Part shown: positions 1 to 64,000 of the stretch, in pieces | Position numbering within the stretch: the first letter of the stretch is position 1 | Layout of the letters: every line of letters starts with the position of its first letter | Source of the DNA: Fibrobacter succinogenes | GTDB taxonomy: Bacteria; Fibrobacterota; Fibrobacteria; Fibrobacterales; Fibrobacteraceae | Length of the DNA stretch: 64,000 nucleotides | Direction: 5' to 3' | Assembly: GCA_902762305.1 (NCBI GenBank) | Contig: CACWNW010000008.1 | Span: forward strand, 1-64,000 | Position numbers and translations under genes: made by a program | Notes under the pieces: generated by a model | Databases searched by the model: none | What the model saw: only the letters and a program-made list of their open reading frames with translations | Told to the model about the DNA's origin: nothing

Positions 1-54
1 TGCGGCTCCACTCTCGCCGCCACGGCAAGTTGATACTTGCCGCTTGCGGCTCAC
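1..54 (+). repeat. Copy A of the nested-stem intergenic repeat (cut by window edge)
   Basis: Right-hand part of the approximately 92-bp element described in full at 13735-13825. The inner stem GGCAAGT/ACTTGCC (loop TGAT) lies inside an outer stem GCCGC/GCGGC, followed by the conserved GGCTCAC end. The 5' head lies beyond the window. The upstream gene is not visible. Confidence 0.7.
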
Positions 55-55
55 A

Positions 56-92
56 GCCCCTTGAGCTAGCGCTCGAGGGGCCCTTCTTTTTT
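56..92 (+). terminator. Intrinsic terminator of the gene upstream of the window
   Basis: Stem GCCCCTTGAGC / GCTCGAGGGGC around a TAGC loop, with one T-G pair, is followed by CCTTC and a run of six T. A second short hairpin (98-103 with 113-118, GCCCGC/GCGGGC) with its own T run follows directly. The rest of 119-283 holds no recognisable gene. Confidence 0.75.
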
Positions 93-283
93 ATGCCGCC
101 CGCCACAATCCCGCGGGCTTTTTTTGTGCCCGCGTCTCATCCCGGACTTCCTGGGACTGCCGCGGACTTTTTATACCCGCTTGTCACCTTGTTCGCATGT
201 GCTGTTATCCTTTCTAGACGAAGGGTAAAATTGGCCGACAGGCTTTCTTGCGTAAGCTGCTTGCATTATTTATTTTCTTCGTA

Positions 284-916
284 ATGACTAGCTTAAAACA
301 TATTCTTCTGCTTTTATTGTCTTTTTCTGCAATGTCCTTCGCCGTCCCCGTGTCTTACGGAATGGGGACCACGGATACCGTCAAAGTGATCAAGGTGGGC
401 GTCGAGCATCCCCATTCATTTATAATCGTCGATCGGGGCTGCCGTTCCGAGTATATTAAGCAGGACTCCGTGATAGACGAGAATCTTCCGCAGGATTCGC
501 TCCTGTCCCTGGTATACGGAAACGTTCCCAGCCCGGATAGTGCGGATATTTATAACGGCTGGGGCAAGAGCTGCGAGAAATACTCATCGGAGAGATTAGT
601 TAGTGGCTGGCAGACTATTGGCATAGGGACGATTTTTGCCGCTCTGGCGGTGACGTTGACATTCATTGTCGATTACGACCATTTGGGAACGGCTATAGCA
701 GGGCGAGCTTTGGGCATAGCATCGCTGTTAACTATAGTTCCTGTCGCTTTCTCGTTGGGAACTTCGGATATTTCGGGCTCGTCGGAGCAAAGGGCGCAAG
801 GCAAGCGTTACAAGGAAAAGGCGGAGCGGTACAAGGAGCGGTACAAACTCAGCATTGCGCCGGCGATAAACCTGCAGGAACCTGGCGGCGGGCTTTTTAT
901 GCAGCTCGGGTTTTAA
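284..916 (+). CDS. Exported hypothetical protein with two membrane segments
   Basis: 210 residues, family not recognised. The N-terminus is a good signal peptide (Lys5, then a Leu-rich core ending in SFAVP). The middle holds two hydrophobic stretches, about residues 110-128 and 133-155, separated by DYDHLG. A charged tandem with the motif RYKE then leads to a C-terminus ending in Phe, as outer-membrane proteins often do. The ATG at 284 is preferred to the TTG at 248 because the signal peptide starts there, but neither has a clear Shine-Dalgarno. It stands alone, with a terminator at 991 behind it. Conceivably it is a small envelope protein; no function can be assigned. Confidence 0.6.
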   Translation: MTSLKHILLLLLSFSAMSFAVPVSYGMGTTDTVKVIKVGVEHPHSFIIVDRGCRSEYIKQDSVIDENLPQDSLLSLVYGNVPSPDSADIYNGWGKSCEKYSSERLVSGWQTIGIGTIFAALAVTLTFIVDYDHLGTAIAGRALGIASLLTIVPVAFSLGTSDISGSSEQRAQGKRYKEKAERYKERYKLSIAPAINLQEPGGGLFMQLGF

Positions 917-990
917 CTGAAAACCGCATTTATCACTTGCGACGCCCGCTTTCCTTAAAATGTAAAAATCTGTTTACTAAATGGTGAAAT

Positions 991-1018
991 CTGCATTTAT
1001 TCGAAATGCAGGCTTTTT
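991..1018 (+). terminator. Intrinsic terminator
   Basis: CTGCATTT and AAATGCAG form a perfect 8-bp stem with an ATTCG loop, followed by GCTTTTT. It separates the small exported protein from the giant repeat protein. Just downstream, TTGACA at 1035-1040 with TAAGTT 17 nt further is a possible promoter for the latter (weak -10). Confidence 0.7.
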
Positions 1019-1105
1019 CTGTACACGAACATGCTTGACATTATAATGGTATTTCTGTAAGTTTAAGGTAGCGTTTTTATAACAACGTCAAAAAGGACGG
1101 CTTCC

Positions 1106-4100
1106 ATGAAAAAGGGTTTTCATGTGTTTTTCGTGTTTGTGCTTATCGCCATGTTCACTGCGATAGCAAACGCCGGTCAGGTAACGCTGCAGACGGGTGA
1201 TGATGGCCAGTACATTAATATGCCTGTTACGGGAACCGATTCGCTCGTTATCCCCTCGGGCGTGACATCGTTCAAGGTGTATGATGATGGCCTTGGCGAG
1301 GACGATGAAGGTCATTTAGGTAATTATAGCAATGGCGTGAATGGGTATCTTGTGTTGAAGGCCCCTGTAGGAAATCTTTTGAAGATTACGGGTTCCATAA
1401 ACACAGAAAGTGGATGCGATTATCTGTACGTTTATGATGGAGGTGTTGGTGGTGATATTCTTTTGAATGGGGCGAGTGGTGTATACAATCTAGATGAACT
1501 ATCAAGTACGTATTCTTTTGTCACGTTGTATTTCTATTCGGATGGAAGCGTGATTAATTCCGGTCTTGAATTGACTATATCGCTTGTTGAAGCGTCTACT
1601 CAACATGCAATATCGTTAAATAGCGTTTCGGGAGGAAGTATTAGTAGCGATAAGTCGACTGCGAAAGTTGGTGAAACAGTGACGTTGTCGCTGACTCCAG
1701 GCGAAAACAATGTGTCAAACGGCGCTATGGTTGTTGCTGAGGGCGGAAAATCTCTGCCGGTTTCTGGAGGTGTTTGGTACGCAGGTAACACGGCGACATT
1801 TGTTATGCCCAATAGTAGTGTTGAGGTAACGCCTTCGTTTGTCGGTAAAGACGATGCCTTTATCAATATGCCAGTATCGGGAATAGCATCTATCAAAATT
1901 CCTGCGGGCGTAACTTCGTTCAAAGTGTATGATGATGGTGGTTCGGATGGAAACTACGGTGATGATGTTCGGGGATATCTTGTTTTACAAGCTCCGAAAG
2001 GATTTTCTCTGATGGCTTCTGGGAATGTGAATACAGAACAGGGCTATGACTATCTTACGGTATACAACGGCTATATGGATGAGGGTTCTTCATGCGAACA
2101 GGGTTGTTACAAACTGATCGAGAGAGCGAATGGTGCGAATGTTTCCGTTGGGCCTGTTGTCAGTTTAGGAAATGTTATGACTCTTTATTTTTATTCGGAT
2201 GGCGGCGTTTCTGATAACGGAATTGATTTGACAGTATCTGTTATTGATGCATCGACTCCGCATACGGTATCGGTTAGCGATGCATCGGGCGGATCTGTCA
2301 GCAGTGATAAGGAGACCGCTTTGGTTGGAGAGTTGGTAACGTTGACTATGACTCCAGATGAAAACAAATTGATAAGTGGAGTTTCCGTTGTTGATGAGGA
2401 TGGAAAACCAGTGGAGGTAACGGGAGGAAAATGGTATTCAGGCAATACGGCGACATTTGTCATGCCAGTAAGTAATGTTACAGTGAATGCCGTATTTGCC
2501 GAAAGTATCACGGCGGAAAGCGGAGCTTTTATCAATATGCCGACCTTCGGGACGGATACTGTTGTTATCCCTTCGGGCGTGACGTCGTTCAAGGTTTATG
2601 ATGATGGTGGTAAGAATGGAAATCACAGCGATTATACAGACGGATATTTGGAACTTTCCGCTCCCGCGGGGTATTCTTTGGCTGTATCGGGTACCGTAAA
2701 TTCTAGTGAAGGATGCGGTTATGTTACAGTTTATGATGGCATTAGCGCGTATTACCAGATTTTGGATGAAAAAACGGGTATGGGTGTGAGTGTAGGACCT
2801 GCTGTCAGCACGGAAAATGTGATGACAATTAGATTCTATTCAGACTATTGTTCTGTACAAGCGGGCCTTGACTTGACAGTCACTCTTGTGGACAAGACTG
2901 CTCCTCATACGATTACTCTGAATACTGCTGAAGCAGGGACTATTGCTAGCGACAAGGAATCTGCGGCCTTAGGGGAAGAAGTTACGTTGACATTAACGCC
3001 AAACAGTGGCAAGTTTATAGGAGGTGTTTCTGTTGTTGATGAAAACGGAAATGCTGTGAAAACATCGGATGTCGTGTGGTACGCTAATGACAATACGGTG
3101 AAGTTTATTATGCCTTATAGTAATGTTGTTGTAACGCCGATATTTGTAGATCTCATTACAGCAGAGGGTGGGGCGTATGTTAATATGCCTGTTGACGGAA
3201 CTATGGAAATAACAATTCCTGCGGGTGTTGCTTCATTCAATGTTTATGACGATGGTGGTAGAAATGGGGATTATAGCAATGAGGTCGATGGTTCTATTGT
3301 ACTGACTGCACCAGAGGGATTTTCGTTCTTGATTACAGGAACTGTGAAAGTTGAAAGTTGTTGTGACGTAATGAGTATTTATGAAGGGACCCTGGATAAT
3401 TATGAATCATTACAGCAATATAGAGAAGAAAGTGCTGACGTATCCTTTGCTAGCGAAATGCGTACGATAACGCTTAAATTCTATTCGGATGGTAGTAGCA
3501 CACGTTCTGGTATTGATTTGAAAGTGTCCTTGGTGAACTACACCACAGAGCATAATATTGTTGTTGCTAATGTATCGGGAGGAACGGTTACCTCGGATAA
3601 GGCCTCCGCAACAATCGGAGAAACTGTTTCGTTGAACGTTGATTTGTCTGAAGATTCTTGGTTGAATCGAGTTAATGTTGTAGACGAAAATGGCAATGAT
3701 GTTGCGGTTGAAGGCGGTACCTGGTACACGAGCAATTCGGCTACATTTACGATGCCTTTTGCAGATGTTACGGTTACTCCCGATTATGCGACGGCGCGCT
3801 CTGCCGAAGGTGGGCTTTATGTCAACATGCCTAAGGACGGCAAGCAGTATATAACTATTCCGGATGGAGTAACATCGTTCAAGGTGTATGACGATGGAGG
3901 CAAGGATGGCAATTTCAGTAAAGGAATAGAGGGAATCCTTGAACTGACTGCTCCAGAAGGAAAAATTCTTCATGTGACAGGTTATGAACGGTCTTATAGC
4001 GACGGAAAGAATTGGAGCGGCTCTCTTTCCATTTACGAGGGCGATGAAGATGGTTCTGCCTACTTGGAATATTGGGGCAATTCGGAAGGGGCCGAGATTG

Positions 4101-7100
4101 AGCCTGTTTCCAGCATAGGAAATGTTTTGACGTTAAAGTTTGGAACGAGTAATGACGGTGTCGCTGAAGGCCTTGACTTGACAGTTTCTATTCTCGATGA
4201 ACCTCCTGCGCTTACGATAACGTACTCTCCGTCAGTGGGTGGTACACTGGATGTTCAGACATCTGCTCAGTATCGAGAAACCGTACAGATGAGTGCGGCT
4301 CCGAAACAAGATTATCTTTTGAGCCGGATAGATGTTTATGAGACAGAAGGCCATAATTCCGTTGCGGTCAGGGGCGGGCTTTGGTATTCGAATAATGAAG
4401 CCAGCTTTGTCATGCCAAATAAGGATGTTACGGTTAGTCCGGTGTTTACAAATAACTTCACCGCGGAAGGCGGGCTCTATGTTGTCATGCCGACAGATGG
4501 AAGCAGAATCGATGTAAATATCCCGAGTCGAGTCACATCGTTCAAAATTTATCGGGATGATTTTGACGATTATTATGGAAGGGGATGGATTGAATTGCGT
4601 GCCCCTGATGGATATGTTATGCAGGTGAGCGGGTTGTCAGATGAACTTGCTAGTGTTTTTAGGGCTTATGGCAAAAATGAATATGGCGATAACTGCCTTT
4701 GGGGTTATTGCGGTACAGATAAGGAAGTCGTAGTCAGTCAGACTTCTAGTATTGAATTAGAATATGATTCCGACGATCCTAGTTACAATCTTGATTTGAC
4801 AGTGACTCTCATAGATGCTACTACACCGCATGAGGTGAAAATTGCGGAAGGCGTCACTGGCGGAACTGTTCAAAGCGATAAGGAGTCTGCTGTCGTTCAG
4901 GAATACGTCCACTTGCAGGCGACACCAGAAGAAGGCAAAATTCTGTTGTCTATGGATGTAATTGATTCTATGGAGAACCTTGTAGAAGTTGAAGGTGGTC
5001 TATGGTATTCTGGCAATCAGGCGTCGTTCAATATGCCGGCTATGTACGTTACCGTTTCTCCGACATTTACGGACAACTTTAATGATTTGTCTATAAATAT
5101 GCCTGTCGAAGATCAGGAAATAGTGGCATATATTCCGGCCAATGTTACCTCGTTCAAGGTTTATGATGATGGCGGTGCGAGTGGCGAATATACTAAGTCC
5201 TATGGAAGCAATAGACTAGTGATGCATGCGCCTGAGGGATTTGTTTTCCGTGTGACGGGTACCGTGTCCACGGGGTCGGAGAATGATTATCTGCGTATTA
5301 TTGACGGGGATCGTTCCGGAGACATTCTGTTGAATGGTTTGAGCGGATACGGGAAAGATGTTGGAACTTATTATAGTTCGGGCCGTCTGATGACATTGAT
5401 GTTCTATACAGGTAGTAGCGGAAGCCCGTTTGATGGCTTGGATTTGACTGTAGAACTTGTCGATGCTTCTACGGAACATACAATAACACTTGCCCAGAAC
5501 AGTTCAAAGGGAACATTGACTTCGGATAAGACAAGTGCAGCGACAGGCGAAACGGTCACGTTGAATGCTGTCCCAAAAGAGGGATATTTGCTAAAGGAAA
5601 TACGCGTTACGGATGCGAATGGAAATTCTAAGAAGGTGACCGGCGGTACATGGGCGACATCGAATACGGCGACATTCATGATGCCTTATTCGAATGTTAA
5701 CGCGGAGGCCGTCTTTACGGATAATTGGACTTCATCTGTGCTGTATGTCAATATGCCTGCATCGGGGAATATGACTGTAGATATTCCTGAAGGCGTATCC
5801 TCGTTCTTGGTATATGATGATGGTGGAATAAATGCGAGCAGTGCTTTGAACGCGAATGGACATCTCGTATTGAGGGCGCCCATTGGGTATACTTTGCAGG
5901 TTCTGGGCTCGATAACCGGTCGTTATATGGGAATAGCGAGTTTGTCTATTCATGATGGCGATTCTTCCGCCTCTGTAATTACAACGGTCTCGTCTGAATT
6001 TATGGGCGGGACGAAGAATGTCGCAACTGTGACGAGTTCTGGGAACGTGATGACGCTAGATTTTTCTTGCCGGACTATGATGATGGGAAATGGAAATCCG
6101 GCAGATATGCGGTTGGTCGTGACGCTTGTTGCTGCCGATGCACATGAAATCGCTTTGGGCGAATTTGCTGGCGGAACGGCTTCCATCGACAAAGCGACGG
6201 CCTATCCTGGCGAAACGGTGACATTGACGACTCATTCGGAAATGGGCTATTTGCTTGCCGGAGTCAATGTTGAAGATGCTGAACACAACACAATAAAAGT
6301 GTCGGAAACCACATGGGATGCCGACAATACAGCGACATTTACTATGCCGAATGCAAGTGTTACGGTTACACCGAACTTTACGAACGATTTGACTGCGGCG
6401 GGTGGGCTTTATCTGAGACTGCCTTCTGGAGGAGCGTCGAAGACGTTTACTGTTCCTGAAGGGGTGACTTCGTTCAAGCTTTATGCAGCTGATATTGATG
6501 AGGGCCTCTGCAGTGGTAAAGAATCGAGTACCAACTCAATTGAACTTTCTTCCTCAAATGGGAGTAATTTCCTGGTTGAAGGAACGATAGCAGAGGATTC
6601 TTGGCTGCAAATAGGTGAAAAGATATCGGATGGTGAATTTGCTCCCATGCCGGTTCGGCAATATATCGGCTATACATCTACAGATATAGGTCAATATCAG
6701 AGTACGAGTGGTACAGTGACGATTTCTTATAATCGCTGTCAAGATCTGGATTTGACAGTAACAGTCGGTGGTGTTGCTACATCGTATACAGTGGCGATTG
6801 CAAGTGCTACCGGTGGTACGGTGTCAAGCAATAAGGAAACAGCGTTTGCGGGCGAACGGGTGGGATTGTCGATAACTCCAGATAATAATCATGTGATAGA
6901 AAGGCTCCTTGCCGACAATCCTAGTATTATCTCCTCAATTAAGACTGCTTGGTATCGTTCTAATGATGTCTATTTCACGATGCCGGCTGCAGATGTGACG
7001 ATTACCCCGGTATTTAGCGATGCGCTTACCGCAGAAGATGGGCTGTTTATCGATATGCCAAGTGGATGGAATGAAGTTGATGCGACTATTCCGAAAAATG

Positions 7101-8308
7101 TTAAGTCGTTTAAGATATATGATGATGGTGGTAGTGATGGCAATTATATTACGCCTGTTAACGGAGAACTCTATATGCATGCTCCCGATGGATACGCCTT
7201 TAAGCTGACGGGTTCCATGACGGCATCAGCGGGTGGTCGCCTTGTAGTTGAAGTTGGAAGTAATGGAGATTATACTACTCATGAGATAGTCAGTGCGGGA
7301 GAAGGCCTCGCAACTGATGTCGGTACCATTATGGGCGATTACATGCAATTGAGGTTCCGGGGATGCGATAATGATAAGGAGTGCTATAGCGCTCAGACAT
7401 ACTCCGGTCTCGATTTGACTATGTCGCTCGTGAAGTCGGTTCATTATGCGGCTGTCGGCGTCAAAGAAGACGAAGAGGGTAAAATGGTGGCGACAATTGA
7501 CGGCAACTATGATGATTATGACGATATTGACATCCCGATGGAGATTCCGGTCGATACGGTCGTGCTGAATCGTACGTTCAATCATCAGACTGGCTACTCC
7601 ACGATTGTGCTGCCCTTCAATATCAACGGTTCCCGTATCGATGGCCTGAGGCAGGTCGTTGCATTTGATGGTATTGGAATCAACGAGGAAACCGGAAAGA
7701 AGCAGGTGGAGATGGTTCGCGTGTGGTGCCAGGACGATGTCGCTGAAGAGTGCTCGACACTTCTGGGAGATCTGCAGGCAAATACGCCCTATGTAATCCA
7801 GATGGCCGGTTCGTCGCTTGTATTCCATGGTGCCGTAACGCTGCAACCGACTGTGGAACCCGTTGCCAAGGTTGGAGAATGGGAATTCCGGGGAACCTTG
7901 GGTAGGATAGAGTGGTACGATGGTCACGAGGATCTTGGCAAGGTTTATGGTTTTGCCGCGGGTAGTGGCGAAGGGGTCTCTCCGGGACAGTTCGTGAAGG
8001 CTGCACCGGGTGCGTGGATTAGAGCCTTGCGTGCCTATATCGTCAAGAATCCTGCGTCGTATGCAAGGGGCCTGGGTGTAGCTGCAAAGCCTGCTGCCGT
8101 AGATGCATCTACTCCGGACAAGATGGAAGTCGTGATTGTCGACCGCTCGACAGGTAGTGGCGAAGAACAAACGACGGTCATCGGCCACATAAATACGCGT
8201 ACGGGCGAATTCACGATGGAACGTAATTACGACCTCAAGGGCCGTAAACTGAACGGGAAGCCGACTGTACGCGGCATGTACTACGGTAAAAAGAAGATTG
8301 TAAAGTAA
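1106..8308 (+). CDS. Giant secreted protein of alternating CUB-like and InlB-B-like repeats
   Basis: 2400 residues. A signal peptide (residues 1-23, ending IANAG) is followed by about ten repeats of roughly 210-225 residues, reaching residue 2110. Each repeat opens with a CUB-like domain (core INMP...IP.GVTSFKVYDDGG, later FYSDG...G.DLTV). The first nine are each followed by an approximately 80-residue domain like the divergent InlB B-repeat (GG.....DK..A..GE.VTL, then MP...V.V.P.F). Repeats 6 and 9 are the most diverged in the YDDGG core. A non-repeated C-terminal part, about 2111-2400, ends DLKGRKLNGKPTVRG...YGKKKIVK, a tail resembling the sorting-type ends of other secreted proteins here. 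The start has AAGGA eleven nt upstream. Codons are markedly more A/T-rich than in the neighbours. Likely a surface adhesin or carbohydrate binder (inference). A 44-aa ORF follows after 13 nt. Confidence 0.85.
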   Translation: MKKGFHVFFVFVLIAMFTAIANAGQVTLQTGDDGQYINMPVTGTDSLVIPSGVTSFKVYDDGLGEDDEGHLGNYSNGVNGYLVLKAPVGNLLKITGSINTESGCDYLYVYDGGVGGDILLNGASGVYNLDELSSTYSFVTLYFYSDGSVINSGLELTISLVEASTQHAISLNSVSGGSISSDKSTAKVGETVTLSLTPGENNVSNGAMVVAEGGKSLPVSGGVWYAGNTATFVMPNSSVEVTPSFVGKDDAFINMPVSGIASIKIPAGVTSFKVYDDGGSDGNYGDDVRGYLVLQAPKGFSLMASGNVNTEQGYDYLTVYNGYMDEGSSCEQGCYKLIERANGANVSVGPVVSLGNVMTLYFYSDGGVSDNGIDLTVSVIDASTPHTVSVSDASGGSVSSDKETALVGELVTLTMTPDENKLISGVSVVDEDGKPVEVTGGKWYSGNTATFVMPVSNVTVNAVFAESITAESGAFINMPTFGTDTVVIPSGVTSFKVYDDGGKNGNHSDYTDGYLELSAPAGYSLAVSGTVNSSEGCGYVTVYDGISAYYQILDEKTGMGVSVGPAVSTENVMTIRFYSDYCSVQAGLDLTVTLVDKTAPHTITLNTAEAGTIASDKESAALGEEVTLTLTPNSGKFIGGVSVVDENGNAVKTSDVVWYANDNTVKFIMPYSNVVVTPIFVDLITAEGGAYVNMPVDGTMEITIPAGVASFNVYDDGGRNGDYSNEVDGSIVLTAPEGFSFLITGTVKVESCCDVMSIYEGTLDNYESLQQYREESADVSFASEMRTITLKFYSDGSSTRSGIDLKVSLVNYTTEHNIVVANVSGGTVTSDKASATIGETVSLNVDLSEDSWLNRVNVVDENGNDVAVEGGTWYTSNSATFTMPFADVTVTPDYATARSAEGGLYVNMPKDGKQYITIPDGVTSFKVYDDGGKDGNFSKGIEGILELTAPEGKILHVTGYERSYSDGKNWSGSLSIYEGDEDGSAYLEYWGNSEGAEIEPVSSIGNVLTLKFGTSNDGVAEGLDLTVSILDEPPALTITYSPSVGGTLDVQTSAQYRETVQMSAAPKQDYLLSRIDVYETEGHNSVAVRGGLWYSNNEASFVMPNKDVTVSPVFTNNFTAEGGLYVVMPTDGSRIDVNIPSRVTSFKIYRDDFDDYYGRGWIELRAPDGYVMQVSGLSDELASVFRAYGKNEYGDNCLWGYCGTDKEVVVSQTSSIELEYDSDDPSYNLDLTVTLIDATTPHEVKIAEGVTGGTVQSDKESAVVQEYVHLQATPEEGKILLSMDVIDSMENLVEVEGGLWYSGNQASFNMPAMYVTVSPTFTDNFNDLSINMPVEDQEIVAYIPANVTSFKVYDDGGASGEYTKSYGSNRLVMHAPEGFVFRVTGTVSTGSENDYLRIIDGDRSGDILLNGLSGYGKDVGTYYSSGRLMTLMFYTGSSGSPFDGLDLTVELVDASTEHTITLAQNSSKGTLTSDKTSAATGETVTLNAVPKEGYLLKEIRVTDANGNSKKVTGGTWATSNTATFMMPYSNVNAEAVFTDNWTSSVLYVNMPASGNMTVDIPEGVSSFLVYDDGGINASSALNANGHLVLRAPIGYTLQVLGSITGRYMGIASLSIHDGDSSASVITTVSSEFMGGTKNVATVTSSGNVMTLDFSCRTMMMGNGNPADMRLVVTLVAADAHEIALGEFAGGTASIDKATAYPGETVTLTTHSEMGYLLAGVNVEDAEHNTIKVSETTWDADNTATFTMPNASVTVTPNFTNDLTAAGGLYLRLPSGGASKTFTVPEGVTSFKLYAADIDEGLCSGKESSTNSIELSSSNGSNFLVEGTIAEDSWLQIGEKISDGEFAPMPVRQYIGYTSTDIGQYQSTSGTVTISYNRCQDLDLTVTVGGVATSYTVAIASATGGTVSSNKETAFAGERVGLSITPDNNHVIERLLADNPSIISSIKTAWYRSNDVYFTMPAADVTITPVFSDALTAEDGLFIDMPSGWNEVDATIPKNVKSFKIYDDGGSDGNYITPVNGELYMHAPDGYAFKLTGSMTASAGGRLVVEVGSNGDYTTHEIVSAGEGLATDVGTIMGDYMQLRFRGCDNDKECYSAQTYSGLDLTMSLVKSVHYAAVGVKEDEEGKMVATIDGNYDDYDDIDIPMEIPVDTVVLNRTFNHQTGYSTIVLPFNINGSRIDGLRQVVAFDGIGINEETGKKQVEMVRVWCQDDVAEECSTLLGDLQANTPYVIQMAGSSLVFHGAVTLQPTVEPVAKVGEWEFRGTLGRIEWYDGHEDLGKVYGFAAGSGEGVSPGQFVKAAPGAWIRALRAYIVKNPASYARGLGVAAKPAAVDASTPDKMEVVIVDRSTGSGEEQTTVIGHINTRTGEFTMERNYDLKGRKLNGKPTVRGMYYGKKKIVK

Positions 8309-8321
8309 GGGAGGATTGAAA

Positions 8322-8456
8322 ATGGAAATCGAAGTGAAACAGAAAAAAGAATATGTAGTTCCAGAAATGGAAGAGATTCGTCTTAATTTGGGCGCGTGCC
8401 TGTTGCAGGATAGCGATCCGAGCGACCCTGAAGAATGGGGTGGCGAGTTTGGCTAG
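8322..8456 (+). CDS. 44-residue acidic-tailed peptide behind the giant repeat protein
   Basis: A complete 44-codon ORF begins 13 nt after the stop of the repeat protein, with a strong GGGAGG Shine-Dalgarno, so it is probably co-transcribed. It has a Lys-rich start (KQKKEYVVPEMEEIRL), a middle with one Cys (GACLLQDSD) and an acidic, Gly-rich end (EEWGGEFG). There is no signal peptide or membrane segment. From memory it resembles small proteins of Bacteroidales that begin with Lys-rich Y..PEME..., have a short LL/LA-S segment and end acidic, also often found near surface proteins; their function is unknown to me. It could be a chaperone-like partner, a secretion aid or a modified-peptide precursor. 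The ORF is well supported, the function is not. Confidence 0.7.
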   Translation: MEIEVKQKKEYVVPEMEEIRLNLGACLLQDSDPSDPEEWGGEFG

Positions 8457-8480
8457 CGGGCTCTGGCTTGCAGAAGAAAA

Positions 8481-8506
8481 GCGCTCCGTGAAAACGGAGC
8501 GCTTCT
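8481..8506 (+). terminator. Intrinsic terminator of the repeat-protein operon
   Basis: A perfect 9-bp stem GCGCTCCGT/ACGGAGCGC with a GAAA tetraloop is followed by TTCTT. It lies 24 bp after the stop codon of the 44-aa ORF. Confidence 0.8.
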
Positions 8507-8530
8507 TGTATAAGAAATCTTTGGATTACT

Positions 8531-8622
8531 GTGAGCAAAAAGCGCCTCGTCTTAACGAGGCGTGTTTGCGAGAGTGAGCGCATGCCGGAGAAATTTAACA
8601 CCGGGGCGTAGCGCGAACGGTC
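8531..8622 (-). repeat. Copy B of the nested-stem intergenic repeat
   Basis: 92 bp, minus strand. Head GACCGTTCGCGCTA (shared exactly with copy F), CTCCGG, then CTCACTCTCGC. The outer stem GCAAA/TTTGC encloses the inner stem CGCCTCGT/ACGAGGCG, and the copy ends GCTCAC. It sits between the convergent 44-aa ORF and the ABC-F gene. Confidence 0.85.
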
Positions 8623-8626
8623 TACA

Positions 8627-8719
8627 GTGAGCAAAAAGCGCCTCGACTTAACGAGGCGTGTTTGCGAGAATGAGTGAGAAACCGGAGGTTTCAATACCAG
8701 AGACGACGAACGATCGGTC
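8627..8719 (-). repeat. Copy C of the nested-stem intergenic repeat
   Basis: 93 bp, minus strand, directly behind copy B with a 4-bp gap. Its head GACCGATCGTTCGTCGT abuts the TAG stop codon of the ABC-F gene. It contains CCTCCGGTTTCTCACTC, an outer stem GCAAA/TTTGC and an inner stem CGCCTCG/CGAGGCG. Confidence 0.85.
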
Positions 8720-10641
8720 TAAATCGGATATTTATCCTTGGCGGCTTCGAGTTCGGCGCTGGTTCGTTCCCACGCTTCGTAAAGTTCGTCGATTTTCTTC
8801 TTGTTGTCGTCCATGTCCTTCGCGATGGCGGTGATGGCGTTGCCGTCGCCGGATTCAGAGGCGGTTACGAGTTTGGCTTCAAGTTCACCGCCTAAGGCTT
8901 CCGCCTTCGCGATGTCTTCTTCGAGTTTTGCAAGCTTCTTTTCTAGGGGCTTGATGACCTTGCTGCGTTCGGCGATGTAGTCGGCGCGTGCCTTGCGGTC
9001 TTCCTTGGCGCGGGGCGCAGCATTCGCGTTGCCTGCGGGTGCGGCATTCTCCGAGTCGCCTTCCACGTCGATATTTGAAACCTTGATGTTTGCGGATTCG
9101 CTACCGCCGGGCTTCTTTTCGGATGCCCAGCCCACCTTCTCGAGGAAGTCCGCGTAGGTGCCTTCGAATATGCGGCACTTGCCGCCGTCGAATACGACGA
9201 GCCTGGTGGCGAATGCGTGCAGGAGTTCTTCGTCGTGGGTCACCACCATCGCGGTGCCTTCGTAATCTTCGAGTGCGTCGATGAGGCTCTCGATGCTTTC
9301 CATGTCCAGGTGGTTTGTCGGTTCGTCGAGCAGCAGCATGTTGCACGAACTCGCGAGAATTTTCCCGAGGAGTACGCGGCTCCTTTCGCCACCCGAAAGG
9401 ACTTTTACCTTCTTGAGGGCGGCATCGCCACTGAACATCATGAGGCCTGCAAGCCCGCGGGCACGGCTCTTTTGCGAGACTTCCGCGATGGCCGATGCGA
9501 TTTCTTCTTCGACAGTGTTATCGAGGTTCAGGCGGTTGATGTTTGTCTGCCCGAAATAGTTTATCTGTAAGTTCGGGTTGTGGCTGATTTCGCCGGCAGT
9601 GGGCTGCAGTTCTTTTGCAATCAGGTTCAAGAGCGTCGTTTTACCGCGGCCGTTCGGGCCGATGACTGCAATGCGGTCGCCCTTGAAGACTTCCATCGTG
9701 AGGTCGGTGATGAGCTCCGGGCCCATTCCCTGCACATTGCCGTCGGCGTCCTTATTCGGGTATGCGAAAGAGAGTCCCTTGATCTGCAGCATTCTCTTGC
9801 CGGGGAAGGACGCTTCGGTAAAGCTGAAATCCAGGTTGCGCTCGTGGGTGAGGCGCTCGCCGGTCGCAAGCTTCGCTGCGGCCTTGATCTTGGACTGCAC
9901 CATGGCAGCCTTTGCGGCCTTGTAGCGGAAGCGCTCGATAACCTTCTCGAGCTGTTCCTTCTTCTTCGCTTCGTTCTCCTGCGTGCGCTGCGCGACTTCT
10001 TCTTCTTCGGCAATCGTCTCGCGCAATTTTTCGACAGTGCCCTTCACCTTGCGGATTTTGTGGCGGTGGATGCCGGCGGTGTGCGTGCAGACCTCGTCCA
10101 TAAAGTGGTGGTCGTGCGTAATCAGCAGCACTTCGCCCTTCCAGTTGCGCAGGAACCTGCTGAGCCAGCGCATCGACACGATGTCGAGGTAGTTCGTCGG
10201 TTCGTCGAGCAGCAGCATGTCGGGCTCGCTTGCCAGGACTTTCGCGAGGTTCAGGCGGATCTGGAAACCGCCCGAAAGGAGCATGGGGCTCTTGTGCATG
10301 GATTCTTCATCGAACCCGAGGCCGAACAAAATAGCTTCTACCTTGTGTTCTTCGAGCCAGCCGTCTTCGTTGGGCTTCAAGACGCTGCAGGCTTCCTCGT
10401 GCACGGTTGCGTGCGTGAAGTTCAGGTGCTGCTGCAGGTAGCCGAGCGTGTATTTCTTGGGAATGTCGATGGAACCGCCGTCGAGGCATTCCTGCCCGAG
10501 AATCATCTTGAACAACGTTGACTTGCCGCAACCGTTGCGGCCCACGAGGCCGACGCGCTCATGGTCGCCCACGAGCAGGCTCGCACCGTCCAAGAGGACT
10601 TGCACGCCGAAAGATTTGGAGACGTTCTGGATTTGAATCAC
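8719..10641 (-). CDS. ABC-F family ATPase (Uup/YheS type)
   Basis: 640 residues, soluble, with two ABC domains and no membrane segment, as in the ABC-F translation factors that act at the ribosomal E site. Domain 1 has Walker A GRNGCGKST (about residue 35), signature LSGGF and Walker B LLLDEPTNYLD. Domain 2 has GPNGRGKTT, signature LSGGERSR and LLLDEPTNHLD. Between them is the basic linker typical of the family. A coiled-coil C-terminal extension (about 555-640, rich in Lys/Glu) resembles the DNA- or RNA-binding tail of Uup. The start is GTG at 10641, with no Shine-Dalgarno but a TATCTT hexamer ending 7 nt upstream, so it may be leaderless. A second ABC-F lies at 42753. Which subfamily it belongs to is not certain. 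Confidence 0.93.
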   Translation of the reverse strand: MIQIQNVSKSFGVQVLLDGASLLVGDHERVGLVGRNGCGKSTLFKMILGQECLDGGSIDIPKKYTLGYLQQHLNFTHATVHEEACSVLKPNEDGWLEEHKVEAILFGLGFDEESMHKSPMLLSGGFQIRLNLAKVLASEPDMLLLDEPTNYLDIVSMRWLSRFLRNWKGEVLLITHDHHFMDEVCTHTAGIHRHKIRKVKGTVEKLRETIAEEEEVAQRTQENEAKKKEQLEKVIERFRYKAAKAAMVQSKIKAAAKLATGERLTHERNLDFSFTEASFPGKRMLQIKGLSFAYPNKDADGNVQGMGPELITDLTMEVFKGDRIAVIGPNGRGKTTLLNLIAKELQPTAGEISHNPNLQINYFGQTNINRLNLDNTVEEEIASAIAEVSQKSRARGLAGLMMFSGDAALKKVKVLSGGERSRVLLGKILASSCNMLLLDEPTNHLDMESIESLIDALEDYEGTAMVVTHDEELLHAFATRLVVFDGGKCRIFEGTYADFLEKVGWASEKKPGGSESANIKVSNIDVEGDSENAAPAGNANAAPRAKEDRKARADYIAERSKVIKPLEKKLAKLEEDIAKAEALGGELEAKLVTASESGDGNAITAIAKDMDDNKKKIDELYEAWERTSAELEAAKDKYPI

Positions 10642-10734
10642 GGAGGCAAAGATAGAAAAATGCCGGGCCCGTTGCCGGGATAATTTTTTTTATTATTCTT
10701 GCATAGAATTTTTGGTTACCCTATGGAAAGAACA

Positions 10735-11865
10735 ATGAAACTTGTCAAGACATTCGTTTTCTTGATTCCGATTGTGTTCGTACATTTTTCCCTTGCATTG
10801 GGATTGCCGCAGTGTGGCAGACCTGAAAATACCATACACGAAGACCCTTTCCTCGGGAAACCTTTTGTAATTTACCCCTTTGAGGCAGGTGACAGTGCGC
10901 AGTATCATGCGACTGTTGTACGGTATTGTGGCCCAGGTGCTAGCCGAGTGACGTTTGCCGATTCTCGCGATTCCGTGAAGGCCGACAGTTCTATTGCCGA
11001 TTCCGCCATCGGTCCGCAAGCGGCGAATGTTCGCAAGGCAGCTGTTCTTTATATTCATGGATTCAACGACTATTTCTTCCAGCGTCAACTCGCCGAAAAG
11101 ATGGATTCGGCTGGCTATGTTTTTTATGCCATTGATTTGCACAAGTACGGACGTTCGTACCGTGAAGGCGAAACGATGGGTGAACTCCGCGATATTCAGG
11201 AGTACTACGCCGAACTCGATTCTGCGATTGCGTTTGTCCGCAAGGTTGAAGGCGATTCCGTGCCGCTTGTGATGCTGGGGCACAGTACCGGCGGGCTTAT
11301 CGCGTGCCTTTATGCGGCAGATCGCGAAAACGGAGCCGGCTTTGCGGCTATCGTGCTGAACAGCCCGTTCCTGGAGATGAACTACGGGTGGCCGATGCGT
11401 AAGCTTGTCGTTCCCGTGTTTTCTGCAGTGGGCGCATTGCTGCCGGGTTTGGGAATTCCCCGAAGCGCTAACGAGAACTATGATAAGAGTCTTTTGAAGA
11501 CGGACTATGGCGAGTGGGAATACGATTCGAAGCTGAAGGTTCGCGGGAGTCTCCCGATAGACTTTGGCTGGCTCCGCGCCATTCATCAGGGGCATGTGCG
11601 CGTGCAGGCTGGTTTGCGGCTTGTGCCTCCGGTGCTGGTGATGCACAGCGGCTGCAGTTTCATCGATGACGACTGGAGCGAAGAATATACCCGCTGCGAC
11701 GGCGTGCTGGATGTGGAACATATCCGCGAGTATGGCCGGAACCTGGGCCCGAGTATACAGCTCGAAGAAATCGAGGGGGGCCTTCACGACCTGTTCCTTT
11801 CGCACCTGTCGGCCCGCGACAACGCCTACAGGAAGATGTTCGAATTCCTGAACAGCAGGCTTTGA
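10735..11865 (+). CDS. Secreted alpha/beta hydrolase (serine lipase/esterase-like)
   Basis: 376 residues from the ATG at 10735, which has GGAAAG five nt upstream; earlier in-frame TTG and ATG codons at 10699 and 10723 would lengthen the N-terminus. A signal peptide (MKLVKTFVFLIPIVFVHFS) is followed by an alpha/beta hydrolase fold of the S33/lysophospholipase type. Visible are LYIHGFNDYF (oxyanion region), the nucleophile elbow GHSTGG, and a late GGLHDLF carrying the probable catalytic His. It probably hydrolyses an ester (lipid or acylated sugar) in the periplasm or outside; the substrate cannot be read from sequence. The gene stands alone, divergent from the ABC-F gene. Confidence 0.8.
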   Translation: MKLVKTFVFLIPIVFVHFSLALGLPQCGRPENTIHEDPFLGKPFVIYPFEAGDSAQYHATVVRYCGPGASRVTFADSRDSVKADSSIADSAIGPQAANVRKAAVLYIHGFNDYFFQRQLAEKMDSAGYVFYAIDLHKYGRSYREGETMGELRDIQEYYAELDSAIAFVRKVEGDSVPLVMLGHSTGGLIACLYAADRENGAGFAAIVLNSPFLEMNYGWPMRKLVVPVFSAVGALLPGLGIPRSANENYDKSLLKTDYGEWEYDSKLKVRGSLPIDFGWLRAIHQGHVRVQAGLRLVPPVLVMHSGCSFIDDDWSEEYTRCDGVLDVEHIREYGRNLGPSIQLEEIEGGLHDLFLSHLSARDNAYRKMFEFLNSRL

Positions 11866-11963
11866 TTCTCGTGCCCTGAAAACGCTTTTGTGCCGGCGCG
11901 CGGCCTGCGCCAGAAAATGCTATTTTTCATGACGCCTTCAGTTTTTTGAAAGACGAGGTTACG

Positions 11964-12296
11964 ATGATTATCGATTTGAAAGGCATGGAAACGACGGTGC
12001 TGCCGAACTTCAAGGGTGGCGAAAAAGAATGCAAGGCCAAGATGTACTTTGACGGGACGACGCGCATTATGCACGGGACGCTCGAGCAGGGAGCATCTAT
12101 CGGGTTCCACAAGCACGAGACCAACAGCGAGATTATGTTTTTTGTCGCGGGCAAGGGCAAGGTTCTTTTTGATGACGGCGTGGAATACGTCGAAGCTGGC
12201 CAGTGCCATTTCTGCCCGAAGGGTCATAGCCACAGTTTGATTAACGAGAACGAGGAACCGCTGGAGTTTTACGCCTGCGTGCCGGAACTCGGATAA
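11964..12296 (+). CDS. Small cupin-domain protein
   Basis: 110 residues, a single cupin barrel. Cupin motif 1 is visible as G.SIGFHKHETNSEIMFFVAG and motif 2 as the later GQCHFCPKGHSHSL, giving His-His-Glu plus His metal ligands. The ATG at 11964 is chosen because GAGG lies six nt upstream; the TTG at 11946 would add six residues. There is no signal peptide. Cupins of this size are often sugar isomerases, dioxygenases or ligand sensors, and none can be singled out. It lies ahead of a phosphohexomutase gene. Confidence 0.85.
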   Translation: MIIDLKGMETTVLPNFKGGEKECKAKMYFDGTTRIMHGTLEQGASIGFHKHETNSEIMFFVAGKGKVLFDDGVEYVEAGQCHFCPKGHSHSLINENEEPLEFYACVPELG

Positions 12297-12328
12297 TTAA
12301 GGCTTGAGATTGCCACGGTCGTAACATC

Positions 12329-12371
12329 GGGTCGCGCAAAATCGCGTTGCGGAAAATCGGGTCGCGAAAAT
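12329..12371 (+). repeat. Three imperfect tandem 15-bp repeats
   Basis: Units GGGTCGCGCAAAATC, GCGTTGCGGAAAATC and GGGTCGCGAAAAT run head to tail between the cupin gene and the phosphohexomutase gene, ending about 20 bp before the latter's start codon. They could be regulator-binding sites or a slippage product. Confidence 0.6.
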
Positions 12372-12392
12372 TTTAAAAACGGAGTATACAAG

Positions 12393-13733
12393 ATGTCTAA
12401 ACTGATGCGTTCTATTTCGGGTATTCGTGGGATTGTGGGCGATACCCTCACCCCGCAGGTGCTCAAGAGCCACGTGCGCGCCTTCCTCGAAATCACGAAG
12501 GCGAAGCGCGTGGTTATCGGGCGCGACAGCCGCCCCACCGGTGATGCCATCGTGCAGTTTGTCGCGGGCATATGCCGCCTCTCTGGCGTGGACGTGGTGG
12601 ATGTCGGCCTTTCGACGACGCCCTCGGTGGAACTGTTGACGGTGCATTTCAAGGCGGATGCGGGGATCATCATTACCGCAAGCCACAACCCGCTCGAATG
12701 GAACGCGCTCAAGTTCCTCAACAGCAAGGGACTTTTCCTCGGGCCCGATGACGTGAAGAAGCTTTTCGAGCTCGCCGATGCGGACAACTTCAGCTATCCC
12801 GACTACCGCACGATGGGCAAGTACGAGGTGGCTCCGGATGCCGACGGCATTCATATTGATGGCACGCTCAAGATTCCGTTCGTGGACGTGGATGCGATTC
12901 GTGCGAAAAAGTTCAAGGTGGCCGTGGATGCCGTGAACGGTGCGGGCAGCTACATTGTGCCGCGCCTCTTGGAACAGCTCGGCTGCGAAGTGGTGCGTGT
13001 GCATTGCGAACCCGACGGCACGTTCCCGCGCGGTGCGGAACCGATTCCGGAGAACTTGGGCGACCTGCGCGATGCCGTGAAGAAGAACGGCTGTGCGGTG
13101 GGCTTTGCCGTGGACCCGGATGCCGACCGCTGCGCCCTCGTAGACGGCTTAGGACAAAGTATCGGCGAGGAATACACGCTCGCAATTGCGACCGAAGAAG
13201 TGCTTAGCCAGAAGAAGGGTTGCGTTTGCGTGAACCTTTCGACAAGCCGCATGAACGAGGATGTCGCCACGAAGTACGGTTGCGGTTTCAGCCGCGCGAA
13301 GGTGGGCGAGATCAACGTGAGCCTGCAGATGATCGAGAACGGCTGCATCATTGGCGGTGAAGGCAACGGCGGCGTGATTCTGCCGGCGCTCCACTACGGG
13401 CGCGATAGCCTTGTGGCCGCGGCTCTTGTCTTGAGCTGGATGGCTCATCACGATGGAGGCCCCGAAAAGTTCGTGGCTGAAAATCCGGCTTACGTGATGC
13501 CGAAGAAGAAGTTCGAACTCGGCGACAAGAAGGTGGCGGACATTTTGCCGAAGGTAAAGGCGGAATTTGCCGGCTGGAAGAGCGACGAGCGCGACGGCCT
13601 GTGGCTCGGTAGCGAAAAGTCCTGGGTGCATGTGCGTGCGAGCAATACGGAACCGGTGATCCGCGTAATTGCGGAGGCCCCGACGGCCGCAGAGGCCGAA
13701 GCCCTCTGCGCCAAAGTGGAAAAACTTATTTAG
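12393..13733 (+). CDS. Phosphohexomutase (phosphoglucosamine/phosphomannomutase, GlmM-like)
   Basis: 446 residues, alpha-D-phosphohexomutase superfamily, which moves phosphate between C1 and C6 of a hexose. The substrate start SGIRGIVGDTLTP is followed by the active-site phosphoserine loop TASHNP (Ser97), the metal loop DPDADRC, the sugar-specificity loop GEGNGG and the phosphate-binding end RASNTEPVIRV. The length fits GlmM (about 445). It could supply GlcN-1-P for peptidoglycan and LPS or Man-1-P for glycans; the pattern GEGNGG does not settle the substrate. The ATG has CGGAG nine nt upstream. Its stop codon is followed one base later by repeat copy D. A second, different mutase is at 27797. 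Confidence 0.88.
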   Translation: MSKLMRSISGIRGIVGDTLTPQVLKSHVRAFLEITKAKRVVIGRDSRPTGDAIVQFVAGICRLSGVDVVDVGLSTTPSVELLTVHFKADAGIIITASHNPLEWNALKFLNSKGLFLGPDDVKKLFELADADNFSYPDYRTMGKYEVAPDADGIHIDGTLKIPFVDVDAIRAKKFKVAVDAVNGAGSYIVPRLLEQLGCEVVRVHCEPDGTFPRGAEPIPENLGDLRDAVKKNGCAVGFAVDPDADRCALVDGLGQSIGEEYTLAIATEEVLSQKKGCVCVNLSTSRMNEDVATKYGCGFSRAKVGEINVSLQMIENGCIIGGEGNGGVILPALHYGRDSLVAAALVLSWMAHHDGGPEKFVAENPAYVMPKKKFELGDKKVADILPKVKAEFAGWKSDERDGLWLGSEKSWVHVRASNTEPVIRVIAEAPTAAEAEALCAKVEKLI

Positions 13734-13734
13734 C

Positions 13735-13825
13735 GACCGCTCGTTCATCGTTTAGGGTGCAGAACCTCCGGTTTCTCACTCGCTCTCACTACAAAGGCTC
13801 GTTAATACGAGCCTTTTCCGTTCAC
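13735..13825 (+). repeat. Copy D of the nested-stem intergenic repeat (reference copy)
   Basis: 91 bp. The head GACCGCTCGTTCATCG starts one base after the TAG of the mutase gene. A middle AACCTCCGGTTTCTCACTCG follows, then the inner stem GGCTCGT/ACGAGCC (loop TAAT), extended by AAA/TTT, and the end GTTCAC. The outer stem is weaker than in the other copies. It lies between two convergent genes. The next 190 bp hold another strong hairpin (13852-13885, GCCCCC/GGGGGC with CGTAC/GTACG inside) and no gene. Confidence 0.85.
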
Positions 13826-14017
13826 GGATAATCGCTTAATCGGCGTTACTCGCCCCCTCACGTACGACTAGTACGCTACGGGGGCTCGTGCCTTGCCTAG
13901 CTCGGTTATCTGAGTTTTGAGGAAAAAAACGTCAAATTAAAAAAATGGGTGCCAAACAAGGCCTTTTACGGTTTGTTTGGACCCTATCGTGCTGACGCAC
14001 TTCAGGGTGACATTGAG

Positions 14018-15991
14018 TTACAGCTCGATTCCCGTGTCGCGCTCGATGACAGTCTCGCAGGCGGCCTTGAACGTCTCGGGTGTCGCGACAATGGTTAGGC
14101 TCTGCTTTTTGGTGCGAGTCACGCCCGTATATAGAATTTGCCGGTTCAGCAGCGGGTGCCCCTTGCGCGTAGGCAGGAACATCATGATGTTCGGGTAGCC
14201 CGACCCCTGCGATTTGTGGATGGTAATCGCGAACGCGCTTTCCAGGCAGTCTTCCGAGAAATGCGAAAGCGGGTAGAACACGAACTGCGACTGTTTTTTG
14301 AGCATCAGGAACAATTGCCCGTGGCGTTCCGACTGCACCACGATTCCTGTGTCGCCGTTGTAGAGCTTGAATTCGTTCTGGTTGCGGTTGAAAATCAGGA
14401 CCTGGCCCACGAACCGCGATTCCGTGCTGTGCGAGAGCGTCTCGGAGACAATCTGGTTCAAAGTCTCGATTCCGCGGTTGCCGCGCCGCTCTGCCGAAAG
14501 GATGCGCGCCTGGTTCGCGGTGTCCCAGAGCTTTTCGCGCGTCTCGAGTTGCTCGGGCGTCGCGCTTTTTGCGGGAACGTCCGGGTTCACTGCGGTGGCG
14601 AGGTTGAGGAGCGGCGCGAAGAACTTCTGGGTCCATTTGCGGATAAGGCCTTCGACTGCACGGAGTTCCTCCCTGCGTGTGAGGCTCTGCCCGCAGTTTA
14701 GGTCGATGAGATGGACGCTGTCGCCTGCCTCCCAGTAGTGCCCGCGGGTATCGAACGCGGCCGCATCGAAGGGTATGCTTTCTCCCCGCTGGATTTTTCC
14801 GGCAAGTACGCCGATTCGGGATTCGTCGTTGAATCGGTTGGAACGTACGAGCTTCACCACGAAATTGCGGTCGAATTCCAGGATGTTTCCGAGAACAGCA
14901 CCCGCGTCGACGGATGGCAGCTGGTTCGGGTCGCCCAGAATGAACAGCTTGAAGTTTCCGCTGGGCGGGAGCGCCTGCAGGAATGCGGCGAACAGCGAGA
15001 TGTCTATCATGCTCGCTTCGTCGATGATGTAGATGGATTCTTCGGGCAGCGGGTTGCTCGAATTGAACGTGAATCCGCCCTTTTGGGCGCTGTATTTCAG
15101 GAGCCTGTGCAGCGTGTAGCTCGATGTCTTTGCGAGCTTGTCCGCAAATCGCGGATTCTTGCTGCGCTCGGGTTCGGAGATTTCGCGCAGGGTATCTTCC
15201 ATGCTTTCGGCAAGCCGGTCGGCCGCTTTCCCGCTGGGTGCCGCCATGTATATGTCCCAGTTCAGGTACTTGGCGTCGCTTTCGAAAAGCTTCCACAGCA
15301 AAAAGCCGATGACGGTCGTCTTTCCGGTGCCGGGCCCGCCTGTGATAATCAGGTTCTGTGCCGTTCCGCGGGCGATGACTTCGGCCTGGCGGTCGTCGAA
15401 ATGGATGGGGGAGCCTTCGCGCAGAATGCCGTGCACGAAATCCTTGGCCTGCTGTACTGCGGAACTGCCGAGGGGAGCCTCCTTGAAAAATCCCGAAACG
15501 AAGATGTTTTCGATATGGCCCTTGTCTTCGAGGTGTTTCGCCGAAATCAGGTAGGTGCATCCGTGCGCCTCTTGCAGGCGAAGCGGTGTAGCGTCGTTCC
15601 CGATAATCCGCGTGTACTTTCCCGAGGCGATGTCTTCGACGCCTTCGCGGATAACCGGCAGGAACGCTCCGGCATCGAGGTACGGTTCCGTGCGCTTGTA
15701 GCCTTTCAGGGCATCGCGGCTTTCGGCCTGCACCACGAGGCCTTCCCACTTTTGCGCCCATTTGGCGTGGAGCAGGCGGGCATCCAGCGGGATGCGCGTG
15801 TTGCCGTCTTCGAGTAGCGAGAGGTAGATGTACAGTACCTTCTGTGCGCTGCCCGACAGGTGCGGCTTCTGCTGCAGGGCGCAGAGCAGGCCGTGCATTT
15901 TCTCGGCGATAGGGGAAATCCCGCGCAGTTCGCGGAGCAGCATGAAGAATTCGGCTACGGTGCCGTTGACGTTCGCGTTTTCAGTCGTCAT
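14018..15991 (-). CDS. recD: RecD: exodeoxyribonuclease V alpha subunit
   Basis: 657 residues, SF1B helicase, the fast 5'-3' motor of RecBCD. Walker A is GGPGTGKTT, motif II is YIIDEASMID, motif III is GDPNQLPSVDAG, and the C-terminal helicase motif AFAITIHKSQGSGYPNI with GVTR is present. The chosen ATG at 15991 overlaps the recB stop as ATGA and has AAAGGAG five nt upstream; a longer reading frame upstream of it is only the shadow of recB. It is the last gene of the recC-recB-recD operon, so translational coupling is likely. The C-terminal tail is short and the stop is followed by the hairpin region shared with the mutase gene. Confidence 0.94.
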   Translation of the reverse strand: MTTENANVNGTVAEFFMLLRELRGISPIAEKMHGLLCALQQKPHLSGSAQKVLYIYLSLLEDGNTRIPLDARLLHAKWAQKWEGLVVQAESRDALKGYKRTEPYLDAGAFLPVIREGVEDIASGKYTRIIGNDATPLRLQEAHGCTYLISAKHLEDKGHIENIFVSGFFKEAPLGSSAVQQAKDFVHGILREGSPIHFDDRQAEVIARGTAQNLIITGGPGTGKTTVIGFLLWKLFESDAKYLNWDIYMAAPSGKAADRLAESMEDTLREISEPERSKNPRFADKLAKTSSYTLHRLLKYSAQKGGFTFNSSNPLPEESIYIIDEASMIDISLFAAFLQALPPSGNFKLFILGDPNQLPSVDAGAVLGNILEFDRNFVVKLVRSNRFNDESRIGVLAGKIQRGESIPFDAAAFDTRGHYWEAGDSVHLIDLNCGQSLTRREELRAVEGLIRKWTQKFFAPLLNLATAVNPDVPAKSATPEQLETREKLWDTANQARILSAERRGNRGIETLNQIVSETLSHSTESRFVGQVLIFNRNQNEFKLYNGDTGIVVQSERHGQLFLMLKKQSQFVFYPLSHFSEDCLESAFAITIHKSQGSGYPNIMMFLPTRKGHPLLNRQILYTGVTRTKKQSLTIVATPETFKAACETVIERDTGIEL

Positions 15992-18900
15992 GCGGTCTCC
16001 TTTGCGCTGCTCTTCATGAGGGCCGTGATGTTGATGTAGCTCTTCTCGAGGTCGGCGAAGCTCTTCCATGTCTGGCAATAGATGCCGTTGCTGGTTTGCG
16101 CCCTGGTGCCTCGTGCCAGCGCGTAGTAGATGCCGCCGAAATGGTTGTCGTAGATTTCTTCTTCGCTCATGTCGCCAAAGAACTGCCTGAGCCATTTGAT
16201 GAGCAGGTAGCTGTAGAGTACCCGCTGCACGGAATATTCCTCTTCGATTTTCTGCGCGAGGGCGTCCTTGTCGCTATAGTCGGCGTCGTCCATTACGTCG
16301 GATTTCCAGTCCAGAATAGAGTAGTAGTCTTTGCCGTCGTCGCCTTTGCGTACGAACATCAGGTCGATAAATCCCTTGCAGAGGCGGTTCACCCAGGGGG
16401 AATCCTCCGGGTCGTGGCTATCCAGGTGGAATCCCATCTCGGCGCGCCTCGCCGCTGCGGGCAGTTCCCTCAGGCTGAAGCTTTTCCCTGTCGCCTCGCT
16501 CCCGTGGATTTCGGGAAGGTCCGCGTTTAACGTATTCCAGATGAACCCTGCGGTAAGCCCGCTCCATTCCGGATGTTCCTGGATGTGGATGGAGTTGCCC
16601 TGGTACGTTTCTACAATCAGGTCGTGCAGCTCGGAATCGTCGCGGGCGGCGTTTTCGCTGGGCAGGTTCCCGACTTTTTCGAAGTCCAGCTTCTCGAATA
16701 CCTTGTGCAGGGCGTCGCCCAGGTTGGCGCCCCGCGGGTAACCCGGCAGGTTTGCGACGGGGGCTGCGGTATCGTATCTTGTGCAGGGCTGCACCAGCGC
16801 TGTGGCGTCGTCAATCAGGATGGCGCCGGCGGTATCGCCTTCGACGAATTCTTCGCGGTTCGTGCGGCTCCCGTCGATGGAGATGTCGTCGAGCACGCGC
16901 TTCTTGGCAGCGAGGCTGGAATAGGAATACTGGTAGATGCAGGCGCTGTTCACCTTCTGCTGCAATTCGTCGAAATCCGGCAGCTCGCTCGTGTCGGGCT
17001 TTTCCTTCTTTGCATTGCGCAGGATCTGCGCCACGATTTTCTTGAGAGCGGGCACGTTCGCCTTCGCGTAGAAATCGTCCTGCGGCATGCGGGCGAATTC
17101 GGTCTTGGTCATGCGCTCGATTGCATTTGCGAGGAACGCGAACGGTTTGCCCGGATTGATTCTCCATTCCCCGTTGCCGACGTCTTCGTGCCAGATTTTG
17201 TACCGCGGGACAATCATCAGGGATTCCGCGCGCGTGTAGGCCACGTAGATGAGCCTTCGCCATTCTTCGTGGTTTTCCAGTTTGTTCTGTTCGCGCGATA
17301 CGATGGCGTCGAACCCGATATGCTTTTTTCCCGAGAAGTCGAAGGCATAGGGCTCGCGTTCCTTGCGGTAGTTGTCACCGCGCAGCCCGCCGGTAATGAT
17401 TGCGATGGGGAAGGCGAGCCCCTTGGAGGCGTGGATGGTCATGAGGTTCACCGCGTCGAAATCGCTGCCCTTGGCGACAAGGTTCCCGTCGGCATCGTCC
17501 ACGTCTTCGGAAGAGTTCGCGAGCCCCTGCAGGTGCTTGACGATTTCTTCCAGCGATACCTGGTTGTTGTACAGGTAGTCGAAAATGTAGGTGCCTATCT
17601 GCTTGATTTTCGCGAGCTGCTGCAGCGTGGCGGGCGTACTCAGGAACTTGTCGATTTCGGTTTCCTGGTAGATGCTTTCTTGCAGTTCCGCCCAGCGGCC
17701 TTTCGCTACCAGCTGGCGCCATGTTATGAACAGGTTCATTACGCGCCCGGTCGGGTAGACGAACGATTCGTTCTCGACGCACTCGAGGGGCACCCTGAAG
17801 AAATCGGTGATGAGCGCCTCGTTCAGGAATTTGCGGTTCCAGCTCGAAAAATCGGGCGCATCGAGGGCCTTTAAAAGCGAAATCCAGTGGGCGCATTCCT
17901 TCCCGTAGAACAGGTTCGTGTCCTTGTAGCGGGTGTAGGGAATCCCGACTTGCGCCATGGCGGTCTCGAGCGCGGTCATCTCGCTTCGCGTGCGCGAAAG
18001 GATGGCAAAATCCGAGAAGCGGACATCGCGCAATACCTTCTTGTCCTTGTCGAAAACCTGCAGTGCGGTCTTTGTCGGGTCATTGGCGCTCGGGGCGCAG
18101 CATTCCACGATTTTGCGGACGGCGAAGTCGGCGAACTCGAACTCGTCGGAAATGCCCGAAATCCACAGGGGCGCCGTACGTTCCCCGTTCAGCTCGGGCG
18201 ATGTCTTCTTGCTGTCGGCAGGCGGGACCTCGGAATCCGTGAAGTCGCTGTTCGCGAAGAATTCACCCTGGAAAAGTTCGTTGCAAGCCCCGATGATATC
18301 GTCGCTCGAGCGGTAGTTCGTCGAGAGCCTCCGCCCGTTCTTCTCGCCGATTTCGGCGATGGCACGGCGGTATACGCCTACGTCGGCTCCCTGGAACGAG
18401 AATATGGACTGCTTCGGGTCGCCGACCACGACGATGTTGTTCTCGGGCGCATCCAGGAAAATCGACTTGAAGATATCCCACTGCAACTGGTTTGTGTCCT
18501 GGAATTCGTCGATGATGGCGTAACGGTATGTTTCGCGCAGCTTCTGCACCAGGCTGCCGTCCCCGTTCACGACGGAATTATGGACATCGTTGATCATGTC
18601 GCTGAAGGATTGCGCCTTGCCTTCGCGCTTTTCCTTTTGCCAGAGCCCTACAAGTTCGTTGACGTGGGCGAAAATGAATTCCTGGTATTTCTTGAGGCTG
18701 GCCTTCTGCAGGTCGTTTTTCTGGGCGGCAAAGAAGAAGTTGACGGCGTCGTTCAGTTCGTCGGAATCCCAGATGTTTTGCCAGTTCTTGTTGAATTTTC
18801 TCCCGGGGAAGAGCTTGTCTGTACCGTCGTAGGCTTGAATCGCCTCGATGAAGTCTGATAGTTTTACGGTGCTCGTCTTGCTCTTGTTTTGCTGCACGGC

Positions 18901-19542
18901 CGTGGCGCCCTTGTTGCTGAGCAGTATGTTCCAGGCGTCCCGTGCTCCGGGGGTCCATTCCAGGATGCCGTCGAGCGAACTGTAGTCGGGCGTGAAGCAT
19001 TGCGCCTCGCGGTTCTGCATCATGTACTTGGCCGCGTTCACGAAGTTCTTGACGAAGAGTTCCATCTTGAAATCCGTGGAGTTCAGCAGTTCCATGAATG
19101 GGGCTTCGAACGACCACTTGTCGCGAATGAGCCGCTGTATCAGGGTCTCGATTCCGTCGTCCGAGACGACGTCCTGGTCGAAGGATGAGCCCGCCTCGTA
19201 GGCGAAGTCGTGCAGCACCTTCTGGCAGAAGGAATGGATGGTGAAAATCGGCGCCGTATGGATGTTCTGCAGTGCCTCGCGGTAGCATTCCACGTTCTCT
19301 TCGGCGAGGCAGTCTTCCATCTTTTGGCGGATGCGGTCGCGGAGTTCGCCGGTCGCCTTGTCGGTGTAGGTGACGATTAGGATTTTGGACAGGGGGATGC
19401 CCGCGTGGCCGTTTTCGCCGCGCACGAGTTTTGCCACCAGCTGCTGGATGGTGTACGTCTTGCCGGTGCCTGCCGAGGCATCGATATAGAGGTTGTTCCC
19501 GAAATGGAAATCGTTGATGTCGAAAAGTCTAGTCATGGACAT
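15988..19542 (-). CDS. recB: RecB: exodeoxyribonuclease V beta subunit (helicase-nuclease)
   Basis: 1184 residues, close to E. coli RecB. N-terminal UvrD-type helicase: Walker A ASAGTGKT (residues 22-29), motif Ia VTYTDKAT, motif II IIDEFQDTN, GDPKQSIFSFQGA, and the late motifs LMTIHASKGLAFP and VAYTRAE. The C-terminal PD-(D/E)XK nuclease is visible as GFIDLMF, ILDWKSD and QRVLYSYLLIKWL, so both helicase and nuclease should be active. The ATG at 19542 has GGAGG eight nt upstream, inside the end of recC (14-nt overlap). It processes double-strand DNA ends for RecA. Confidence 0.95.
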   Translation of the reverse strand: MSMTRLFDINDFHFGNNLYIDASAGTGKTYTIQQLVAKLVRGENGHAGIPLSKILIVTYTDKATGELRDRIRQKMEDCLAEENVECYREALQNIHTAPIFTIHSFCQKVLHDFAYEAGSSFDQDVVSDDGIETLIQRLIRDKWSFEAPFMELLNSTDFKMELFVKNFVNAAKYMMQNREAQCFTPDYSSLDGILEWTPGARDAWNILLSNKGATAVQQNKSKTSTVKLSDFIEAIQAYDGTDKLFPGRKFNKNWQNIWDSDELNDAVNFFFAAQKNDLQKASLKKYQEFIFAHVNELVGLWQKEKREGKAQSFSDMINDVHNSVVNGDGSLVQKLRETYRYAIIDEFQDTNQLQWDIFKSIFLDAPENNIVVVGDPKQSIFSFQGADVGVYRRAIAEIGEKNGRRLSTNYRSSDDIIGACNELFQGEFFANSDFTDSEVPPADSKKTSPELNGERTAPLWISGISDEFEFADFAVRKIVECCAPSANDPTKTALQVFDKDKKVLRDVRFSDFAILSRTRSEMTALETAMAQVGIPYTRYKDTNLFYGKECAHWISLLKALDAPDFSSWNRKFLNEALITDFFRVPLECVENESFVYPTGRVMNLFITWRQLVAKGRWAELQESIYQETEIDKFLSTPATLQQLAKIKQIGTYIFDYLYNNQVSLEEIVKHLQGLANSSEDVDDADGNLVAKGSDFDAVNLMTIHASKGLAFPIAIITGGLRGDNYRKEREPYAFDFSGKKHIGFDAIVSREQNKLENHEEWRRLIYVAYTRAESLMIVPRYKIWHEDVGNGEWRINPGKPFAFLANAIERMTKTEFARMPQDDFYAKANVPALKKIVAQILRNAKKEKPDTSELPDFDELQQKVNSACIYQYSYSSLAAKKRVLDDISIDGSRTNREEFVEGDTAGAILIDDATALVQPCTRYDTAAPVANLPGYPRGANLGDALHKVFEKLDFEKVGNLPSENAARDDSELHDLIVETYQGNSIHIQEHPEWSGLTAGFIWNTLNADLPEIHGSEATGKSFSLRELPAAARRAEMGFHLDSHDPEDSPWVNRLCKGFIDLMFVRKGDDGKDYYSILDWKSDVMDDADYSDKDALAQKIEEEYSVQRVLYSYLLIKWLRQFFGDMSEEEIYDNHFGGIYYALARGTRAQTSNGIYCQTWKSFADLEKSYINITALMKSSAKETA

Positions 19543-22500
19543 CGACTGCGCCTCCCATATCGCTTTCGGGGTCCCACAGCCCGGGCGTCAGTTCCTTGAG
19601 GTCCTGGGATTCCTTGTTCCATGTTGCCATGAAATCCTTTTCGTCGAATCCGCATACCTTCTTGATGTCGAACAGCTTGCTGCCCGCGAAGTATTTCCAG
19701 GGGGAGTTGTTTTCGTCGGCGAATGCCTTGATGTAGTCGCCGTAGCCCTCGATTTCGTTTTCGAAAACCATGTCGATGGGGAGCACCTTGCTGTAACGTT
19801 CCCATTTCCCGTTTGCGTCCGTCTGCAGGGCGAACATCTTCCGGTAGATTCTGTTGAGTGTTTTCTCTGCGCTGTCGGGCGTGTGGCAGATGCGCTTGGC
19901 CTTCCATTCCTTCTTGGAATAGACGTCCGCGTATATCTCAGGAACGGGCTCGCTTTTTCTCCCGGCCTCGCAGATGAGCGCGAGCGCCTGGATATAGCCC
20001 GAAAGGAAATGGTACTGGTGAATCTTTGCGCCCGCCGTGTCGATGAGGTGGATGCTGCCGTTGTCCTGGGCGTACAGCGCGATGTTCCCGTGGAGCGTCC
20101 AGCCTTCCATCTTGAGTTCTATGGTGCGTTTCCCGTACCGGAATCCTGTCCCGCCGTACCGCGTCTCGATGAAGTCGGCGAGGTCGCTGGCTTCGTCGCG
20201 GATGTCGCTCCAGATGCGCTCGCAGAATGTTCCCTTGGGCAGCAGCCCCTTGGACAGCGCGTAGGCGCGGATGCTTTCTTCGGTTGTCAGGCGGTCGCTT
20301 TCGAAGACGCCGAGCATCTGGGCCATGAGCATGCGCCGTAGAATCGTCTCTTGCAGCCTGTCGATAAGGACGGGCTCGAATTCCGTCTTTTCGGGGTCTT
20401 CCTTCTCGTCTTCGATTTGCATCATCTGGGCGACGCGGAATTCGAAGGGGTCCTTGAGGAATTCCTTGAACTGGTAGATGCTCGCCTGCTCGGGGAGCCG
20501 CTGGTCGTTGCCGTTTTCCGGGTCGGGCTCAAAGTTTACGACTTCACGGTCGTTGCCGAATTCCAGGTAGGTGTTCTTGTTGCGGATTTCGCGGCGGGTG
20601 AAAAGTTCTTCCCACGGGCGCGTCTCGTCGAGCGGGACGGTGGAATCGGGCCAGAGGTTCTTGGGTACGGCGCCCCCCTCGGTACAGCCCGCCTTGACGG
20701 CGTTCCTCAGGAATCCGCGGATATCGTTCACGATGGAGGAGGGGTAGAAATCCTCGTCCTTCTGCAAATCCTTGTTCACGTAGCTTATGAAGAATCCTTC
20801 GGCGGTGCTCATGAGCTGGCAGAGGAACGCATAGCGGTTGCGGCTCACGATGGAGTCGTCGCCGGGCCAGGGGCGGCAGGACTTGCGCAGGTCCAGCGTG
20901 TTGGTGCTGCGCACTCCGGGGAAATTCGCTGCGTCGGCGCCCATGAAGAACAGGTACTTCGTGGGTACAATCCGGTTGGGCGCGAACTTCATGAAGGTGA
21001 GCCCGTTGATGAACAGGTTCCCGCAGCTGTATTCCGAGCCGCGCGCGGCATACAGCAATGTCTGCGAAAGGATTTTCCACGAGAGGCTCTCGCTCCCGGC
21101 GAGGAACTGGTATTCCAGGTTTTCGCGGGCAGCCGTGACCGAATGGTAGACGACGCTCTCGCCGGCAAGTTCCTTGGGCGGGTTGCCCATACAGAGCCAT
21201 GAATCCAGGAACTGGAAGACCGCGGTGAGGTCCGCTTCCATGCCCATCCAGGTTTCCAGCGAGTCGATGGCGTCGACAAAGCGGTAGAGCGAGCTGTTGT
21301 CGCCGCTGCTGATGTCGCTGTAGGGCTGGATTTCGCCCGCGTCCGTCTCGATGCCGCCGTAGCTGAACTTCGAAAGCAGCAGGCGCCGTGTCGCGGTAAT
21401 CCAGGATTCTTCGCGCCGGGTCACGCCGTTGTCGTCGGCGATGCGGTCGCGGTATATGTTCATGTTGGATGCCCAGGATTCCCAGTTCGAGATTTCGTCG
21501 GGGAGAATCTTGCGGACGTTCTGCACTACGGGATTGCGGACAAGCGCGAAGAAGTCGGGCCTGGAAAGCGTGCCCTTCTCGCGGATGGAGAAAAGTGTCG
21601 AGAGCGCGCTGGCCGTATGCGAATCGCGGGCCGCGGAATCCACGATGTTGAAGGGGACGTGGAACCCGTCGCGGGTCTGGTCGAACACCTGGAAGATTGC
21701 CGTGCGGTAGTCGTCGATGTTCGGCGATACCACGAGGATGTCGGCGATGGTCGCCTTCGGCTTCCCCTGCGCATCCTTTTCGGAAAGGAGCCTGCAGATG
21801 CGGGAATGGAGCGCTTCCACCTCGCGTATTTTCGAAGGGGCCGTCGTCACGCCGAAGGAGTTGTCGTTCTCGAACGGGAGTTTGCCGAGAATGTCCGCGT
21901 CTTCGCAGAACACGTTCTTGCGGTGTGCCACCATCCACTGCACGTTGTGGAGCAGCGTGTCGCAGGGCATTTCGCGGTTCCTGTCCACGATGGAATCGCC
22001 GTCGAATACGAAGTTGTAGTCGGTGGCGATGCTCCACAGCTTTATGTTGTCTCGGCCCGCCTTGCCCCAGTAGCGCAGGAGCTCGTTTTCGTCTTCGTCG
22101 ATAGTTTCGCTTTCGTCGTCGGGCGCGGCAGCGAGTTTCGGGAGCACGGGCCGCATGCTTTCGATAGGCTTGCGTGCGCCGCTGCAGTCTTCCCAGAAGG
22201 CCATGCACGGGTTCTGGATATAGGCGTACACCTCGTGCTGTCTCGCGAATTCCTGCAATATCACGCGGTAGAACTGCCCCATGCCCGAAAGCCCGAAAAT
22301 GAATACCGGCAGGTCGCCCTGGTAATGGAATTCCGCCTTCCCGTCACTGCCCTTGCAGGCCTCGTACAGGTAGGGGAGCGTGAGGTAGGTGACTTCGCCG
22401 CCCTCGCCGCTCTTTTCGCCTGCTTTCTCGAACACGCACGTGAGCAGTGATTTCCCGCTGGAATCGGCATGGAACAGCGCCGAATAAAGTTTGCGTTGCC

Positions 22501-23062
22501 AGGCCTCGTTCGCGGCGGGCGTCCCGTCGCGCGTGATGAAGAAGTCGCGCAGGTCTCCCTGCTTCCAGCAGTCGAGAATACCCTTCGCGCTCTCGAGCGT
22601 CTCGGAATCGGCGATGAATCCGCTCGGGCGGCTCGTCTCGTATTCCAGGAAAAGCCCCGCCATTACGTTCGCGAAGTCGAAAAGCCTGTTCTCGTCGATG
22701 GCACAGTCGCTTTCGAGGTACGCCTTGACGCTGTCGCCCAGGAGCTCGTAATTGTACTTGCCGTCTGTTTTCTGCTGCAGGTACGATATGATTACGTTCG
22801 CGAGCATGTCCGACGAAAGCTTCTTGAGCTGCGTGTTGTCGCCGACCAGGATGTCAAATAGAAACCGGTCGATGGTGCTCTTGTTCAGGTTCGCGAGCAC
22901 GCCCTTCTTTTGCACCCAGCGCAGGCGGAACCACTGCTCCAGTTTCGGGTCCGGGAAAATCACCACAGGCGCCTCGAACGGGTTCTTCCAGCACCTGGAA
23001 ATCTCGTCGATCATCTCGTCGGCGAGGTTTGTCAGGTTCAGCGCGAATTTCAGGTGCAGCAT
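19529..23062 (-). CDS. recC: RecC: exodeoxyribonuclease V gamma subunit
   Basis: 1177 residues from the ATG at 23062, fitting RecC (about 1120). The N-terminus matches the family (LT.LA..I......PF..PVVIFPDPKLEQWFRLRW), with further helicase-like remnants (FIFGLSGMGQFYR, DILVVSPNID, FMGADAANFPG). In E. coli RecC splits the duplex and reads Chi. An earlier in-frame ATG at 23131 would add 23 residues, but TATATT ends 6 nt before the ATG at 23062 and there is no Shine-Dalgarno, so transcription may begin at the start codon itself. First gene of the recCBD operon; no ptrA lies between the rec genes, unlike in E. coli. Confidence 0.92.
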   Translation of the reverse strand: MLHLKFALNLTNLADEMIDEISRCWKNPFEAPVVIFPDPKLEQWFRLRWVQKKGVLANLNKSTIDRFLFDILVGDNTQLKKLSSDMLANVIISYLQQKTDGKYNYELLGDSVKAYLESDCAIDENRLFDFANVMAGLFLEYETSRPSGFIADSETLESAKGILDCWKQGDLRDFFITRDGTPAANEAWQRKLYSALFHADSSGKSLLTCVFEKAGEKSGEGGEVTYLTLPYLYEACKGSDGKAEFHYQGDLPVFIFGLSGMGQFYRVILQEFARQHEVYAYIQNPCMAFWEDCSGARKPIESMRPVLPKLAAAPDDESETIDEDENELLRYWGKAGRDNIKLWSIATDYNFVFDGDSIVDRNREMPCDTLLHNVQWMVAHRKNVFCEDADILGKLPFENDNSFGVTTAPSKIREVEALHSRICRLLSEKDAQGKPKATIADILVVSPNIDDYRTAIFQVFDQTRDGFHVPFNIVDSAARDSHTASALSTLFSIREKGTLSRPDFFALVRNPVVQNVRKILPDEISNWESWASNMNIYRDRIADDNGVTRREESWITATRRLLLSKFSYGGIETDAGEIQPYSDISSGDNSSLYRFVDAIDSLETWMGMEADLTAVFQFLDSWLCMGNPPKELAGESVVYHSVTAARENLEYQFLAGSESLSWKILSQTLLYAARGSEYSCGNLFINGLTFMKFAPNRIVPTKYLFFMGADAANFPGVRSTNTLDLRKSCRPWPGDDSIVSRNRYAFLCQLMSTAEGFFISYVNKDLQKDEDFYPSSIVNDIRGFLRNAVKAGCTEGGAVPKNLWPDSTVPLDETRPWEELFTRREIRNKNTYLEFGNDREVVNFEPDPENGNDQRLPEQASIYQFKEFLKDPFEFRVAQMMQIEDEKEDPEKTEFEPVLIDRLQETILRRMLMAQMLGVFESDRLTTEESIRAYALSKGLLPKGTFCERIWSDIRDEASDLADFIETRYGGTGFRYGKRTIELKMEGWTLHGNIALYAQDNGSIHLIDTAGAKIHQYHFLSGYIQALALICEAGRKSEPVPEIYADVYSKKEWKAKRICHTPDSAEKTLNRIYRKMFALQTDANGKWERYSKVLPIDMVFENEIEGYGDYIKAFADENNSPWKYFAGSKLFDIKKVCGFDEKDFMATWNKESQDLKELTPGLWDPESDMGGAVDVHD

Positions 23063-23190
23063 GGTGAGAATATATAAAAAACGGCAAATGACATCGTCAT
23101 GGCGAGTGATGTTCTTTTGCGCAAGTTCCACTACGCCGACATCAACGTTGATACGCCTTCTTTAGGAATTTTTTTTGCATTTTTATCAAA

Positions 23191-23222
23191 GAAAAACGCC
23201 AGAAGAAGAATCTCTTCTGACG
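23191..23222 (-). terminator. Terminator of the CE1-type esterase gene
   Basis: On the minus strand the stem GCGTCAGAAGA/TCTTCTGGC is followed by GTTTTTC. It lies about 70 bp past the esterase stop, in the gap before recC. Confidence 0.6.
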
Positions 23223-23236
23223 CCTATTTATCCTTC

Positions 23237-23280
23237 CCTGGATCCTTCGCTTCGGCGCTTTGCGCCTGCGTTTAGGATGA
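23237..23280 (-). repeat. TCATCCT...GGATCCAGG intergenic repeat, copy 1
   Basis: On the minus strand it reads TCATCCTAAACGCAGGCGC, then AAGCGCCGAAGCGAAGGATC, then CAGG. The block GGCGCAAAGCGCCG is palindromic. The same block and the GGATCCAG end recur at 47398-47507, so this is a dispersed repeat. Confidence 0.6.
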
Positions 23281-23291
23281 TACAGGCGCGC

Positions 23292-24782
23292 TTAAAACTG
23301 CGTTATAAATTCCCAGGCGGTGGGTGTTGTCCACACCTTGCCGTCGTCGCTGGCGTTGTATGCGTGTTTACCGTCGAATGTGCACCACTTCACGGGGAAG
23401 CGCGGGTCGACTGTCTTATAGTCGTAGCACACGTGCTTGCCGCTGGTGTATTCCTCCGCCTCTTCGCCCCTGGCGTCGGTGAAGTTGCCGTCGGCGTCAG
23501 GTTTTCCGTTGTTCTTCAGGATCCTGTCGCGGGCACTGCGGCCGAGCTTGGGCGTACAAAGTTCGTCTCCCATGCCGACAGTCCCCATCCAGGCGATGGG
23601 GAGTCCCTTGTTCTTGGGCAAGTAAATCACTTGGTCCATCGTTGCAAATACCACCACGCCACGCAGGCGGTGCTGGAAATCCTGTGCAAGGGAGTTACTG
23701 AACATGGCGCCGAAGCTGAACCCGACGGAGAACACGCGCGATGTATCGACGCAGAGGTTCTCGTTCAGGTAGGTGAGGAATTCGTCAAAGAAGATGTGGT
23801 CCTTGTCGTCCCCGCATCGCCATGGATTTTCTGTTTCTTTCCCGGATCTATCTGTTTCAGTCGTGTATCCGTGCGGCGCGACGAAGATGGTGTTCTCCTT
23901 GGCACCTGACTGGTTTCGGAGTCCGTAGTAGGCTTCTCTCGTTGCCACGTTCTTGGCGGAACCGCCCATGTAGTGCATGCCGAACACGAGGCGGTAGGGC
24001 TTGTTCTTGTCGTAGTTTTCGGGCATGGTGAGGTAGATTTCGTGCTCGATGCCGCCACCGGTGAACGTGAAGTTGTCCTTCAGCGTGTTTTCCTTGCCGC
24101 AGCCCTTACTCGGGGTTGGGGCGTTCTTGAGCGCGTAGCCGAATGCGTAGGTCTGCTCGGTGGCCGCCGCGGTGAGTTTCAGTTCGAGAGTCGTGTCGAG
24201 CGTGCCGAGCGGGACGGTGAGCGTGTCGAAACCTTCGGCGACAACCCGGAGCACTTCATCCTTCTGGATTTCCTTCAGCAGGGCGTGGCCGCTCTCGCTG
24301 AACGTGGCGCTGTAGTTGCCGTTCGCGGTAAAGCGGATGGCCTGCTTCGCGCTGCCTACGGAGACCTGCGCCACGTAGACGCCCCTGGCCTTGACGCCGG
24401 AAGAGAGGTCCACCTGGCCGGAACCGTAGAGGGTCTGCTTGAATACCTGGTTGCCCATGAGGTCGAAAATACGGACCTGCACGGGGGAGTTCCCGCTCTG
24501 CGAGAACGAGAGTATGCCGGAATTGATGCTGATGTATCCCGGCGCGTGCGAGGCGGCGATGGCGTCGGGCGTTTTTGAGGTATCCTGTTCGTCCTCGTGG
24601 ATGCTGAACTTGCCGCTACTGTCCGTGACGGTCGACTTGTTCTCCTTGATGAGGGTGACTTCGGCCCCGGCTATGGCCTTGTCCGATTTGTCCTTGACCG
24701 TGCCGCTCACTGTGTAAGCGGATGCCGCGGTGAATGCTGTTGCTAGCGCGATGGGGAATACGAGATAATCCGCCCTTTTCAT
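23292..24782 (-). CDS. Secreted CE1-type esterase (feruloyl/acetylxylan esterase-like) with accessory domains
   Basis: 496 residues. A signal peptide (1-22) is followed by a carboxypeptidase-regulatory-like beta domain (about 24-90, VSGTVKDKSDKAIAGAEVTL), a module resembling a sorting tail (about 100-155, VRIFDLMGNQVF...GVYVAQV), a short linker, and a polyhydroxybutyrate depolymerase/feruloyl-esterase (CE1-like) catalytic domain from about 215. The nucleophile elbow is GFSFGA (Ser356), with the probable catalytic His in FDGKHAYN near the end. It likely removes ferulic or acetyl groups from xylan outside the cell. The ATG at 24782 has AAGGAGG five nt upstream. The sorting-like module sits inside the protein here, unlike in its neighbours. 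Confidence 0.85.
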   Translation of the reverse strand: MKRADYLVFPIALATAFTAASAYTVSGTVKDKSDKAIAGAEVTLIKENKSTVTDSSGKFSIHEDEQDTSKTPDAIAASHAPGYISINSGILSFSQSGNSPVQVRIFDLMGNQVFKQTLYGSGQVDLSSGVKARGVYVAQVSVGSAKQAIRFTANGNYSATFSESGHALLKEIQKDEVLRVVAEGFDTLTVPLGTLDTTLELKLTAAATEQTYAFGYALKNAPTPSKGCGKENTLKDNFTFTGGGIEHEIYLTMPENYDKNKPYRLVFGMHYMGGSAKNVATREAYYGLRNQSGAKENTIFVAPHGYTTETDRSGKETENPWRCGDDKDHIFFDEFLTYLNENLCVDTSRVFSVGFSFGAMFSNSLAQDFQHRLRGVVVFATMDQVIYLPKNKGLPIAWMGTVGMGDELCTPKLGRSARDRILKNNGKPDADGNFTDARGEEAEEYTSGKHVCYDYKTVDPRFPVKWCTFDGKHAYNASDDGKVWTTPTAWEFITQF

Positions 24783-24905
24783 GTTGGCCTCCTTCGACAT
24801 GCCAATTCGGTTGCCGGATTTTCGGCAGCCATTAGGTACGAATATAGTTTATTCACCAAAGGAGAGTATGTAAAAAATAAGAATTTGTTAATGTGCTTCT
24901 TTTGT

Positions 24906-24936
24906 GCAAAAAAGGGCGGTCGAAATGACCGCCCTT
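24906..24936 (-). terminator. Terminator of the GH8 gene
   Basis: A perfect 10-bp stem AAGGGCGGTC/GACCGCCCTT (24912-24921 with 24927-24936) around a 5-nt loop. On the minus strand it runs into TTTTTT, about 25 bp beyond the GH8 stop. Confidence 0.85.
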
Positions 24937-24960
24937 CTGCTCGTGCTCTCTTTCGAGGCG

Positions 24961-26571
24961 CTATTTTGCAACCTTGTATGCCTTGCTGCCGACGATGACG
25001 AGCATGGCGCCCGTGTTGGCGATGCGGATTTCCTGGGTCGGGGCCGCTGTCTTCGATGCCATCAGTATGCGGCCGTTGAGGTCGGTGACTGTGAACTTCG
25101 CGCCGACGGGGGCGTTTGCAATGTAGAGGGAACCGTTGTCGGCCCACACCTTCACGCCCATGCGCGGTGCCACCGGGCAGATCGCGCGGGGTGTCGGCTT
25201 GATGGTCACTTCGTAGAGCTGGCATTCCTCGAAGGATTTGATCGTGGTCTCTTCGGTGTATGTGACTCCGTTGTATTCGTCGGCTTCGACGGTTTTCTGC
25301 TTCATCTCGGGCTTCGGCTTCCAGATCTTGAAGCTTCCGCACAGGTGGAGCATGGAGAGGTAGTGCACCAGGCCGTCGTAGTAGCGGTACTGTCCGGTCA
25401 TGGGCTTCGCATCCCAGGCCTTCTGCAGGTTCTTCTTGATAATGTCCTCGTAACCGCTCATGTCCTTAAGCGCAATGGCTGCCACAGCGTTCGCGCCCGT
25501 TTCGCCCAGCGTGTAGTTTTCGCTGGGATTCGAACCGTCCCAGTTGAAGCGACCGTGCTTGTAGCCGTCCTGCTCGAAGAAGTCGATAATGCGCTTGGCC
25601 ATTTCGACCTGACGTGTAGAATCGGCGCCGAACAGGTAGTAGTCCATGCCGAAGTTCATGGCGCAGCGCATGGCATCGTACATGTACCTCGTCGCGTTCT
25701 GGTTGTACTCGACTGAGTGCGGAGTACCGTCAAAGTTATTGTAGTCGGAGAACAGCCCGGACTTGGTGTTGGACGATTTGTAGAGGTGGTCGCGGGTCGC
25801 CTTGGCGGCCTTTTTCCACTTCTCCTGATTGCTCGTAGACCAGCGGGAGAACAGGTCGACAAATGCAGGCAGGTCGTAGGACGGGTCGGAGAAGTTATTC
25901 TCGTTGCCTTGCGGCTGGAAGGTGATGACGTAGTGCTGCGGGTTAAAGAGCGAATGCTGGCTGTTATCCCACATCCTCTTCAAAATGTACTGGGCGTCAT
26001 CCATGTACTGTGCGTCATTCCAGCGGTTTGCCGCGAAGAGCAGCGACATCATGAAGTACATTTCGCCGTCGGGTGCACAGTTGTCGTCGCCGCCGGTGCC
26101 GCTTTCGCCACGCTTCCAGGCAAAGTAACCATCCCAGCCACCGCCCTTGTGCCACATGTGGCTCTTGGCCCAGTTCCAGAGCTTGTCGAATTCTTCCTTG
26201 TGGTTGGTCTGCACGCTGATCATCATCCCGTAGCTCATGCCTTCGGAACGGACGTCGTTGTTACCTGTATCCTTGATATAGGCTTCGGTGCCCTTGTCGT
26301 AAAAGACTTTCGAGTTGTTGTCGCCTTTGAAATAGTGGTCCCAGAGTTGGTCCAGTTTTGCCTGGATTTCTTCGTCGGTCTTGCCTAGGTATTTTTTGAA
26401 CGGGCTGGTGTAATCGCCGGTGTAATAGGCACCGCTGTAGTTCGTTTCGTCGCAATCTGGGCCGTAGTAGGCTCCGTTCTCGTCAAAAAATGTGGTGGTG
26501 GCGCCTTCTGCCGCGGCAGCGAGTGATGCGCCGAACAGTAAGGCCGTAGAAATGGCAGGTAATCTTTTCAT
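24961..26571 (-). CDS. Secreted GH8 glycoside hydrolase (reducing-end xylanase/endoglucanase-like)
   Basis: 536 residues. The signal peptide (MKRLPAISTALLFGASLAAA) leads into a GH8 (alpha/alpha)6 barrel, about residues 30-420. The proton donor lies in RSEGMSYGMM (Glu110) and a catalytic-site Asp in APDGEMYFMM (Asp168). The family splits into cellulases, xylanases and reducing-end xylose-releasing exo-oligoxylanases. The N-terminal YYGP and long insertions recall the last group, but this is by memory only. A linker (about 425-470) precedes a C-terminal module with VTDLNGRILMAS and VIVGSKAYKVAK, shared in style with other secreted proteins here. ATG has AGGAG at good spacing; TATATTAT about 30 nt further upstream may be the promoter. 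Confidence 0.9.
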   Translation of the reverse strand: MKRLPAISTALLFGASLAAAAEGATTTFFDENGAYYGPDCDETNYSGAYYTGDYTSPFKKYLGKTDEEIQAKLDQLWDHYFKGDNNSKVFYDKGTEAYIKDTGNNDVRSEGMSYGMMISVQTNHKEEFDKLWNWAKSHMWHKGGGWDGYFAWKRGESGTGGDDNCAPDGEMYFMMSLLFAANRWNDAQYMDDAQYILKRMWDNSQHSLFNPQHYVITFQPQGNENNFSDPSYDLPAFVDLFSRWSTSNQEKWKKAAKATRDHLYKSSNTKSGLFSDYNNFDGTPHSVEYNQNATRYMYDAMRCAMNFGMDYYLFGADSTRQVEMAKRIIDFFEQDGYKHGRFNWDGSNPSENYTLGETGANAVAAIALKDMSGYEDIIKKNLQKAWDAKPMTGQYRYYDGLVHYLSMLHLCGSFKIWKPKPEMKQKTVEADEYNGVTYTEETTIKSFEECQLYEVTIKPTPRAICPVAPRMGVKVWADNGSLYIANAPVGAKFTVTDLNGRILMASKTAAPTQEIRIANTGAMLVIVGSKAYKVAK

Positions 26572-26768
26572 GCTTGCTCCTTTTTTTACCCTTCCACACG
26601 TTACCCAGCTATAATATAAGCAGAAAAAGCCCGCGCGTGCAGGACTTTGGCGAATTGTCGTTGTTCGCGAAAACAACGACTTGTCGCGAAGTGAAAAAAT
26701 GTCTATATGATATGTTGTCGGTGAATGAAGAATAGTTATCTTTTTAACAAAACCAAAGGACTTCAACT

Positions 26769-27695
26769 ATGTCGAAGATTTATACTTCTGCCGACCAGCT
26801 TATCGGCCATACCCCGCTCCTGGAACTCACGCATATCGAAGAAGGTCTGGGCGCGAAGATTCTCGCGAAACTCGAATACTTCAATCCCGGCGGATCCGTG
26901 AAGGACCGCGTCGCGAAGGCGATGCTCGACGATGCCGAAAGGAGCGGCAAGCTCAAGCCCGGTTCCGTAATCATCGAGCCGACATCGGGCAATACCGGCA
27001 TCGGGCTTGCTTCTGTTGGCACTGCCCGCGGCTACCGCACGATCATCGTGATGCCCGAGACCATGAGCATCGAACGCCGCCTGGTCATGAAGGCCTACGG
27101 CGCGGAACTCGTGCTGACCGAGGGTGCGAAGGGCATGAAGGGCGCCATCGAGAAGGCCGACGAACTCGCGAAGGAAATCCCGGACAGCTTTATCCCGGGG
27201 CAGTTCGTGAACCCCGCGAACCCGGCCGCGCACCGTGCGACGACGGGCCCCGAAATCTGGGACGATACCGACGGTAAGGTGGATATTTTTGTCGCGGGCG
27301 TGGGCACGGGCGGAACCTTGTCCGGCGTGGGCGAATTCCTCAAGGGCAAGAACCCGAACGTGAAGGTCGTGGCTGTGGAGCCCGCAAGCTCTCCGGTGCT
27401 TACCAAGGGTGTCGCGGGCCCGCATATGATCCAGGGCATCGGCGCGAACTTCGTTCCCGAAACGCTGAACACCAAGATTTACGACGAGGTCATCCCGGTC
27501 GAGAACGAGGCCGCTTTCGAGGCTGGCCGCGAGATGGGCAAGCGGGAAGGCGTGCTGGTGGGAATCTCCTCGGGTGCCGCCCTCTGGGCCGCGAAGGAAC
27601 TCGCGAAGCGCCCCGAGAACAAGGGCAAGACCATCGTGGTGCTCCTCCCCGATACGGGCGACCGCTACCTTTCTACTCCGCTCTTCGCGGAATAG
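26769..27695 (+). CDS. cysK: Cysteine synthase A (O-acetylserine sulfhydrylase)
   Basis: 308 residues, fold-type II PLP enzyme that makes cysteine from O-acetylserine and sulfide. The PLP lysine is in NPGGSVKDR (Lys45), the substrate loop is [10 protein letters not shown], and the phosphate-binding glycine loop is [11 protein letters not shown]. The ending [10 protein letters not shown] matches CysK rather than CysM. The ATG is preceded by AAAGGA. It is divergent from the GH8 gene and followed after 101 bp by a mutase gene; no other sulfur-assimilation genes are nearby. Confidence 0.95.
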
Positions 27696-27796
27696 CGCAT
27701 GCGCCGTGACCGCGGCGCTATTTGCTATTTTTCAACAAACATCCGGCGGCATGCCGCGGCCCTGCCGGCCGCTGCCGCCACATTCCAGAGGTTTAT

Positions 27797-29356
27797 ATGA
27801 GCGTTACGATGCAAGAGGTGATGAAGCAGTCCGGTGTCGCGTTCGGCACGAGCGGTGCCCGCGGCCTGGTGACCGCGATGACGGACCGCGTGTGCTACGT
27901 TTATGCGCGCTGCTTTATCAAGTACTGCGAGGCAAGCTACAAGTGCGAACACACGATTGCGATTGCGGGCGACCTGCGTCCGAGTACCGAACGTATTCTG
28001 AAGGCGCTCGTGAAGGCGGGCGAGGACAGCGCGTGGAAGGTCGTGTACTGCGGGCGCATCCCGAGTCCGGCAATTGCGCTGTACGGTATCGACAAGGCGC
28101 TCCCGACCATCATGGTGACGGGGAGCCACATCCCGGCCGACCGCAACGGCATCAAGTTCAACCACCCGAAGGGCGAGATTTCCAAGAAGGACGAACAGGG
28201 AATCGTCTCGCAGGCGGTGGATTTTGACGAGAATATTTTTGATGCGGCTGGCATGCTGAAGGCCGCCCCGGAACTTCCGGCGGTCGAGATGGAAGCCGAG
28301 GAAAACTACTGCAAGCGCTATCCGGAATTCTTCGGCACGAAGGCCTTGCAGGGCCTCACCATCGGCGTGTACCAACATTCCGCCGTGGGCCGCGACATCG
28401 TGGTGAAGGTGCTCGAGAGTCTGGGTGCCGCCGTGAAGCCGTTTGCACGCAGCGAGACGTTTATCCCGGTCGATACCGAGGCTATCCGCAAGGAAGACGA
28501 GGAACTTGCCCGCGAGTTTGCGCACAAGGATTTCGTGGATGCGATTTTCAGTACCGACGGTGACAGCGACCGCCCGCTCTTGGCGGACGATGCGGGCATG
28601 TGGCTGCGTGGCGACGTGCTGGGCATCCTCGCTGCCCAGGCGCTTCACGTGAAGCGCATTGCAACTCCGGTGAGTTGCAACACGTCGCTCGAAAAATGCG
28701 GAAGCTTCGAGAAGATTTGCCGCACGCGTATCGGCAGCCCGTATGTAATCGCCGGCATGGAGAGCCTGGTCGATGCGGACGACCCGAGCGTTTCTGTCGC
28801 GGGTTACGAGGCGAACGGCGGCTTTTTGCTGCAGACCGACCTCACCCGCGAATTCAAGGATAGCGACGGACGTGGCGGCGAGACGCGCGCGACCCGCACG
28901 CTGCCGGCACTCCCGACCCGCGATGCGCTCCTCCCGATGATTGCCGTGATGGTCTGCGTGCGCGAAGAACGCATGTGCGTTGTCGACCTGCTCCGCAAGC
29001 TTCCCAAGCGCTTTACCGTGAGCGACCGCCTCAAGGAATTCCCGACCGAAGTTTCGAAGGCGAAACTCGCCGAAATCCGCGAGCAGAAGCTGGGCCACAA
29101 GCTGTTCGGTTCCCTTACCGCGAAGCCCTCCAAGTTCGCCCCGAAGGATTCCGCCCCCAAGCCGTTCCATGGCGAGGTTGTCGCGATCGACGAGACGGAC
29201 GGCTACCGCATGGAATTCGATTCCGGCGATATCGTGCACCTGCGCCCGAGCGGCAATGCGCCCGAGTTCCGCTGCTACGTGGAGACCGAATCGAAGGAAC
29301 GTTCCGCCGAACTGCTGGAAGGCTGCCTCAAGATTATGGAAGGCTGGCGCAAGTAA
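27797..29356 (+). CDS. Phosphomannomutase-like phosphohexomutase
   Basis: 519 residues from the ATG at 27797, which has AGAGG nearby; the frame is open further upstream but that part lies in the cysK intergenic gap. Superfamily signatures: FGTSGARGLV, phosphoserine loop TGSHIPADRNG (Ser110), metal loop STDGDSDRP, sugar loop EANGG, and phosphate-binding RPSGNAPEFRCYVE. The serine loop has HIPADRNG instead of the usual HNP, and the protein is longer than GlmM, so it differs from the mutase at 12393. It probably makes mannose-1-phosphate or glucose-1-phosphate for surface glycans or storage; substrate unproven. A hairpin at 29391 ends the unit. Confidence 0.85.
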   Translation: MSVTMQEVMKQSGVAFGTSGARGLVTAMTDRVCYVYARCFIKYCEASYKCEHTIAIAGDLRPSTERILKALVKAGEDSAWKVVYCGRIPSPAIALYGIDKALPTIMVTGSHIPADRNGIKFNHPKGEISKKDEQGIVSQAVDFDENIFDAAGMLKAAPELPAVEMEAEENYCKRYPEFFGTKALQGLTIGVYQHSAVGRDIVVKVLESLGAAVKPFARSETFIPVDTEAIRKEDEELAREFAHKDFVDAIFSTDGDSDRPLLADDAGMWLRGDVLGILAAQALHVKRIATPVSCNTSLEKCGSFEKICRTRIGSPYVIAGMESLVDADDPSVSVAGYEANGGFLLQTDLTREFKDSDGRGGETRATRTLPALPTRDALLPMIAVMVCVREERMCVVDLLRKLPKRFTVSDRLKEFPTEVSKAKLAEIREQKLGHKLFGSLTAKPSKFAPKDSAPKPFHGEVVAIDETDGYRMEFDSGDIVHLRPSGNAPEFRCYVETESKERSAELLEGCLKIMEGWRK

Positions 29357-29390
29357 AAGCGGCTCTTGTTTGAACAAAAATTTACGAATG

Positions 29391-29424
29391 GGCGGCACAC
29401 CTGCGGAGGGGTGTCGCCTTTTTT
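29391..29424 (+). terminator. Intrinsic terminator after the second mutase gene
   Basis: GGCGGCACACC and GGGTGTCGCC pair imperfectly around TGCGGAG and are followed by TTTTTT. Downstream, TATAAT at 29444-29449 is a candidate -10 for the next gene. Confidence 0.65.
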
Positions 29425-29551
29425 GAAAACTTTAATTTGTCTCTATAATTTAGCCTGTTGTAATACTATATTTGTATCAGTAGTCCCCTCCCTATTATCT
29501 TGTATACTACATGTTAATTAAAAATCTCAAATTTTTTCAAGGAATAAAAAA

Positions 29552-30514
29552 ATGAAAAAAATATTGGCAATGGTCCTGCTGTACACTTCCCTAAGTTCTG
29601 CCGTGTATGTTGGAGTTATGGGTTATCCGGTGCTTTGCCCTGACCGCATGCAGCGCGAAGTGTACCTTGATGCCGAAGACCATAACAACATATCCGGTAT
29701 TGTCGATGGTGAACAAAAGGTTCCGTACGGAGTTTCTTTCGCTCTAGGCCGAGTGGGTTTTGTGTATTGCAGGATGTCTTCTGAGCATCTGCAGCCGGTT
29801 CCCTATGACTATGCCGTTCTCCGCATGGACAATGAATGTCCGGCTGGCGGGTATAAGTTCAGGCGTCATCATGATACGGAAGACCATAACAACAACAACG
29901 CGACTAATTCGGATTTTTGGCCTAGCGTCATAGGCAAGGATGCCGACCTGGAATACTGCTTTATGCCGGCTACTCCCGGTGCGACGGCCAATTTCCCTGT
30001 AAAGCTCTTCGGTAGATTTGGCGTTTTTGGCACGTACCGTAACGGAACGGTGCACTATACCCAAATACTCGTTGACGATGAAGACAGCAAGAATGCGAAT
30101 TCGTGGCATTGGTATGGGCAAGATAATAACACGAACCTCATAAACCGAATCAAGGCGATTGTGAGCGATAAGGGAAAGGATACCTATTATAGTTTCTCCT
30201 GGGTGGATCCGTTCTGGGATAAGATTGGTATCGTTGACGCTCCTACCTTTGCAGAGAACGTGATTGACAATGCTGTGCCCGAAGTGAAGGGTTTTGGCCG
30301 CTCTGCAGTGAGCTTCGAGCTCAAGTCTGCGGGTATTGCCGTTGTTACCATTTCGAACTTGAATGGAGCCGAGGTTGCGAAGATCACGACGAATTTCTTG
30401 CCGTCTGGCCTCCATCGCGTGGAATGGCATTCCGGAGCCGTGCCTAACGGCCGCTACGTCGTGACCATCGAACACAATGGCAAGGTTAGCGGAAAGAATG
30501 TGATTCTGAAGTAA
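29552..30514 (+). CDS. Secreted protein of unknown function with C-terminal FlgD/sorting-like domain
   Basis: 320 residues. A signal peptide (MKKILAMVLLYTSLSSA) is followed by a globular part (about 20-235) with many Asn, Asp, His and Trp and several Cys, which I do not recognise. The C-terminal part (about 245-320) is a small beta-sandwich of the FlgD-like/type-A sorting kind: ELKSAGIAVVTISNLNGAEV, then LPSGLHRVEW, then NGRYVVTIEHNGK. Such domains close many exported Fibrobacter enzymes, so this is probably a surface or extracellular protein. AAGGA precedes the ATG. It is flanked on both sides by terminators, so it is transcribed alone. The gene is more A+T-rich than its neighbours. Confidence 0.7.
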   Translation: MKKILAMVLLYTSLSSAVYVGVMGYPVLCPDRMQREVYLDAEDHNNISGIVDGEQKVPYGVSFALGRVGFVYCRMSSEHLQPVPYDYAVLRMDNECPAGGYKFRRHHDTEDHNNNNATNSDFWPSVIGKDADLEYCFMPATPGATANFPVKLFGRFGVFGTYRNGTVHYTQILVDDEDSKNANSWHWYGQDNNTNLINRIKAIVSDKGKDTYYSFSWVDPFWDKIGIVDAPTFAENVIDNAVPEVKGFGRSAVSFELKSAGIAVVTISNLNGAEVAKITTNFLPSGLHRVEWHSGAVPNGRYVVTIEHNGKVSGKNVILK

Positions 30515-30542
30515 TTCAGGGCGATTTTTCCGGTTATTTGGG

Positions 30543-30573
30543 TTGCGGTCCGTTGACGGGCCGCAATCTTTTT
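30543..30573 (+). terminator. Intrinsic terminator
   Basis: TTGCGGTCCG and CGGGCCGCAA form a 10-bp stem with one T-G pair around TTGA, followed by TCTTTTT. Confidence 0.8.
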
Positions 30574-30622
30574 ATCTTATATTTATCTACACGCCTTTTG
30601 GCATCAGGAATGGAGTTGGTTT

Positions 30623-32554
30623 ATGAATTTTCTATCGCACTGCATGGTGCCTTCGTGCATTGCCGTTGCCGCTTTTTCGGTGGCCGTCTCTGCGCAGACC
30701 AAGGTTATTGTTGACTCGGGAAAAAAGTACCAGGTTTTTGAAGGCTGGGGTACGAGCCTCTGCTGGTGGGCCGTGAAGGCGGGCGCCTGGAGTGAAGAAA
30801 ACAGGAGCAAGCTTATCGGCGCGATTGCCGACCCCGATACGGGCCTTGGCTACACGATTTTCCGCTACAACATCGGCGGTGGCGACCAGCCGGGCCACAA
30901 CCACCTTACGAAGGGTGACGGCGGCGGCAAGGTCCCGGGTTACAAGCCCACCGAGAAGGGTGATTACGACTGGACTGCCGACCCGTACCAGCGTGCGATT
31001 GCGATTGAACTTTCCAAGCGCGTGAAGGACCCGATATTCGAGGCGTTCAGCAATTCGCCCCCGTGGTGGATGACGAAGAGCGGGTGTGTTTCGGGCAGTA
31101 GCGACGGCAGCGACAACCTCAAGCCCGACTACTTCGACGATTTCGCGGACTACCTCTCCGAGGTGGCGCTGCATTTCAAGACGGAATGGGGTATCACGTT
31201 CCGTACGGTGGAGCCGTTCAACGAGCCGAGTGCAGGCTGGTGGAAGGCGAACGGCGGGCAGGAAGGCTGCGGATTCAAGAACAACCAGTCGCAGATGATT
31301 GTGGAACTCGGCAAGGCGCTCCAGAAGAAGGGGCTCTTCCCGGAAACGTCGGTGAGCGCTGCCGACGAGACGTCCATCAAGCAGGCGCACGACCAGCTGG
31401 GCAACTACACCGCGGAGGCGCTTTCGTACTTGGGACAGGTGAACACGCACAGCTATTCCGACGGCAGCTACCGCAAGCAGCTCTTCAACCGCGCCTTCGG
31501 CCTGAACAAGCGCCTTTGGCAGTCCGAAACGGGCCCGCTCAGCAAGAGCGGCGACGAGCATATCGCGCTCTGGATGGCGAACGTGATTATCCAGGACCTG
31601 CGCGACATGCATGCGGAAGCGTGGATAGATTGGCAGATTGGCGACCCGGCCGAGAACTGGCGCAGTCTTGCGCTCAACCATAGCAAGCAGACCTTTACGC
31701 CGAACGCGCGCTACTACATGCATGCCGCGTTCAGCCGCTATATTCGTCCGGGGTCCCGCATTATCGACAGCGACAACGGCAATACGCTCGCAGCGCTCCG
31801 CCCCGACGGCGCCTTGGTGCTTGTGGTCCGCAACAGCGGTTCGTCCGATGTCCGGTACAGTTTCGACTTGACGGGGTTCGACAAGATTGGGTCGACCGCG
31901 AAGGTCGTGCGGTTCGAGCTCCCGGGCAGCCTGAAGGCGCAGGACGACATCGCAGTTTCGGGCAAGGCGCTCTCGATGACGGCGAAGGCCAATACGATTA
32001 CCACGATGGTGATTGACGGTGCCGAGGGTGGCGCCTGCAAGCCGAGCGAAATCATCCCGTACGTGAAAATCCACAGCAATACCGGCTGGGACGAGACGAC
32101 CGACGTGCAGGTGCGCAAGGGCGACTCGCTGGTGATTGGCCCGCATCCGTGGGAAGGCGGCCGCTGGGTATGGACCGGCCCGAAGAACTTTAGCAGCACC
32201 AGCCGCGAAATCCGCTTCAAGAAGATGGACGGCACCATGAGCGGCTACTACAAGGCAGTCCACACGAACGCTTCGGGCTGCGAAGGCTCCGTGACGTTCA
32301 AGGTGGTGGTGGACGATCCGGACCATCCCTTCGTGGAGCCGGACACGACCGTGCAGGACACTCCTGCGGTGGTGCTGCCCGGGTTCGTGCGCGACAATGC
32401 GGGTGGCGTTATCCGTGCGGGCGAGCCGGTGCAGGTGTTCGACATGCAGGGCTCGTTCCTCAGGAGCCTGCCCGAATTCCGCTCGCGGCTCTTCCGTCCG
32501 GGAATCTACATCGTGAAACAGGGAAACAGCATCCGCCAGGTGCGTGTGAGGTAA
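30623..32554 (+). CDS. Secreted GH30 glycoside hydrolase (endo-beta-1,6-galactanase/xylanase-like)
   Basis: 643 residues. The signal peptide ends at VSAQTK, and a GH30 (beta/alpha)8 barrel plus side beta-domain covers about 25-475. The early motif GWGTSLCWWA is typical. The acid/base lies in VEPFNEPSAGWW (Glu201) and the nucleophile in LWQSETGPL (Glu302). The GGDQPGHNH and SNSPPWWM segments fit the endo-beta-1,6-galactanase-like GH30 branch, though xylanase activity cannot be excluded. A beta domain (about 480-570, WVWTGPKNFSSTSREI) and a C-terminal module (VQVFDMQGSFLRSL...GIYIVKQGNSIRQVRV) follow. The latter matches the sorting-type tails of other secreted proteins here. GGAG precedes the ATG. 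Confidence 0.88.
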   Translation: MNFLSHCMVPSCIAVAAFSVAVSAQTKVIVDSGKKYQVFEGWGTSLCWWAVKAGAWSEENRSKLIGAIADPDTGLGYTIFRYNIGGGDQPGHNHLTKGDGGGKVPGYKPTEKGDYDWTADPYQRAIAIELSKRVKDPIFEAFSNSPPWWMTKSGCVSGSSDGSDNLKPDYFDDFADYLSEVALHFKTEWGITFRTVEPFNEPSAGWWKANGGQEGCGFKNNQSQMIVELGKALQKKGLFPETSVSAADETSIKQAHDQLGNYTAEALSYLGQVNTHSYSDGSYRKQLFNRAFGLNKRLWQSETGPLSKSGDEHIALWMANVIIQDLRDMHAEAWIDWQIGDPAENWRSLALNHSKQTFTPNARYYMHAAFSRYIRPGSRIIDSDNGNTLAALRPDGALVLVVRNSGSSDVRYSFDLTGFDKIGSTAKVVRFELPGSLKAQDDIAVSGKALSMTAKANTITTMVIDGAEGGACKPSEIIPYVKIHSNTGWDETTDVQVRKGDSLVIGPHPWEGGRWVWTGPKNFSSTSREIRFKKMDGTMSGYYKAVHTNASGCEGSVTFKVVVDDPDHPFVEPDTTVQDTPAVVLPGFVRDNAGGVIRAGEPVQVFDMQGSFLRSLPEFRSRLFRPGIYIVKQGNSIRQVRVR

Positions 32555-32599
32555 TTCCCGCCAAGAACAATACCGCAACTAATTTTCTATACTTTGTTT

Positions 32600-33370
32600 A
32601 TGCTTTTACAGACAACCCCACGTAAGGTCATCCTGGCCATAATCGCGGTCCTGCTGCTCGTTACCACGGGCAAGGACTGGTACGATTTTGCGCAATGTGG
32701 TGCTGTCGACCACTGCATCGCCTCGGCGCTCGGCCTGCAGCTCTATACGAAGTCCGCGATATCGCTGCTGGTTACGGTGCTCGCCTTCATGGTCTCGGCG
32801 CAGGCGTTCAGCCCGCGCGACCGCAGGTTCCTGCGTATCGCTTTCGTGTGCTCGCTACTCGGTGACTTCAGCTTCAGCCTTTTCAGGGCGCTCACTCCCC
32901 CCGAATACGTTACGACGAGCGACGTGCTCGGCATTCTGTTCTTCATGGCGTTCCTTGCCGTGCTTATCCACAGGCATTCGCGTACTTCCGAAACGGACCT
33001 GTACTGCCATAACGTGTACTGGCGGCTCCTGGGCACAATAACCGCCGTCGCCATTATCCTTTACGCGCTCGGCGCCTTCAGCATCATGGTGGCGATGGTG
33101 CTCGCCTATGCGTTCTATATCGTGACGTCTACTGTCGTGGGTGCCATTGCGCCGTTCAAGGGGTACTACCCCGCGAAGAACGCGCTGTTTGTCCGCTGGG
33201 GCATGATCACCTTCTTTGTCGGCGACGTGCTTGTCGGGCTCTCGATGATTTCGGGTGCCGACCATAGCGCGATGGAGACAATCTCCGCAATCGCGAACAA
33301 CTTTATCTGGTGGTTCTACGTGCCCGCGCAGCTTATGCTCATCAAGTCGTGCACGCGTCTCGAGAATTAG
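32600..33370 (+). CDS. YhhN/TMEM86 family membrane protein (lysoplasmalogenase-like)
   Basis: 256 residues, about eight hydrophobic helices, inner membrane. The conserved YhhN features are seen as FVCSLLGDFSFSL, FFVGDVLVGLS and the end YVPAQLMLIKS, with two membrane-embedded GD pairs. Animal TMEM86 members hydrolyse the vinyl-ether bond of lysoplasmalogens; the bacterial substrate is not settled. The ATG at 32600 is chosen over a TTG six bases earlier. TATACT ends 6 nt before this ATG and no Shine-Dalgarno exists, so the mRNA may be leaderless. Confidence 0.8.
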   Translation: MLLQTTPRKVILAIIAVLLLVTTGKDWYDFAQCGAVDHCIASALGLQLYTKSAISLLVTVLAFMVSAQAFSPRDRRFLRIAFVCSLLGDFSFSLFRALTPPEYVTTSDVLGILFFMAFLAVLIHRHSRTSETDLYCHNVYWRLLGTITAVAIILYALGAFSIMVAMVLAYAFYIVTSTVVGAIAPFKGYYPAKNALFVRWGMITFFVGDVLVGLSMISGADHSAMETISAIANNFIWWFYVPAQLMLIKSCTRLEN

Positions 33371-33384
33371 ACTTTTTCAGGGTA

Positions 33385-33549
33385 CAAAAAAAGGCATCCG
33401 TCCACGGTGGAACACTCGAAACTACTATTGTTAAAAGATAGCAGTGCCTTGGTGCTTCGTTTTTCGCGTCAAAGCGCGCCTAAACTAGACCACAAGAGCC
33501 ACGAGCTGATATTATCTTGTTAGATCGGGCGTTAATCCGTGCGATGCCT
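33385..33549 (-). ncRNA. Probable structured RNA, 6S-like, downstream of zapA
   Basis: On the minus strand about 158 nt are closed by AGGCAUC at the 5' end pairing with GAUGCCU at the 3' end. CACGG/CCGUG extends the stem, and UUUUUUU follows directly, as in a terminated small RNA. Inside, AAGAU/AUCUU, CUUG.GGU/ACC.AAG and GCG/CGC segments pair in register, giving one long rod with an open middle, the general shape of 6S RNA. The size (about 160-165 nt with tail) and the position behind zapA also fit 6S, which lies next to zapA in enterobacteria. No primary-sequence match to a known 6S can be claimed, and another small RNA is possible. A TGTAAT hexamer just upstream could be its -10. Confidence 0.55.
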
Positions 33550-33645
33550 GTATTACAAATATACCTTATTTCCAGTACTAAATCAATAGGCGAATTGCCG
33601 TATTTTGCACTTTGTTTGTCATGAAATTGTAAAAAAGCAGGAAAC

Positions 33646-33975
33646 CTAGACCCAGTCGCTGTCCCTGCTTTCCGCATGCTCCAGCCCTTCGTCCAAGAGC
33701 GCCGTTACTTCCTTGACTCCGCTGTTCAGTTCGTCCCGCTCCACCTTGAGGTGGTGGACCATCCTCTTGAGCTCGACAATCTGCTGGCTGAGCTCGAGGG
33801 CCAGAAGCGCGAACTTCTTGCCCGCTTCGAGGTTGTAGCGGTCGTAACTGGCGTAGCGCTCGTCGATGTGGTCGACGATATCCTTGAGGTCCCCGTCGGG
33901 AAGGTCGGTCCTTATCTGCAACCGTTCGCCCGCGACAGTTACGCTTACTGATCTGTGCGAATTCATTTCTGCCAT
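33646..33975 (-). CDS. zapA: Cell-division protein ZapA
   Basis: 109 residues, ZapA family, which bundles FtsZ filaments at the septum. The N-terminal part has SVSVTVAGERLQIRTDLPDG and the beta-alpha head ends in DHIDERYASY. The rest is a helix with heptad Leu/Ile pattern (FALLALELSQQIVELKRMVHHL), the expected dimer/tetramer coiled coil. Start ATG at 33975; a second ATG 9 nt later is possible. It is co-directional with the coiled-coil gene 43 bp upstream and is followed by the 6S-like RNA. Confidence 0.85.
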   Translation of the reverse strand: MAEMNSHRSVSVTVAGERLQIRTDLPDGDLKDIVDHIDERYASYDRYNLEAGKKFALLALELSQQIVELKRMVHHLKVERDELNSGVKEVTALLDEGLEHAESRDSDWV

Positions 33976-34018
33976 TATTTCAATCCTACGCCGAATGGAT
34001 CGTCATCCATCAGCATTT

Positions 34019-34906
34019 TTAGCCGAAAAAACTGGTAGGCGAGCCTCCGTTGCTCGCGAAGAGGTCCGGTTCCTTCTCATTGGCTGGGTGGATCTCGATG
34101 GGCTCGTCCTCTTCTTCGGTTGCCTGGTTGAAGTCGAGTTCGGGCTCCTTGAATTCTTCTGTTGGCGCCTCGGCGACCTGCAGTTCTTCGGCGGGTTCTG
34201 CCGCCTGTTCCGCGGGCTCTTCGGCCTGGACTTCGCTTGCCGCTTCGGGTTCGTCGGCGAAGGAAACGTTCACCGGGATTTCGGTGCCGAGTTCGCTCTC
34301 GATGGTGGAGACCATCTGCTTGAACTGTTCCTGCGCCTGCAGGATTTCTTCGCCCTGTTCCTTGATGGTCTCGTTGAGGCTTGCCTTCTCGGCATTCAGG
34401 GCTTCGATGGTGGCGTCCTTCTCGGCGAGCGCGCGGCCCATCTCTTCGATTTTCCCGTTCAGGATAGCTTCGTTCGCCTTGACGACTGCGCAGTCGTTGC
34501 GGAGGGCGTTCGCGACGTCTTCGCGTTCCCGGATGTCGCTGTTGAGTTTCGATATTTCGGCCTCGGAGGCCTGCAGGCTCTCGTTTGCCTGGTTCAGCAT
34601 GTTCTCGAGGTCCGAGATGCGGGCGTTCGCGGTCGCGAGCGAGCCCTGAAGTTCGTCAATCGTTCCCTGCTTCTGGTTGAGGGCCTCGTCCTGCGCGGCG
34701 GCCTGGTTGGCGCGGGCGGTCAGGGCGGCCTTGCAGTCGGTGAGTTCGGCGTTCAGGCTGTCGAGGACGAGGTTCCTGTCCTGGAGTTCGGCCTTCGCTC
34801 CCGAAAGGGACTGCTTAAGATTTGCGACCTCTTGCCGTAGGTTGCGGACGGTTGCCAGTACTCCATCCACCCGCTGCGAGAGAAGATTGATATTCTCTAA
34901 ATTCAT
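34019..34906 (-). CDS. Long coiled-coil protein paired with zapA
   Basis: 295 residues, cytoplasmic. Residues 1-200 form an almost unbroken coiled coil (LRQEVANLKQSLSGAKAEL, then LQGSLATANARISDLENML and similar). After about residue 210 comes a very acidic, Pro/Ala/Glu-rich tail (EEPAEQAAEPAEELQV), ending GGSPTSFFG. I do not recognise a named family. Because it sits 43 bp upstream of zapA in the same direction, a division role as a partner of ZapA or FtsZ, much like ZapB, is a reasonable inference. The conserved-looking tip SFFG could be a docking peptide. ATG has CGGAG upstream. Confidence 0.75.
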   Translation of the reverse strand: MNLENINLLSQRVDGVLATVRNLRQEVANLKQSLSGAKAELQDRNLVLDSLNAELTDCKAALTARANQAAAQDEALNQKQGTIDELQGSLATANARISDLENMLNQANESLQASEAEISKLNSDIREREDVANALRNDCAVVKANEAILNGKIEEMGRALAEKDATIEALNAEKASLNETIKEQGEEILQAQEQFKQMVSTIESELGTEIPVNVSFADEPEAASEVQAEEPAEQAAEPAEELQVAEAPTEEFKEPELDFNQATEEEDEPIEIHPANEKEPDLFASNGGSPTSFFG

Positions 34907-35075
34907 TTATCGCTCCGTAAAAATCAGGGGATACATATCACCACTAAAAAGATATATAAAAAACGGACCCTAAAGTATGAAAAAAAACATAAAAGTTGGG
35001 ATTGCGCCAAAAGACGGTATTTTTGATGTTTGTCCGTAATTTGTGCGGGAGGGGCTTTTTTACTTTTGAAGGAGT

Positions 35076-36998
35076 ATGCTTCCTGTGAACGAGCACATCG
35101 AAAGGCGACTGGCCGAGCTTCCTGCTTTGCCGGGAGTCTACATCATGCGCAATTCGCAGGGGAAGATTATCTACATCGGCAAGGCGAAGGTGCTCAAGAA
35201 CCGCGTGAGGAGTTACTTCGACGGCAGCGACCATGCGGGCCATCGGGCGGCGACGCTCATGCTCCCGCATATCCGCGACATTGAGTGGATTATCACCGAG
35301 AGCGAGTCCGAGGCGCTTATCCTCGAAGCGAACCTTATCCGCAAGCACACGCCCAAGTACAACGTTCTCCTGAAAGACGACAAGCACTTCCCTTACCTCG
35401 CATTCTCGGTGCACGAGGATTTCCCGAGGCTGTTCCTCTCGAGGGCGGTTAGGAAGGACGGCTGCCAGTACTTCGGACCCTATCTGAATTCCCGCATGAT
35501 TGCCCAGCTGCAGGATATCGCCGCGCGGCTCTTCAAGATTCGCGAGTGCAAGCTGAAGCTCCCGCTCAAGAGCCCGCAAAGACCCTGCCTCAATTACCAC
35601 ATCGGGCGGTGTGGCGCACCTTGCGCCGGGCTCGTGACGAAGGAAGAGTACCACAAGGCGGTGCTCCAGACGCAGATGCTCCTGAACGGCAAGCGTGACG
35701 ACCTGATTGCGCAATGGGAGCGCGAGATGCAGGAGGCGAGCGACCGGCTGGATTTCGAGACCGCGATGAAGAAACGCGACGCCATCGAGGCGTTGCGGGC
35801 CACGGGAATCCACCAGAAGACGGACGTGACCGACCCGAACCTCTCGCTCGATGTATTGAGCCTGCGCCGGAACGGGACGATGGCGGCCGCCGTCATTTTC
35901 GAGTACCGGAACGGCGTGCTTTGCGGCCGCCGCCACTACCGCCTGGAATGCCGGCTCGAAGAAGACGAGGCGGGCATCCTGCAGCAGATGCTGGTGCAGT
36001 GGTACCTGGACGTGGAGCACATCCCGGGCGAGATCGCGACCGACGTGATTCTGGATGCGGACCGCGAGCCCCTGGAGCAGGCGCTCGCCAAGAACGCGGG
36101 CCACAAGGTGAGCATCGTGAACCCGCAGCGTGGCGAGAAGGTCGGATTCCTCAAGCTGGCCGGCGCGAACGCCGACATGATCCTTGTGGAGATGCGCGCC
36201 GAGGTGCAGAAGTACAGCGAGATAGACCAGAGCGTGTTTGAACTGCAGAAGGTGCTGGGCCTCAAGAAGACACCCTTCCGCATCGAGTGCGTCGACATTT
36301 CGCACCTCTCGGGCACGAACACGGTGGCAAGTCTCGTCGCCTTCAAGAACGGCAAGCCCGACAAGAGCAACTACCGCAAGTTTATCATCAAGACTGTAAC
36401 GGGCGTGGACGACTTTGCGAGCATGCGCGAGGTGATGACGCGACGCATCCGCCGGCTGGAAGAGGAAGGCACGCCGATGCCCGACCTGTGGGTGTGCGAC
36501 GGCGGCAAGGGCCAGGTGGATGCCACCATGCAGATTCTTAAGGAACTCGGGCACGACAAGGATTTGCCGCTCATCGGGCTCGCGAAGCGCCTAGAAGAAA
36601 TCGTGTTCCCCGACGACCGCAAGAGCATCGTGCTGCACCGCACGAGCCCCGCGCTAAAACTGCTGCAGAACGCCCGCGACGAGGCGCACCGCTTCGCCAT
36701 CACGTACCAGCGCAGCAAGCGCAAGAAGGACCTGGAAGTGGAATGGCTCAAGATGCCCGGCGTGGGGCACGAGACCCGCGTGAAGATCCTTTCCCGCTAC
36801 AAGAGTGCGGAGGCGTTCATGGCCGCGCCGCTCGAGGATATCGTGGACCTGCTGGGGAAGGTGCGCGGGAACAGCGTCCGCGAGCAGGTGAAGGAATACT
36901 GCGCGAAGTTTATAGAACCGCTCGGCTCTGACGCAAATGAGGAACCTCCGGCAGAGCCTCGCTCCCACCTAAAGGTGGCCATGTACACTAAGCACTAA
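35076..36998 (+). CDS. uvrC: UvrC: excinuclease ABC subunit C
   Basis: 640 residues. GIY-YIG nuclease (about 17-95: PGVYIMRNSQGKIIYIGKA, ESESEALILEANLI), the Cys-rich stretch PCLNYHIGRCGAPCAG, a UVR motif (about 205-240), the RNase H-like second nuclease (IECVDISHLSGTNTVAS, VCDGGKGQV) and a C-terminal helix-hairpin-helix (LKMPGVGHETRVKILSRY). It makes both incisions in nucleotide excision repair with UvrAB. GGAG is only one base before the ATG at 35076 but ten bases before an in-frame GTG at 35085, so the GTG may be the true start. The last 20 or so codons (EEPPAEPRSHLK...) read through sequence resembling the intergenic repeat, so the original C-terminus has probably been replaced or extended. 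Confidence 0.96.
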   Translation: MLPVNEHIERRLAELPALPGVYIMRNSQGKIIYIGKAKVLKNRVRSYFDGSDHAGHRAATLMLPHIRDIEWIITESESEALILEANLIRKHTPKYNVLLKDDKHFPYLAFSVHEDFPRLFLSRAVRKDGCQYFGPYLNSRMIAQLQDIAARLFKIRECKLKLPLKSPQRPCLNYHIGRCGAPCAGLVTKEEYHKAVLQTQMLLNGKRDDLIAQWEREMQEASDRLDFETAMKKRDAIEALRATGIHQKTDVTDPNLSLDVLSLRRNGTMAAAVIFEYRNGVLCGRRHYRLECRLEEDEAGILQQMLVQWYLDVEHIPGEIATDVILDADREPLEQALAKNAGHKVSIVNPQRGEKVGFLKLAGANADMILVEMRAEVQKYSEIDQSVFELQKVLGLKKTPFRIECVDISHLSGTNTVASLVAFKNGKPDKSNYRKFIIKTVTGVDDFASMREVMTRRIRRLEEEGTPMPDLWVCDGGKGQVDATMQILKELGHDKDLPLIGLAKRLEEIVFPDDRKSIVLHRTSPALKLLQNARDEAHRFAITYQRSKRKKDLEVEWLKMPGVGHETRVKILSRYKSAEAFMAAPLEDIVDLLGKVRGNSVREQVKEYCAKFIEPLGSDANEEPPAEPRSHLKVAMYTKH

Positions 36999-37058
36999 AG
37001 TGCTAAGTGTCCAAAGCTCGCCACCACGACTCGTAAAGACGAGTCGCTTGTGGCTCAC
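36941..37058 (+). repeat. Repeat fragment plus copy E of the nested-stem element
   Basis: GAACCTCCGGCAGAGCCTCGCTCCCACC (36941 on) resembles the middle of the element and lies inside the uvrC 3' end. Then come two hairpins, CCACC/GGTGG and ACACTAAGCACT/AGTGCTAAGTGT (one mismatch). Then a full right half: outer stem GCCAC/GTGGC, inner stem GACTCGT/ACGAGTC, end GGCTCAC at 37058. The usual GACC head is missing. It lies between the convergent uvrC and FISUMP genes. Confidence 0.7.
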
Positions 37059-37137
37059 CTGAACCGCAAGTGATTGCGAACGGTATCAAAAAAAGGGCCC
37101 GCGATGCGGACCCTTGAAATTTTTTGTGCGGTTTGGA

Positions 37138-38028
37138 TTATTCCTGTACGCAGCGCACGCTGAAGTGCTTGGCCTTTTCGTCGACCTGGAAGAACTTTTG
37201 CGTGTCGTCGCCGGCGTAGCCCGGTTCCTTTTCCACGATAATGACGGCGAATTTGTCGCCCTTGTTGGAATCGAAGTTCTTGTCGCCGTCTTGCGGTTCG
37301 GTGTCAATCCAATGGAAGCCCATCTTTTCCGTAAAGTCGCAGTCGCCTTCCTTGCAGCGGCCGCTGTAACTCCACGGGTAGTCGCTCGCATTGATGACTG
37401 CCTGGGCTTCGTTGCGGTTCGGCAGTCTCCACCCTGCAGGGCATGCTCCCTGGGCCGAACTGAAGGTGTAGAGCCTTCCGTACTTTTCGCAGTTCGAATT
37501 GTTCTTGGAGAAACACATGCTGCCCGATCTCTCGTAGTTCAGGTCCTGTGCCATCCAGAGTTTGCCGCCCACGTTCTGGAGCTTGTAGGTCTTGCCGTTG
37601 CGGTTGTCGGTCATGGAATTGCCGTTCACTGTCGGCGGTTCGTTAGATTCTGAGGACTGGCCGATGACGATTTTCTCGCTCGAACTGGAAGAGGGAGACG
37701 AGGCGGGGTAATCCTTTTCGCAGCCACTGTTCCAGCAGAAGACAACTGCGCTGCTGGGGTAGCTGAGGGGGCCACGATTGTTGGTGTCGAGGACTACTTC
37801 CTTATGGATAACGGTCGTATCGGTGGAACTCTCCGCAGAGGATGTCTGTTTCCCGCTGCTGCTGGATTTTTTCTTCTCGGCAGAGGAACTGCTTTTCGCG
37901 GAACCGGAGGATTCCAAAGCGGAAGAATCGTCATCGATAGGAGACAAGGGACCGTTGTCTCCTCCTGTACATCCCGCCCAAAGCGAGAAAACACCCAAAA
38001 CACCCACAAACAGAATGTATTTTTTCAT
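37138..38028 (-). CDS. FISUMP-domain lipoprotein
   Basis: 296 residues. A lipoprotein signal peptide ends at LWAGC (Cys20), so it is anchored in the membrane. A Ser/Lys-rich linker follows (about 35-75) with Ser tracts typical of Fibrobacter surface proteins. The C-terminal half is the Fibrobacter succinogenes major paralogous domain: DNRNGKTYKLQNVGGKLWMA, LNYE, YGRLYTF.SAQGACPAGWRLP, then FSVRCVQE at the end. Paired Cys are abundant. The biochemical role of the domain is unknown; surface binding or signalling has been suggested. TATATT ends 6 nt before the ATG without a Shine-Dalgarno. Longer upstream readings are the shadow of nuoA. Confidence 0.85.
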   Translation of the reverse strand: MKKYILFVGVLGVFSLWAGCTGGDNGPLSPIDDDSSALESSGSAKSSSSAEKKKSSSSGKQTSSAESSTDTTVIHKEVVLDTNNRGPLSYPSSAVVFCWNSGCEKDYPASSPSSSSSEKIVIGQSSESNEPPTVNGNSMTDNRNGKTYKLQNVGGKLWMAQDLNYERSGSMCFSKNNSNCEKYGRLYTFSSAQGACPAGWRLPNRNEAQAVINASDYPWSYSGRCKEGDCDFTEKMGFHWIDTEPQDGDKNFDSNKGDKFAVIIVEKEPGYAGDDTQKFFQVDEKAKHFSVRCVQE

Positions 38029-38095
38029 ACCCCAAATATACTTTACATTTGGCGGGGTTAACAGAAAAAACTTTTTTACTATCTTTTTTGCCACT

Positions 38096-38488
38096 ATGAG
38101 CAATGTTGAAATTTTCGACACTACGTTCGCCATGACCATTTTGGTCATCATGGCGCTCTGCATCCCTACAGTCCTGCTCCTTGCCAACTGGTTTTTGCAC
38201 CCGGGCAAGATTAAGAACGTGCTTATTAAGGGTTCCGCCTACGAATGCGGTCTGGCCCACGTTTCGGGCACCGCGAACGAGCGTTACCCCGTGAAATACT
38301 ACATGGTCGCCATGCTTTTCCTCGTTTTTGACCTGGAAGTGGCGTTCCTCTACCCGTGGACGGTCCAGTTCCTGGCCGGCGGCTGGGAACTCCTATTCGT
38401 GCTCCTCGGGTTCCTGTTCATCCTCGAAGCGGGCTACATCTACCTGTACAAGAAGGGTGTGCTCGACTGGACGAGCATCAAGGACTAG
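38096..38488 (+). CDS. nuoA: NuoA: NADH-quinone oxidoreductase subunit A (isolated copy)
   Basis: 130 residues, three membrane helices, matching NuoA: the loop with KGSAYECGL and RYPVKYYMVAMLFLVFDLEV, with the conserved acidic DLE, then FLYPW. In complex I this subunit lies at the junction of the membrane and peripheral arms. The ATG at 38096 starts the family N-terminus; longer upstream readings are antisense to the lipoprotein gene. No other nuo gene is present: the next gene is on the other strand, and a strong terminator (38523) follows. It may be a detached first gene of a nuo operon located elsewhere or a duplicate. Confidence 0.9.
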   Translation: MSNVEIFDTTFAMTILVIMALCIPTVLLLANWFLHPGKIKNVLIKGSAYECGLAHVSGTANERYPVKYYMVAMLFLVFDLEVAFLYPWTVQFLAGGWELLFVLLGFLFILEAGYIYLYKKGVLDWTSIKD

Positions 38489-38522
38489 CGTTTCTTAGAG
38501 CGTTCTATCTCAAAATAAAAGG

Positions 38523-38554
38523 CGCGGATTCCGTCGGGAGTCCGCGTTTTTTTT
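38523..38554 (+). terminator. Intrinsic terminator after nuoA
   Basis: CGCGGATTCC and GGAGTCCGCG (one T-G pair) around GTCG, followed by eight T. It shows that nuoA is transcribed as a single-gene unit. Confidence 0.85.
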
Positions 38555-38603
38555 GTGTGATTTAAATCATCCGAAACGAGGCGTGGCGCGGTATTCCGCG
38601 GGC

Positions 38604-39770
38604 TTAAAACGCTTCGCGGAAGTAGAACGTCATGCCGGGTTTCAGGCTCTTGAAATCTATCCACGAGAATTCGGCGCGGGCATACAGGCGCTCGCTCTTG
38701 TTGAGCGCGAGCTTGCCCCCGAACCCGATGGCGCGGTGCCATTTGTTGCGCATGAGCTGGCTGAAATACGGCCCGACCTTGCCGCCTTCGAAGAAGATGT
38801 CGCCCGCGAGCCTCCAGAAGAGCGTCTTGCGGAGTTCGGCCTGCAGTACGAGCGCCTGGTTGTCGCGGAAGAACTTCGTCTCGACACCGCGGAAGCGCTT
38901 GATGCCGTCGGGGCCCGCCATGTACTCGAAGGGGACGTCGCCGTCGGTGCGCTGCCACAGGAGGCCTACCGCCATCGAGGTGTTCCAGATGGTCTCCCCG
39001 TAGGCGCGCATGTCGAGTTCCTGGAAGGTGAAATTGTAGTCGCCGAACGCATCGCTGTAGAAACGGTGTTCCCACTGGAACAGTACGCCGTGTCGCGCCC
39101 AGTTGGGGTTGTCGCGCGTGTCGAACGAGAGGTGGTAACCGAGGGCGTTGCGCCAGCCGTCCGTATTCGTGGGGAGCTCGATGTCGCCGTCGTATTCCCC
39201 GAAGTCCATCTCGCTCCGGTTGAAGTCGAACACGAACCCGTAGCGGAAGTTCTGCAGCGTCTGCGGGAGCCCGAGGTTCGATTCCACGAGGCCCATCAGG
39301 AAGAATGTCTCGCGGTCGAAACTTGCGTATTCATCCATCTCGACGTCGTTCCCGATGCCGAAGAAGTGCCCCACCCAGTTCTGGTAGCGGAAGTCGAGCC
39401 AGCCCGAGATGCGGTCTTGTACAAAGTAGAAGTACGGGGTGGCCGCGAACTGGAACTGCTTGCGCGTGGAGCCGTAGGCGGCGATGTCGATTTCGGTAGA
39501 ATTTCCGCCTTTGAAGGAAGGTGGCAAGAAAAAGTTCACCATCGCGCCGAACTGGAACTTGGTCTCTTCGGTATAGCCGAGTACGGGCACGGCGCTCCAC
39601 CACTGGAAATGCTTGGAGGTGTCCGCTGCTGCCGTGCTGGCGGAATCCGTTGCTGGTGCGGGCGTGACCTGCGTGTCAGCCTGCGCGGGCGCATCCTGTG
39701 CGGCGGCGACCATTGGCAAAAACGTTACGATGGATAAGGCCGCGAGAAATTTTACGGTACGAGTCGTCAC
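38604..39770 (-). CDS. Outer-membrane beta-barrel, Omp85/bacterial surface antigen type
   Basis: 388 residues from GTG at 39770. A signal peptide (VKFLAALSIVTFLPMVAAA) and an Ala/Thr/Asp-rich linker are followed by a barrel with alternating strands and many aromatic residues. It contains the Omp85-like closing region (GIKRFRGVETKFFRDNQAL...ELRKTLFWRLAGDIFFEGGKV), and it ends in Phe as outer-membrane proteins do. There are no POTRA domains, so it is not a full BamA; patatin-less or TamA-like barrels of this kind have unknown cargo. The annotated-looking TTG at 39800 is doubtful. TAAATT ends 7 nt before the GTG, in the pattern seen for other likely leaderless genes here. Confidence 0.8.
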   Translation of the reverse strand: MTTRTVKFLAALSIVTFLPMVAAAQDAPAQADTQVTPAPATDSASTAAADTSKHFQWWSAVPVLGYTEETKFQFGAMVNFFLPPSFKGGNSTEIDIAAYGSTRKQFQFAATPYFYFVQDRISGWLDFRYQNWVGHFFGIGNDVEMDEYASFDRETFFLMGLVESNLGLPQTLQNFRYGFVFDFNRSEMDFGEYDGDIELPTNTDGWRNALGYHLSFDTRDNPNWARHGVLFQWEHRFYSDAFGDYNFTFQELDMRAYGETIWNTSMAVGLLWQRTDGDVPFEYMAGPDGIKRFRGVETKFFRDNQALVLQAELRKTLFWRLAGDIFFEGGKVGPYFSQLMRNKWHRAIGFGGKLALNKSERLYARAEFSWIDFKSLKPGMTFYFREAF

Positions 39771-39940
39771 GATAGAAAATTTAGATAAAAATGAAGGCAA
39801 AATTAGCCTTTTTCCCCCATTAAACTTGTCCTTTTACATTTTGTAAATGGATTATGTTTTGCTCCCTTCGATTCTTCCTTTCGGGGCGTATATATTGTAA
39901 ATTGGTGTGGTGTAGGGAATGGTTGGGAAAAGGAGTTAGA

Positions 39941-41464
39941 ATGAAACAGATGCTTTATGCGGCCCTTGCTTTTGGGCTGTGTTCGGTAGTTTATGCACAG
40001 GCCCCGCTCAACTTCGATGTAGAGAACCGGGGCAAGGACCTGGGCGCCACGGCCGGCGAACTCAAGTCCAACAAGAAGCTTCCCAACCCGTTTGAATTCC
40101 ACGACGGATCCAAGGTCACCAAGTACGATGACTGGAGCAAGCGCCGTAACGAAATTAAGGCTGATATCGAGAAGTACGAGATTGGCGAAAAGCCGATTCC
40201 TTCCGACGTGACCGCCACTTACAGCGGCGGCACCCTCACGGTGACGGTCAAGGAAGGCGGCAAGACGATGACGATTACGTCGAAGTTCAGCATTCCTTCG
40301 GGCAATGGCCCGCATCCGATTATCATCGGCATGAACAGCGGTACAGGATCGCTCTCTTCGAGTATCTTCAGCGGCTTCGTGCAGGTGCCGTTTAGCCACG
40401 ACCAGGTGGCAAAATATTCCATGAACGGCCAGAAGGACACGAACGTGGGCTTCTACAAGTTCTACGGCAACAAGAATTCCAATGGTGACTATTCCGCATG
40501 GTCTTGGGGCGTGAGCCGCCTGATTGACGGCCTTGCGTTGATTGCCAAGGACCACAATCTCGACATGAGCAAGATTGCCGTGACGGGCTGCTCCTATGCG
40601 GGCAAGATGGCCCTCTTCGCTGGTGCCTTCGACGAACGCGTGACGCTCACCATCGCCCAGGAATCGGGTGGCGGCGGCATCAACTCGTGGCGCACTTCCG
40701 CGGACTTCGCGAGCCGCGGCACGAACATCGAGAAAATTGACAACACGAACTACAGCTGGTTCATGCAGAGCCTGCAGCGCCAGGACCCGTACAAGCTCCC
40801 GCACGACCACCACGAACTCATCGCCATGATTGCTCCGCGTGCGGTGATTGCGCTTGGCAACCCCGGCTATGAATGGCTCGGCGACGAATCGGGTTACAAG
40901 TCCATGATGGCGGCGACCGAAGTGTGGAAGGCCATGGGAATCGAAGATCGCATCGGTTTTGACTTTACCGGCGGTCACGAGCATTGCCAGGCGGCCAGTA
41001 GCCAGACCAAGTCGGTGACGGCGTTTGTTGATAAGTTCCTCCGCAACAAGGACGCGAATACCGATATCCACGTGAAGCCCACGAACGGCAAGGGATTCAA
41101 GATTGACAACTATGGCGACTGGATTGACTGGGAAACGCCGGACCTCCCGTTCAGTGCGGAACCTGTCGATACGCAGGCAGTTGTTCCCCCGGATACGCAG
41201 ACTGTCGAGCCTCCTCCTGATTTGCTCGGTGCCGACTGCTCCGCTCCGCTTCTCGGGATGCGCGTGGCCGCAGGCCGCTTGGATGTGACCGGAGCGCCGG
41301 AAGGCTCCATCGTGAAGCTCTACGACGTGCGCGGCAACGTGGTGGCAGTAATGGGGGAGACCGGCGGGAACCTCCCGAAGGCTAAGGGAAGACTCCTCGC
41401 CATCGTCGAGAATGCTTCCGGCAAACGCCTCATGACCAAGGCCATCATCAATACCGGATTCTAG
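39941..41464 (+). CDS. Secreted CE15 glucuronoyl methylesterase
   Basis: 507 residues. Signal peptide MKQMLYAALAFGLCSVVYAQ, then an alpha/beta hydrolase of the glucuronoyl esterase family, which cuts ester bonds between glucuronoxylan and lignin. Seen are NPFEFHDGSKV...W..RR.EI, the nucleophile motif GCSYAGK (Ser218) matching the family's GCSR.GK, QESGGGG, and the late His in GGHEHCQ. A Pro/Thr/Asp linker (about 405-425) precedes a C-terminal module (LLGMRVAAGRLDV...VKLYDVRGNVV) shared with the next gene. ATG with AAGGAG upstream. A strong terminator separates it from the CE6 gene. Confidence 0.9.
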   Translation: MKQMLYAALAFGLCSVVYAQAPLNFDVENRGKDLGATAGELKSNKKLPNPFEFHDGSKVTKYDDWSKRRNEIKADIEKYEIGEKPIPSDVTATYSGGTLTVTVKEGGKTMTITSKFSIPSGNGPHPIIIGMNSGTGSLSSSIFSGFVQVPFSHDQVAKYSMNGQKDTNVGFYKFYGNKNSNGDYSAWSWGVSRLIDGLALIAKDHNLDMSKIAVTGCSYAGKMALFAGAFDERVTLTIAQESGGGGINSWRTSADFASRGTNIEKIDNTNYSWFMQSLQRQDPYKLPHDHHELIAMIAPRAVIALGNPGYEWLGDESGYKSMMAATEVWKAMGIEDRIGFDFTGGHEHCQAASSQTKSVTAFVDKFLRNKDANTDIHVKPTNGKGFKIDNYGDWIDWETPDLPFSAEPVDTQAVVPPDTQTVEPPPDLLGADCSAPLLGMRVAAGRLDVTGAPEGSIVKLYDVRGNVVAVMGETGGNLPKAKGRLLAIVENASGKRLMTKAIINTGF

Positions 41465-41474
41465 AAAAAACTAG

Positions 41475-41496
41475 GCGGTCTTCGGACCGCTTTTTT
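41475..41496 (+). terminator. Intrinsic terminator between the CE15 and CE6 genes
   Basis: GCGGTC/GACCGC with a UUCG tetraloop followed by six T: a textbook rho-independent terminator 10 bp after the CE15 stop. Downstream expression of CE6 needs its own promoter or read-through. Confidence 0.9.
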
Positions 41497-41535
41497 ACAT
41501 GTCAGAAAATTCTGTTGTTTGGTACAAGGAGAGAT

Positions 41536-42720
41536 ATGAACAGAGTAATTCTAACTGCGCAGGCAATGTTCGTCGTGATGTGGCTGCTGGCCACGGCATG
41601 CTTCGCGCAAGACCCCAACCTCCACATTTACTTGGCCTACGGGCAGTCCAACATGTCGGGGCAGGCGACCGTCACCGACAAGGACCGCGTACAGGACCCG
41701 CGGTTCCTCGTGCTGCGCGCGGCGAACCATTCGAACCAGAAGGTGGGCGAGTTCTACCCGGCGGCACCCCCGATGGGACACAGCCAGTCCAAGGTGGGCA
41801 TCGCCGATATCTTCGGGCGCACCATGGTCGCTAACCTCCCGGACAGCATCAAGGTGGCGGTGGCGAACATCGCGATTGGCGGGCAGAGCATCGACCTGTT
41901 CGACAAGGACCGCAACAAGGCCTACGTGCAGAATGCGAAGAACAAGGGAGACACCTGGTGGATCCAGTACCTGGACGAATACGGTGGCGACGTGTACAAG
42001 CGCATCGTCGAGATGGGCAAGATTGCGAAGCAGAAGGGCGTCATCAAGGGGTTCCTTTTCCACCAGGGAGAGGCGGACTACCAGATGAACGACTGGCCTA
42101 AGCGCGTGAAGAAGGTGTACGACGACCTGATTGCCGAGCTGGAACTCGACCCCGAAAAGACGCCGATATTGATTGGCGAACTTGCGCCTACGGGCGACCT
42201 TGGCTGGCGTAACGACGCCGTGAAGCAGGCTGCCGACCTGATTCCGAACGGCCACCTGATTTCGGCGCAGGGCTGCCCCGCACTGAGGGAAACTAGCTAC
42301 ACGTTGCACTTTACGCGCGAAGGCTACGAGACGTTCGGCAAGCGCTACGCCGAGAAGATGCTGGAGCTTTTGAAGACGATGGAGCCGGATGTTCCCGTGG
42401 ATACCGCGGTTGCCGATACGCTCCCGCAGGATACCGTCGTAAACGATACTTCCGCGAATGATACGATTCCTGCTGCCGTATTGGGGGTGAAAATGGCTTC
42501 GGGCATCTCGATGCATGTCTTGGGCAACCGCCTTGTGGTTGCCGGCGCGCCTGCCGGTGCGCGAGTCAGGCTTTTCGATGTCCAGGGTCACCTGCTTTCC
42601 GGGTTCGGTGCACAGGGCGGTGCGCTCCCGCGGGTAGCCGCCGGCCGCGTTCTCGCTGTTGTCGAGTCGGCTTCCGGTGCGCGCCTTATGACAAGGGTGC
42701 TTTCGCTCCCGAAGTTGTAG
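41536..42720 (+). CDS. Secreted CE6-type acetylxylan esterase (SASA domain)
   Basis: 394 residues. Signal peptide to about residue 24, then an SGNH-like sialate-O-acetylesterase/acetylxylan esterase domain (about 28-285): nucleophile block YGQSNMSG (Ser38), ANIAIGGQSI, FHQGEADYQ, and LHFTREGYE with the catalytic His. It matches the CE6 esterases that remove acetyl groups from xylan. A Thr/Asp/Pro linker (about 287-315) and a C-terminal module follow (VLGVKMASG...VRLFDVQGHLL...VLAVVESASGARLMTR), closely parallel to that of the CE15 enzyme. AAGGAGAG precedes the ATG. The pair would attack acetyl and glucuronoyl side chains of xylan. Confidence 0.9.
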   Translation: MNRVILTAQAMFVVMWLLATACFAQDPNLHIYLAYGQSNMSGQATVTDKDRVQDPRFLVLRAANHSNQKVGEFYPAAPPMGHSQSKVGIADIFGRTMVANLPDSIKVAVANIAIGGQSIDLFDKDRNKAYVQNAKNKGDTWWIQYLDEYGGDVYKRIVEMGKIAKQKGVIKGFLFHQGEADYQMNDWPKRVKKVYDDLIAELELDPEKTPILIGELAPTGDLGWRNDAVKQAADLIPNGHLISAQGCPALRETSYTLHFTREGYETFGKRYAEKMLELLKTMEPDVPVDTAVADTLPQDTVVNDTSANDTIPAAVLGVKMASGISMHVLGNRLVVAGAPAGARVRLFDVQGHLLSGFGAQGGALPRVAAGRVLAVVESASGARLMTRVLSLPKL

Positions 42721-42752
42721 CCCGTAGCTAAAATTTTTAAATTGCTGTGCCG

Positions 42753-44582
42753 ATGCCGATATTGTCTGCACAGAACATCTCCCTGCGGTTTAGCGGTCCT
42801 CCGCTTTTGGACAACGCCTCGTTCGATATCGAGGCGGGTGACCGCATTTGCCTTGTAGGCCGTAACGGCGAAGGCAAGAGCACGCTGCTCAAGATAATCC
42901 AGGGAACGATGGGCATGGACAGCGGCGATATCGTGAAGCGCACTGGCCTGAAGGTTTCCCGCATGGTGCAGGAAATCCCCGCCCACATGGAAGGCACGGT
43001 GCGCGACGTGGTGATGGGCGGCATTGCGCAGGACGGCCACCACGATGCCCACGCCGAGGCTATCCTCGGCAAGACGGGCATCGCGGCCGACGCTTTGTTC
43101 GACGGGCTTTCCGGCGGGCAGAAGCGTCGCGTGCTGTTCGCACGGGCCGTCGCCGAGAACCCGGACTTGCTCCTGCTCGATGAGCCTACGAACCACCTGG
43201 ATATTCCCGCCATCCAGTGGCTGGAAGGCATCGTTTCGCGTTTGGAATGTGCGGTGCTTTTCGTGAGTCACGACCGCGCCTTCGTGCGGCGCGTGGCGAC
43301 CCGCATTTTCGAGCTCGACCGCGGGCGTGTACGCACGTGGAATTTCCCGTACGACAAGTTCGTGCAGTTCAGGGACCAGGCCCTCGCCGAAGAAGAGAAG
43401 GCCAACAAGCTTTTTGACAAGCGCCTCGCCGAAGAGGAAGTCTGGATACGCAAGGGAATCCAGGCGCGCCGTACCCGCAACGAGGGGCGCGTGCGTGCGC
43501 TCATCAAGATGCGGCAGGAACGTGCGGAAAGGCGCACGCGGACCGGATCGGTGAACATGCAGATTACCGAAGCCGAACGATCCGGTCGCCTCGTAGCCCG
43601 CCTCACCGATGTGAGCTTTGCCTACGAGGGCGCCCCGCTGATATCGCATTTCAGTACCGAAGTCTCCCGCGGGGACCGCATCGGCATCGTGGGCCCGAAC
43701 GGCTCCGGCAAGACGACGCTGCTCAAGCTTATCCTCGGCGAAATCCAGCCCGACGAGGGCGACATCCGCCTGGGGACGAACCTGCAGATTGCCTACTTCG
43801 ACCAGATGCGCACCCGCCTGCGCGAAGACAAGAGCCTCGTGGAGAACGTGGGCGACGGGCAGGCCTACATCACCCTCAACGGCGTGCGTCGCCACGTGCT
43901 GAGCTACCTGCAAGATTTCCTCTTTTCGGCGGAACGCGCCCGCGGGCCTATCAGCGCCTTGAGCGGTGGCGAACGCAACCGCCTGCTGCTCGCCTGCCTG
44001 TTCAGCCATCCGAGTAACGTGCTCGTGCTCGACGAGCCCACGAACGACCTGGACATGGAGACGCTCGACCTCCTGGCGGAACTCCTGGCCGATTACAACG
44101 GCACGGTTATCGTCGTAAGCCACGATAGAGCCTTCCTGGATTCCGTCGCTACGGGCATTTTTGCCATAGAAGACGGCGGAAACGTGTTCGAGGCCGTTGG
44201 CGGGTACACAGATTACGAAAATAATCGCAAAATTCGCGAAAAAGAAGCGGCCAATGCTGCAAGAATTGCCGAAGAAAGGGCTGATTCGCGTGTTTCTGGT
44301 GCTGCTCAGGCTCAGAACTTCGCGAAAAATGCACAAAACCAGCCGAATTTGGCGAAAAAGAAGAAGCGTAGCTACAACGAAGAACGCGAATATGCCGCAC
44401 TTCCCGAAAAAATTGAGAAGCTTGAGGCTGAAATTGCCGATTTTCAGGCAGAATTGGCCAAGCCGGAAGTCTATACTGATGCAAAACGCATAGTCGAATT
44501 GCAGAAAGAGCTGGCCGACCGCGAGTCGGAACTGGAAAAAGCCTACGAAAGGTTCGGGGAACTCGACTCCCTGGGTGGATAA
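42753..44582 (+). CDS. ABC-F family ATPase, Uup-like
   Basis: 609 residues, two ABC domains and no membrane helix. Domain 1: Walker A GRNGEGKST, signature LSGGQKRR, Walker B LLLDEPTNHLD. Domain 2: GPNGSGKTT, LSGGERNR, LVLDEPTNDLD. The C-terminal part (about 490-609), after a Ala/Asn/Gln-rich linker, is a coiled coil with REYAALPEKIEKLEAEI, typical of Uup, which acts in DNA/ribosome-related housekeeping. ATG at 42753 is used; GTG at 42747 is equally open. TAAATT lies nine nt upstream. Codons in the last 350 bp are more A-rich than in the rest. Confidence 0.92.
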   Translation: MPILSAQNISLRFSGPPLLDNASFDIEAGDRICLVGRNGEGKSTLLKIIQGTMGMDSGDIVKRTGLKVSRMVQEIPAHMEGTVRDVVMGGIAQDGHHDAHAEAILGKTGIAADALFDGLSGGQKRRVLFARAVAENPDLLLLDEPTNHLDIPAIQWLEGIVSRLECAVLFVSHDRAFVRRVATRIFELDRGRVRTWNFPYDKFVQFRDQALAEEEKANKLFDKRLAEEEVWIRKGIQARRTRNEGRVRALIKMRQERAERRTRTGSVNMQITEAERSGRLVARLTDVSFAYEGAPLISHFSTEVSRGDRIGIVGPNGSGKTTLLKLILGEIQPDEGDIRLGTNLQIAYFDQMRTRLREDKSLVENVGDGQAYITLNGVRRHVLSYLQDFLFSAERARGPISALSGGERNRLLLACLFSHPSNVLVLDEPTNDLDMETLDLLAELLADYNGTVIVVSHDRAFLDSVATGIFAIEDGGNVFEAVGGYTDYENNRKIREKEAANAARIAEERADSRVSGAAQAQNFAKNAQNQPNLAKKKKRSYNEEREYAALPEKIEKLEAEIADFQAELAKPEVYTDAKRIVELQKELADRESELEKAYERFGELDSLGG

Positions 44583-44683
44583 TATATCCAAAAAATTTGG
44601 GCGGGGGTACTTGTGCGCTGGCTCACATTATATTATTTTCTTACTATAAGGATATCCAATTGGAAATTGAAAGGGGGAATGTA

Positions 44684-47386
44684 ATGAACGCAAAACTTTC
44701 TATTATTGCCCTGGCCCTTTTGGGCGGTGTCGTTATGGCAGCTCCGGAACTCGTGTGGAGCATTACCGAGGGTAATGGCAAGACAATTCATCCTTACGGG
44801 AAGTGGTATACCTACACTTATTCCGAAACAGGAAATGCTGCATCTGCGACTATTGAAAAGACGGCGACCGCCAATGTGATTACGGCGTCGGTAGGCAGGA
44901 CTATATCCTCTTCCGCTGGCGCTGGCTTCGGATGGGGCGCCAAGCAGGACAGCATCAAGGACTTGAGCGCTTACGAGGGCGTGTGCCTCACCTATGCTGC
45001 CGATGCGGCTTTCCGCCTCGACTTCAAGCAGACGACAGTCAAGGACGGCAACTATAACGGATATGACGTGCCGGCGCAGGCTTCCATCGATACCCTCTAC
45101 ATTCCGTTCTCCAAGTTTGCGCAGGAAAAAGGCTGGGGCATGACAAGGGCGCTTGACCTCACGAAGCAGACGGGTGTCCAGTTCAGCTACAAGCAGTCGT
45201 TCGTCGAAACCGAAGGCGTCCTTACGAATACCATAAAGATTGCCGCAATCCATTTCGGCAGTTCGTGCGGTAACCATGCGCCGAACCTGAAGACCGGCGT
45301 GACGAGTCCCGGTTCCAAGACGCTCTACGAAGGCGATACTCTCGTGGTTGGCTTCAAGGATATCTTCGAGGATGCCGATGGCGACTACCTGAACATCACG
45401 ATGTCGATGGCCGCCGACGCCCCCGTTGTGGACCTCAAGGGCGCGAAGAGCTATTCCATGAGCGATGTCGCGTGGCTCAAGAGCAAGCCGAATCCGGCTG
45501 CCGGTACTTCTGCGACGGTTTCCTTCCTGGCGGTTGATCCTTCGGGCGCATCCGTGAAGTATACGCTCAAGATTTCGCTTGTTGACACGGATAACGATCC
45601 GGTTGCCGTTGAGGACAGCTATACGATGGACGAAGACACCAAGCTGACGGTTTCTGCCGCGAAGGGTGTGCTCCGCAACGACTACGATGACGACGATGAT
45701 CCGGAGAATCCGACGATTACGGCTACGTTGGACAGCACGACGAATCATGGCGTCCTCGTCTTCAGCGGAAGCGGCTTTACCTACACTCCCGAGGCGAACT
45801 TCCATGGCGAGGATCATTTCTCCTACCATGTGACCGATGGCGACGGCAATATGAGCCAGATGGCGAGAGTCACCATCACGGTGAACAACGTAGAAGACCC
45901 CGCGACGTTCACTATCAATCATCCCTTCTTCCATGTCGGCTCTCTCGAAGAGGATCCCATTAATTTCGAGGATGGCGTCAAGGTTGCCGAAGATTTCGCC
46001 GACTTCGACATCTTTATCCCGGACGAGAATATCGAAATCGAAGACCCCGATGTGCTGACGTCCAGCTTCCCGCTCCATGCCATATGCGTGAAGGGCCTGG
46101 TCGAAGTGGCTTATACGAAGCTTTCCGGCAATTATGTCATTTCCGTGACTGCCGTGCCCAACGCGAATGGCAAGGATGTCATCAAACTGTTCATGATTGA
46201 CGGCAAGGATACCCTGGGTATCTCCATACCCATCGAGGTGACTCCCGTTGCCGACAAGCCGGTCGCCAAGAATGATGCATACAATGTGGGGGAGAATACT
46301 GTGAATTCGATTACGGCCAAGCAGGGCGTGCTTGCCAACGATTTCAACCCTGACCGCGAATCTGTACTGAAGGCCTACCTCTTCGAAGACGCGGACCATG
46401 GCAAGGTCAAACTTGCGACCGATGGTTCGTTTACCTACGAAGTCGGTGATTTCGAAGGCGAAGACATCTTTACCTACTTCATTGTCAATGCCGAAGGCGA
46501 TACCTCGGAAGTCGCCGCCGTAACCCTTACCGTGGAATACAGGAACCGCGCGCCCGTCGTCCTTGCCGGTGTGGCGGATACCGCAGGCGCCCGCCTCGCT
46601 TCCCTGAAGGAAGACTTCGCGTCATCCATCGTGTTCAAGGCATCCGAAGTGAAGGGCTGGTTCGAGGACCCCGAAGGCGATGCGATTTCCTTCAGCGCGG
46701 CCAATGCGGACAGTTTGCTGAATGTCGTGGGCAATACCGCAGGCTCCATTACGATTAAGTCGGTAAAGAATGCCTGCGGAGAAACTACGCTCGATGTGAT
46801 TGCGACCGATGCTCTGAACAATTCGACAAAGCTGAGCCTCCCGGTCTCGATTGCTTGCGTGAACGATTCTCCTGTCCGCCTTGGCAAGTCTGTCGATACG
46901 GTCTATGTTCCGGCCAAGGGCTGGCGCAAGACCTTCTACGTGTTCGACTACTTCGACGATCCGGATGATACCGTGTTGACTATGAAGTTGACCCAGGCAG
47001 ACAAGGATAAACTTATCGATGCCAGTATCGAGGGCGATAGCCTCATCACGAAGCTTGTCGATGAATCCCGCTCCTTGCAGAAGAAGGTCCCGTACACGAT
47101 TAAGGTCAATGTGGCTGATGCTGCAGGCTTGACGGGCGTTCCGAAAACGTTCGTGTTCATGGCAGATGAGAGCGAGGCTATTCCGCAAGTCGCTTCTGCT
47201 TCCAAGATGGGCTGGCAGGGCGCCATCCGCGCCGAACAGGGCGTGGCCGCCATCTTCGACATGCAGGGCCGCATGATGTGGAAGCACGGGCTCCCGGTGA
47301 GCGAAGCGCAGGTGCGTAATGCTTCCGCGAAGGTGCAGGGCCGCAAGGTGCTGATGGTGAACAAGCAGACTTGGACGATTAAGTGA
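44684..47386 (+). CDS. Secreted cadherin-like repeat protein with N-terminal binding-type domain
   Basis: 900 residues. The signal peptide (MNAKLSIIALALLGGVVMAA) is followed by an N-terminal domain of about 180 residues (WSITEG.GKTIHPYGKWYTYT; LDFKQTTV...VPAQASIDTLYIPFSKF) that resembles a carbohydrate-binding beta-sandwich. A run of Ig/cadherin-type repeats follows; two have the clear cadherin-like pattern DSYTMDEDTKLTV...KGVLRNDYDDD...HG.....G.FTYTP...HGEDHFSYHVTDGDGN. The C-terminal module carries AIFDMQGRMMWKHGLPVSEA...RKVLMVNKQTWTIK. Probably a surface adhesin or glycan binder. GGGGGA precedes the ATG. Confidence 0.8.
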   Translation: MNAKLSIIALALLGGVVMAAPELVWSITEGNGKTIHPYGKWYTYTYSETGNAASATIEKTATANVITASVGRTISSSAGAGFGWGAKQDSIKDLSAYEGVCLTYAADAAFRLDFKQTTVKDGNYNGYDVPAQASIDTLYIPFSKFAQEKGWGMTRALDLTKQTGVQFSYKQSFVETEGVLTNTIKIAAIHFGSSCGNHAPNLKTGVTSPGSKTLYEGDTLVVGFKDIFEDADGDYLNITMSMAADAPVVDLKGAKSYSMSDVAWLKSKPNPAAGTSATVSFLAVDPSGASVKYTLKISLVDTDNDPVAVEDSYTMDEDTKLTVSAAKGVLRNDYDDDDDPENPTITATLDSTTNHGVLVFSGSGFTYTPEANFHGEDHFSYHVTDGDGNMSQMARVTITVNNVEDPATFTINHPFFHVGSLEEDPINFEDGVKVAEDFADFDIFIPDENIEIEDPDVLTSSFPLHAICVKGLVEVAYTKLSGNYVISVTAVPNANGKDVIKLFMIDGKDTLGISIPIEVTPVADKPVAKNDAYNVGENTVNSITAKQGVLANDFNPDRESVLKAYLFEDADHGKVKLATDGSFTYEVGDFEGEDIFTYFIVNAEGDTSEVAAVTLTVEYRNRAPVVLAGVADTAGARLASLKEDFASSIVFKASEVKGWFEDPEGDAISFSAANADSLLNVVGNTAGSITIKSVKNACGETTLDVIATDALNNSTKLSLPVSIACVNDSPVRLGKSVDTVYVPAKGWRKTFYVFDYFDDPDDTVLTMKLTQADKDKLIDASIEGDSLITKLVDESRSLQKKVPYTIKVNVADAAGLTGVPKTFVFMADESEAIPQVASASKMGWQGAIRAEQGVAAIFDMQGRMMWKHGLPVSEAQVRNASAKVQGRKVLMVNKQTWTIK

Positions 47387-47397
47387 CACGTTCACGT

Positions 47398-47582
47398 GTC
47401 ATCCTGAGGCGCGCACAACATCGTCATCCTGAGGCGCAAAGCGCCGATATACAAGACTAGGGACTTTAGTCCCTTAGTCGCGTTAGGTTCGAAGGAGCAG
47501 GATCCAGACCATAAGTAATGGATATGAAAAGAGGCTCCGCTAAGCGGAGCCTTTTCTGTATTAATTCGGGACTGGATCCTTC
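47398..47582. repeat. TCATCCTGAG...GGATCCAG dispersed repeat and palindromes
   Basis: TCATCCTGAGGCGC occurs twice (47399 and 47424), the second continuing AAAGCGCCG as in the copy at 23237-23280. CGAAGGAGCAGGATCCAG closes at 47507, and an inverted CTGGATCCTTC starts at 47572. Between them lie the palindrome CTAGGGACT/AGTCCCTTAG (about 47457-47476) and the terminator at 47533. The whole 306-bp gap between convergent genes is free of ORFs. Confidence 0.6.
47533..47556. terminator. Bidirectional terminator hairpin
   Basis: GGCTCCGC/GCGGAGCC perfect 8-bp stem with a 3-nt loop, flanked by AAAAGA on the left and TTTTCT on the right. It can serve both the cadherin-like gene and ackA. Confidence 0.75.
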
Positions 47583-47594
47583 ACGGCCTTTTCA

Positions 47595-47685
47595 GACCGT
47601 TCGCGCTAGAATCTGCAAAACAAGTGCAGGGCTGGCGCTCACTCTCGCAACCGCCCCAGCTTAACGCATGGGGCTTGTTGCTCAC
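47595..47685 (+). repeat. Copy F of the nested-stem intergenic repeat
   Basis: 91 bp. Head GACCGTTCGCGCTA identical to copy B, then GGCGCTCACTCTCGC. Outer stem GCAAC/GTTGC, inner stem GCCCCA/TGGGGC, end GCTCAC. It lies 9 bp beyond the ackA stop, between convergent genes. Confidence 0.85.
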
Positions 47686-47693
47686 GGTTGCTG

Positions 47694-48866
47694 CTATTTC
47701 ACCAAAGCTTCAGTATCCAGCGCGATGAGGAGTTCCTCGTTCGTCGCGACGACCATCGCGGTCGGCGTGCCGTCCTTGCTGATGATGTGGCCGGAGTTCT
47801 TGCCGTTGTCCTCGTTGCGGGCGTCGTCAATCTGGTAGCCGAGCAGGGCGAGGTTTTCCATCACGGTCTTGCGGACCACGCGGCTGTTTTCGCCGATACC
47901 GCCGGTGAAAACGAGCGCGTCAATACGCGGGAGAGCCATGGCGATGCCGCCGATTTCGCGGGTCAGCTTGTAGCAGAAGGTCTCGAGAGCAATCTGTGCG
48001 CCGAGGTGGCCTTCGCTTGCGGCCTGCGTCAGGGTGCGCATGTCGTTAGAGAGTCCGGAGAGTCCGAGCAGGCCGGATTCCTTGTTCACGAGCTTGTCGA
48101 GGCGGTCGATATCGTAGCCGTACTTCTTGCTGATGAAGAAGAGGATTGCCGGGTCGAGGCTGCCGGAGCGGGTGCCCATGATAAGACCGTCGAGCGGGGT
48201 GAAACCCATGGTGGTGTCGGCGCACTTGCCGTTCAAAATAGCGGAGCAGCTGGAGCCGTTACCGAGGTGGGCGGTGATGAAGCAGCAATCTTCCGGCTTC
48301 TTGCCCAAGATCTTGGCGGCTTCTGCAGTCACGAAGCGGTGGCTGGTGCCGTGGAAACCGTAACGGCGGATGGCGTCGTTCTCATAGAACTTGTACGGAA
48401 TGCCGTAGAGGAATGCCTTGCGGGGCATTGTCTGGTGGAACGCGGTGTCGAACACGGCCACCTGCGGGAGCTTCGGGAAGAACTTGGTGGCGCATTCCAT
48501 GCCGGTCGCGTGTGCGGGTTCGTGCAGCGGGGCGAACAGCGTGATGCTGCGGATGTAGTCGATGACTTCCTGCGAGACTTTTTCGCTCTTGATGTACTTG
48601 CCGCCGTGCACCACGCGGTGTCCGATGGCTTCGATGGAGTCGATGAGCTTTTGCTCGTTAAGGAACTTCTGGACTTCGGCGACGGCTTCGGCGTGCGTGG
48701 GGCAGTCAAAGTTGAAGTCGATGTTGCCTTCGGGGCCCTTGGCCTTCACGTGGCCGTTCACGCCGATGTTCTCGACGAGGCCGCTAGAGATGGATTCCTT
48801 GGTCTGGGTATCGATGACGGCAAACTTCACGGAGGAACTGCCGCAGTTTAGGACTAGTACGCGCAT
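47694..48866 (-). CDS. ackA: Acetate kinase
   Basis: 390 residues, ASKHA fold; converts acetyl-phosphate + ADP to acetate + ATP in fermentation. The N-terminus VLVLNCGSSSVKF matches the family signature, with GHRVVHGG, VAVFDTAFHQTMP, RRYGFHGTSH, ITAHLGNGSS and the late VFTGGIGENS. All catalytic blocks are present. No pta neighbour is visible here. No Shine-Dalgarno before the ATG; TATAAT about 38 nt upstream may be the -10. The cell would excrete acetate, as Fibrobacter does along with succinate. Confidence 0.96.
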   Translation of the reverse strand: MRVLVLNCGSSSVKFAVIDTQTKESISSGLVENIGVNGHVKAKGPEGNIDFNFDCPTHAEAVAEVQKFLNEQKLIDSIEAIGHRVVHGGKYIKSEKVSQEVIDYIRSITLFAPLHEPAHATGMECATKFFPKLPQVAVFDTAFHQTMPRKAFLYGIPYKFYENDAIRRYGFHGTSHRFVTAEAAKILGKKPEDCCFITAHLGNGSSCSAILNGKCADTTMGFTPLDGLIMGTRSGSLDPAILFFISKKYGYDIDRLDKLVNKESGLLGLSGLSNDMRTLTQAASEGHLGAQIALETFCYKLTREIGGIAMALPRIDALVFTGGIGENSRVVRKTVMENLALLGYQIDDARNEDNGKNSGHIISKDGTPTAMVVATNEELLIALDTEALVK

Positions 48867-48997
48867 AATTGTATTTGATGGTTGATGGTTTACGTCGAGA
48901 ATTATAGCATTTTGAGGGGAGTCTGGCTATAAAATGTACTCGGGCGTCTGCGCCGAGCGTATGCCGAATTTCGTTATTTTTTCTAAATTCACAGCCA

Positions 48998-49528
48998 ATG
49001 CTGAAGAAGATTGCAGATTTCGATAGCCGCGTGACGGCGTATTGGACAACCAGGCGTTTCTCGGCCAGGACTAACCGCTGGCTCCGTTTCTACGTGCGCC
49101 TGGGCGACGGCTATATCTGGGTCCTCTTCGCGCTGTTCCTGTTCTGGAAGGAAGGCTGGGACAATTTCCTCCCGATCCTTTGGCACGCGCTCACCGCCCT
49201 TGCGGTAAGCCTCGTCGGGTATTGGGTGATAAAGCTTTGCGTCAAGCGCGCCCGCCCGTTCGATACCAATCCGTCGATCGAGGCCGGAGTTCCGCCGCTC
49301 GACAAGTACAGTTTCCCTTCGGGCCATACGATGAACAACCTGGCTGTCGCATCGGCGGTGTTCTTCAGCGCCCCGCAGTACGGCTGGGTGATGGTCCTGC
49401 TGCCGCTCACGTGGGGGCTCCTGCGTGTGTACTTCGGCGTCCACTGGCTTACGGATGTGCTCTGCGGATTCCTGTTCGGCGTGCTGAGCTTCTTGATTGG
49501 CCATGGCATCTGGTTCCTGGTCTTCTAG
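48998..49528 (+). CDS. PAP2-family membrane phosphatase
   Basis: 176 residues with about five membrane helices. The three phosphatidic acid phosphatase motifs are seen: KLCVKRARPF, YSFPSGHTMN and RVYFGVHWLTDV, so the catalytic His pair and Arg are intact. Such enzymes dephosphorylate undecaprenyl diphosphate, PgpB substrates or lipid A; choice is open. TAAATT ends 8 nt before the ATG and there is no Shine-Dalgarno, suggesting a leaderless transcript. The next gene starts 14 bp downstream, so the two are probably co-transcribed. Confidence 0.88.
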   Translation: MLKKIADFDSRVTAYWTTRRFSARTNRWLRFYVRLGDGYIWVLFALFLFWKEGWDNFLPILWHALTALAVSLVGYWVIKLCVKRARPFDTNPSIEAGVPPLDKYSFPSGHTMNNLAVASAVFFSAPQYGWVMVLLPLTWGLLRVYFGVHWLTDVLCGFLFGVLSFLIGHGIWFLVF

Positions 49529-49542
49529 CCCGCGGGTTCCCT

Positions 49543-50274
49543 ATGGCTGATTTTGTAAAGGCGGGCGATTTCTTCTTTTCGATCGCACCGGACGAACGTG
49601 TCTTTATGCTGGTGCGCCATGCGGAACGCAGGCATATTACTCCCGACGATCCTGATTTCGGTGCGCATGTGGGCCTTACGGAGCGCGGGCGCGAACAGGC
49701 TTTTGCCTTGGGCAAGGTGATTCCTGCCGAGGGCGACATGGTGTTCTTTTCGAGCCCGGTCGGGCGCTGTGTGGAAACCGCGCAATGTATCGGGAAGGGG
49801 CGTGCCGGTGTTGCCCGTGCCGCCGGGAACGGAGAAGCGGTCTCGGATGTGCCGCGTGTCGAACCGCTCGACTGCCTGGCAGAATACTTTGTTCGAAATT
49901 ACGACGAGTACATGAAGGTGCTGCGTGCCGGATTTTACGAAGGCATTTGCGCATGGCTTGCTGCCGAGACTGCTGGCGATTCGCAAGTTGCATCACGCGT
50001 GTCGCAAGATGCTGGCGCATTCTGCCCGCTGGCCCCGCGTTCCGAAGAAATGCTCGAGATGATGCTTGCGAAGGGAACTGCCCGCTTCAACATTTTCGCG
50101 ACGCACGACGCCTGGGTGGTCCCGTGCCTCACGCACTTCTGCGGCATGCGATTCACGCCCCAGCGCTGGATGAACTACCTTACCGGAATGGCCGTCGTTA
50201 CCGGCCCGGACGGGAAAGTTCCCCGCCGCATCGTCCCCGTGACTGGCCTCGAAACCGGCTGGCTCGAGTTCTAG
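49543..50274 (+). CDS. Histidine phosphatase family protein
   Basis: 243 residues, phosphoglycerate-mutase-like fold. The catalytic motif is FMLVRHAERR (Arg25, His26), then GLTERGREQAFALG and FFSSPVGRCVETAQ, with a second conserved His in FATHDAWVVPCL. It has an insertion of about 60 residues between those parts. There is no signal peptide, so it is cytoplasmic. Substrate unknown (sugar phosphate, phosphoprotein or nucleotide). It follows the PAP2 gene after 14 bp; an earlier open frame upstream belongs to the shadow of that gene. Confidence 0.82.
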   Translation: MADFVKAGDFFFSIAPDERVFMLVRHAERRHITPDDPDFGAHVGLTERGREQAFALGKVIPAEGDMVFFSSPVGRCVETAQCIGKGRAGVARAAGNGEAVSDVPRVEPLDCLAEYFVRNYDEYMKVLRAGFYEGICAWLAAETAGDSQVASRVSQDAGAFCPLAPRSEEMLEMMLAKGTARFNIFATHDAWVVPCLTHFCGMRFTPQRWMNYLTGMAVVTGPDGKVPRRIVPVTGLETGWLEF

Positions 50275-50312
50275 ACGCAGCCCTGTAATAGCTTTTTCCT
50301 ATATTCTTTAGT

Positions 50313-51068
50313 ATGAAACGGATTATTTTTATAGCAGTCGCCTGCGCGGCCATGTTGGCGTCGGCAGCCGAGGACATCAGGATTGTCAAGGTAAACGACA
50401 GCAACTTCGAGAAGGAAGTTCTGCACTCCAAGAAGCCGGTGATTCTGGATATCACTTCCACGAGCTGTCCGCCGTGCCTCATCATGATCCCGACGCTCAT
50501 CGGCATCGCGAAGAACTATCCCGATATCAAGATTGCGACGGTCGGCATCGACGAACCGGGTATCGACAAGATAAAGGCCTCGCTCCCGATTCGCGCGTTC
50601 CCGACATTCTTTATGGTGCGCGACGGCAAGATTATCGACCAGCTGGTGGGCGCCGTGAAGGAGGAGGAACTTCTGGGGGCGCTCAAGTACGCGCCTAGCC
50701 CGCTTGCGAAGGCCGCCAAGCCGAAGAAGGTGAAGAATGCGAGCAAGAGTCTTGTCTGCAAGACTCCCGGGCAGTTCAACGGGCTCAAGAACCTGGTGAC
50801 CATCTCGTTCGTGTTCGGCGATTACGAAATCGAGAACGTGGACATCGTGACGGACGTGTTCGTGCCGCCCGAGATGGAGAACCGTCGCGTGCAGATGATG
50901 GAACACGTGCGCTCGAGCGGGAAGGGCGAGGTGACCCCGACGATGACGGGTTTCCAGATTCATATCGACAACAATTGCAGGTTCATGAAGGCGATGGACA
51001 TGAAGCGCACTTCCACTTACGGCGAGATGCGTGCGGGCCTCGAACTGCAGGGATTCAACTGCCAGTAG
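50313..51068 (+). CDS. Periplasmic thioredoxin-like protein
   Basis: 251 residues. Signal peptide (MKRIIFIAVACAAMLASAA), then a thioredoxin fold (about 22-130) with the redox motif SCPPCL (Cys52, Cys55), cis-Pro region RAFPTFFM and GAVKEEEL. CPPC differs from the standard CGPC, so the redox potential is probably shifted. A C-terminal region (about 155-251) with three more Cys is not recognised. A role in disulfide handling of exported enzymes is plausible, since many Cys-rich secreted proteins are encoded here. TATATT ends 7 nt before the ATG, no Shine-Dalgarno. Confidence 0.82.
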   Translation: MKRIIFIAVACAAMLASAAEDIRIVKVNDSNFEKEVLHSKKPVILDITSTSCPPCLIMIPTLIGIAKNYPDIKIATVGIDEPGIDKIKASLPIRAFPTFFMVRDGKIIDQLVGAVKEEELLGALKYAPSPLAKAAKPKKVKNASKSLVCKTPGQFNGLKNLVTISFVFGDYEIENVDIVTDVFVPPEMENRRVQMMEHVRSSGKGEVTPTMTGFQIHIDNNCRFMKAMDMKRTSTYGEMRAGLELQGFNCQ

Positions 51069-51135
51069 TAGCTTTTGGAATGGGCGGGTCCTGCAAAAAA
51101 ATGCATTGCCCGCCAAAATAATATACATTACGGGT

Positions 51136-52116
51136 ATGGATATAACATCGGGTACATACCGCCGTATTTTCGTGCTTGGCTCCGGCTTCAGCAAGTCTTT
51201 CTGCCCGCAGATGCCTACGCTCCGCGACCTGAACGAACGCATTCCTTTCGGGATATCGGACGACTTCCCGCATTTGCGGGAATATTGCAGGCGGTTCCTG
51301 GAACTCTGTAACGACCAGGCGGAATACCTGAACATCGAGACGCTCTCGACGTCGATCCTCTCGGCGCAGATTTTCCCGGGGGTGCGTGAGAGCCTGTACC
51401 ATTCGAGCCTGCGGTTCGAGCTTCTGCGCTTTATCGCGAACGAGATCCGGCGCGACCATGTCGTGGATTCCGCATCGGCGGCGGTGCTCCGCAAGTTCCT
51501 GTCGGGTTGCGAGAACTGCCCGAGCGAGGGCCTGCGCGATACCCTGCTGCTCAGTTTCAACTACGATACTCTCATCGAAGACGTGATTGCTGACGACCTC
51601 GAGATGGACGCGCGTGTGGCCGTGGATTACGGCGTGCGGATTGACCCTGCCGACCGCAGCGCGGTACGTGCGCCCCGTACGCTGACGATTGACCTCATCA
51701 AGCTGCACGGCTCGCTCAACTGGTACCCGGTGAAGGGGGCTTCCGACCCGCTCGACCTCAAGAACGTGTGCCAGGTGGAACCCTGCGACCGGAGTTTCCC
51801 CATCTACCGCGAGGATACGCCCATCTACATTCCGATGGCGCATGCGAAGGAATCGTTCTTGCGAGGGAGCCTTTTCAACCTGCTCTGGAGCAAGGCGGAC
51901 TATTACCTGAAAAATGCGCAGGAGATATACTTCCTGGGTTACGGGTTCCCGAAGACGGACATGAACAACCTGGAATTCCTGCTCCGTCACCGGACGCGCT
52001 TCAAGAAGGTGGTGGTTTTCGAGCCCGAGGGCTCTGCCGTGCTCGAAAGGCTGCGCTGCCTCCTTGGCGACCTTGTCGAAAGCCGCGACGCGAAGGAATA
52101 TTTGGCGAATTTTTAG
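51136..52116 (+). CDS. SIR2-like domain protein (SIR2_2)
   Basis: 326 residues, SIR2_2-type Rossmann domain. Visible are FVLGSGFSKSF (nucleotide-binding loop), LLSFNYDTLIED, KLHGSLNWY and FLGYGFPKTDMNNLEFLL, the usual block order of the family. Such domains bind or cleave NAD and occur in several anti-phage systems (Thoeris, DSR, pAgo partners), but also as lone proteins of unknown role. No defence partner lies beside it; upstream is the thioredoxin and downstream the flavin reductase. It could be a single-gene NADase-type defence or a housekeeping enzyme. Weak TATACA/TACATT near the start, no Shine-Dalgarno. Confidence 0.8.
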   Translation: MDITSGTYRRIFVLGSGFSKSFCPQMPTLRDLNERIPFGISDDFPHLREYCRRFLELCNDQAEYLNIETLSTSILSAQIFPGVRESLYHSSLRFELLRFIANEIRRDHVVDSASAAVLRKFLSGCENCPSEGLRDTLLLSFNYDTLIEDVIADDLEMDARVAVDYGVRIDPADRSAVRAPRTLTIDLIKLHGSLNWYPVKGASDPLDLKNVCQVEPCDRSFPIYREDTPIYIPMAHAKESFLRGSLFNLLWSKADYYLKNAQEIYFLGYGFPKTDMNNLEFLLRHRTRFKKVVVFEPEGSAVLERLRCLLGDLVESRDAKEYLANF

Positions 52117-52124
52117 AAAAAATC

Positions 52125-52158
52125 GGTGACATTTTTGCTTCCCTGGGGTGTTGTATAG
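52125..52158 (+). promoter_or_regulatory. Putative ECF-sigma promoter before the flavin reductase gene
   Basis: GGTGACATTTTTG, CTTCCCT and GTGTTGT lie in the order and spacing of the motif at 52803: exactly 23 nt separate the GGT and GTG parts. The -35-like part is GGTGACA and the -10-like part GTGTTGT. A Shine-Dalgarno AAAGGGAGG and the ATG at 52177 follow. Confidence 0.55.
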
Positions 52159-52176
52159 TAAAAAGGGAGGTCTTGC

Positions 52177-52776
52177 ATGAAAATCCTTATCTTGAACGCG
52201 AGCCCGCGCAGAAACGGCATCATTTCGCAGGCTGTGGAACGCTTTGCCGATGGCGCGACCAATTCACATGTGGAGGATTTCTCCGACAACACGCAGGTGG
52301 AAATCGTGAACGTGAACGACCTGAAGTTCGCCCCCTGCAAGGGATGCATGCAATGCCGCAACCGCGGGATATGCTGCATGCCGGTGGACGACGCGCACCG
52401 TGTCGCCGAGAAGATTTTCGGCTGTGACGTGCTGGTGGTCGCCGCTCCGGTATACTGGGGCAACATGCCCGGCACGCTCAAGACGCTTTTCGACCGCATG
52501 GTGTACGCGCTGATGGGCGAATCCAAGCTCGGGATCCCCAAGCCGCTCCACAAGGGCAAGGACGCCTATATAATTACGAGCTGCACGACCCCCTTCCCGT
52601 TCAATTTCTTCTGCAGGCAGACTTCCGGCATGGTGGCCGCCCTCAAGGAAATTCTCGGTACCGCGGGCTTCAAAATCCGCGGAAAAGTGGTAATTCCGGG
52701 CACCAAGGCCATTAAGGGCCTACCCGCGCATGCCGGAAAATGCGCTTACAGGCTCGGTATTTCGCTCGCTATGTAG
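52177..52776 (+). CDS. NAD(P)H-dependent FMN reductase / flavodoxin-fold oxidoreductase
   Basis: 199 residues. The N-terminus LILNASPRRNG is the FMN-phosphate loop of the FMN reductase family. Then KGCMQCRNRGICCM, a Cys-rich stretch, VVAAPVYWGNMPGTLKTLFDR (flavin-ring loop), and GTAGFKIRGKVVIPG. This family (iron-sulfur flavoprotein/WrbA-like) reduces quinones, metals or flavins; with several Cys it may have a redox or metal-sensing role. AAAGGGAGG gives an excellent Shine-Dalgarno. It is the only gene besides the ECF operon with the shared promoter motif, so it is a likely member of that regulon. Confidence 0.85.
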   Translation: MKILILNASPRRNGIISQAVERFADGATNSHVEDFSDNTQVEIVNVNDLKFAPCKGCMQCRNRGICCMPVDDAHRVAEKIFGCDVLVVAAPVYWGNMPGTLKTLFDRMVYALMGESKLGIPKPLHKGKDAYIITSCTTPFPFNFFCRQTSGMVAALKEILGTAGFKIRGKVVIPGTKAIKGLPAHAGKCAYRLGISLAM

Positions 52777-52802
52777 CCCGTACCAACTTTTTTTAAATTT
52801 GA

Positions 52803-52832
52803 GGTAACACTTTTGACTTCCCTAGGTGTTAC
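52803..52832 (+). promoter_or_regulatory. Putative autoregulatory ECF promoter/palindrome before the sigma gene
   Basis: GTAACAC (52804-52810) and GTGTTAC (52826-52832) form a perfect 7-bp inverted repeat across a 15-bp spacer with CTTCCCT. As a promoter: -35 GGTAACA, -10 GTGTTAC, ending 6 nt before the sigma-factor ATG, so the transcript could begin at the start codon. No Shine-Dalgarno at proper spacing is present. The same arrangement occurs at 52125. Confidence 0.6.
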
Positions 52833-52838
52833 AAAGGT

Positions 52839-53339
52839 ATGAAAGGCAAGAATACGGCGGATAGGCAGGAATTTTCGAGACTTTACGGGACGTACGCCCC
52901 GATGGTCTATCGTCGCTGCTACGCCCTCTTGAAGGATAGCGCCGAGGCCGAGGATATGGTGCAGGATGTTTTCCTCCGCATATTCGACCGCATGGATACG
53001 CTCGACATCTCGCAGCCGAGCAGCCTCCTGTGGAATACGGCGACGCGCCTCTGCCTGAATCGCATCCGCGACAAGCACCGCAGAGGGCTCGACGTGGATT
53101 CGAGCGAACTGCTCCTGAACATCGCCTGCATGGACGATGACCGAGATAGCGACGCGAAGGGCATACTTGACAGGCTCTTCTCGCGCGAACCGGAATCCAG
53201 CAGGACGATAGCGGTTCTCCACTATGTGGACTGCATGACCCTCGAAGAGACTGCCCGCGAGGTAAACTTGTCTGTTAGCGGCGTCCGCAAGCGTTTGCGC
53301 GGGCTGCAGGCCAAAATTAAGACCCTGGAGGTGAAGTGA
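52839..53339 (+). CDS. ECF-type RNA polymerase sigma factor
   Basis: 166 residues with sigma region 2 (YRRCYALLKDSAEAEDMVQDVFLRIF) and region 4 (LHYVDCMTLEETAREVNLSVSGVRKRLRGL), lacking regions 1 and 3 as ECF factors do. It directs RNA polymerase to specific promoters and is normally held by an anti-sigma factor. Its stop overlaps the next start as TGATG, so translation is coupled. The motif at 52803 suggests it activates its own operon and the flavin reductase. Possible target system: the caspase-solenoid gene third in the operon. Confidence 0.93.
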   Translation: MKGKNTADRQEFSRLYGTYAPMVYRRCYALLKDSAEAEDMVQDVFLRIFDRMDTLDISQPSSLLWNTATRLCLNRIRDKHRRGLDVDSSELLLNIACMDDDRDSDAKGILDRLFSREPESSRTIAVLHYVDCMTLEETAREVNLSVSGVRKRLRGLQAKIKTLEVK

Positions 53340-54124
53340 TGATTCCCGACTGGAAACTGGAAAGGTACTTGACAGGCGACCTGCCTGCCGAGGAAATGCG
53401 CGAGATTCGCGATATGGAGGCTACGGACGAGGTGTTCGCTGGCCGCGTGAAGTTGTTGCGCGAAGACAATGCGGCGATCCTCAAGAAATTGCCGTTCGAA
53501 AAGCTTTCGGAAAAGATTTCTGCGATGCCCGGACGCTCCAATGGTGCCGGCAACACGGTGCGCGTGAATTTCACGCTCGTGAAGTTTGCCGCTGCCGCAG
53601 CGCTCGTGCTTGCTGTCGTTACGGTGGCGCTCTTTAGCCAGCGCGATATTACGGTCCCTGCGCAGTCCGCGAATGGCACGATGGATGTCGCGATGGTTAC
53701 CGATGTGGAAAATGCCATGGGCGATACGCGCATCAAGGGTCTGGACGCCCGCATGGAAGTCTGGAAAAAGATTGGCGACAGTGCAGTGCAGATGTCCAAC
53801 CTGGACGAGGCCCGCGAAGGCGACGAAATCCAGCTCCGCTATTCTGTCCCGGAAAAATGTTTCGGCCTGCTTTTCAGCATGGACGGCAACGGGACCCTCA
53901 CGATGCACATGGCCGAAGGCAACAAGGCGATTGCGCTCGAACCGGGCAAGATGACGACCCTCCCGTTCGCCTACAAGCTGGATAATGCGCCGAAGTTCGA
54001 GAAGTTCTTCTTCTTGACATCGCGTGATAATTTCGAATTGGATGTGGCCGATGTGGATGCCATCCTCAAGCGTTCCGACATAAACAAGGTGAGCCTCTCG
54101 GTTCGCAAGGTGGAGGAAAAGTAA
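53339..54124 (+). CDS. Anti-sigma-factor-like membrane protein with DUF4384-like C-terminal domain
   Basis: 261 residues. N-terminal helix-rich part (about 1-65, LERYLTGDLPAEEMREIRDME) looks like a small anti-sigma zinc-less sigma-binding helix bundle. One membrane span follows (about 78-99, LVKFAAAAALVLAVVTVALF). The outer part (about 150-255) resembles DUF4384 (GDEIQLRYSVPEKCFGLLFSMDGNGTLTMH...FFFLTSRD), a domain often found with caspases and kinases in regulatory gene clusters (memory). Position, TGATG overlap with the sigma gene and membrane topology make it the cognate anti-sigma. GGAGG lies upstream of the ATG. The domain assignment is tentative. Confidence 0.7.
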   Translation: MIPDWKLERYLTGDLPAEEMREIRDMEATDEVFAGRVKLLREDNAAILKKLPFEKLSEKISAMPGRSNGAGNTVRVNFTLVKFAAAAALVLAVVTVALFSQRDITVPAQSANGTMDVAMVTDVENAMGDTRIKGLDARMEVWKKIGDSAVQMSNLDEAREGDEIQLRYSVPEKCFGLLFSMDGNGTLTMHMAEGNKAIALEPGKMTTLPFAYKLDNAPKFEKFFFLTSRDNFELDVADVDAILKRSDINKVSLSVRKVEEK

Positions 54125-54125
54125 C

Positions 54126-56522
54126 ATGATGAAGAGAGTTCTTGATTTTTTTGACGCGGCCTTGCTCCTGCCGCTGATGACCCTGGTTTTCGTATTTATC
54201 TTTGCGGCCCAGGTGAGCGCCGCTACCGAGAACGCCCGCATCAACCGCTATGTCATAGCTATCAGCGCGAATTACGGTGGAGATGGCCGCCCGACATTGC
54301 GCTATGCCGAAACGGACGCGAAGTCTTTTGCGAAGGTGCTTGGCGAAATGGGCGGCGTGCCGTCCCAGAACGTGGTGTTCGTGAAGGAACCTTCCATCAA
54401 GAATCTGGGGAACCAGCTGAACACTCTCGACGAGAAAATGAAGAGGGGCAAGTCCCCGAACGGGCGCGACGAGGTGCTGGTGTACTATAGCGGCCATGCC
54501 GACGAGAAGGGCCTGCGCCTGGGTAACGAAGTTTACGGCTGGAAGGAATTCCGCAAGCGTATCGACGCGCTGAATGCCGACGTGAAGATTGCCGTCATCG
54601 ACGCCTGCGGTTCGGGTGCGATTACGCGCCTCAAGGGCGGTGTGGCCGTGCCCGCGTTCATGGTGGACCAGAGCAGCGACATGAAGGGCTACGCGTTCAT
54701 CACGAGCAGCACGCAAGATGAATCTAGCCAGGAAAGCGACAAGCTCAAGGGTTCGTTCTTCACGCATTCGCTGGTGAGCGGCCTGCGTGGCGCGGGTGAC
54801 CTGAGCGGCGATGGCAAGGTCACCTTGTCCGAAGCTTACCAGTTTGCATTCAACGAGACTTTGCAGCGTACCGAGAAGACTCTTGGCGGTGCCCAGCATC
54901 CGAGCCGCGACATGAACCTCGCCGGTACGGGCGACGTGGTGATGACGGATCTCCGCAGCACGAGTGCGGGCCTCGATCTTGACGAAGACGTGGACGGACG
55001 CCTGTTCATCCGCGACAGCAGGGGCGAACTTGTGGCCGAACTCTTCAAGAAGGGCGGCCGCGCCATGAGCCTCGGGTTCCCTGCGGGCCGGTACAGCATC
55101 CGCCTGGAGCGCCCTGCGGAATACAGCGAAGCTATCGTGATCCTCCAGGATAATTACCGCGCAAGGCTTACGCACAGGCAGTTCGCTGCGGTGTCCGCCG
55201 AAAAGACGACCCTCCGCGGTGAAATCGGCGGGACAAGAAATTGCGAAAGCGGCGATACCATCGCATGCTCTCTCGATTCGCTCGACCATCACGGCAAATA
55301 CCGCGTGACCTTCAATGCGGTGGACAAGGATTCGGAACCGCGCAAGGGAATCCAGCTTGGTTTCTTCGTTGCGAAGGCTAGCGAAAATATGCTCGGTTCT
55401 CAGTTGAGCCTTATTGCGAATATCGCCCGCAAGGAAATGCGCGGCCTGCAAGTGACCGACGTCTACAACGGTGTGAACGGGAATTTCGAAGGCGCTCAGA
55501 TTAGCGGCGTGATGAACAAAGCAACGTCCTTCGAGGGCGTCCAGATTGCTTCTGTCCTGAACGTGGCCGGGAAAAAGTCGAAGGGTCTGCAGGTTTCGGG
55601 TACAATAAACATCGCCGCGGATTCCCTTTCGGGCATTCAGGTCGCGGCCGGCATCAACTATGCGAAGCAGGCCGATGTGCAGGTCGGTATAGTGAACGTC
55701 GCCCGCGAAACCAACGTTCAGGCGTCCGTGATGAACATTGCGAAGAAGGTCGATGGTTCGCAGATATCCGTGATGAATGTTGCCGGTGAAATGAATGGTC
55801 CCCAGATTTCCGTAATGAACATCGCGAAGAAGGTCGATGGTCCGCAGATATCCGTGATGAATATTGCCGGAAAAATCGAAGGCCCGCAGATGTCCGTGAT
55901 GAACATTGCCGGGAAAATCAACGGCCCGCAGCTTTCCCTCATGAATATCGCTGGCAAGTCGAAGGGCCGCCAGGTGGGCCTCCTCAATATCTGCGGTTAT
56001 TGCGAAGAGACTCCGGTTGGCCTTATCAGCCTCGTGGGGAACGGCGTGTGGAGTGTGACCGGGTCCCTGAACGAGATGGGCGCTTTGGACCTTTCGTTCC
56101 GCTTCGGCACACCTTATTTGTTCACTGCAATCGAAGGGACGCGCCTCTTCGAGAAGGGCACGGGATTTGGGCATTTCCAGGATACCTACGAATTCGGCCT
56201 GGGATTCGGAACGCAGTTCGGCTATTTCGGCAACCACTTCGAACTGGAATACATGTTCCTCGATGCCTTTGACCACTTTCGCACTGATAAAGACGAAGTG
56301 GAAGATAATTTCCATCACCGTTTGCGCCTAGGATTTGTCCATCGCCTGCTTCCTGGCTTCGGCCTGACTGTCGGCGGCACCCTGAACCTGGTGACCGAAG
56401 GTACTATGGACAAGGTTATCATCAAGCCCCTCGGCGATTACCACGACGATGTGAAAGTCAGGGGCCACAAGGCCCGCGTTTGGCCCGGGTTCTACGCTGG
56501 CCTGGTTGTCGGAAGGTTCTAG
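54126..56522 (+). CDS. Caspase-like protease fused to a beta-solenoid and outer-membrane barrel-like end
   Basis: 798 residues. Signal peptide or anchor (about 12-33). Residues 38-270 are a C14 caspase fold: NRYVIAISANYGG, LRYAETDAKSF, VYYSGHADEKG (His124) and KIAVIDACGSGA (Cys161), so the dyad is intact. A beta-sandwich (about 275-400) is followed by tandem 14-residue repeats, N.A....GPQ.SVM, about residues 430-635, resembling the LA_2272-type surface solenoid. The end (about 640-798) is rich in aromatic beta strands (GFGTQFGYFGNHFELEYMFL) and stops in Phe, as an outer-membrane barrel would. It is translated from an ATG with GGAGG upstream, directly behind the anti-sigma gene. Likely a surface or periplasmic stress-activated protease; substrate unknown. 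Confidence 0.8.
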   Translation: MMKRVLDFFDAALLLPLMTLVFVFIFAAQVSAATENARINRYVIAISANYGGDGRPTLRYAETDAKSFAKVLGEMGGVPSQNVVFVKEPSIKNLGNQLNTLDEKMKRGKSPNGRDEVLVYYSGHADEKGLRLGNEVYGWKEFRKRIDALNADVKIAVIDACGSGAITRLKGGVAVPAFMVDQSSDMKGYAFITSSTQDESSQESDKLKGSFFTHSLVSGLRGAGDLSGDGKVTLSEAYQFAFNETLQRTEKTLGGAQHPSRDMNLAGTGDVVMTDLRSTSAGLDLDEDVDGRLFIRDSRGELVAELFKKGGRAMSLGFPAGRYSIRLERPAEYSEAIVILQDNYRARLTHRQFAAVSAEKTTLRGEIGGTRNCESGDTIACSLDSLDHHGKYRVTFNAVDKDSEPRKGIQLGFFVAKASENMLGSQLSLIANIARKEMRGLQVTDVYNGVNGNFEGAQISGVMNKATSFEGVQIASVLNVAGKKSKGLQVSGTINIAADSLSGIQVAAGINYAKQADVQVGIVNVARETNVQASVMNIAKKVDGSQISVMNVAGEMNGPQISVMNIAKKVDGPQISVMNIAGKIEGPQMSVMNIAGKINGPQLSLMNIAGKSKGRQVGLLNICGYCEETPVGLISLVGNGVWSVTGSLNEMGALDLSFRFGTPYLFTAIEGTRLFEKGTGFGHFQDTYEFGLGFGTQFGYFGNHFELEYMFLDAFDHFRTDKDEVEDNFHHRLRLGFVHRLLPGFGLTVGGTLNLVTEGTMDKVIIKPLGDYHDDVKVRGHKARVWPGFYAGLVVGRF

Positions 56523-56543
56523 AAAAAAAACAAGTGCATTTTT

Positions 56544-56572
56544 AAAGGGTCGCTATCGCGGCCCTTTCTTGT
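56544..56572. terminator. Bidirectional terminator of the ECF-caspase operon and pflA
   Basis: AAAGGG/CCCTTT with inner CGC/GCG around TAT, followed by TCTTG on the plus strand and flanked by AAAAATGC on the other side. It separates the convergent caspase and pflA genes. Confidence 0.7.
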
Positions 56573-56589
56573 ATTCGCATGTCACGCAA

Positions 56590-57348
56590 CTAGGCGAGTG
56601 CCGCTTCCAGGATTTTCTTTGCGTTCGCGACGCGTTCGGGACTGGGCGACTTGATATCTTTCAGCGGGTAGTCGATACCGAGCTGCTGGTATTTTGCGAG
56701 CGCGAGCGCATGGTAGGGTAGAACGTCGACGCGCTTCACGTTGCCCAGCGTGCGGATGAAGTCGCGGGTCCTGGCCAGGTAATCGTCGTCGTCGCTTATG
56801 CCGGGTACCAGCACGTGCCTAATCCAGATGGGCTTGTGGATTTCGTCGAGATAGCGGAACATGTCGAGGATGTTCGCGTTGCCGTGCCCGGTAAGTGCCT
56901 TGTGCTCGTCCGGGTCGATGTGCTTGATGTCCACGAGCAGCAGGTCCGTCGCGTCCATGAGCCGCCGGAACTTGCCGAAGTACGGTTCGTTGCGGACAAA
57001 GTTTACGCCCGAGGTGTCGATGCAGGTGTTTACGCCTGCCGCCTTCGCCGCTTCGAAGAATTCAATCATGAAGTCCATTTGCGCGAGCGGTTCGCCGCCA
57101 CTCACGGTGATGCCCCCGTCATTGCCCCAGTAGCTCCTGTAGCGCAGTGCCTTCTTCAGCAGGTCTTCTGCGGAAATCTCGAAGGGGGCTTCTGCGGGCA
57201 GGCGAGCCGCTGTCCCGAAGTCCCATGTCTCGGGGTTGTGGCAGAACTTGCAGCGCATGGGGCAGCCCTGCACGAAGACGACGAAGCGGACGCCCGGACC
57301 GTCGACCGATCCGAACGTTTCCAGTTTGTTGATTCTACCGAGTGTCAT
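56590..57348 (-). CDS. pflA: Pyruvate formate-lyase activating enzyme (radical SAM)
   Basis: 252 residues. The radical-SAM Cys motif is GCPMRCKFCHN (Cys29, Cys33, Cys36). Further family blocks: LETFGSVDGPGVRFVVFVQG, GGITVSGGEPL, DTSGV, LVDIKHIDPDEHK and VLPYHALALAKYQ. It generates the glycyl radical of pyruvate formate-lyase. The pflB partner is not in the window. It is co-directional with the GH5 gene, 29 bp downstream of its stop, without a visible promoter of its own. No Shine-Dalgarno. Confidence 0.92.
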   Translation of the reverse strand: MTLGRINKLETFGSVDGPGVRFVVFVQGCPMRCKFCHNPETWDFGTAARLPAEAPFEISAEDLLKKALRYRSYWGNDGGITVSGGEPLAQMDFMIEFFEAAKAAGVNTCIDTSGVNFVRNEPYFGKFRRLMDATDLLLVDIKHIDPDEHKALTGHGNANILDMFRYLDEIHKPIWIRHVLVPGISDDDDYLARTRDFIRTLGNVKRVDVLPYHALALAKYQQLGIDYPLKDIKSPSPERVANAKKILEAALA

Positions 57349-57377
57349 ACGAGCGGTGCAATCGGGGGTCCGCGGGG

Positions 57378-58451
57378 CTAGCCCTTCGCGAGCATGTCCA
57401 TCAGTTCGGAGTCGAGCCTGTCGGGATTGCTGTACTGCGGGAGGTCGTTATGCAGCGATTCTCCCTTCGAGACAAGCCCGAAGTCCAGGTTCTTGTAGTT
57501 CCAGTAGCTAAAGCCCACGTCGGCCTCGCGCAGAATGTCGAGGAAGTCGCGCATCCATGCGAGCTGGTATTGGCGCGGGACCTGTACGTACACGCCGAAC
57601 TCGTTGCAGGCTACGGGCAGGTCGTACTTCGCGCGGAAATCGAGCGCGTTCTGGATGCTCGCTTGGAGCCTCGCCTTGTCCCACTTGCCGTATTCCACGT
57701 CGAGGCGGGTGGCCGCGTCACCTGTGGGTGCGGCGTAGTCGCCGGGCCAAGGGCGTTCGATATGGAAGAACGGGTCGGTAATCCATGCGGCCTTTTGGTG
57801 CGTGAACGTCACCGGCGTGTAGGTATGGAAACTGTATATGGCGTTGTCGTCGTCGAGCGGCGTGAGGTACTGGAATTCGCGGGCGCTGTTCCACTTGTTG
57901 CTGCCCACGACAATCGTGTTCTTGGGGGCGTGCTTGCGGATGGCCCAGAAGAGCTCGTCCTTTACCTTGTCCCAAATCCTGGAATCGCTGCCTGCGGGCT
58001 CGTTTAGGAGCTCCATCATCACGCGGGGCATGTTGCTGTAGCGCTCTCCCATGAACGCCCAGATGTTGCATGCGCGCTTGCGTGCGGCGGGGTCGGCGAA
58101 AAATGCCTGCTCGGTAGAACACCCCAGATGGAAGTCGTGGCCCGGACACTTGTGCAGGTCCAGGATCACGTCGAGATCAGCCTCCACGATCTCGTTGAGC
58201 GCCTTGTCGAGCAACTTGAACACCTCTTCATCGGGCGTGTCGTTTTCGCCCTTGAACAGGTTGAAGTAGTCCACGGGCAGGCGCACGTGGTTGAACCCTG
58301 CCTTTCGGATGCGCTCGAAGTCGCTCTTGCCGAGGAAGGTCTCGATGTGAGGAACAACCCCGGGGAAGCCGACGGGGTCTTTTTCCTGGATGCAGTCGAC
58401 TTGACTGAACCAGCCACCCAAATTCACTCCGCGCAGTCTTTCCTTTTTCAT
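57378..58451 (-). CDS. Cytoplasmic GH5 glycoside hydrolase (cellodextrinase-like)
   Basis: 357 residues, (beta/alpha)8 barrel. GVNLGGWFSQ at the start, RLPVDYF, DLHKCPG, then acid/base MELLNEPAG (Glu151), HTYTP, and nucleophile CNEFGV (Glu284). No signal peptide, so it probably acts on oligosaccharides taken into the cell. GH5 is large, and the subfamily cannot be named from sequence alone; the early GGW and YSFHTY suggest a glucan hydrolase. Weak AGGGA before the ATG. The next gene downstream (pflA) may be co-transcribed. Confidence 0.88.
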   Translation of the reverse strand: MKKERLRGVNLGGWFSQVDCIQEKDPVGFPGVVPHIETFLGKSDFERIRKAGFNHVRLPVDYFNLFKGENDTPDEEVFKLLDKALNEIVEADLDVILDLHKCPGHDFHLGCSTEQAFFADPAARKRACNIWAFMGERYSNMPRVMMELLNEPAGSDSRIWDKVKDELFWAIRKHAPKNTIVVGSNKWNSAREFQYLTPLDDDNAIYSFHTYTPVTFTHQKAAWITDPFFHIERPWPGDYAAPTGDAATRLDVEYGKWDKARLQASIQNALDFRAKYDLPVACNEFGVYVQVPRQYQLAWMRDFLDILREADVGFSYWNYKNLDFGLVSKGESLHNDLPQYSNPDRLDSELMDMLAKG

Positions 58452-58512
58452 TGTGTTGTCCCTGTGAGAAGAAAGTGAAATGTTATGTCGAGAAAAAAGT
58501 TAATTTTTTTGC

Positions 58513-59328
58513 ATGAATCTAAGAGTCGGGCGAATTCCGTTTTTGGTGTGTGCGCCGTTTTTTCACGATTTTCTCGGGCGCGAAGGCGAATATCGCGAAT
58601 TCGATTTCGTCGACGGTCCGCCGAGTGCGCACTGTGCCGGGCTCATGGACGGTTCCATCCACCTTTCTCCCGCGTCGTCCATCACGTTCGCGCTCAAGCC
58701 GGGCGCCTTCGTCCTGTCGCCCTCGCTCTGCACGTCGTGTTCGTTCGAGGTGCGTTCGGTAAAGCTCTTCTCGCATTACCCGATTGAAAAGCTCGGTGGC
58801 CGCGGTGTACGTATAACTTCGCAGAGCCGCACTTCGGTCGCGTTGCTGCGTATTCTGCTCGAGATGCGTTACGGCCTGAACCCCGAATACCTGCAGGGCC
58901 TTGCCGCCGAAGATGGCGACGACGCCTGCCTCCTGATTGGCGACCTCGCTCTCGAAGAAAATGAACGCGGCCGTTTCGAGTTCAGTTACGACCTGGGCTC
59001 GCTATGGCAGGAATGGCAGGGGCTCCCGTTCGTGTTCGGCGCATGGGTAATCTCGAAGGCCGCCGCACAGGAAAACCGCGCGGGGCTTGAACGCTACATG
59101 GATTTGACGGAACGGAGCATCGAGAAATTCCGTGCCGACGTGGGCGCATCGCTCGACCGCTGGCTTGCTAGGTATCCGGTACGGCTCCCGCGCAACGTGG
59201 TGGAAGATTACTACAGGGTGCTGGACTACCGCTTCACCGAAGAACGCAAGCAGTCCCTATTGCTTTTCCTCTCCCTTGCTGCTCGCATGGGCCTTACGGA
59301 ACAGGCGATGCCGCTCGAATTTTTATAG
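58513..59328 (+). CDS. mqnA: MqnA: chorismate dehydratase of the futalosine pathway
   Basis: 271 residues. The N-terminus RVGRIPFLVCAPFF and the block AGLMDGSIHLSPASSI follow the periplasmic-binding-like MqnA/MqnD fold; FVFGAWVIS supports it. MqnA makes 3-enolpyruvylbenzoate from chorismate, the first step of menaquinone synthesis by futalosine. Alternative: another MqnA/D-like lyase. TAATTT ends 6 nt before the ATG with no Shine-Dalgarno. It is divergent from the GH5 gene. No other mqn gene is here. Confidence 0.8.
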   Translation: MNLRVGRIPFLVCAPFFHDFLGREGEYREFDFVDGPPSAHCAGLMDGSIHLSPASSITFALKPGAFVLSPSLCTSCSFEVRSVKLFSHYPIEKLGGRGVRITSQSRTSVALLRILLEMRYGLNPEYLQGLAAEDGDDACLLIGDLALEENERGRFEFSYDLGSLWQEWQGLPFVFGAWVISKAAAQENRAGLERYMDLTERSIEKFRADVGASLDRWLARYPVRLPRNVVEDYYRVLDYRFTEERKQSLLLFLSLAARMGLTEQAMPLEFL

Positions 59329-59439
59329 CGCGTCATTTTTTCCCGCGAAAAGGGTGTAAAATGGCGCTCCGTTTGGGCGCTTCCGAAACCATTCGGATTT
59401 TCAGAATATATTTTTTAGGGGAAAGAGGTATGAGGGTTT

Positions 59440-60309
59440 ATGGTTGAAGAACGAATTCTTATTGTCGATGACAATGCTGAAATGCTGCAGAAGACGAACG
59501 ACTTGCTTTCGCAGGTCGGCTACAGTGTGGTGATGTGCTCTTCTGGCGAAGAGGCGCTGGAGTTTCTGGATAAGGAACGCGTGGACCTTGTTCTTCTGGA
59601 TATCAACATGCCGAGCCTCAACGGGTACGAGGTATGCCTGCGTATCAGGCAGAGCCATGCCCTCGACGATCTGCCTGTCATATTCCTCACGAGCCGAGAA
59701 GATACCGACAGCATCACGAAGGGGTTCCATGCGGGAGCATCCGATTTCGTGAGCAAGACCGCGGTATCCGAAATTCTGCTTGCCCGCGTGAACGTGCAGA
59801 TTCGCTTGGCGCGTACGTTACGTTATCTGAGGGATATCTCGCTCACCGACGACTTGACCGGTGCATACAACCGGAGGCATGCCATGTACACCTTGCGCGA
59901 ATGGTTTGCTCGCGGCAAGAGGTACGGCACGAACTTCTCCCTGATTTATTTCGACCTGAACGGTTTAAAACAAATTAACGATAGCTACGGCCACCAGGCA
60001 GGTGACCTGCTTTTGCGCGCGGTCGTGAATGCATGTAAGAAGCTGCTGCGCGAATCGGACCTGCTGTTCCGTATGGGCGGCGACGAGTTCATGGTGCTCT
60101 GCCCCGATACCGACAAGCGCGGTGCCTTTATCTGCGCCGACCGCATGCTCGAGGCAGTGAAGTCCGTGACGATTATCGACCAGACCGTTTCCTTCGCTTA
60201 CGGAATCGCGCATTCGAGCGACGATTTCAAGGACATGGACGACATGCTCCACTTTGCCGACGAGGCGATGTACGAATGCAAACAAAAACAGCGCGCTTCG
60301 CATAGGTAA
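59440..60309 (+). CDS. Response regulator with diguanylate cyclase (GGDEF) output
   Basis: 289 residues. Receiver domain (1-120): LIVDDNAE, phospho-acceptor in LLDINMP (Asp54), FLTSRED, and Lys in VSKT. The GGDEF domain (about 125-289) has LTDDLTGAYNRR, IYFDLNGLKQIND and active GGDEF (213-217), with an intact inhibitory RxxD site (RESD) five residues before it. It should make cyclic-di-GMP when phosphorylated and be product-inhibited. Its histidine kinase is not adjacent. Typical output is control of adhesion or secretion. Shine-Dalgarno not obvious. Confidence 0.94.
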   Translation: MVEERILIVDDNAEMLQKTNDLLSQVGYSVVMCSSGEEALEFLDKERVDLVLLDINMPSLNGYEVCLRIRQSHALDDLPVIFLTSREDTDSITKGFHAGASDFVSKTAVSEILLARVNVQIRLARTLRYLRDISLTDDLTGAYNRRHAMYTLREWFARGKRYGTNFSLIYFDLNGLKQINDSYGHQAGDLLLRAVVNACKKLLRESDLLFRMGGDEFMVLCPDTDKRGAFICADRMLEAVKSVTIIDQTVSFAYGIAHSSDDFKDMDDMLHFADEAMYECKQKQRASHR

Positions 60310-60339
60310 GGCGCGCTGCTCGAATTATTGTTTCCCTTG

Positions 60340-60978
60340 CTAGAGGGCTTTCTTTACGCTGTCGAGGAGCGCCGTGAGGCGCTTGCCGATTTCTTCCCAG
60401 TCACCGCTTTCCATGAGCTTCGGTGCGAAGATACTTGCCCCGAAGGATAGCATGTTCGCGCCTGCCTTCAGGTAGTCGCCTGCGTTCTGCGGGTTCACTC
60501 CGCCGCATGCCATAAGCGGGATGTCGCGGAATGGGCCGCGCAGGGCCTTGATGTATTCGGGCCCGCCGACGCAGTTGACGGGGAAAACCTTCACTGCGGT
60601 CGCGCCCAGGTCGAACGCCTTCTGCACCTCGGTCGGGGAGAGCGCGCCCGGAATAATCGGGATGCCCGCCGTGTTCGAGTAGCGGATGATTTCGTTTCGC
60701 GTATTGGGAGTCACGATGAATTCGGCCCCTGCGGCGAGTGCCTTTTTCAGGTCGCTTTCGTGACGGACCGTACCCGCGCCGACTGCGATGCCCAGAGGTT
60801 TCGCCGCCTTCTTGAGCGAAGCGATAATCGCTTCTGCGTCGGCGGTGTTCATGGTGACTTCGATTGCCTTCAGGCCGCATGCGGCGGCAGTCTTCGCGCA
60901 GGCTTCTTCTGCGCCTTTCGGGATGTCGCGCAGGATTCCGATGACGGGAACCTGCTTTATAAATTCAAGAAAATCCAT
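60340..60978 (-). CDS. eda: KDPG/KHG aldolase
   Basis: 212 residues, class I aldolase TIM barrel of the Eda family, cleaving 2-keto-3-deoxy-6-phosphogluconate (or 4-hydroxy-2-oxoglutarate) to pyruvate plus glyceraldehyde-3-P. GLKAIEVTMNT has the catalytic Glu40, GAGTV follows, and the Schiff-base Lys is in AVKVFPVN (Lys130); ACGGVNPQN gives the phosphate site. It is convergent with the GGDEF gene 30 bp away. TATACT ends 6 nt before the ATG, no Shine-Dalgarno. No edd or kinase is nearby, so the physiological substrate (uronate or gluconate degradation) is open. Confidence 0.94.
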   Translation of the reverse strand: MDFLEFIKQVPVIGILRDIPKGAEEACAKTAAACGLKAIEVTMNTADAEAIIASLKKAAKPLGIAVGAGTVRHESDLKKALAAGAEFIVTPNTRNEIIRYSNTAGIPIIPGALSPTEVQKAFDLGATAVKVFPVNCVGGPEYIKALRGPFRDIPLMACGGVNPQNAGDYLKAGANMLSFGASIFAPKLMESGDWEEIGKRLTALLDSVKKAL

Positions 60979-61154
60979 GCTCTTAGTATAGTAAAATGAG
61001 AATGAATTGGGTCGGGAGATGGCCGTACCCCGCGCTTCGGTGCGGTGTATGAAAAACGGTACACTTGATACAGTTTATTCTTTTATTTGACCACTTCGTG
61101 TTCGCTTGCTTCGAAAAAAGAATAACTTTGAAGAAAAAGAAAAAAGGTAATCCC

Positions 61155-62165
61155 ATGAATATCAAGTTTATTCTCCCGACCTGTATTGCGCTTGCCTTCG
61201 TGGCTTGCTCCGATAACGACAATGGTCTTTCTCCGGTCGAGCAGTCTTCTGAAACTGTCAACCTTTCTTCTACGACGGTGCCGGTTTCTTCTGGGGCCTT
61301 GCCGCTGTCGTCGGCCTCCGTGCCGGCTTCTTCCGAGACCCTGCCGCTCTCTTCGGAAACGGTGCCTCCCGTATCGTCTGCTTCTGCTCAGCCGCCCATT
61401 GACGAGATTCCTCCCGCTGTTGACGGCCCCTTCGACCCGAGCAAGAAGTACAAGTACTACGGTGCGGAACTGACCGGCAAGGAAACCTTCTTGTACGGGC
61501 GTTTCGAGGCCCGCATGAGGATGGCCGCCACCTCGGGTACCGTCAGCTCCATGTTCCTGAACTATGACTTCTCTTGGAAGAGGGGCGAGGAACCTTGGAA
61601 CGAAATCGATATCGAAGTTCTCGGCAAGGATCCGTCCAAGTGGCAGTCCAATATCCTTACCCGCGAGGGCGACCCGTCCATTAACGATCTTACGTCTACC
61701 GAAAAGATTCACGATTTCAACTACGATGCGACCAAGGAATTCCACCTATATGCAATCGTCTGGACGCCGGAATATATTGCCTGGGAAATCGACAGCGTCG
61801 TAGTCCGTCGCGATGAGCTTGGACAGACCCACGGGACACATGCCGATGCCGACCAGGTGAAGTTCATGACTATGGAACAGACCCTCCGCTTCAACCTGTG
61901 GGCTTCGAAGACTCCGTCCTGGACTGGCAAGTTTACGGGCGAAGGCCTTCCGGTGGAACAGCACATTGACTACGTGCGTGTTTATTCCTACGATCCGGCC
62001 ACCAAGGGATTCGTGTTCAAGTGGCAGGATGACTTCGATGGCGATGCAATTGATTACTCGCGCTGGTCCGAAGGCAACTGGGAAATGGAAAACGTGATGT
62101 ACCGCGATTTGAACATCCGCGTGGAACATGGCCTGGTCAAGCTCCGCCTGGACTACGAAGAATAA
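61155..62165 (+). CDS. Circularly permuted GH16 beta-glucanase lipoprotein (lichenase-like)
   Basis: 336 residues. Lipobox FVAC (Cys18), then a Ser/Thr/Val/Pro linker (about 28-85) typical of Fibrobacter. The catalytic core runs LYGRFEARMRMAATSGTVSS, then WNEIDIEVLG (Glu150 nucleophile, Asp152, Glu154), WTPEYIAWEID, and RFNLWASKTPSW. The strand block normally at the start of a GH16 (FKWQDDFDGDAIDYSRWSEG...RVEHGLVKLRLDYEE) lies at the C-terminus (residue 286 on), i.e. the family is circularly permuted, as in the known Fibrobacter 1,3-1,4-beta-glucanase. Mixed-linkage glucan is the likely substrate. AAAGGT precedes the ATG at 61155; the longer frame upstream has no support. Confidence 0.9.
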   Translation: MNIKFILPTCIALAFVACSDNDNGLSPVEQSSETVNLSSTTVPVSSGALPLSSASVPASSETLPLSSETVPPVSSASAQPPIDEIPPAVDGPFDPSKKYKYYGAELTGKETFLYGRFEARMRMAATSGTVSSMFLNYDFSWKRGEEPWNEIDIEVLGKDPSKWQSNILTREGDPSINDLTSTEKIHDFNYDATKEFHLYAIVWTPEYIAWEIDSVVVRRDELGQTHGTHADADQVKFMTMEQTLRFNLWASKTPSWTGKFTGEGLPVEQHIDYVRVYSYDPATKGFVFKWQDDFDGDAIDYSRWSEGNWEMENVMYRDLNIRVEHGLVKLRLDYEE

Positions 62166-62206
62166 GTTTGAAAATTCTCCTTCAATTCAATTCTCCTCCT
62201 AAAGGG

Positions 62207-62236
62207 ACTCCCGGGTAACACCGGGGGTTTCTTTTT
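62207..62236 (+). terminator. Terminator of the GH16 gene
   Basis: CTCCCGG/CCGGGGG with TAACA-type loop, followed by TTTCTTTTT, about 40 bp past the stop codon. Confidence 0.8.
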
Positions 62237-62238
62237 AG

Positions 62239-62330
62239 GACCGCTCGATCGTCATTTGGGGTAAAAAAACTCCGGTTTCTCACTCGCTTTCGCCTCCACG
62301 GCTCGTTGTGACGAGTCGCTTGAGGCTCAC
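62239..62330 (+). repeat. Copy G of the nested-stem intergenic repeat
   Basis: 92 bp. Head GACCGCTCGATCGTCAT, CTCCGGTTTCTCACTCGC, outer stem GCCTC/GAGGC, inner stem GGCTCGT/ACGAGTC (one G-T pair), end GGCTCAC. A second head-like stretch, GACCGCTCGTTCGTCATG, follows at 62336. This is the one copy not between convergent genes. Confidence 0.85.
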
Positions 62331-62480
62331 GGTAAGACCGCTCGTTCGTCATGTCGCAGCCCGTAGGGCAAGGACATCCATTGAGGAACCGCGTATGGGC
62401 GCATTTGTCGGTTCGCGACTTCGGTACGACGGATGGTCTAGAGCTTCTAATGGGCGCCCTTGTGCGAGTGTGTTTTTTCG

Positions 62481-62687
62481 GCGGGGCGTATAATTGGGCG
62501 GGTGCGGGCTGATTTATATGCCCCCGCACTTGTATTGCCTGCAAAAAATGCGTTTAATTTATATGTAATTTCTTGCTCGGGGCGTATAAACGAGAGCAAG
62601 TTGCCGGATTTATATGCCCCCGCTGTTTTTTGCCTTTCCTTGCGGGCATATAAAATGGGGCGCATCGCGGGATTTATACGCCCCTGC
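62481..62687. repeat. Three long palindromes GCGGGGCGTATAA...TTTATATGCCCCCGC
   Basis: Three 46-47-bp inverted repeats: 62481-62527, 62578-62623 and 62642-62687. Each has arms of the type GCGGGGCGTATAA and TTTATATGCCCCCGC with a variable centre. The centres differ while the arms stay nearly the same, apart from a few base changes that mostly keep pairing. The second and third are 18 bp apart. No ORF of the six frames fits the region. Confidence 0.75.
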
Positions 62688-62689
62688 GC

Positions 62690-62898
62690 TCGCCTTTGAC
62701 ACTCTTCGAGTGTCTTTTGCTAGGCTCGGAAGTGGGCCTGTAAACAGTCCCGTTTCACTCGCCTTACGCAAAAGTTGCTAAATTGGCGCTCCTTCGGAGC
62801 GCATTTAGCTCGGCTCGGTCATGTCAAAGCGTAAAACGCTTTGCCGCGACGCTCGCCTTTTGCTAAATTTACCCCCGAAAAAATAAAAGGGACACAAT
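62690..62898. other. Hairpin-rich non-coding stretch before alaS
   Basis: Contains GACACTC/GAGTGTC with TTC loop and T run (62698-62718), GGCGCTCC/GGAGCGC with TTC loop (about 62785-62802) and AAAGCG/CGCTTT (about 62824-62842). The phrases CTCGCCTT and TTGCTAAATT recur, with CTCGGCTCGG between. Terminators and an alaS leader or promoter (TAAATT at 62868) probably mix here; no gene was recognised. Confidence 0.5.
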
Positions 62899-64000
62899 AT
62901 GCCTACTATGACTTCTGCGCAGGTGCGCGAATCCTTCATCAAGTTCTTCGAATCCAAGGGCCACCTCTTTGTGCGTTCTTCGCCGGTGGTTCCGCATGAC
63001 GACCCGACGCTCATGTTCACGAACGCGGGCATGAACCAGTTCAAGGCCATCTTCCTGGGCGACAATCCGAAGGGCTGGAAGCGCGCATGCAACAGCCAGA
63101 AGTGCCTCCGCGTGTCCGGTAAGCACAACGACCTCGACGTGGTGGGCCGCGACAACTACCACCACACCTTCTTCGAGATGCTCGGCAACTGGAGCTTCGG
63201 CGACTACTACAAGAAAGAAGCCATCTCCTGGGCCTGGGAACTCCTGACCGAAGTTTGGAAGCTCCCGAAGGAACGCCTGTTTGCAACCGTCTATCAGGAC
63301 GACGACGAAGCTTGGCAGATTTGGAAAGACGTGTCCGGTCTTCCGGATGACCGCATCATGCGCTTTGACGCTCACTCCAACTTCTGGGAAATGGGCGACA
63401 CCGGTCCGTGCGGCCCCTGCTCCGAAATCCATTACGACCGCGGCGACCTCGCCACGCAGGCCGAGACGTTCAAGGACCCGATCAAGGGCGTGAACGGCGA
63501 AAATGACCGCTACATCGAAATCTGGAATAACGTGTTCATGCAGTACGAACGCGTGAGCGACGGAAGCCTCATTCCGCTGAAGGCGAAGAACGTCGATACC
63601 GGTATGGGCTTCGAACGTATCTGCGCTATTCTCCAGGGCAAGACCAGCAACTACGACACCGACGTGTTCACCCCGATTATCGCAAAGATTGCTGAACTCT
63701 CCGGCGTTCCGTACAACGATGGCGAAGCCGGCACCCCGCACCGCGTGATTGCCGACCACATCCGCGCTATTTCGTTTGCTATTGCCGACGGCGCTCTCCC
63801 GAGCAACGAAGGCCGTGGCTACGTGCTCCGCCGCATCCTCCGCCGCGCAAGCCGCTTTGCCCGCCTCCTCGGCCAGAAGAAGCCGTTCATTTGCCAGCTC
63901 GTGCAGGTGCTTGCCGACACGATGGGCGATGCCTTCCCGGAAATCCGCGAACGCAAGGAATTCGTCGCAAGCGTCATCAAGAGCGAAGAAGAAAGTTTCA
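62899..64000 (+). CDS. alaS: Alanyl-tRNA synthetase (5' part, cut by window end)
   Basis: The first 367 residues of an enzyme normally near 870. Class II synthetase core: [98 protein letters not shown] and [13 protein letters not shown]. It charges tRNA-Ala and edits mischarged Ser/Gly in parts beyond the window. ATG has AAAGG about eight nt upstream; an in-frame ATG three codons on is also possible. Confidence 0.97.

Follow-up and report, generated by a model that had tools for sequence, protein, structure and literature searches.

Two neighbouring transcription units, in a 64,000-nucleotide stretch of Fibrobacter succinogenes DNA (the window), are preceded by closely similar sequences: one unit encodes a flavin reductase, the other begins with the gene of an ECF sigma factor. 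The question is what this likeness signifies: a promoter common to both, the operator of some other regulator, or the trace of a duplication; and, if a promoter, which sigma factor reads it and what else it controls. From comparison of sequences across genomes we hold, with high confidence, that RNA polymerase with the sigma factor encoded from 52839 uses the sites as promoters, and that they would drive this factor's own operon and four further units.

Two sites of one form

The features concerned are as follows.

52125..52152, plus strand: ECF-type promoter of the FMN reductase gene (-35 GGTGACA at 52125-52131, T-tract TTTTT, -10 GTGTT at 52148-52152)
About 52158-52160, plus strand: predicted transcription start of the FMN reductase promoter
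52177..52776, plus strand: NAD(P)H-dependent FMN reductase/flavodoxin-fold protein, 199 aa (Pfam FMN_red 1.2e-18, Flavodoxin_2 8e-16)
52803..52830, plus strand: ECF-type autoregulatory promoter of the sigma operon (-35 GGTAACA at 52803-52809, CTTTT, -10 GTGTT at 52826-52830)

Site 1 reads GGTGACATTTTTGCTTCCCTGGGGTGTTGT at 52125 and site 2 GGTAACACTTTTGACTTCCCTAGGTGTTAC at 52803. The initial annotation had placed both there, with one and the same 23-nt distance between the two ends, and the window sequence bears this out; counted from the start of the left box to the start of the right, the distance corresponds to N16 between GGTRACA and GTGTT. The pattern GGTRACA-N16-GTGTTR matches the window twice where shuffled sequences predict 0.01 matches, and none of 100 shuffles gave two. 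The initial annotation noticed no other copy in the window, and the window indeed has these two matches only; the genome holds three more sites.

The heptamer CTTCCCT had also been taken as common to the two sites. It is present in each, in a register that is off by one base: it begins 13 bases from the start of the left box in one and 14 in the other. The window has five further copies, of which four share the strand and one is on the opposite strand, and the heptamer is not kept at the other targets; it was therefore ruled out as part of the motif. The additional elements that are conserved are a (C/T)TTTT tract right after the left box and a G preceding GTGTT. The consensus is thus asymmetric: GGTRACA(C/T)TTTT, a variable spacer, then GGTGTT.

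Products of the sigma operon

The operon behind site 2 contains three genes.

52839..53339, plus strand: ECF sigma factor, 166 aa (Pfam region 2 at 15-81, region 4 at 118-154, no region 3)
53339..54124, plus strand: probable membrane anti-sigma factor, its ATG overlapping the sigma stop
54126..56522, plus strand: secreted caspase-domain protein (Pfam Peptidase_C14 7e-12; LA_2272-type repeats; C-terminal beta-barrel-like part)

The first product matches TIGR02937 at 70 bits, and its nearest solved relatives are SigW, SigE and SigH, with SigW scoring highest. The helix-turn-helix segment of region 4, SVSGVRKRL, is invariant in eight aligned orthologues, which would fit a nearly invariant -35 box. 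The second gene is probably that of the cognate anti-sigma factor, on the basis of its position, its membrane segment and an NCBIfam antisigma match (8e-5) that falls below the cut-off. Its product has an N-terminal PDWKLERYLxG segment conserved in the alignment, a hydrophobic stretch, and a C-terminal DUF4384-like domain; two relatives match DUF4384 weakly. In the third product the caspase dyad, H124/C161, is invariant in ten aligned sequences. Its structure model, of moderate quality (pLDDT 67), gives weak fold matches to caspases and to small outer-membrane barrels; the repeats are of the LA_2272/VC2662 type, and the C-terminal end is small-barrel-like. A secreted caspase of this form may be fixed in the outer membrane, and such a protein would be unusual.

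Conservation of the element with the sigma gene

Among 60 genomes the strict motif was found 92 times, and the reversed control not at all. It occurs in 40 of the 45 genomes with an orthologue of the sigma factor and in one of the 15 without (Fisher p 9e-9, a value that ignores shared ancestry); some of the distant genomes have their strict match away from the sigma gene. In nearly all Fibrobacter orthologues the site lies 8 nt before an ATG or GTG; in other families of Fibrobacterota the distance to the start is mostly 8-24 nt, and outside the phylum mostly larger, often 20-32 nt. The nearest public relative of the window's sigma factor, 97% identical, comes from a metagenome genome of Fibrobacter succinogenes.

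A search with the sigma alignment against one genome per species recovered relatives in Gemmatimonadota, Latescibacterota, Myxococcota, Acidobacteriota (Vicinamibacteria), Spirochaetes and others. At 27 loci outside Fibrobacterota, a perfect N16 site occurs within 150 nt upstream of the sigma gene in 16, and a site with at most one mismatch in 24; controls at the same 27 loci gave 0 for other gap lengths (2 at N18) and 0.025 for shuffles. Two relatives (L209, L210) have a gap of N15 instead of N16. The loci examined outside the phylum share the three-gene cassette, and the caspase domain was confirmed in four of them.

Probable further targets in the genome

A refined motif, GGTRACAYWTT-N12-GTGTT, was run against the window's own genome with up to two mismatches; the counts come from pattern searches, not from a weight-matrix scan. 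There were four perfect matches, one with one mismatch and six with two, against eight matches for the reversed control; the two-mismatch matches are at control level. A version with the gap set to N17, as a negative control, gave no match in this genome with 0-1 mismatch. One match, at C2:122180, has no T-tract and was taken as chance. The initial annotation had held that a scatter of the motif over positions unrelated to genes would speak against it; all five sites with 0-1 mismatch, spread over three contigs, lie just upstream of a gene or operon. Besides the two in the window they are:

C3:6754: site before a second, two-domain flavin reductase
C18:37748, minus strand: site before a TonB-dependent receptor and a lipoprotein
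C18:33484, minus strand: site before a DUF3450-ExbB-ExbB-ExbD-TonB-TPR operon

The initial annotation therefore missed a larger regulon, whose main members are the TonB2-type energiser and the TonB-dependent receptor.

The reductases allow an unbiased test of the target assignment: the proteins themselves served as queries, the motif was ignored, and the upstream DNA was scanned afterwards. The site, with no more than one mismatch, precedes all 16 FMN reductase genes, that of the window included, and eight of eight genes of the second reductase. Among the 16 are FMN reductases of nine genomes that share just 47-50% identity with the window's protein and lie away from the sigma gene (L265 and L266 in G019 and G027; L274-L282), and still have the promoter; flavodoxin-like reductases would accordingly be a recurring output of the regulon. 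The 16/16 result is the strongest single support for the proposed link between reductase and sigma factor; together with the sites found beside sigma relatives across phyla, it supports the original suggestion of an ECF promoter common to the flavin reductase and the sigma operon, which withstood each test that sequence analysis allowed. In the reductase genes 21-26 nt separate site and start, and a Shine-Dalgarno-like sequence, GGGAGG or AAAGG, is present.

Two observations concern the surroundings of these genes. The second flavin reductase is split into two frames in one genome (G005:C1:693094-694315, L290/L291), with the promoter site intact. The frame at 51136-52116, upstream of the FMN reductase here and also in G029 (L069 1937-2923), has no Pfam or NCBIfam match; by eye its product resembles SIR2-like proteins (GSGFSKSF, FNYDTLIE, KLHGSLNW).

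As to the TonB-linked targets, the TonB2-type order, DUF3450, long MotA/ExbB protein, ExbB, ExbD, TonB and TPR protein, was confirmed by domains in the relatives G014 and L070; the operon of the window's own genome (L090) was matched to these by ORF positions and start sequences only. DUF3450 genes in other families of Fibrobacterota are without the site, so the TonB2 link is established within Fibrobacter only.

The leaders of these targets have features of their own. Those of the TonB-dependent receptors would begin, at the predicted transcript start, with a strong hairpin, CAAATAGG-GATT-CCTATTTG, followed by a U-rich run (L090, 13749 to about 13700, minus strand; also L069, L071, L076, L083, L077 and L078); the leaders of L077 and L078 differ in sequence and would form a hairpin of the same shape. 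Folding z-scores were -2.4 to -4.6 in six of eight receptor leaders, and a 5' stabiliser or an attenuator is possible. Most of the DUF3450 and lipoprotein targets have, exactly 6 nt after GTGTT, an ATG with an immediate stop (L090, 9485 to 9440, minus strand, and 26 other sites); the stop is TAA in those 26 and TAG in the window's own genome. This could be a start-stop element, or just belong to a housekeeping promoter element, TGTAnnTTTG, that follows the ECF promoter on its downstream side.

Alternative accounts of the shared sequence

The likeness of the two window sites could have arisen by local duplication, with no regulatory meaning: they are about 650 bp apart and have CTTCCCT in common. 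Their flanks differ, however, and the motif is retained before unrelated operons and where the reductase sits elsewhere, with only the boxes and the T-tract kept; this pattern of conservation refutes duplication, which we give practically no weight. Much the same degree of disbelief, if not quite so extreme, attaches to the idea that a dimeric regulator binds GTAACAC-N15-GTGTTAC as an operator of two-fold symmetry. It takes its appeal from site 2, where GTAACAC at 52804-52810 pairs with GTGTTAC at 52826-52832 in the perfect 7-bp inverted repeat, 6 nt short of the sigma ATG, that the initial annotation correctly described; and 10 of the 40 sites before sigma genes have symmetric arms. Such a repeat is weak evidence: the window holds five perfect 7-bp repeats with a 15-nt gap, site 1 is asymmetric, and conservation does not extend to the symmetry. 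Across the 40 sigma sites the outer two pairs are retained in just 25 and 27. At the third position of the left arm 18 sites have A and 22 have G, against an unvarying T at the partner position, so that the change is never compensated; a search of these sites for compensated arm changes found none, and on that ground the operator was rejected. The asymmetric element agrees instead with a promoter whose -35 and -10 boxes an ECF holoenzyme recognises.

If the element is such a promoter, similarity by itself cannot name its reader. A different ECF or group-4 sigma factor might recognise it, the sigma operon being just one target among others, and the genome does contain a second sigma-like match (C3:125475, 20% identity). 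This we consider improbable, though less so than either account above. The constant companion of the motif across phyla is the sigma gene of this operon; genomes without an orthologue of it nearly all go without the strict motif, several of them having other ECF genes; and autoregulation is the usual pattern for ECF factors. We infer that it is the sigma factor of 52839, and no other, that reads the sites.

Probable start of the sigma transcript

At ECF promoters transcription starts about 6-8 nt downstream of the -10 box. At site 2 the sigma start codon, ATG at 52839, is exactly 8 nt downstream of GTGTT, so that transcription is expected to begin on the start codon, and the message for the sigma factor is probably leaderless. 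The position of the site relative to the start is fixed across the genus, with ATG and GTG exchanged in place, and a protein begun at M22, the next ATG in frame, would lose part of conserved region 2.

A second promoter element may stand at the same place.

52794..52801, plus strand: candidate housekeeping -7 element TAnnTTTG, TAAATTTG, overlapping the ECF promoter of the sigma operon

TAnnTTT occurs at a nearly constant place in 34 of 40 sigma promoters, as against 3 of 40 target promoters. Upstream of window genes it is found in 15 of 23 regions (6.4 in shuffles, 9 on the antisense strand), a modest enrichment. The pattern suggests a Bacteroidota-like housekeeping -7 element in Fibrobacter.

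A proposed course of events

The comparison, at the level of sequence, gives a promoter element with fixed spacing, a linkage to the sigma gene that crosses phyla, a target list, a cassette order and an intact caspase dyad. On the preferred reading, RNA polymerase with the ECF sigma factor would recognise a -35 GGTRACA with its T-tract and, across the fixed 16-nt gap, a -10 GTGTT. The sigma factor would thereby switch on its own operon (sigma factor, membrane anti-sigma factor, secreted caspase/beta-barrel protein); it would also activate the neighbouring FMN reductase and the second, two-domain flavin reductase, the TonB-dependent receptor with its lipoprotein, and the TonB2-type energising operon (DUF3450, two ExbB-like proteins, ExbD, TonB and TPR). 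An envelope signal would free the sigma factor from its anti-sigma factor, possibly through cleavage by the caspase. What the regulon brings about is most likely uptake at the outer membrane, coupled to the action of flavin redox enzymes.

A wider and more speculative scheme would make this a module common to several phyla: a secreted caspase-type protease, anchored in the outer membrane, senses an envelope or substrate signal, cleaves the DUF4384-like domain of the anti-sigma factor and so frees the sigma factor; in Fibrobacter the module would be wired to TonB2-type uptake and flavin reductases, with a leaderless sigma message. We regard the scheme in this full form as tentative, and on balance doubtful.

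Relation to known systems

Modules of the SigW/RpoE type are alike in their two-domain sigma factor, in a downstream membrane protein in anti-sigma position, and in a promoter of their own that combines an AAC/GAC-type -35 with a constant gap of 16 nt. They differ in that here the product of the third gene is secreted and joins a caspase domain to a C-terminal barrel, the promoter runs right up to the start codon, and the predicted regulon is centred on a TonB system and flavin reductases. FecI/FecR signalling likewise places a TonB-dependent receptor under control of an ECF factor, as is predicted here; however, Pfam searches found neither a FecR domain in the anti-sigma factor nor an N-terminal signalling domain in the receptor, and here the third gene of the operon encodes the caspase-barrel protein. 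In Vibrio the TonB2 system has the order ttpB2-ttpC2-exbB2-exbD2-tonB2-ttpD2 (PMC6957404), which is that of the target operon (DUF3450, long MotA/ExbB protein, ExbB, ExbD, TonB, TPR). Iron limitation induces the Vibrio operon, for which a Fur site is predicted (PMC6957404), whereas the target operon here has an ECF-type promoter.

Sigma-70/metacaspase operons were reported in 2012 by Asplund-Samuelsson et al. (PMC3501461) from Myxococcus, Anaeromyxobacter, Haliangium, Sorangium, Ralstonia and Fibrobacter, and the window's cassette is very likely the Fibrobacter operon of that report. The text consulted gives no promoter, regulon or mechanism; added here are the motif, its spacing, its conservation across phyla and the targets. 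Our search of the literature found no published promoter or regulon for sigma-metacaspase operons and no paper on Fibrobacter ECF promoters; the ECF classification may already number the group and list its motif.

Implications

Fibrobacter is a major rumen cellulose degrader. For this sigma factor the analysis provides a defined promoter element and a short, testable list of targets, from which a role in outer-membrane uptake, together with flavin redox enzymes, appears likely. Relatives of the sigma factor in at least five phyla adjoin a caspase-type gene; the role of this bacterial caspase homologue could thus be tested with a reporter.
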